A stretch of DNA of 12,485 bases from Myxococcales bacterium (GCA_012513515.1 JAAZCA010000012.1:1-12485); one strand, 5' to 3'. Shown: positions 1 through 12,485, counted from the stretch's first letter. Numbers and translations are program-made. Notes: generated by a model from the sequence alone, not told the origin.

Positions 1-53
1 ACACCCTTTGCCAAATCCTTAAACAAGGCCTCATTCTTACCCAGCTTTTCCAT
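1..53 (-). CDS. Partial CDS, probable IS256-family transposase N-terminus
   Basis: Seventeen codons are visible before the window edge, reading MEKLGKNEALFKDLAKG. An AAGGAG ribosome site (64-69) lies 10 bases before the ATG. Acidic and lysine-rich openings with a short LFKDL-type phrase are common at the N-terminus of IS256-family (DDE, mutator-like) transposases. The upstream sequence resembles the terminal repeat of that family. The catalytic domain is outside the window, so the assignment rests on the short N-terminus plus the IS-like end. A different small chromosomal gene remains possible. Confidence 0.4.
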   Translation of the reverse strand, partial: MEKLGKNEALFKDLAKG

Positions 54-71
54 AACTGCTCGTCTCCTTTC

Positions 72-86
72 GGTGTCTTTGACACC
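72..86 (-). repeat. Short perfect hairpin upstream of the putative transposase
   Basis: GGTGTC (72-77) and GACACC (81-86) are perfect complements with a 3-base loop. On the minus strand the hairpin sits 2 bases before the ribosome site of the putative transposase. Insertion sequences often place a structure here that limits translation of read-through transcripts. That role is inferred from position only. Confidence 0.4.
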
Positions 87-121
87 TATCCGAGGTTAAG
101 CAGTTACACAATTCTTTTTAC

Positions 122-156
122 AGGCTCGGTTTTACCGAGCCTCACGAACTTCGTGA
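122..156. repeat. Two adjoining perfect hairpins at the IS-like boundary
   Basis: AGGCTCGGT (122-130) pairs perfectly with ACCGAGCCT (134-142) around a TTT loop. TCACGAA (142-148) pairs with TTCGTGA (150-156) around a single base. The first hairpin straddles the proposed outer end of the insertion sequence at about 127. It could be the palindromic target of insertion, or a transcription stop for the unit coming from 283-1759, although no T-run follows it. Confidence 0.6.
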
Positions 157-190
157 ACGGCGCTCCGCATTACATGATCACAGGAGGAAT

Positions 191-282
191 TTATAGCGCT
201 TCTGCGGCCTTCAGCATGATGCCGGCCATTTCGGTAATTAAGCCATTGTGATGACGGCTTTTTCGTCCTTCGGGTCAATTTC
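191..282 (-). pseudogene. Short coding-like remnant downstream of the phosphoesterase
   Basis: Directly after the phosphoesterase stop, the same minus-strand frame reads EIDPKDEKAVITMA and then stops at 238-240. The next frame continues as LITEMAGIMLKAAEAL and stops at 191-193. Joined by one frameshift they would form a plausible 30-residue acidic and alanine-rich protein tail. No start codon or ribosome site belongs to it. It may be the worn tail of a lost gene, or chance. I do not recognise a family. Confidence 0.2.
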
Positions 283-822
283 TCAGATTGTGAAATGCGC
301 ATTGTCCAGCATTTCTCCGTCTAATCCGTAAAAACGAACCATAATCTCGCCGGGCGATGCATCTATTATGCAAAAGCTCGCCGGCATATTTCTGTCGAGG
401 TCTGATTTTACATGCCCCGGGCAGATATATAAAGTTCCGTTGATATCACTTCTGGAGGACTCCATTTTGTGGGTGTGTCCGTATAGCACGGCATCCACAT
501 CCGAAAGGTCTTTGGGACTCATAGGATCGAAGTCGTCAGGTCTGTCCTCGCTTGTTTTGTGAGATGTGTGGCTTATTAAAAATGTTGCTCCGCCGAGGGC
601 GATCTTTTTTCTGCGTGGAATTGTCGGATCGTTCCAGGCATTTTCGAAAAGACCTGGGACAGCATAAATTTGTACCCCCGCTGCATCGATCGCTTCGGCA
701 TCATTGAAGTAATCGCCGAGATGGATTATCGCCTCTACATTGTGATCTTCGATCATGATGCGAACGGCTTCGTTCATCGCATCGAGATTTCCGTGCGTGT
801 CGCTCATTACGCCTATTTTCAT
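283..822 (-). CDS. YfcE/MJ0936-type metallophosphoesterase
   Basis: A 179-residue cytoplasmic phosphodiesterase of the calcineurin-like fold, expected to hydrolyse phosphodiester or phosphomonoester bonds with two metal ions. Visible motifs are SDTHGN (D8, H10), GD at 36-37, ISHTSH with H85, and GHTH at 115-118. The GN[CDH] motif usual in this family is missing: the matching place reads PGLFEN (56-61), so one metal-bridging asparagine is shifted or lost. The start at 822 is preferred because GAGAGG lies 8 bases before it and the protein then opens with the family's MKIGVMSD. An upstream in-frame ATG at 852 would run into the preceding gene. It follows that M15 peptidase gene by 10 bases and is probably co-transcribed. 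The natural substrate cannot be read from the sequence. Confidence 0.88.
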   Translation of the reverse strand: MKIGVMSDTHGNLDAMNEAVRIMIEDHNVEAIIHLGDYFNDAEAIDAAGVQIYAVPGLFENAWNDPTIPRRKKIALGGATFLISHTSHKTSEDRPDDFDPMSPKDLSDVDAVLYGHTHKMESSRSDINGTLYICPGHVKSDLDRNMPASFCIIDASPGEIMVRFYGLDGEMLDNAHFTI

Positions 823-832
823 AATTAGCCTC

Positions 833-1759
833 TCATCTTTGGCCGAATTCAACGTTATTCATCCCGGAGTTTTTTCTTATGTAAAACTCATTGGAATAAA
901 ACGGCGGCTCTCCTTTTGAATTTTTTACAAATATTACCAAGCGGTATTTACCAGGAAGCTGACATTCCGGAATTGCAACCTTCCCACTTGATCTTCCTCC
1001 AGAGGGTAATTTTTTGCTGGAAATCCTGTGCTGTATCTTTTCATGTTCTGACCAATCGCCTTTTCTGAATCCTTCCAGCCAAGAATTTTTTATCGACAGC
1101 CTTCTGCTTTCGTATGAATTATTGAATATCGATATCGATATTTTTTCTCCAGGATGATAGGTATCTTTGTCGGTTACAGCTATCCAATTTTGATTCGGGT
1201 TGTTTTCAGAGCCCACAAGAACTCTTTCGGACCACGGAGGTTCTTCCCAATGCCTGATGGGGCCTACGTCGATGTGAACGAATCCATGCCTCGGGTAGAA
1301 GCCAGCCCCTCCAAGCCGACGATTTTTTGCGTATTCGTAAATAGAGGATTCATCAATTTCATCTATGTGTATATCGCAGGCCTTTCCTCTCACGTGGAGA
1401 CTTTCTCCTGCAGCCTTTCTGCCGCTGGCGATTATTGACCTATTGATTTCAGGGCTTCTGTAACAGGATATCAGCTCAATCGTATCAGCGCCGAAATGGT
1501 CCTGAATTTCATCGATGAGCTCGATCAGTCTGAGCTCAATCCGATGTTTTTTGCCATCCCTCGAACGCATTATCTCGTCTATTTTTGCCAGGCCCTCCTT
1601 GTCGTATCCTTTTTCGTTTCTGTATTGAATCTCTGCATATTCGCCAAGATGATAGCTAAAGAGCGCCAGCTTGCCGTCTCCACGCGCAGAATATTCAGCC
1701 AACGCCCGGCACGGCAGTGCGGCTAAGGTAAAAAGTATAATAATAACATATAGTTTCAT
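833..1759 (-). CDS. Exported M15/DUF882 murein peptidase with extra C-terminal domain
   Basis: The 308-residue protein has a signal peptide (MKLYVIIILFTLAALPCRALA, cleavage expected after residue 21), so it acts in the periplasm. Residues 25-172 match the DUF882/Peptidase_M15_2 family, whose E. coli member MepK cuts 3-3 peptidoglycan cross-links. Zinc ligands and neighbours are visible: SLHVRGKACD (H122, D129) and FVHIDVGPIRHW (H162, D164), after YRSPEIN (100-106). Family members usually end just after this point, but here about 130 residues follow. Residues 190-295 alternate beta-like strands with a TYHPGEKISISIFNNS phrase, suggesting an Ig-like or fibronectin-like domain that may bind the envelope or an inhibitor. 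The start at 1759 has AGGGGAG at good spacing; an in-frame ATG eight codons earlier does not. A close paralogue lies divergently at 1830. Confidence 0.88.
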   Translation of the reverse strand: MKLYVIIILFTLAALPCRALAEYSARGDGKLALFSYHLGEYAEIQYRNEKGYDKEGLAKIDEIMRSRDGKKHRIELRLIELIDEIQDHFGADTIELISCYRSPEINRSIIASGRKAAGESLHVRGKACDIHIDEIDESSIYEYAKNRRLGGAGFYPRHGFVHIDVGPIRHWEEPPWSERVLVGSENNPNQNWIAVTDKDTYHPGEKISISIFNNSYESRRLSIKNSWLEGFRKGDWSEHEKIQHRISSKKLPSGGRSSGKVAIPECQLPGKYRLVIFVKNSKGEPPFYSNEFYIRKNSGMNNVEFGQR

Positions 1760-1804
1760 GAACGCTCCCCTGTGGAATAACACGAAACCTTTATGATCGT
1801 TCTG

Positions 1805-1820
1805 TCGATAATATTATCGA
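1805..1820. promoter_or_regulatory. Perfect 16-bp palindrome in a divergent intergenic gap
   Basis: TCGATAATATTATCGA is a perfect inverted repeat placed between the two divergent DUF882 peptidase genes, ending one base into the GAGGGA ribosome site (1819-1824) of the rightward gene. With no loop it is better suited to binding a dimeric repressor than to forming an RNA hairpin. Its AT-rich core (ATAATATT) could also overlap a -10 element. The operator role is inferred from position and symmetry. Confidence 0.4.
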
Positions 1821-1829
1821 GGGATTATA

Positions 1830-2384
1830 ATGGCAAGGTTTGCCCGTATCTCATTTTTGCTCGCAATTATGGGGCTGCTTCTTTTTCCGATCAGCGGAAT
1901 TGAGTCGGTCGCTGAAGGTCTGTCGCCATTCCGCCTCAGCGGAGATGGCAAAATACGCATGGTCGATCTTTTTACTGGCGAGAACCTCAACATCATCTAC
2001 AGAAATGCTGACGGAATCTATGAGGACTCAGCGCTCGCGGCGATGGAGCATACACTGCGTTGCCATGGGAAAAGTGAAAATTATCCAATTTCTTTGAAAT
2101 TGATAGAACTAATCGATCATCTTCAGGATCATTTCGGTGCTGAGGAAATTCAGATAGTGTCGGGCTATAGAAGTCCTGAGTACAATTCTAAACTCAGTTT
2201 GTATTCAAGCCGCGTGGCCCACAACAGTCTTCACATGAAGGGGTTGGCGGTGGATATCAGGCTGCCAGGAGTCAGCAAATATGCCCTCGGATCATATGCG
2301 GCTTCCCTCAAGTCCGGCGGAGTTGGCGTGTATGCCGACAGCGACTTTGTCCACATAGATGTTGGGCCCATCAGACGCTGGTAG
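1830..2384 (+). CDS. Exported M15/DUF882 murein peptidase (MepK-like, minimal form)
   Basis: A 184-residue protein with a basic N-terminus and hydrophobic segment (residues 5-25) that acts as a signal peptide or anchor. The remainder is a complete DUF882/Peptidase_M15_2 domain, a predicted zinc-dependent peptidoglycan endopeptidase. Visible motifs are SGYRSPEYNSKL (111-122), NSLHMKGLAVDIRLPG (H135, D142) and FVHIDVGPIRRW (H175, D177). The protein ends at the RRW that normally closes the domain, unlike the longer neighbour. GAGGGA lies 5 bases before the ATG. Its last 14 bases overlap the tail of the convergent oxidase gene, so no terminator separates them. The pair probably arose by duplication, but similarity is moderate, so the event is old. 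Confidence 0.9.
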   Translation: MARFARISFLLAIMGLLLFPISGIESVAEGLSPFRLSGDGKIRMVDLFTGENLNIIYRNADGIYEDSALAAMEHTLRCHGKSENYPISLKLIELIDHLQDHFGAEEIQIVSGYRSPEYNSKLSLYSSRVAHNSLHMKGLAVDIRLPGVSKYALGSYAASLKSGGVGVYADSDFVHIDVGPIRRW

Positions 2385-3828
2385 TTCCGAATATATTTCC
2401 CCTTCCGAAAATCCAGTCAGGATCGTACTGATTTTTCCAGCGCTTCATCAGCTCTATAGTTGATTTGGAGTGCTGTATCGACAGCAGGTCGGTATGAATT
2501 TTACCGAGCCCGTGCTCTCCGGCGACCCCGCCGCCAAGCTCCACCGCCTTTTTGCAGCATGCCGAGAGGATGTCGCGGGCCAGATTTTTTTCGGTGGGAG
2601 TTCTCCCGAGGAGGTTCGTGTGAGGATGCCCTGCGCCTATATGGGCGTATCCCATATGCGGTAGTCCGGAGCGATCCGCGGCCGCGTAAAAGAATTCCAT
2701 CATTTCGATTAGCTTGTCGATAGGTACCCACCAGTCGCTTCCGACTTTGCCGCCACCATCTTTCCAATAAAGTCTTCCGAGTTCGTTTGCGGCCTCCGGT
2801 ATCCGATGCCGCCAGAGCCTAAAAATTTCCTGATCGTTTTGTGTGAGCGCCACCATGCTGTGTTTTTCGAGATCGCATCCGCATGCCTTTTGAATTCTTT
2901 CCTGCCATATCTGTGCCCATCGCCCCAATTCTTTTTCGGAATCGTATTCCTGTTTTATATACAGGTATGCCGCGATCTCGTTTGGTATCGATGGAAAGCT
3001 ACGCGATGTCTTCATCATTTTAAGTGCGCCTGAATCTATGAGTTCGAGCGTCCTTGGTTTTTTATCCTTTTCGTTGAGCGTAAGATTTACAGCGAAGGAG
3101 AGAGCCTCCATGTTCGATTCGAATGGTATTAGCGCTGAAAAAAAAGATGGGACTCCCGGGATCAAGCGAATGGTCGCGCGGGATATGAACCCAAGCGTTC
3201 CTTCCGAACCTATGATCAGATCGATGGGATTTTCCCAGCCCGTAAAATATCCGGCAGTGTTCCTTTTTCCGGATGCCGCTTCGCCGGGCTCTCTGGAATA
3301 GAAGACGCTCTTGCAGTCGGGAGTTATGAGCTCAAGCGATTGCACATATTGTCTTACGGTGCCGTATTTGTATGAGTCCTCTCCGGTTGCATTCGTGGCG
3401 ATATTGGCTCCTATCCTGCACTGGTCCTTTGAGGTCGGACCGATTGGATAAAAGAGGTTTTTCTTGGCCAGCTCGGCCTGTAACTGTGATACCACGGTTC
3501 CTGGTTTTACGACCACGTGCGGTTGTCCTCCGATATCCACTATGTCCTCTATCCCCTCCAGCTTCTCCGTGGAGAGCAGCAATCCTTCGTCAGGCACAGA
3601 TGCCCCTGTCATGGAGGTCTGTGATCCGCAGATCGTGAGAGGAATTTTGTATGAACTGCAGAATTCAATTGCCGCTAGGATATCCTCATCTTTGCGGGGG
3701 AGGAGAACCGCATCCGGCGAACCCCTATACATCGTGTCTTCGCAGTAACTTTCTATGCGTTCATCTCCGAGGAGAATTGGAGGGGTTTCCGCCTCAAGCT
3801 CTTTAAAAATCTGGGGATTTATCGCCAT
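2371..3828 (-). CDS. FAD-linked oxidase, GlcD/D-lactate dehydrogenase family
   Basis: A 485-residue flavoprotein of the GlcD family, which oxidises D-2-hydroxy acids (glycolate, D-lactate, D-2-hydroxyglutarate). The N-terminal PCMH-type FAD domain (about 35-220) shows GSQTSMTGAS (68-77), GANIATNATG (140-149) and GSEGTLGF (207-214). The C-terminal catalytic domain (about 230-480) shows HIGAGHPH (396-403) and GEHGLGK (437-443). In many relatives the first of these reads HxGDGNxH, so the GDGN part is altered here and the substrate cannot be assumed. The start at 3828 has AAGGA 6 bases upstream; the ATG at 3834 abuts the same site and is less likely. The gene stands alone with no electron-transfer partner beside it. 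Confidence 0.87.
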   Translation of the reverse strand: MAINPQIFKELEAETPPILLGDERIESYCEDTMYRGSPDAVLLPRKDEDILAAIEFCSSYKIPLTICGSQTSMTGASVPDEGLLLSTEKLEGIEDIVDIGGQPHVVVKPGTVVSQLQAELAKKNLFYPIGPTSKDQCRIGANIATNATGEDSYKYGTVRQYVQSLELITPDCKSVFYSREPGEAASGKRNTAGYFTGWENPIDLIIGSEGTLGFISRATIRLIPGVPSFFSALIPFESNMEALSFAVNLTLNEKDKKPRTLELIDSGALKMMKTSRSFPSIPNEIAAYLYIKQEYDSEKELGRWAQIWQERIQKACGCDLEKHSMVALTQNDQEIFRLWRHRIPEAANELGRLYWKDGGGKVGSDWWVPIDKLIEMMEFFYAAADRSGLPHMGYAHIGAGHPHTNLLGRTPTEKNLARDILSACCKKAVELGGGVAGEHGLGKIHTDLLSIQHSKSTIELMKRWKNQYDPDWIFGRGNIFGTTSV

Positions 3829-3909
3829 CTCCATTCCTTTTCAGAGGATATCGATCTATCAATATACTTCCCTCGGGGAAAACCAAAAATTTGACGTTCC
3901 TGCGATGAT

Positions 3910-3933
3910 TTATCGTCGTGATAAGGTTTTATC
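3910..3933. promoter_or_regulatory. Three spaced TTATC/GATAA half-sites in a divergent promoter region
   Basis: TTATC (3910-3914), GATAA (3920-3924) and TTATC (3929-3933) alternate at about one helical turn between the oxidase and lipoprotein genes. A TATATT that could serve as a -10 begins at 3937, but no convincing -35 accompanies it. The arrangement looks like a repressor or activator site; this is pattern-based inference only. Confidence 0.25.
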
Positions 3934-4024
3934 CTATATATTCTAATAAAATCAAATAGTTATTTTGACAAGTGTTGGTATGTTTATTGCTTCAAGTCCC
4001 CCTGAGATCAAACAGGAGGATGCT

Positions 4025-5212
4025 ATGAAGATATCGGCGCTACTCGCTTTGCTTGCAATTCTCTTCTCTGGTTGTCATGGGGGTCAGCTTGCGACGGAAT
4101 TTGGCGATGAATTCAGGGAGGGAACCTCGGAGCCCATGACCGTTGAGAGGTTTATATGCGAGGAGGCGCCTCCTCCCGCTGTTGAAGAATACCAGTGTCC
4201 TGATTGCTTGAGATACTTCCCAGAGGATGCCGATGCGGCGGGAATAGTTCTTCCTAAGAGGATATTTGAATCGGAGCTGTTACGGGGGTCAGATGATGGT
4301 GGTCTGTCTAATGCGTTGCATACAGTAAAGCTGTTTTTGTCTGAGACAATGCCGTTTGCCAATCCAGAAAAGGACGTAAGCAGCATCTGTTATGCGAGCA
4401 AGTACCCACCTCCTTCTAAGAGCCTTACGTCCGGACCTAATCCGAATTGGACTAACACTGGGGATATGGATCCTGAGAGTATAATAGCGCGGAGTGAAAA
4501 TTTTGGAATCATATTCAAGGGCGTTCTACCTGCAGGTTTTTCCATGAAGGATTTTCTGGTGAGCACGTGGAAGTGGGATGATGATACAAGCTCTCCATGT
4601 CAATGCGACAATGTTAGCGATGTCAACATCGGAGATAAATGCACGAGTGATGAGAAGTGCATTGCTACCGCCTATAAAGACGACGCTGTTGAATGGACTA
4701 GGCTCTTGGCCGATCAGGATGGGGCATTTTTCGTAGATGTAAGTGGCAATAAAGTTTTGCTGATGGGGCAGCTTGGAAAGGACGCGATATTCCTTGGAAC
4801 TCGTGGATATTGGAAGCACGCTAAGGGCTTGTCATCTCCTCTTGCAAATAAGTGCCCTCAGAAAGATATGATGAAGGAGCTTCCGACGGATGCATCATTC
4901 AGGCATGCAAAGGTTTTTACAGAGCAGAGCATGGACCCGATCTCTGCTAGCATACTCGAAAAAGTGCACCCCATTTTTCAGGGAGAACTTATAGGTTCCA
5001 GGGCTGCTGTAGCTGCTGACCTGTATGATAAAATACTTTTGATGGCTAAGCTATATATCAGGGATGAAGAACCCGCGATCGATGCATTTTTTAGGCTGAG
5101 TCTTAAAGACCTTGCACCGATGAGTGCCGTTATCATGGGCATTGATAAAGTGTATCAGGTTATCGAAGGTGATGCCGCGCAGGATGCAACTGACTCGCTG
5201 CTGTCAGAATAA
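4025..5212 (+). CDS. Uncharacterised cysteine-containing lipoprotein
   Basis: A 395-residue protein of no family I recognise. The start at 4025 is chosen because AGGAGG (4014-4019) precedes it and the protein then opens with a lipoprotein signal, MKISALLALLAILFSGC, acylated at C17. A TTG at 3965 in the same frame is probably not a start. The mature part has nine more cysteines: C45, a CPDC pair (58-61), C122, a cluster C192, C194, C206, C212, and C277. This suggests a disulfide-bonded or metal-binding periplasmic or outer-membrane protein. CPDC resembles a thioredoxin-like active site, but no thioredoxin fold is evident around it. The C-terminal part (about 300-390) looks helical. It appears monocistronic, with a long repeat-filled gap after it and divergent from the oxidase. 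Confidence 0.8.
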   Translation: MKISALLALLAILFSGCHGGQLATEFGDEFREGTSEPMTVERFICEEAPPPAVEEYQCPDCLRYFPEDADAAGIVLPKRIFESELLRGSDDGGLSNALHTVKLFLSETMPFANPEKDVSSICYASKYPPPSKSLTSGPNPNWTNTGDMDPESIIARSENFGIIFKGVLPAGFSMKDFLVSTWKWDDDTSSPCQCDNVSDVNIGDKCTSDEKCIATAYKDDAVEWTRLLADQDGAFFVDVSGNKVLLMGQLGKDAIFLGTRGYWKHAKGLSSPLANKCPQKDMMKELPTDASFRHAKVFTEQSMDPISASILEKVHPIFQGELIGSRAAVAADLYDKILLMAKLYIRDEEPAIDAFFRLSLKDLAPMSAVIMGIDKVYQVIEGDAAQDATDSLLSE

Positions 5213-5494
5213 TCTGCTCCAGCGATGATTGAGTAGTAGGTCGGCGAGGGATTTCCGCTTATAACCGCGGTAATGGCTGTGCGTTGCGAATGGTCGCTAG
5301 GTCTTTTTGCTGTCCAGAAGGATCGGTCATCTTAGTAACTATTATTTGCGGATATAATCTAGTCTTATAAAAGGCTGATCAAAGATCAGGGATCAGGATT
5401 AGACCCCCTCCCGCAACAACCGTGACTGGTGACTGGTGAACGGTCGGAACCCCGCGGTAGCGGCGGCTTAAAACCGTGGGAATGACATTCATGG
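5213..5494. other. Gene-free spacer with small repeats
   Basis: No open frame, tRNA or rRNA is apparent here. The stretch contains GATCA-type short repeats near 5375-5395, the 7-base tandem repeat at 5422-5442, and an imperfect hairpin pairing CCCGCGGT (5451-5458) with ACCGTGGG (5473-5480). A 16-base piece, GCAACAACCGTGACTG (5413-5428), matches GCAACGGCCGTGACTG (5552-5567) in the larger repeat that follows at 14 of 16 positions. This suggests a worn extra copy of one repeat module. Confidence 0.5.
5422..5442. repeat. 7-base tandem repeat
   Basis: GTGACTG occurs twice in tandem (5422-5428, 5429-5435), followed by a degenerate GTGAACG. Its left edge joins the GCAAC...CCGTGA module shared with the long direct repeats. 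Confidence 0.5.
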
Positions 5495-5715
5495 TGTCAT
5501 CTCCGAATGACGAGAAGGTCGTCATCCCCGAGTGCTTTAATCGGGGATCCAGCAACGGCCGTGACTGTGAAAAACAGAAGCTAGAAGCTAGAAAAACCTA
5601 GCCTGTAGAAATCTCGCTTCTCACTTCTAGATTCCAGCTTTTGGATGTTGGTCGATGGCCAATTGTTCATGGTCGAAGTTATTGTTACAGCTAGCTTTTC
5701 AGAGGTTACTTAAAT
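5495..5715. repeat. Long direct repeat, copy 1 (left of three-gene operon)
   Basis: This 221-bp segment matches 8032-8255 in the same orientation, with about 27 differences and small indels by hand alignment, roughly 88% identity. It contains a perfect hairpin, ATCCCCGA (5524-5531) with TCGGGGAT (5541-5548). It also has a larger inverted repeat whose arms, AAGCTAGAAGCTAGAA (5578-5593) and TTCTAGATTCCAGCTT (5625-5640), pair at 14 of 16 positions. No open frame is evident, so it resembles a non-autonomous mobile or extragenic palindromic repeat. It ends 60 bases before the exonuclease start. Confidence 0.85.
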
Positions 5716-5758
5716 TGGCGGTTAACAACTTCCAAACTCCTTGCATAAAGGGGCGCCT

Positions 5759-5779
5759 ATGATAATTCTGGCTCGATGA
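5759..5779 (+). CDS. Possible six-codon leader ORF (MIILAR)
   Basis: AAAGGGG (5747-5753) sits 5 bases before an ATG that encodes MIILAR and stops at TGA 5777-5779, overlapping the exonuclease start as ATGA. The exonuclease frame has no other start between its ATG and the stop codon at 5746-5748, and that ATG is 22 bases from the ribosome site. Translation may therefore enter through this leader by stop-restart coupling. Such a short ORF can also be chance. Confidence 0.35.
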   Translation: MIILAR

Positions 5780-6366
5780 GGAAAAACATTGTAGTATTCG
5801 ACATAGAGACAAAAAACGCCTTTTCAGATGTCGGGGGGAGGAACAATCTCAAGGAGCTTGGGATATCCGTCCTTGGGCTTTACGATTATGCCGATGCTCA
5901 GTACAAAATTTACGAGGAGAAAGAGCTCACCATATTCGTGGAAAGGCTGCAGAAGTCTCCTCTTCTTGTAGGATTCAACAGCAGGAAGTTCGATGTCCCG
6001 GTGCTTCAGAACTATGTCCCTTTCAACCTTTCAAAGCTTCCGCAGCTGGACATAATGGAACAGCTTTTAAACGCCCTTGGCCACAGGGTCAGTCTTGACA
6101 GCGTGGCGCAGGCCACCCTTGGATCCAGCAAGAGCGGCAGTGGGCTCGATGCCATAAAGTTTTTCAGAGAAGGGCGCATCGAAGAGTTGAAAAAATATTG
6201 CATGGATGATGTCAGAATAACGAAGGAAATATTCGAATACGGGGCAACGCATAAAGAGCTGTTTTACACCTCTAAATTTGGGAATGGGAAGAGGAGGGCA
6301 GTCGTGAACTGGTCTGTAGAACATCCTTATGAACAAACTCCTTCGGTTCAGGGTTCCCTTTTTTAA
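5776..6366 (+). CDS. DEDDy-type 3'-5' exonuclease, ribonuclease H-like fold
   Basis: A 196-residue single-domain nuclease. The four acidic metal ligands of DEDD exonucleases are visible: VFDIET (D9, E11), VGFNSRKFD (D73) and YCMDDV (D145, with Y141 giving the Y-x3-D signature of the DEDDy subgroup). The layout resembles YprB-like or helicase-associated exonuclease domains, but the helicase part is absent, so it is a stand-alone nuclease. Substrate (DNA or RNA) is not readable. It heads a three-gene operon; the next gene starts 23 bases after its stop. Its ATG lacks a well-spaced ribosome site of its own and overlaps the stop of a six-codon leader ORF. The residues after 160 are basic (FGNGKRRAVVNW) and could contact nucleic acid. 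Confidence 0.8.
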   Translation: MRKNIVVFDIETKNAFSDVGGRNNLKELGISVLGLYDYADAQYKIYEEKELTIFVERLQKSPLLVGFNSRKFDVPVLQNYVPFNLSKLPQLDIMEQLLNALGHRVSLDSVAQATLGSSKSGSGLDAIKFFREGRIEELKKYCMDDVRITKEIFEYGATHKELFYTSKFGNGKRRAVVNWSVEHPYEQTPSVQGSLF

Positions 6367-6389
6367 ATCGAAATAACACGAGGTCCTAG

Positions 6390-7313
6390 ATGCATGCAGA
6401 ATACGATCTGATAGTTGTAGGGGGAGGAACCGCTGGGTGTTCCGCCGCAATGTTTGTCGCCAGATGCAAATGGAAAGTTCTAGTCATAGACAGGGATGGC
6501 GCTTCTGGATACCTCTCTACGCTTGCGAATGTGAGTTGTTTTCCCGGCTTTCCGGAATCGCTTAGCGGCAGCGACCTTCTTGTCAAACTCAAAAAGCAGG
6601 CTGAGCTCGAGGGCGTAAAATTTCATAGGGATGTTGTATCTGCGGTAGCCGTGAGTGAAAATGCGCCTTGCAGGATTATGACGGAAAACGCGGGTGAATT
6701 CACCGGAAGGAGTTTAATAATAGCGACCGGTTCAGCCGCAAGGAGCAACTATCTCCATGGCGAAAAGGAATTTCTCGCCAAGGGCGTTTCTTACGATGCC
6801 ATCATGGATGCTCCTTCCGTGGCGAGGAGGATTGCTGCTGTGGTAGGCAGAAACCGGCGCTCTGCCGAAGCTGCCGTCTACCTTTCGCGATTTGCAGAAA
6901 AAGTCCATTTCATAATCCCTTCAAGCAAACTGGATATCCCCGATTTTCTTATAACGAAGATTCAGTCCACAAAAAACATCGAGCTGCATTATTCAACTAG
7001 TCTTAAGCGAATAAAGGGCAGCGATCATATTACATCAATCGATCTACTTGCGTCCGGCCATGAAAAAGATCTCGAGGTGTCAGGTGTATTTACATACGTT
7101 CATGAATATCAGCCTGCCACATCGTTTTTGAACAATGTCGTGGAGTTGGGTGAAAACGGCGCAATAAAGGTCGATGTCAATTTTTCGACCACGGCCGATG
7201 GGGTTTTTGCCTGCGGCGACGTGATATGCGGCAGGCCACAGCTTCCTGCTATTTCCTCCGCCCAGGGCATAGTTGCTGGGATTGGCGTTGACAGATTCTT
7301 ATCCAAAATATGA
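6390..7313 (+). CDS. Thioredoxin-reductase-like flavoprotein lacking the CxxC centre
   Basis: A 307-residue two-dinucleotide-domain flavoprotein of thioredoxin reductase layout. Visible are the FAD motif GGGTAG (11-16), NVSCFPGFPESLSG (47-60), ATGSA (112-116), and the C-terminal FAD motif FACGDV (273-278) with the PQLPAISSAQG helix. In true TrxB the sequence after GVSY is the redox pair CATC; here GVSY is followed by DAIM (136-139), so both redox cysteines are gone. The NADPH loop, normally GGGNSA, reads GRNRRSAEA (153-161) and is also degenerate. It therefore cannot reduce thioredoxin in the usual way. It may oxidise or reduce another carrier, or only bind nucleotide. A GAGG lies 7 bases before the ATG. 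Its stop overlaps the next gene's start by ATGA, so translation is coupled. Confidence 0.85.
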   Translation: MHAEYDLIVVGGGTAGCSAAMFVARCKWKVLVIDRDGASGYLSTLANVSCFPGFPESLSGSDLLVKLKKQAELEGVKFHRDVVSAVAVSENAPCRIMTENAGEFTGRSLIIATGSAARSNYLHGEKEFLAKGVSYDAIMDAPSVARRIAAVVGRNRRSAEAAVYLSRFAEKVHFIIPSSKLDIPDFLITKIQSTKNIELHYSTSLKRIKGSDHITSIDLLASGHEKDLEVSGVFTYVHEYQPATSFLNNVVELGENGAIKVDVNFSTTADGVFACGDVICGRPQLPAISSAQGIVAGIGVDRFLSKI

Positions 7314-7984
7314 CAATCAAAGCCCTAATTTTTGATTTTGACGGAGTGATAACCGACACAGAACCCATTCATATGAACGCATGGCTCTCCGCGCTCGAGT
7401 CCTTCGGCATCTCTTTTAGCGAGAATGACTATAAAAATTTTTACATCGGTCTCAACGACAGGGACTTTCTGTACGAGATTGGTCGTAGAAACTCTGTTAG
7501 CTTTGACGATGCCCAAAAAACAGAGCTCATAAAAATAAAAGCAGCCATATGTATGGAGCGCTTGAAGTCGGAGATACCTCTCATCCCTGGAGTAAGAGAG
7601 TTTATAGAAGAGAGTTCGAAAAAATATATGCTGGCTATATGCAGTGGTGCACTTCGCAGCGAAATAGGATTCATACTTAAAAAATCCGGCCTCTTTGATT
7701 ATTTTTGTACCATCATATCGGCTGAGTCGGTGGAGAAGGGAAAGCCAGATCCCGAGGGATATATCAAAACCCTCGAAGATCTTCGGGTGCTCTTTTCATC
7801 TGTCATACTTGCGAACGAAGTCGCAGCTATCGAGGATTCTCCGAAAGGCATAGAGGCCGCCCGCAAGGCCGGTCTGAAGTGCATAGGTGTCACCAACTCC
7901 TATCCGAGGGCCGAACTGACCTTTGCGAATCTTGTGGTGGACTCTCTCGCCGAACTGGATTCTGTCAGTTTCGATCTTAAGTAA
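7310..7984 (+). CDS. HAD-superfamily phosphatase / beta-phosphoglucomutase-like hydrolase
   Basis: A 224-residue haloacid-dehalogenase-fold enzyme with a helical cap (about 18-85). All four catalytic motifs are present: FDFDGV (nucleophile D9, acid/base D11), CSGA (S112), GKPDP (K145) and IEDSPKGIEAA (E175, D176). This set matches the subgroup containing beta-phosphoglucomutase, GPH-type phosphoglycolate phosphatases and small sugar-phosphate phosphatases. Which substrate applies is undecided. It is the last gene of the operon with the exonuclease and the TrxR-like flavoprotein, starting inside the stop of the latter (ATGA). A copy of the long direct repeat begins 48 bases after its stop. Confidence 0.88.
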   Translation: MTIKALIFDFDGVITDTEPIHMNAWLSALESFGISFSENDYKNFYIGLNDRDFLYEIGRRNSVSFDDAQKTELIKIKAAICMERLKSEIPLIPGVREFIEESSKKYMLAICSGALRSEIGFILKKSGLFDYFCTIISAESVEKGKPDPEGYIKTLEDLRVLFSSVILANEVAAIEDSPKGIEAARKAGLKCIGVTNSYPRAELTFANLVVDSLAELDSVSFDLK

Positions 7985-8031
7985 TCTCTGAAAAATCAGC
8001 AAATTCAGGGCGCCTCTAAAAACTATGCGCT

Positions 8032-8255
8032 TGTCATCCCCGAGTGACGAGAAGGTTGTCATCCCCGACTGGTTCTATCGGGGATCTCGCAACAGCCGTG
8101 AAGTGGGAAAAACAGAAGCTAGAAGCCAGAAAAACCTCGCCTGTAGAAATCTCGCTTCTCACTTCTAGATTCTAGCTTCTTGATGTTTTAGTCGATGGTC
8201 AATTGGTCATGGTCGAAGTTATTGTTGCAGCTAGTTTTTCATAGGTTTCTTATAT
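8032..8255. repeat. Long direct repeat, copy 2 (right of three-gene operon)
   Basis: The partner of 5495-5715, same orientation. It keeps the hairpin ATCCCCGA (8061-8068) with TCGGGGAT (8078-8085), and the larger arms AGAAGCTAGAAGCCAGAA (8114-8131) and TTCTAGATTCTAGCTTCT (8163-8180), pairing at 16 of 18 positions. TGTCATCCCCGA occurs twice at its left edge (8032-8043, 8057-8068). Its right end covers the stop codon (8250-8252) of the convergent methyltransferase gene. The repeat therefore fills the whole gap between two gene ends and may also act as a terminator. Confidence 0.85.
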
Positions 8256-10088
8256 GATTCCCTTGAGGATCTTCTCTACGGTTTCGTATCTCCCCAATGG
8301 GGGGAATATGTAAGCCCCGGATATTTTTCCGGAGCCCTTGGCGGCGGAAACTATATCCCGCGCAATTTCCAGGCCGTACTTTTTTTGTGCGTCGCCGGAT
8401 TTGGCAGAGACCATTTTGTCGAGAATATGCTTTGGAATCTGCATTCCGGGAACTTCGTTGTGCAAAAATTCTGCATTTCGCAGAGAAACCAGCGGCAGCA
8501 CCCCTACAAAAAATGGTATGTGCGACAGGTCCTTTATTTTTTCGAGGAATCTGGCGAGCATCTTCTGATCATATACAGGTTGTGAAAACGCGAACTCAGC
8601 GCCTGAAGCTATCTTACTGCGAAACCTTTCGACTTCAGTGTCGATGTCGATTGCGCCGGGGTTGACGCCGCAACCGATCAGGAACTTTGTTGCCTGTTTT
8701 ATCGGTCTGCCAGCAAAATCCAAGCCGAGGTTTAGGTTGGATATGAACCGTATCAATCCGATGGAATCAACATCGAAAACAGCCGATGCTTCAGGATAGT
8801 GTCCCATCTTCGGCGGGTCACCGGTTATCACTAGGACGTTATGAAGGCCCAGTGCGGATGCCCCGATGAGGTCCATCTGCATGCCAAGAATATTTCTGTC
8901 GCGGCAGCAGTAATGAACTATCGTCTCTATACCTACTTTGCCTTTTATAAGTGACGCAAGAGCTATCGGGCTCATGCGCGCCATGGCCCGCGGTCCGTCG
9001 GCTATATTTATCGCGTCCACCCCCAGTTGCTTCAGAGATTTGGCAGCATCGATGGAGGATGAAGGATCGGTACCGAGGGGAGGATCGACTTCGACTGATA
9101 TTGCGAATTTTTTACCAATTACTGCGCCGAAAAGGCTTTTTTGTTCGGGCGGAATCGGACTGACTGGCTTTGAAATTGACTCGACTATGCTCTTGGTATT
9201 TGAGCGCTGCCCCGGTCTCATGGTTTTAAGATATTTTTTTGCCTCTTTGATGTGTTCCGGTGTAGTGCCGCAGCATCCTCCGATGAGGGCGACTCCGAGC
9301 ATGGCATATCTTCTTGCGTATTCTGCAAAATATTCCGGGCTTGCAAGGTACATCAGGCGTCCGTTGACCATCTGTGGCAGACCGGCGTTTGGCATTGCTG
9401 AAAGAGGAGTTTTAGTAGCAATCGACATCCTTTTTATAGCTTCGAATACACCCTGAGGACCGTCACAGCAGTTTACTCCTATTACGTCCGCACCCCAATT
9501 TTCCATCTGTGCTGCGGCATATTCCGGCAGAAGCCCTTCAAATTCCCCCTCGCCGAGGTGTTTTAGGGAGACTTGGGTTATTACGGGTTTATTCGATACC
9601 TCTCTGGCGGCTTCGTATGCTATGTGAAGCTCATCGAGATGGATGAATGTTTCAAGGAGTATTACGTCTGATCCGGCATCGGAGAGGGCCTCGATTTGTT
9701 CCGTAAAAAAACTTTTCATTTCTGAATCGGTCATTCCACCGGAATTTTTGCGAGTCCATGATATCGGACCTATCGATCCTGCGACGAAGGCGCGTTCCCC
9801 AGCCGACTCTCTAGCGATTTTTACGCCGGCCCTGTTTATCTCAGCCACCTTTCCATCGAGACCATGCGCTGCGAGCGCAGGCCTGCTGCCGGTGAATGTG
9901 TTGGTTTCTATGAGAAGAGCCCCGGCGGATATATAGCTGTCATGAATTTCTTTTATAAGGGAGGGGTTGGAGATGTTGAGTTCATCGAAACACCTGTTTA
10001 TGAATATCCCGCGTTTGTATATCTCGGTTCCAAGCGCGCCGTCGGCAAGGATTCCTTCTTCGCGGAGCCTTTTCATGAAGTCATTCAT
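8250..10088 (-). CDS. Bifunctional homocysteine S-methyltransferase / methylenetetrahydrofolate reductase
   Basis: A 612-residue cytoplasmic fusion for methionine synthesis. The N-terminal half (about 5-290) is a Pfam S-methyl_trans domain: it has DGALGTE at the start and zinc-binding cysteines in GVNCC (C207) and GGCCGT (C272, C273). After a linker of about 30 residues, positions 325-612 form an MTHFR domain with VEVDPP (catalytic glutamate near 333) and ITGDPPK for FAD. The two-domain order matches YitJ-type proteins in Firmicutes and other bacteria. There is no cobalamin domain, so this is not full MetH; the methyl donor (methyl-THF or S-methylmethionine) is not certain. The start at 10088 overlaps the previous stop as TGATG, with GGAGGG 12 bases upstream, implying coupled translation. 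A start at 10121 would lie within the upstream gene. Confidence 0.88.
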   Translation of the reverse strand: MNDFMKRLREEGILADGALGTEIYKRGIFINRCFDELNISNPSLIKEIHDSYISAGALLIETNTFTGSRPALAAHGLDGKVAEINRAGVKIARESAGERAFVAGSIGPISWTRKNSGGMTDSEMKSFFTEQIEALSDAGSDVILLETFIHLDELHIAYEAAREVSNKPVITQVSLKHLGEGEFEGLLPEYAAAQMENWGADVIGVNCCDGPQGVFEAIKRMSIATKTPLSAMPNAGLPQMVNGRLMYLASPEYFAEYARRYAMLGVALIGGCCGTTPEHIKEAKKYLKTMRPGQRSNTKSIVESISKPVSPIPPEQKSLFGAVIGKKFAISVEVDPPLGTDPSSSIDAAKSLKQLGVDAINIADGPRAMARMSPIALASLIKGKVGIETIVHYCCRDRNILGMQMDLIGASALGLHNVLVITGDPPKMGHYPEASAVFDVDSIGLIRFISNLNLGLDFAGRPIKQATKFLIGCGVNPGAIDIDTEVERFRSKIASGAEFAFSQPVYDQKMLARFLEKIKDLSHIPFFVGVLPLVSLRNAEFLHNEVPGMQIPKHILDKMVSAKSGDAQKKYGLEIARDIVSAAKGSGKISGAYIFPPLGRYETVEKILKGII

Positions 10089-10702
10089 CAGAAGACGTTT
10101 CCCTCCGGATTTCGCATGCACATGTTGTTTCTTCGCTCTTCCCCTATGGATGAGACCTTGGCTCTTCCGTAATCATGTCCTGGGTACACCTTTGTAGCGG
10201 CGGGGAGATTGGCAAGGCGCTTGAGGGACTCTGTCATGTCGGATGGACTGCCGCCTGGCAGATCGACTCTTCCGCACGCATCCACAAAGAGGGTGTCACC
10301 TGTGATTACGCTATCATATGCCAAAAAGCATTGTGATCCCTGCGTGTGACCAGGGGTGTGAATGCATTCAATTTCCAATTTTCCTATTTTGATTATGGTG
10401 CCTTCTTCCGTGTACTCCAGCGCGACTCCCTTCAGATCTTCGACGGGTTCCAAGCGATGCACAAAAACCTTCGACCCTGTTATCGCCGACAGTTCTGCCG
10501 CTGCGTTGGCATGGTCGAAGTGAGCGTGTGTAAGCAGAATCTTTTGGATCTTCCATCCTATCCCAGCAGCCGACCTCTTGATGGCGTGAGCATCCCACGC
10601 CGGATCGACCGCTGCGCAAAACCCGCTTTCAGCGTCGCCGATTAAATACGCGAAATTCATCATCGGGCCGATCGGTATCTGAATTATGGAAGAGGTAGGC
10701 AT
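10088..10702 (-). CDS. Glyoxalase II-like metallo-beta-lactamase-fold hydrolase
   Basis: A 204-residue single-domain MBL-fold hydrolase. Metal ligands are all visible: THAHFDH (H59, H61, D63, H64), TPGHT (H119), GDTLF (D136) and YPGHDYG (H176). The GDTLFVDACGRVDLPGG block is typical of hydroxyacylglutathione-hydrolase-like and persulfide-dioxygenase-like proteins. The short length, without the full C-terminal glutathione-binding helices of classical glyoxalase II, fits the general YcbL-like group that hydrolyses thioesters. GGAG lies 7 bases before the start. It sits 56 bases after the DUF2203 gene and overlaps the methyltransferase/MTHFR start, so a link to sulfur or one-carbon metabolism is suggested by context but not shown. 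Confidence 0.87.
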   Translation of the reverse strand: MPTSSIIQIPIGPMMNFAYLIGDAESGFCAAVDPAWDAHAIKRSAAGIGWKIQKILLTHAHFDHANAAAELSAITGSKVFVHRLEPVEDLKGVALEYTEEGTIIKIGKLEIECIHTPGHTQGSQCFLAYDSVITGDTLFVDACGRVDLPGGSPSDMTESLKRLANLPAATKVYPGHDYGRAKVSSIGEERRNNMCMRNPEGNVF

Positions 10703-10758
10703 CTCTTTTCTCCGGATTTAGGATGCTGAAAGAGAACTGCTGCAATAATTAAAACAGG

Positions 10759-11133
10759 TCAAGAAAGAAGTTCTTCAAAGGCCGACGAAGCTACGCCTCT
10801 GGAGATTTGATTGGACGTGAAAAAATTGAGGTCGTCATCGCCATAGCGCCATGAAAACCATCCGTTTCCGGCGTCGAAGTCTACAAGCCATATTCCCCTG
10901 GGTCCGCATCCAAGCCTGGATATCTTGGATGCCCAGGTTCTGATTATGCTCTCGAGCTGTTTCGTGAGCCTGTGATAGAGCGCCTCTTCCTTTGGTACCC
11001 AGCGAAGTTGTTCCTGAATTTCGGAGGATGATCTGACGGCCTGGTCGGTTATTCTTCTGACGACTGGAAGGAGTGACCTGGCGTCATCTTCAGAGAATGT
11101 ACGCCTCGAATTGATATGAAAGACATTGCTCAT
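10759..11133 (-). CDS. DUF2203 family protein
   Basis: A 124-residue soluble protein matching DUF2203 by eye: an opening FSEDDARSLLPVVRRI, a helical middle (about 30-70), then LGCGPRGIWLVDFDAGNGWFSWRYGDDDLNFF, whose GxVDF...W.YG pattern is the family's C-terminal hallmark. The family has no established biochemical role. It is the promoter-proximal gene of the operon with the MBL hydrolase and the methionine-synthesis fusion. The start has only a weak ribosome site. The best minus-strand promoter ends 7 bases before the ATG, so the transcript could be nearly leaderless. Confidence 0.8.
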   Translation of the reverse strand: MSNVFHINSRRTFSEDDARSLLPVVRRITDQAVRSSSEIQEQLRWVPKEEALYHRLTKQLESIIRTWASKISRLGCGPRGIWLVDFDAGNGWFSWRYGDDDLNFFTSNQISRGVASSAFEELLS

Positions 11134-11140
11134 CAGCTTC

Positions 11141-11168
11141 TATTTAGTATGAACTCTGGAATTGTCAA
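11141..11168 (-). promoter_or_regulatory. Candidate promoter for the DUF2203 operon
   Basis: On the minus strand TTGACA (11168-11163) is followed after 16 bases by TAAATA (11146-11141). The -35 is a perfect consensus, the -10 is weak. The expected start of transcription falls at or within a base or two of the DUF2203 ATG at 11133. Confidence 0.4.
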
Positions 11169-11182
11169 TCTCACAAACAATC

Positions 11183-11210
11183 TTGACTAAACATTTTTAG
11201 ATGCTAGCTT
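11183..11210 (+). promoter_or_regulatory. Candidate greA promoter
   Basis: TTGACT (11183-11188), a 16-base spacer, then TAGCTT (11205-11210) preceded by TG at -15/-14 (11202-11203), an extended -10 form. Transcription would begin near 11217, giving a leader of about 64 bases that contains the hairpin at 11229-11259. Its -35 lies 14 bases from that of the divergent DUF2203 promoter. Confidence 0.4.
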
Positions 11211-11228
11211 CGTCCCGGTTAAGTGTTT

Positions 11229-11270
11229 CCGCCTTCAACGATCCGTTCGCTGAAGGCGGTATTATTTTTT
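11229..11270 (+). terminator. Intrinsic terminator/attenuator in the greA leader
   Basis: CCGCCTTCA (11229-11237) pairs perfectly with TGAAGGCGG (11251-11259) around a 13-base loop, followed by TATTATTTTTT (11260-11270). It lies between two divergent genes, so no upstream plus-strand gene needs it. Its T-run directly joins the greA ribosome site. This fits transcription attenuation of greA; E. coli greA is also preceded by a leader terminator, which yields the GraL transcripts. Confidence 0.7.
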
Positions 11271-11280
11271 AGGAGCTCCT
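11271..11280 (+). promoter_or_regulatory. greA ribosome binding site within a perfect palindrome
   Basis: AGGAG is followed at once by its complement CTCCT, ending one base before the ATG. With no loop the palindrome cannot fold tightly on itself. It could pair between transcripts, or the complement could compete with 16S rRNA when opposite strands of the leader refold. Confidence 0.5.
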
Positions 11281-11757
11281 ATGCACAGAAGAATACCGAT
11301 GACCCCTGAGGGACAAAAAATTCTGCAGGACAAGCTCAAGTATCTAAAACAAGTTGAGCGACCCAGGAATGTGAAGGAGATAGAGGAAGCTAGGGAAAAG
11401 GGCGATCTTTCCGAAAATGCGGAGTACGAAGCCGCAAAGGAAAAACAGCAGCAGATATCTTTACAGATTCAGGAGACCGAGCACAAGCTTTCGCTCGCTC
11501 AGGTCATAGACCCCAAAAGCATCGACTCTGATAAAATATCCTTCGGCGCTACTGTTACCCTTGAAGATATAGATAACGACGAGCACGTCACTTATTTCAT
11601 AGTCGGTTCCGACGAGTCCGATATAGGCAGGGGAAAGATATCCATAGAATCACCGATCGCCAGGGCGATGATAGGCAAATCCGAGGGGGACGAGGTCCTG
11701 GTCAAAACTCCAAATGGTCCGCGCAACTTTGAAATCGTATCTATCGAATATAGGTAG
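11281..11757 (+). CDS. greA: Transcription elongation factor GreA
   Basis: A 158-residue protein of normal family length. GreA binds the secondary channel of RNA polymerase and triggers cleavage of backtracked transcripts. The N-terminal coiled coil (about 8-75) carries the signature EAREKGDLSENAEYEAAKE with the tip acids D42 and E45 that position the catalytic magnesium. The C-terminal FKBP-like domain (about 80-158) ends with the usual ISIESPIARAMIGKSEGDEV region. Start is set by AGGAG 5 bases upstream. It stands alone, divergent from the DUF2203 operon, and its leader contains a strong terminator hairpin, which implies attenuation control. Confidence 0.97.
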   Translation: MHRRIPMTPEGQKILQDKLKYLKQVERPRNVKEIEEAREKGDLSENAEYEAAKEKQQQISLQIQETEHKLSLAQVIDPKSIDSDKISFGATVTLEDIDNDEHVTYFIVGSDESDIGRGKISIESPIARAMIGKSEGDEVLVKTPNGPRNFEIVSIEYR

Positions 11758-11906
11758 ATCGGGGCAGATCGCATCCATTTTCGCCCTTCTGAGAGCACAT
11801 CGAGAGCCATCTTTCATCATATTTCTATTTTGAATAAGAGGTAGAACTATTTGTATTCGCGTATATTTTTACGTAATTTCGATATGCGATATGCGCGGCA
11901 CCTCGG

Positions 11907-12485
11907 CTAGTTCATTCCGAACAGCCTTACCAGCCACAGGGAGAGATCAGGAATGTAGGTTATTATCAGCAAGGCAACAAGAAGGACGCCTAGAAACGGA
12001 ATTGATGCTTTGTAAACCTCGGGTATCGGCTTTTTAAATCGGAAGCTGGAGATGAAGAGGTTGAGGCCAACTGGCGGAGTTGAATATCCGATTTCTAGAT
12101 TCGTCAAAAATATGATGCCAAGGTGCAGCGGATCGACTCCAAATTCCTTGGCGATCGGTACTATCAGCGGGACCACTACGATCGTTGCGGAAAAAATATC
12201 CATAAGGCATCCGACTATCAGCAGGAATATGTTCAGCACTGCTAGAAACATGAACTTGCTGGTTATGAAGTTGCGCATCAGACCGATAATTTTCATCGGG
12301 ATCTGTTCGTCGATGAGGTAATTCGTAAGCCCTAGCGCACACCCCAGTATGATGAGGACGCCGCCCACGAGAATCATCGAATTCGATGCGACTCTGGGGA
12401 TGTCTCGTCTTATGCTGATATCTTTATAGATGCAGACTTCCACGATAAGCACATAGACGACGGATATAGCCGCTGCCTCGGAGGC
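11907..12485 (-). CDS. dctM: TRAP transporter large permease (DctM type), C-terminal part
   Basis: The visible 193 residues are the C-terminal part of a DctM large permease; the gene runs beyond the right edge, with the reading frame open as ASEAAAISVVYVLIVEV. DctM is the 12-13 helix membrane channel of TRAP importers, which use a sodium gradient and a periplasmic binding protein to take up dicarboxylates and other organic acids. Several hydrophobic spans are clear. The hallmark block LEIGYSTPPVGLNLFISS precedes the last helix. The GTG within the fragment at 12452 is not a real start. The partner DctQ and DctP genes would lie further right. No clear terminator follows the stop. Confidence 0.9.
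   Translation of the reverse strand, partial: ASEAAAISVVYVLIVEVCIYKDISIRRDIPRVASNSMILVGGVLIILGCALGLTNYLIDEQIPMKIIGLMRNFITSKFMFLAVLNIFLLIVGCLMDIFSATIVVVPLIVPIAKEFGVDPLHLGIIFLTNLEIGYSTPPVGLNLFISSFRFKKPIPEVYKASIPFLGVLLVALLIITYIPDLSLWLVRLFGMN

Follow-up and report, generated by a model that had tools for sequence, protein, structure and literature searches.

MITEs derived from IS5, 140–252 bp long, are known in Methanosarcina and M. burtonii (PMC3852290). The dRS3 and RS units of Neisseria form mosaic elements there, and the Correia elements are separate MITEs with a TA duplication and 26-bp inverted repeats (PMC3898611). The REPs with a CGTC tag, among them the neisserial dRS3, are reported without a dedicated transposase; in the survey of this group, the associations with transposase genes are only fortuitous and the loops typically contain 4–5 nt (PMC3733652). 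For Porphyromonas gingivalis, the part of the source drawn on here describes a MITE with an internal minisatellite (PMC4596501).

The window analyzed here is a whole contig of 12,485 nt (C12) from a Myxococcales bacterium, the genome of which (G000) comprises 1.79 Mb in 42 contigs and is 99.3% complete. Two direct repeats bracket three of its genes, and a sequence-only reading of the window had read them as possible borders of a cassette by which the genes were delivered or could be excised. Very probably, both repeats instead arose by insertion of members of a single MITE-like family, high-copy and non-autonomous, the elements of which have IS5-type terminal inverted repeats (TIRs), a 4-bp TTAA-like target duplication, and a mosaic interior.

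Like the IS5-derived MITEs, these elements are short and without ORF, with IS5-type TIRs, several copies, and a short target duplication (present in some of those MITEs). On the other hand, the interior is here a mosaic of REP-like hairpin and tandem repeats and not a deleted IS, the autonomous partner is absent from the genome, and the duplicated target is a TTAA-like tetramer (PMC3852290). The intergenic mosaic elements of Neisseria, together with the Correia MITEs, are the nearest architectural analogues. The neisserial mosaics are likewise intergenic and combine longer modules with a dRS3-type hairpin (ATTCCC-N8-GGGAAT there, ATCCCCGA-N9-TCGGGGAT here), but the hairpin is here inside a TIR-bounded element (PMC3898611). 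With the CGTC-tagged REPs, the hairpins share an AT-starting stem of 8 bp that is preceded by a GTC tag and followed by a CCA-like tail (CGTC ATCCCCGA...TCGGGGAT CCAG), whereas the loop is here 9 nt and an IS5-type MITE carries many of the copies (PMC3733652). The MITE of P. gingivalis also has tandem repeats in its interior; it belongs to another organism and has another sequence, and the part of the source drawn on here states no REP-like hairpins (PMC4596501). IS5-derived MITEs being already known, the novelty lies in this repeat family and in REP hairpins nested within IS5-type ends.

The two copies in the window

The stretches 5495–5715 and 8032–8255 are the sole long direct repeats within the window. 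As the sequence-only reading had it, they share the same orientation and are about 88% identical: a global alignment gives 196 identical columns of 224 (87.5%), with a score of 166.5 (at most 10.5 in 200 shuffles) and a longest identical run of 34 bp. The strong hairpin that was claimed for each copy, ATCCCCGA-N9-TCGGGGAT, is also present in both. The coordinates hold for the matching stretches and not for the ends of the elements, since copy 2 spans 7981–8249 and copy 1 extends to the left up to about 5329. For the map of the elements, we defined modules A (the hairpin), B (the palindrome), and C (the right end), and added a left end L from sister copies; the map covers the sequence stretches around matches.

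Copy 2 is complete, with TIRs that have one and three mismatches to the 20-bp consensus:

7981–8249, plus strand: copy 2, complete MITE-like element of 269 bp, left TIR-L-A-B-C-right TIR (module map)
7981–8000, plus strand: left TIR GTAATCTCTGAAAAATCAGC, the TAA of which (7982–7984) terminates the HAD gene
8061–8085, plus strand: REP-like hairpin (pattern search)
8111–8187, plus strand: module B (module search)
8191–8255, plus strand: module C, right end plus flank (module search)
8230–8249, minus strand: right TIR GAAACCTATGAAAAACTAGC (TIR consensus)
8250–8253, no strand: right-hand target copy TTAT, with the stop codon of the MTHFR-like gene inside it

The left-hand counterpart of the target copy is TTAA at 7977–7980, and the two agree at three of four positions. 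The HAD protein ends in ...FDLK*, with the stop inside the left end of copy 2, and the MTHFR-like gene, which converges on the HAD gene, has its stop codon directly next to the right end.

Copy 1 is longer and has only its right end:

5329–5709, plus strand: copy 1, with U, a heptamer array, an inverted REP-like hairpin, A, B, C, and the right TIR; left TIR missing
5495–5567, plus strand: module A, 73 bp, which holds the CGTC-type REP-like hairpin (module search)
5524–5548, plus strand: REP-like hairpin ATCCCCGA-N9-TCGGGGAT (pattern search)
5573–5650, plus strand: module B, imperfect palindrome with AGAAGCT heptamers (module search)
5651–5715, plus strand: module C, right end plus flank (module search)
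5690–5709, minus strand: right TIR GTAACCTCTGAAAAGCTAGC, flanked by TTAA (5710–5713)

We did not find a recognisable left TIR in copy 1. From about 5329, its left part consists of a further family module, which occurs at at least 15 other places, many of them preceded by hexamer arrays. Short tandem arrays occur in the elements as the heptamers TGACTGG and AGAAGCT and, upstream of module U, as the hexamers CTTAAT/CTTCAT (window 5426–5440; sister copies C39:10571, C36:107410, and C6:47585). We take these arrays to resemble the short tandemly repeated repetitive sequences of other bacteria.

A dispersed family with conserved ends and target duplications

With 5495–5715 as query, BLAST gives 81 matches, on many contigs of the genome itself, and the search with modules A, B, and C and the left end L gives about 98 merged loci in the 1.79 Mb. 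The order across loci is nearly always left end L-A-B-C-right end, with modules absent or doubled in many copies. The full element is limited to this genome: in 60 relatives, nothing longer was found than a match of about 32 bp to the hairpin, and only a few of the genomes have it. The left-end pattern was not found in the collections genome_contigs and viral_contigs, nor copy 2 among plasmids or phages, collections that may omit records of this genome or of very near ones. In two viral contigs (L316 and L318), a TIR-like end lies right at the edge; a search of plasmids with that end gave no match.

Comparison of left with right ends reveals the terminal inverted repeats GTAACCTCTGAAAAATCAGC / GGAACCTCTGAAAAGCTAGC, and the 20-bp ends have in common G[TG]AACCTCTGAAAA. 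The TIR consensus occurs 80 times in the genome and the reversed control pattern not at all. We could delimit 23 complete elements, of 133–389 bp, without a transposase ORF and nearly all between predicted genes. The 4-bp flanks are identical in nine of the 23 (TTAA, TTAG, TTAT, or TCAA), where shuffling of the flanks between elements gives a mean of 4.2 (p=0.003). With TTAA left out, four identical flanks remain, where 0.8 are expected (p=0.005). In windows of 3 bp and 5 bp around the same 23 elements, there is no excess of identity. Such 4-bp identity is the mark of a transposable element that inserts at TTAA-like tetramers. By definition, TIRs, target duplications, and the lack of an ORF make these elements MITEs, and they are also short and dispersed in multiple copies. 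The interior is a mosaic in which a REP-like hairpin is combined with a palindromic module and with short tandem repeats.

Sixteen of the 84 contig ends of the genome lie within about 60 bp of a family element, and the assembly is therefore broken by this MITE-like family. The contigs that end near elements are C3, C5, C7, C8, C13, C15, C18, C21, C22, C25, C36, C39, and C40.

The bracketed genes

The genes between the two copies, called for context with a simple coding-score script and not with an annotation pipeline, are the following:

5776–6366, plus strand: RNase H-like 3′-5′ exonuclease (PF13482/PF10108), conserved in the class; outside the element
6390–7313, plus strand: pyridine nucleotide-disulphide oxidoreductase (TrxR-like); outside the element
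7310–7984, plus strand: HAD-family hydrolase, with its stop codon from the left end of copy 2; otherwise outside the element

On the minus strand, 8250–10121 encodes a fusion of homocysteine S-methyltransferase and MTHFR domains, of which relatives have full-length homologues in the same place.

That the repeats delimit a mobile or excisable unit of three genes, whether homologous recombination moves it or the MITEs serve as the ends of a composite transposon, could draw on their common orientation, on the 87.5% identity, and on the identical run of 34 bp, which are in principle enough for homologous recombination. The relatives speak strongly against it. In two genomes of the same family (G001 and G002), the complete order exo-TrxR-HAD, MTHFR-like, MBL, DUF2203, GreA, DctM-like is present without the repeats, and the order is largely kept, again without repeats, in one genome of the same order (G004) and in three of the same class (G017, G023, and G033). 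Of the 45 genomes of the search, 40 have the exonuclease, among them all 28 of good quality. Most of the nearest named relatives recovered with this protein are deposited as MAGs of uncultured Deltaproteobacteria. The block being syntenic where the repeats are lacking, the genes are resident and the repeats came later. Moreover, copy 1 lacks its outer end, which prevents the two copies from acting as a composite transposon. Nor is the arrangement singular: within 2.5 kb of each other, there are 25 neighboring pairs of elements (12.6 expected for random placement), the elements are mildly clustered, and the pair in the window is one among many. A cassette or composite transposon is thus rejected on synteny and on the missing end of copy 1, and we hold it to be extremely improbable. 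The exonuclease, TrxR-like, and HAD genes are ordinary residents bracketed by chance, and the locus is no movable gene cassette.

The headline of the sequence-only reading falls with this result; its alternative, a dispersed genomic family present by chance in both gaps, is borne out by the 98 or so loci. Dozens of intergenic copies together with a gene block kept in relatives, both of which are observed, are what that reading had itself named as evidence against the cassette. A false lead, the movable redox/exonuclease cassette, is removed and replaced by an annotated repeat family present at 16 of 84 contig ends.

The HAD and MTHFR-like genes are 25 bp apart in G001, 62 bp in G002, and 265 bp in the window, a comparison with genomes of the same family, the closest compared (none is of the same genus), and not with an exact empty site. 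The element makes up the difference. Insertion at the two sites of the window is thus suggested by the evidence from the family and, at copy 2, by the gap in relatives; locally, copy 2 has target copies that agree at three of four positions and copy 1 has one end.

Gene ends and RNA structure

A stop codon is abutted or supplied by 12 of 77 TIR ends. In three places, the stop codon of the neighboring gene comes from the end of an element (CTTAAG-TAA/TGA): window 7982–7984, C27:8649–8652, and C14:32128–32131. At such sites, the C-termini of genes have been rewritten by insertion. The simplest account of the frequent contact with stop codons is the preference for a TTAA-like target.

The repeats could also be kept for a function, as bidirectional terminators or as 3′-end hairpins of mRNAs at gene ends. 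Besides the 12 contacts with stop codons, which the TTAA insertion bias already accounts for, copy 2 fills the gap between two converging genes, as such a function would have it. But the complete elements lie in 16 tandem, 4 divergent, and 3 convergent gaps, in near-equal proportions to the background (324/49/52). The larger imperfect inverted repeat that was noticed in each copy (module B) exists as DNA; as a conserved RNA structure it fails, with compensatory changes at none of 19 pairs in 12 copies. Folding of the whole copies as RNA is better than that of shuffles for copy 1 (z −2.3) and no better for copy 2 (z 0.05). Without compensatory changes, and with copy 2 folding at the level of shuffles, a conserved RNA structure is unsupported. 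The repeat has no match in Rfam, and a structured RNA or riboswitch was discarded on that ground and for the lack of covariation in module B. Retention for a function at gene ends is rather improbable, and no host function is supported for the elements.

The REP-like hairpin

The hairpin ATCCCCGA-N9-TCGGGGAT occurs in 45 exact copies in the genome, while the reversed control pattern does not occur. In copy 1, it fits the CGTC-type REP tag, with an AT-starting stem of 8–9 bp and a CCA-like tail (CGTCATCCCCGA-N9-TCGGGGATCCAG); in copy 2, the tag is TTGTC and the tail TCTCG. The loop is 9 nt in 45 of 45 exact matches, and not the 4–5 nt of CGTC-type REPs. In the tally from the module map, 27 of the 60 loci with module A have parts of the MITE, 7 have module B only, and 26 are alone. 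With about 26 solo hairpins devoid of element ends, part of the dispersal must use another route.

Two Y1 (HUH) transposase genes are present in the genome (C19:40794–41120 and C29:25451–25783). The family could then be a population of REP/REPIN type that owes its movement to a RAYT (Y1 tyrosine transposase), and not an IS5-type MITE, and the 45 exact hairpins and the 26 or so solo loci without TIRs would fit such a population. Yet the stretches of 8 kb around each of the Y1_Tnp genes contain no match to module A, so that the REPs expected to flank a RAYT are missing. The elements also have TIRs and 4-bp duplications, whereas RAYT/IS200 elements are not known to make target duplications. Further, the group with the CGTC-type tag is reported without RAYT association (PMC3733652). 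A RAYT-driven REPIN was dropped as a candidate, there being two Y1_Tnp genes but no repeats nearby, and we consider movement of the whole family by a RAYT quite unlikely; RAYT action on the solo hairpins alone is possible.

For the hairpins inside elements of the MITE-like family, a tentative and still doubtful reading is that IS5-type transposition may spread CGTC-type REP hairpins as cargo within mosaic MITEs. It draws on the 27 of 60 module-A loci with MITE parts and on a like arrangement in an element of G005 (described below). If true, such hitch-hiking would be, in this lineage, a route of spread for the CGTC REPs, described without dedicated transposase, and a testable answer to how REP hairpins disperse without a transposase of their own.

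IS5-type ends and proposed origin

Searches for transposases with PF01609 (DDE_Tnp_1) and NF033581 (IS5_4) gave no match in G000, an assembly in 42 contigs that may have lost the gene, and no pair of TIRs at IS-like spacing surrounds a transposase in this genome. In G033, of the same class, a degenerate element of 783 bp with a broken frame matches transpos_IS5_4 (E 3e-17, 1e-18) and DDE_Tnp_1 (4e-10). This relic shares the 14-bp TIR core GGAACCTCTGAAAAATTAA and is flanked by TTAA/TTAG. We call the ends IS5-type on account of this one relic with the same TIR core, and a mobilising enzyme of IS5 type is inferred from it, across a class-level distance. An intact parent IS was sought in relatives by a scan of their PF01609 and NF033581 loci for the TIR, which only the relic of G033 carries. 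The close relatives of IS5_4 borne on plasmids do not have the core at their ends. As for IS5-derived MITEs, the TIRs are thus shared with an element of the IS5 family, in G033, while an autonomous partner was not found in the same genome.

Mobilization in trans by an IS5-type transposase is the likeliest origin. What the sequences display directly are dispersed copies, conserved ends, target duplications, and loci of relatives without the insert. An IS5-type transposase, now absent from the assembly, would once have recognized the ends, and the element would have moved by cut-and-paste or by copying. Insertion would favor TTAA-like tetramers, often supplied by stop codons, so that elements would lodge at gene ends. 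Copy 2 would have landed where the HAD and MTHFR-like genes converge, between their stop codons. Copy 1 would have landed separately, upstream of the exonuclease, and lost its left end later.

G005, a genome from another genus of the order, has elements of 127 bp with other palindromes between ends that contain the same TIR core. A further element of about 100 bp contains a REP dimer, GTCATTCCCGCG...GGGATGAC, with the same TIR (degraded on the right) and exact TTTA duplications. Both the type of TIR and the carriage of REP-like hairpins therefore extend beyond G000. The G005 elements with the same core are at L260:1943–2069, L261:4836–4962, and L262 from about 4852. In G009 and G012, paired ends GAAACCTCTGAAAAAGTCCC about 123 bp apart (G009:C11:4647–4769 and G012:C36:6729–6851) suggest related MITEs in class-level relatives.
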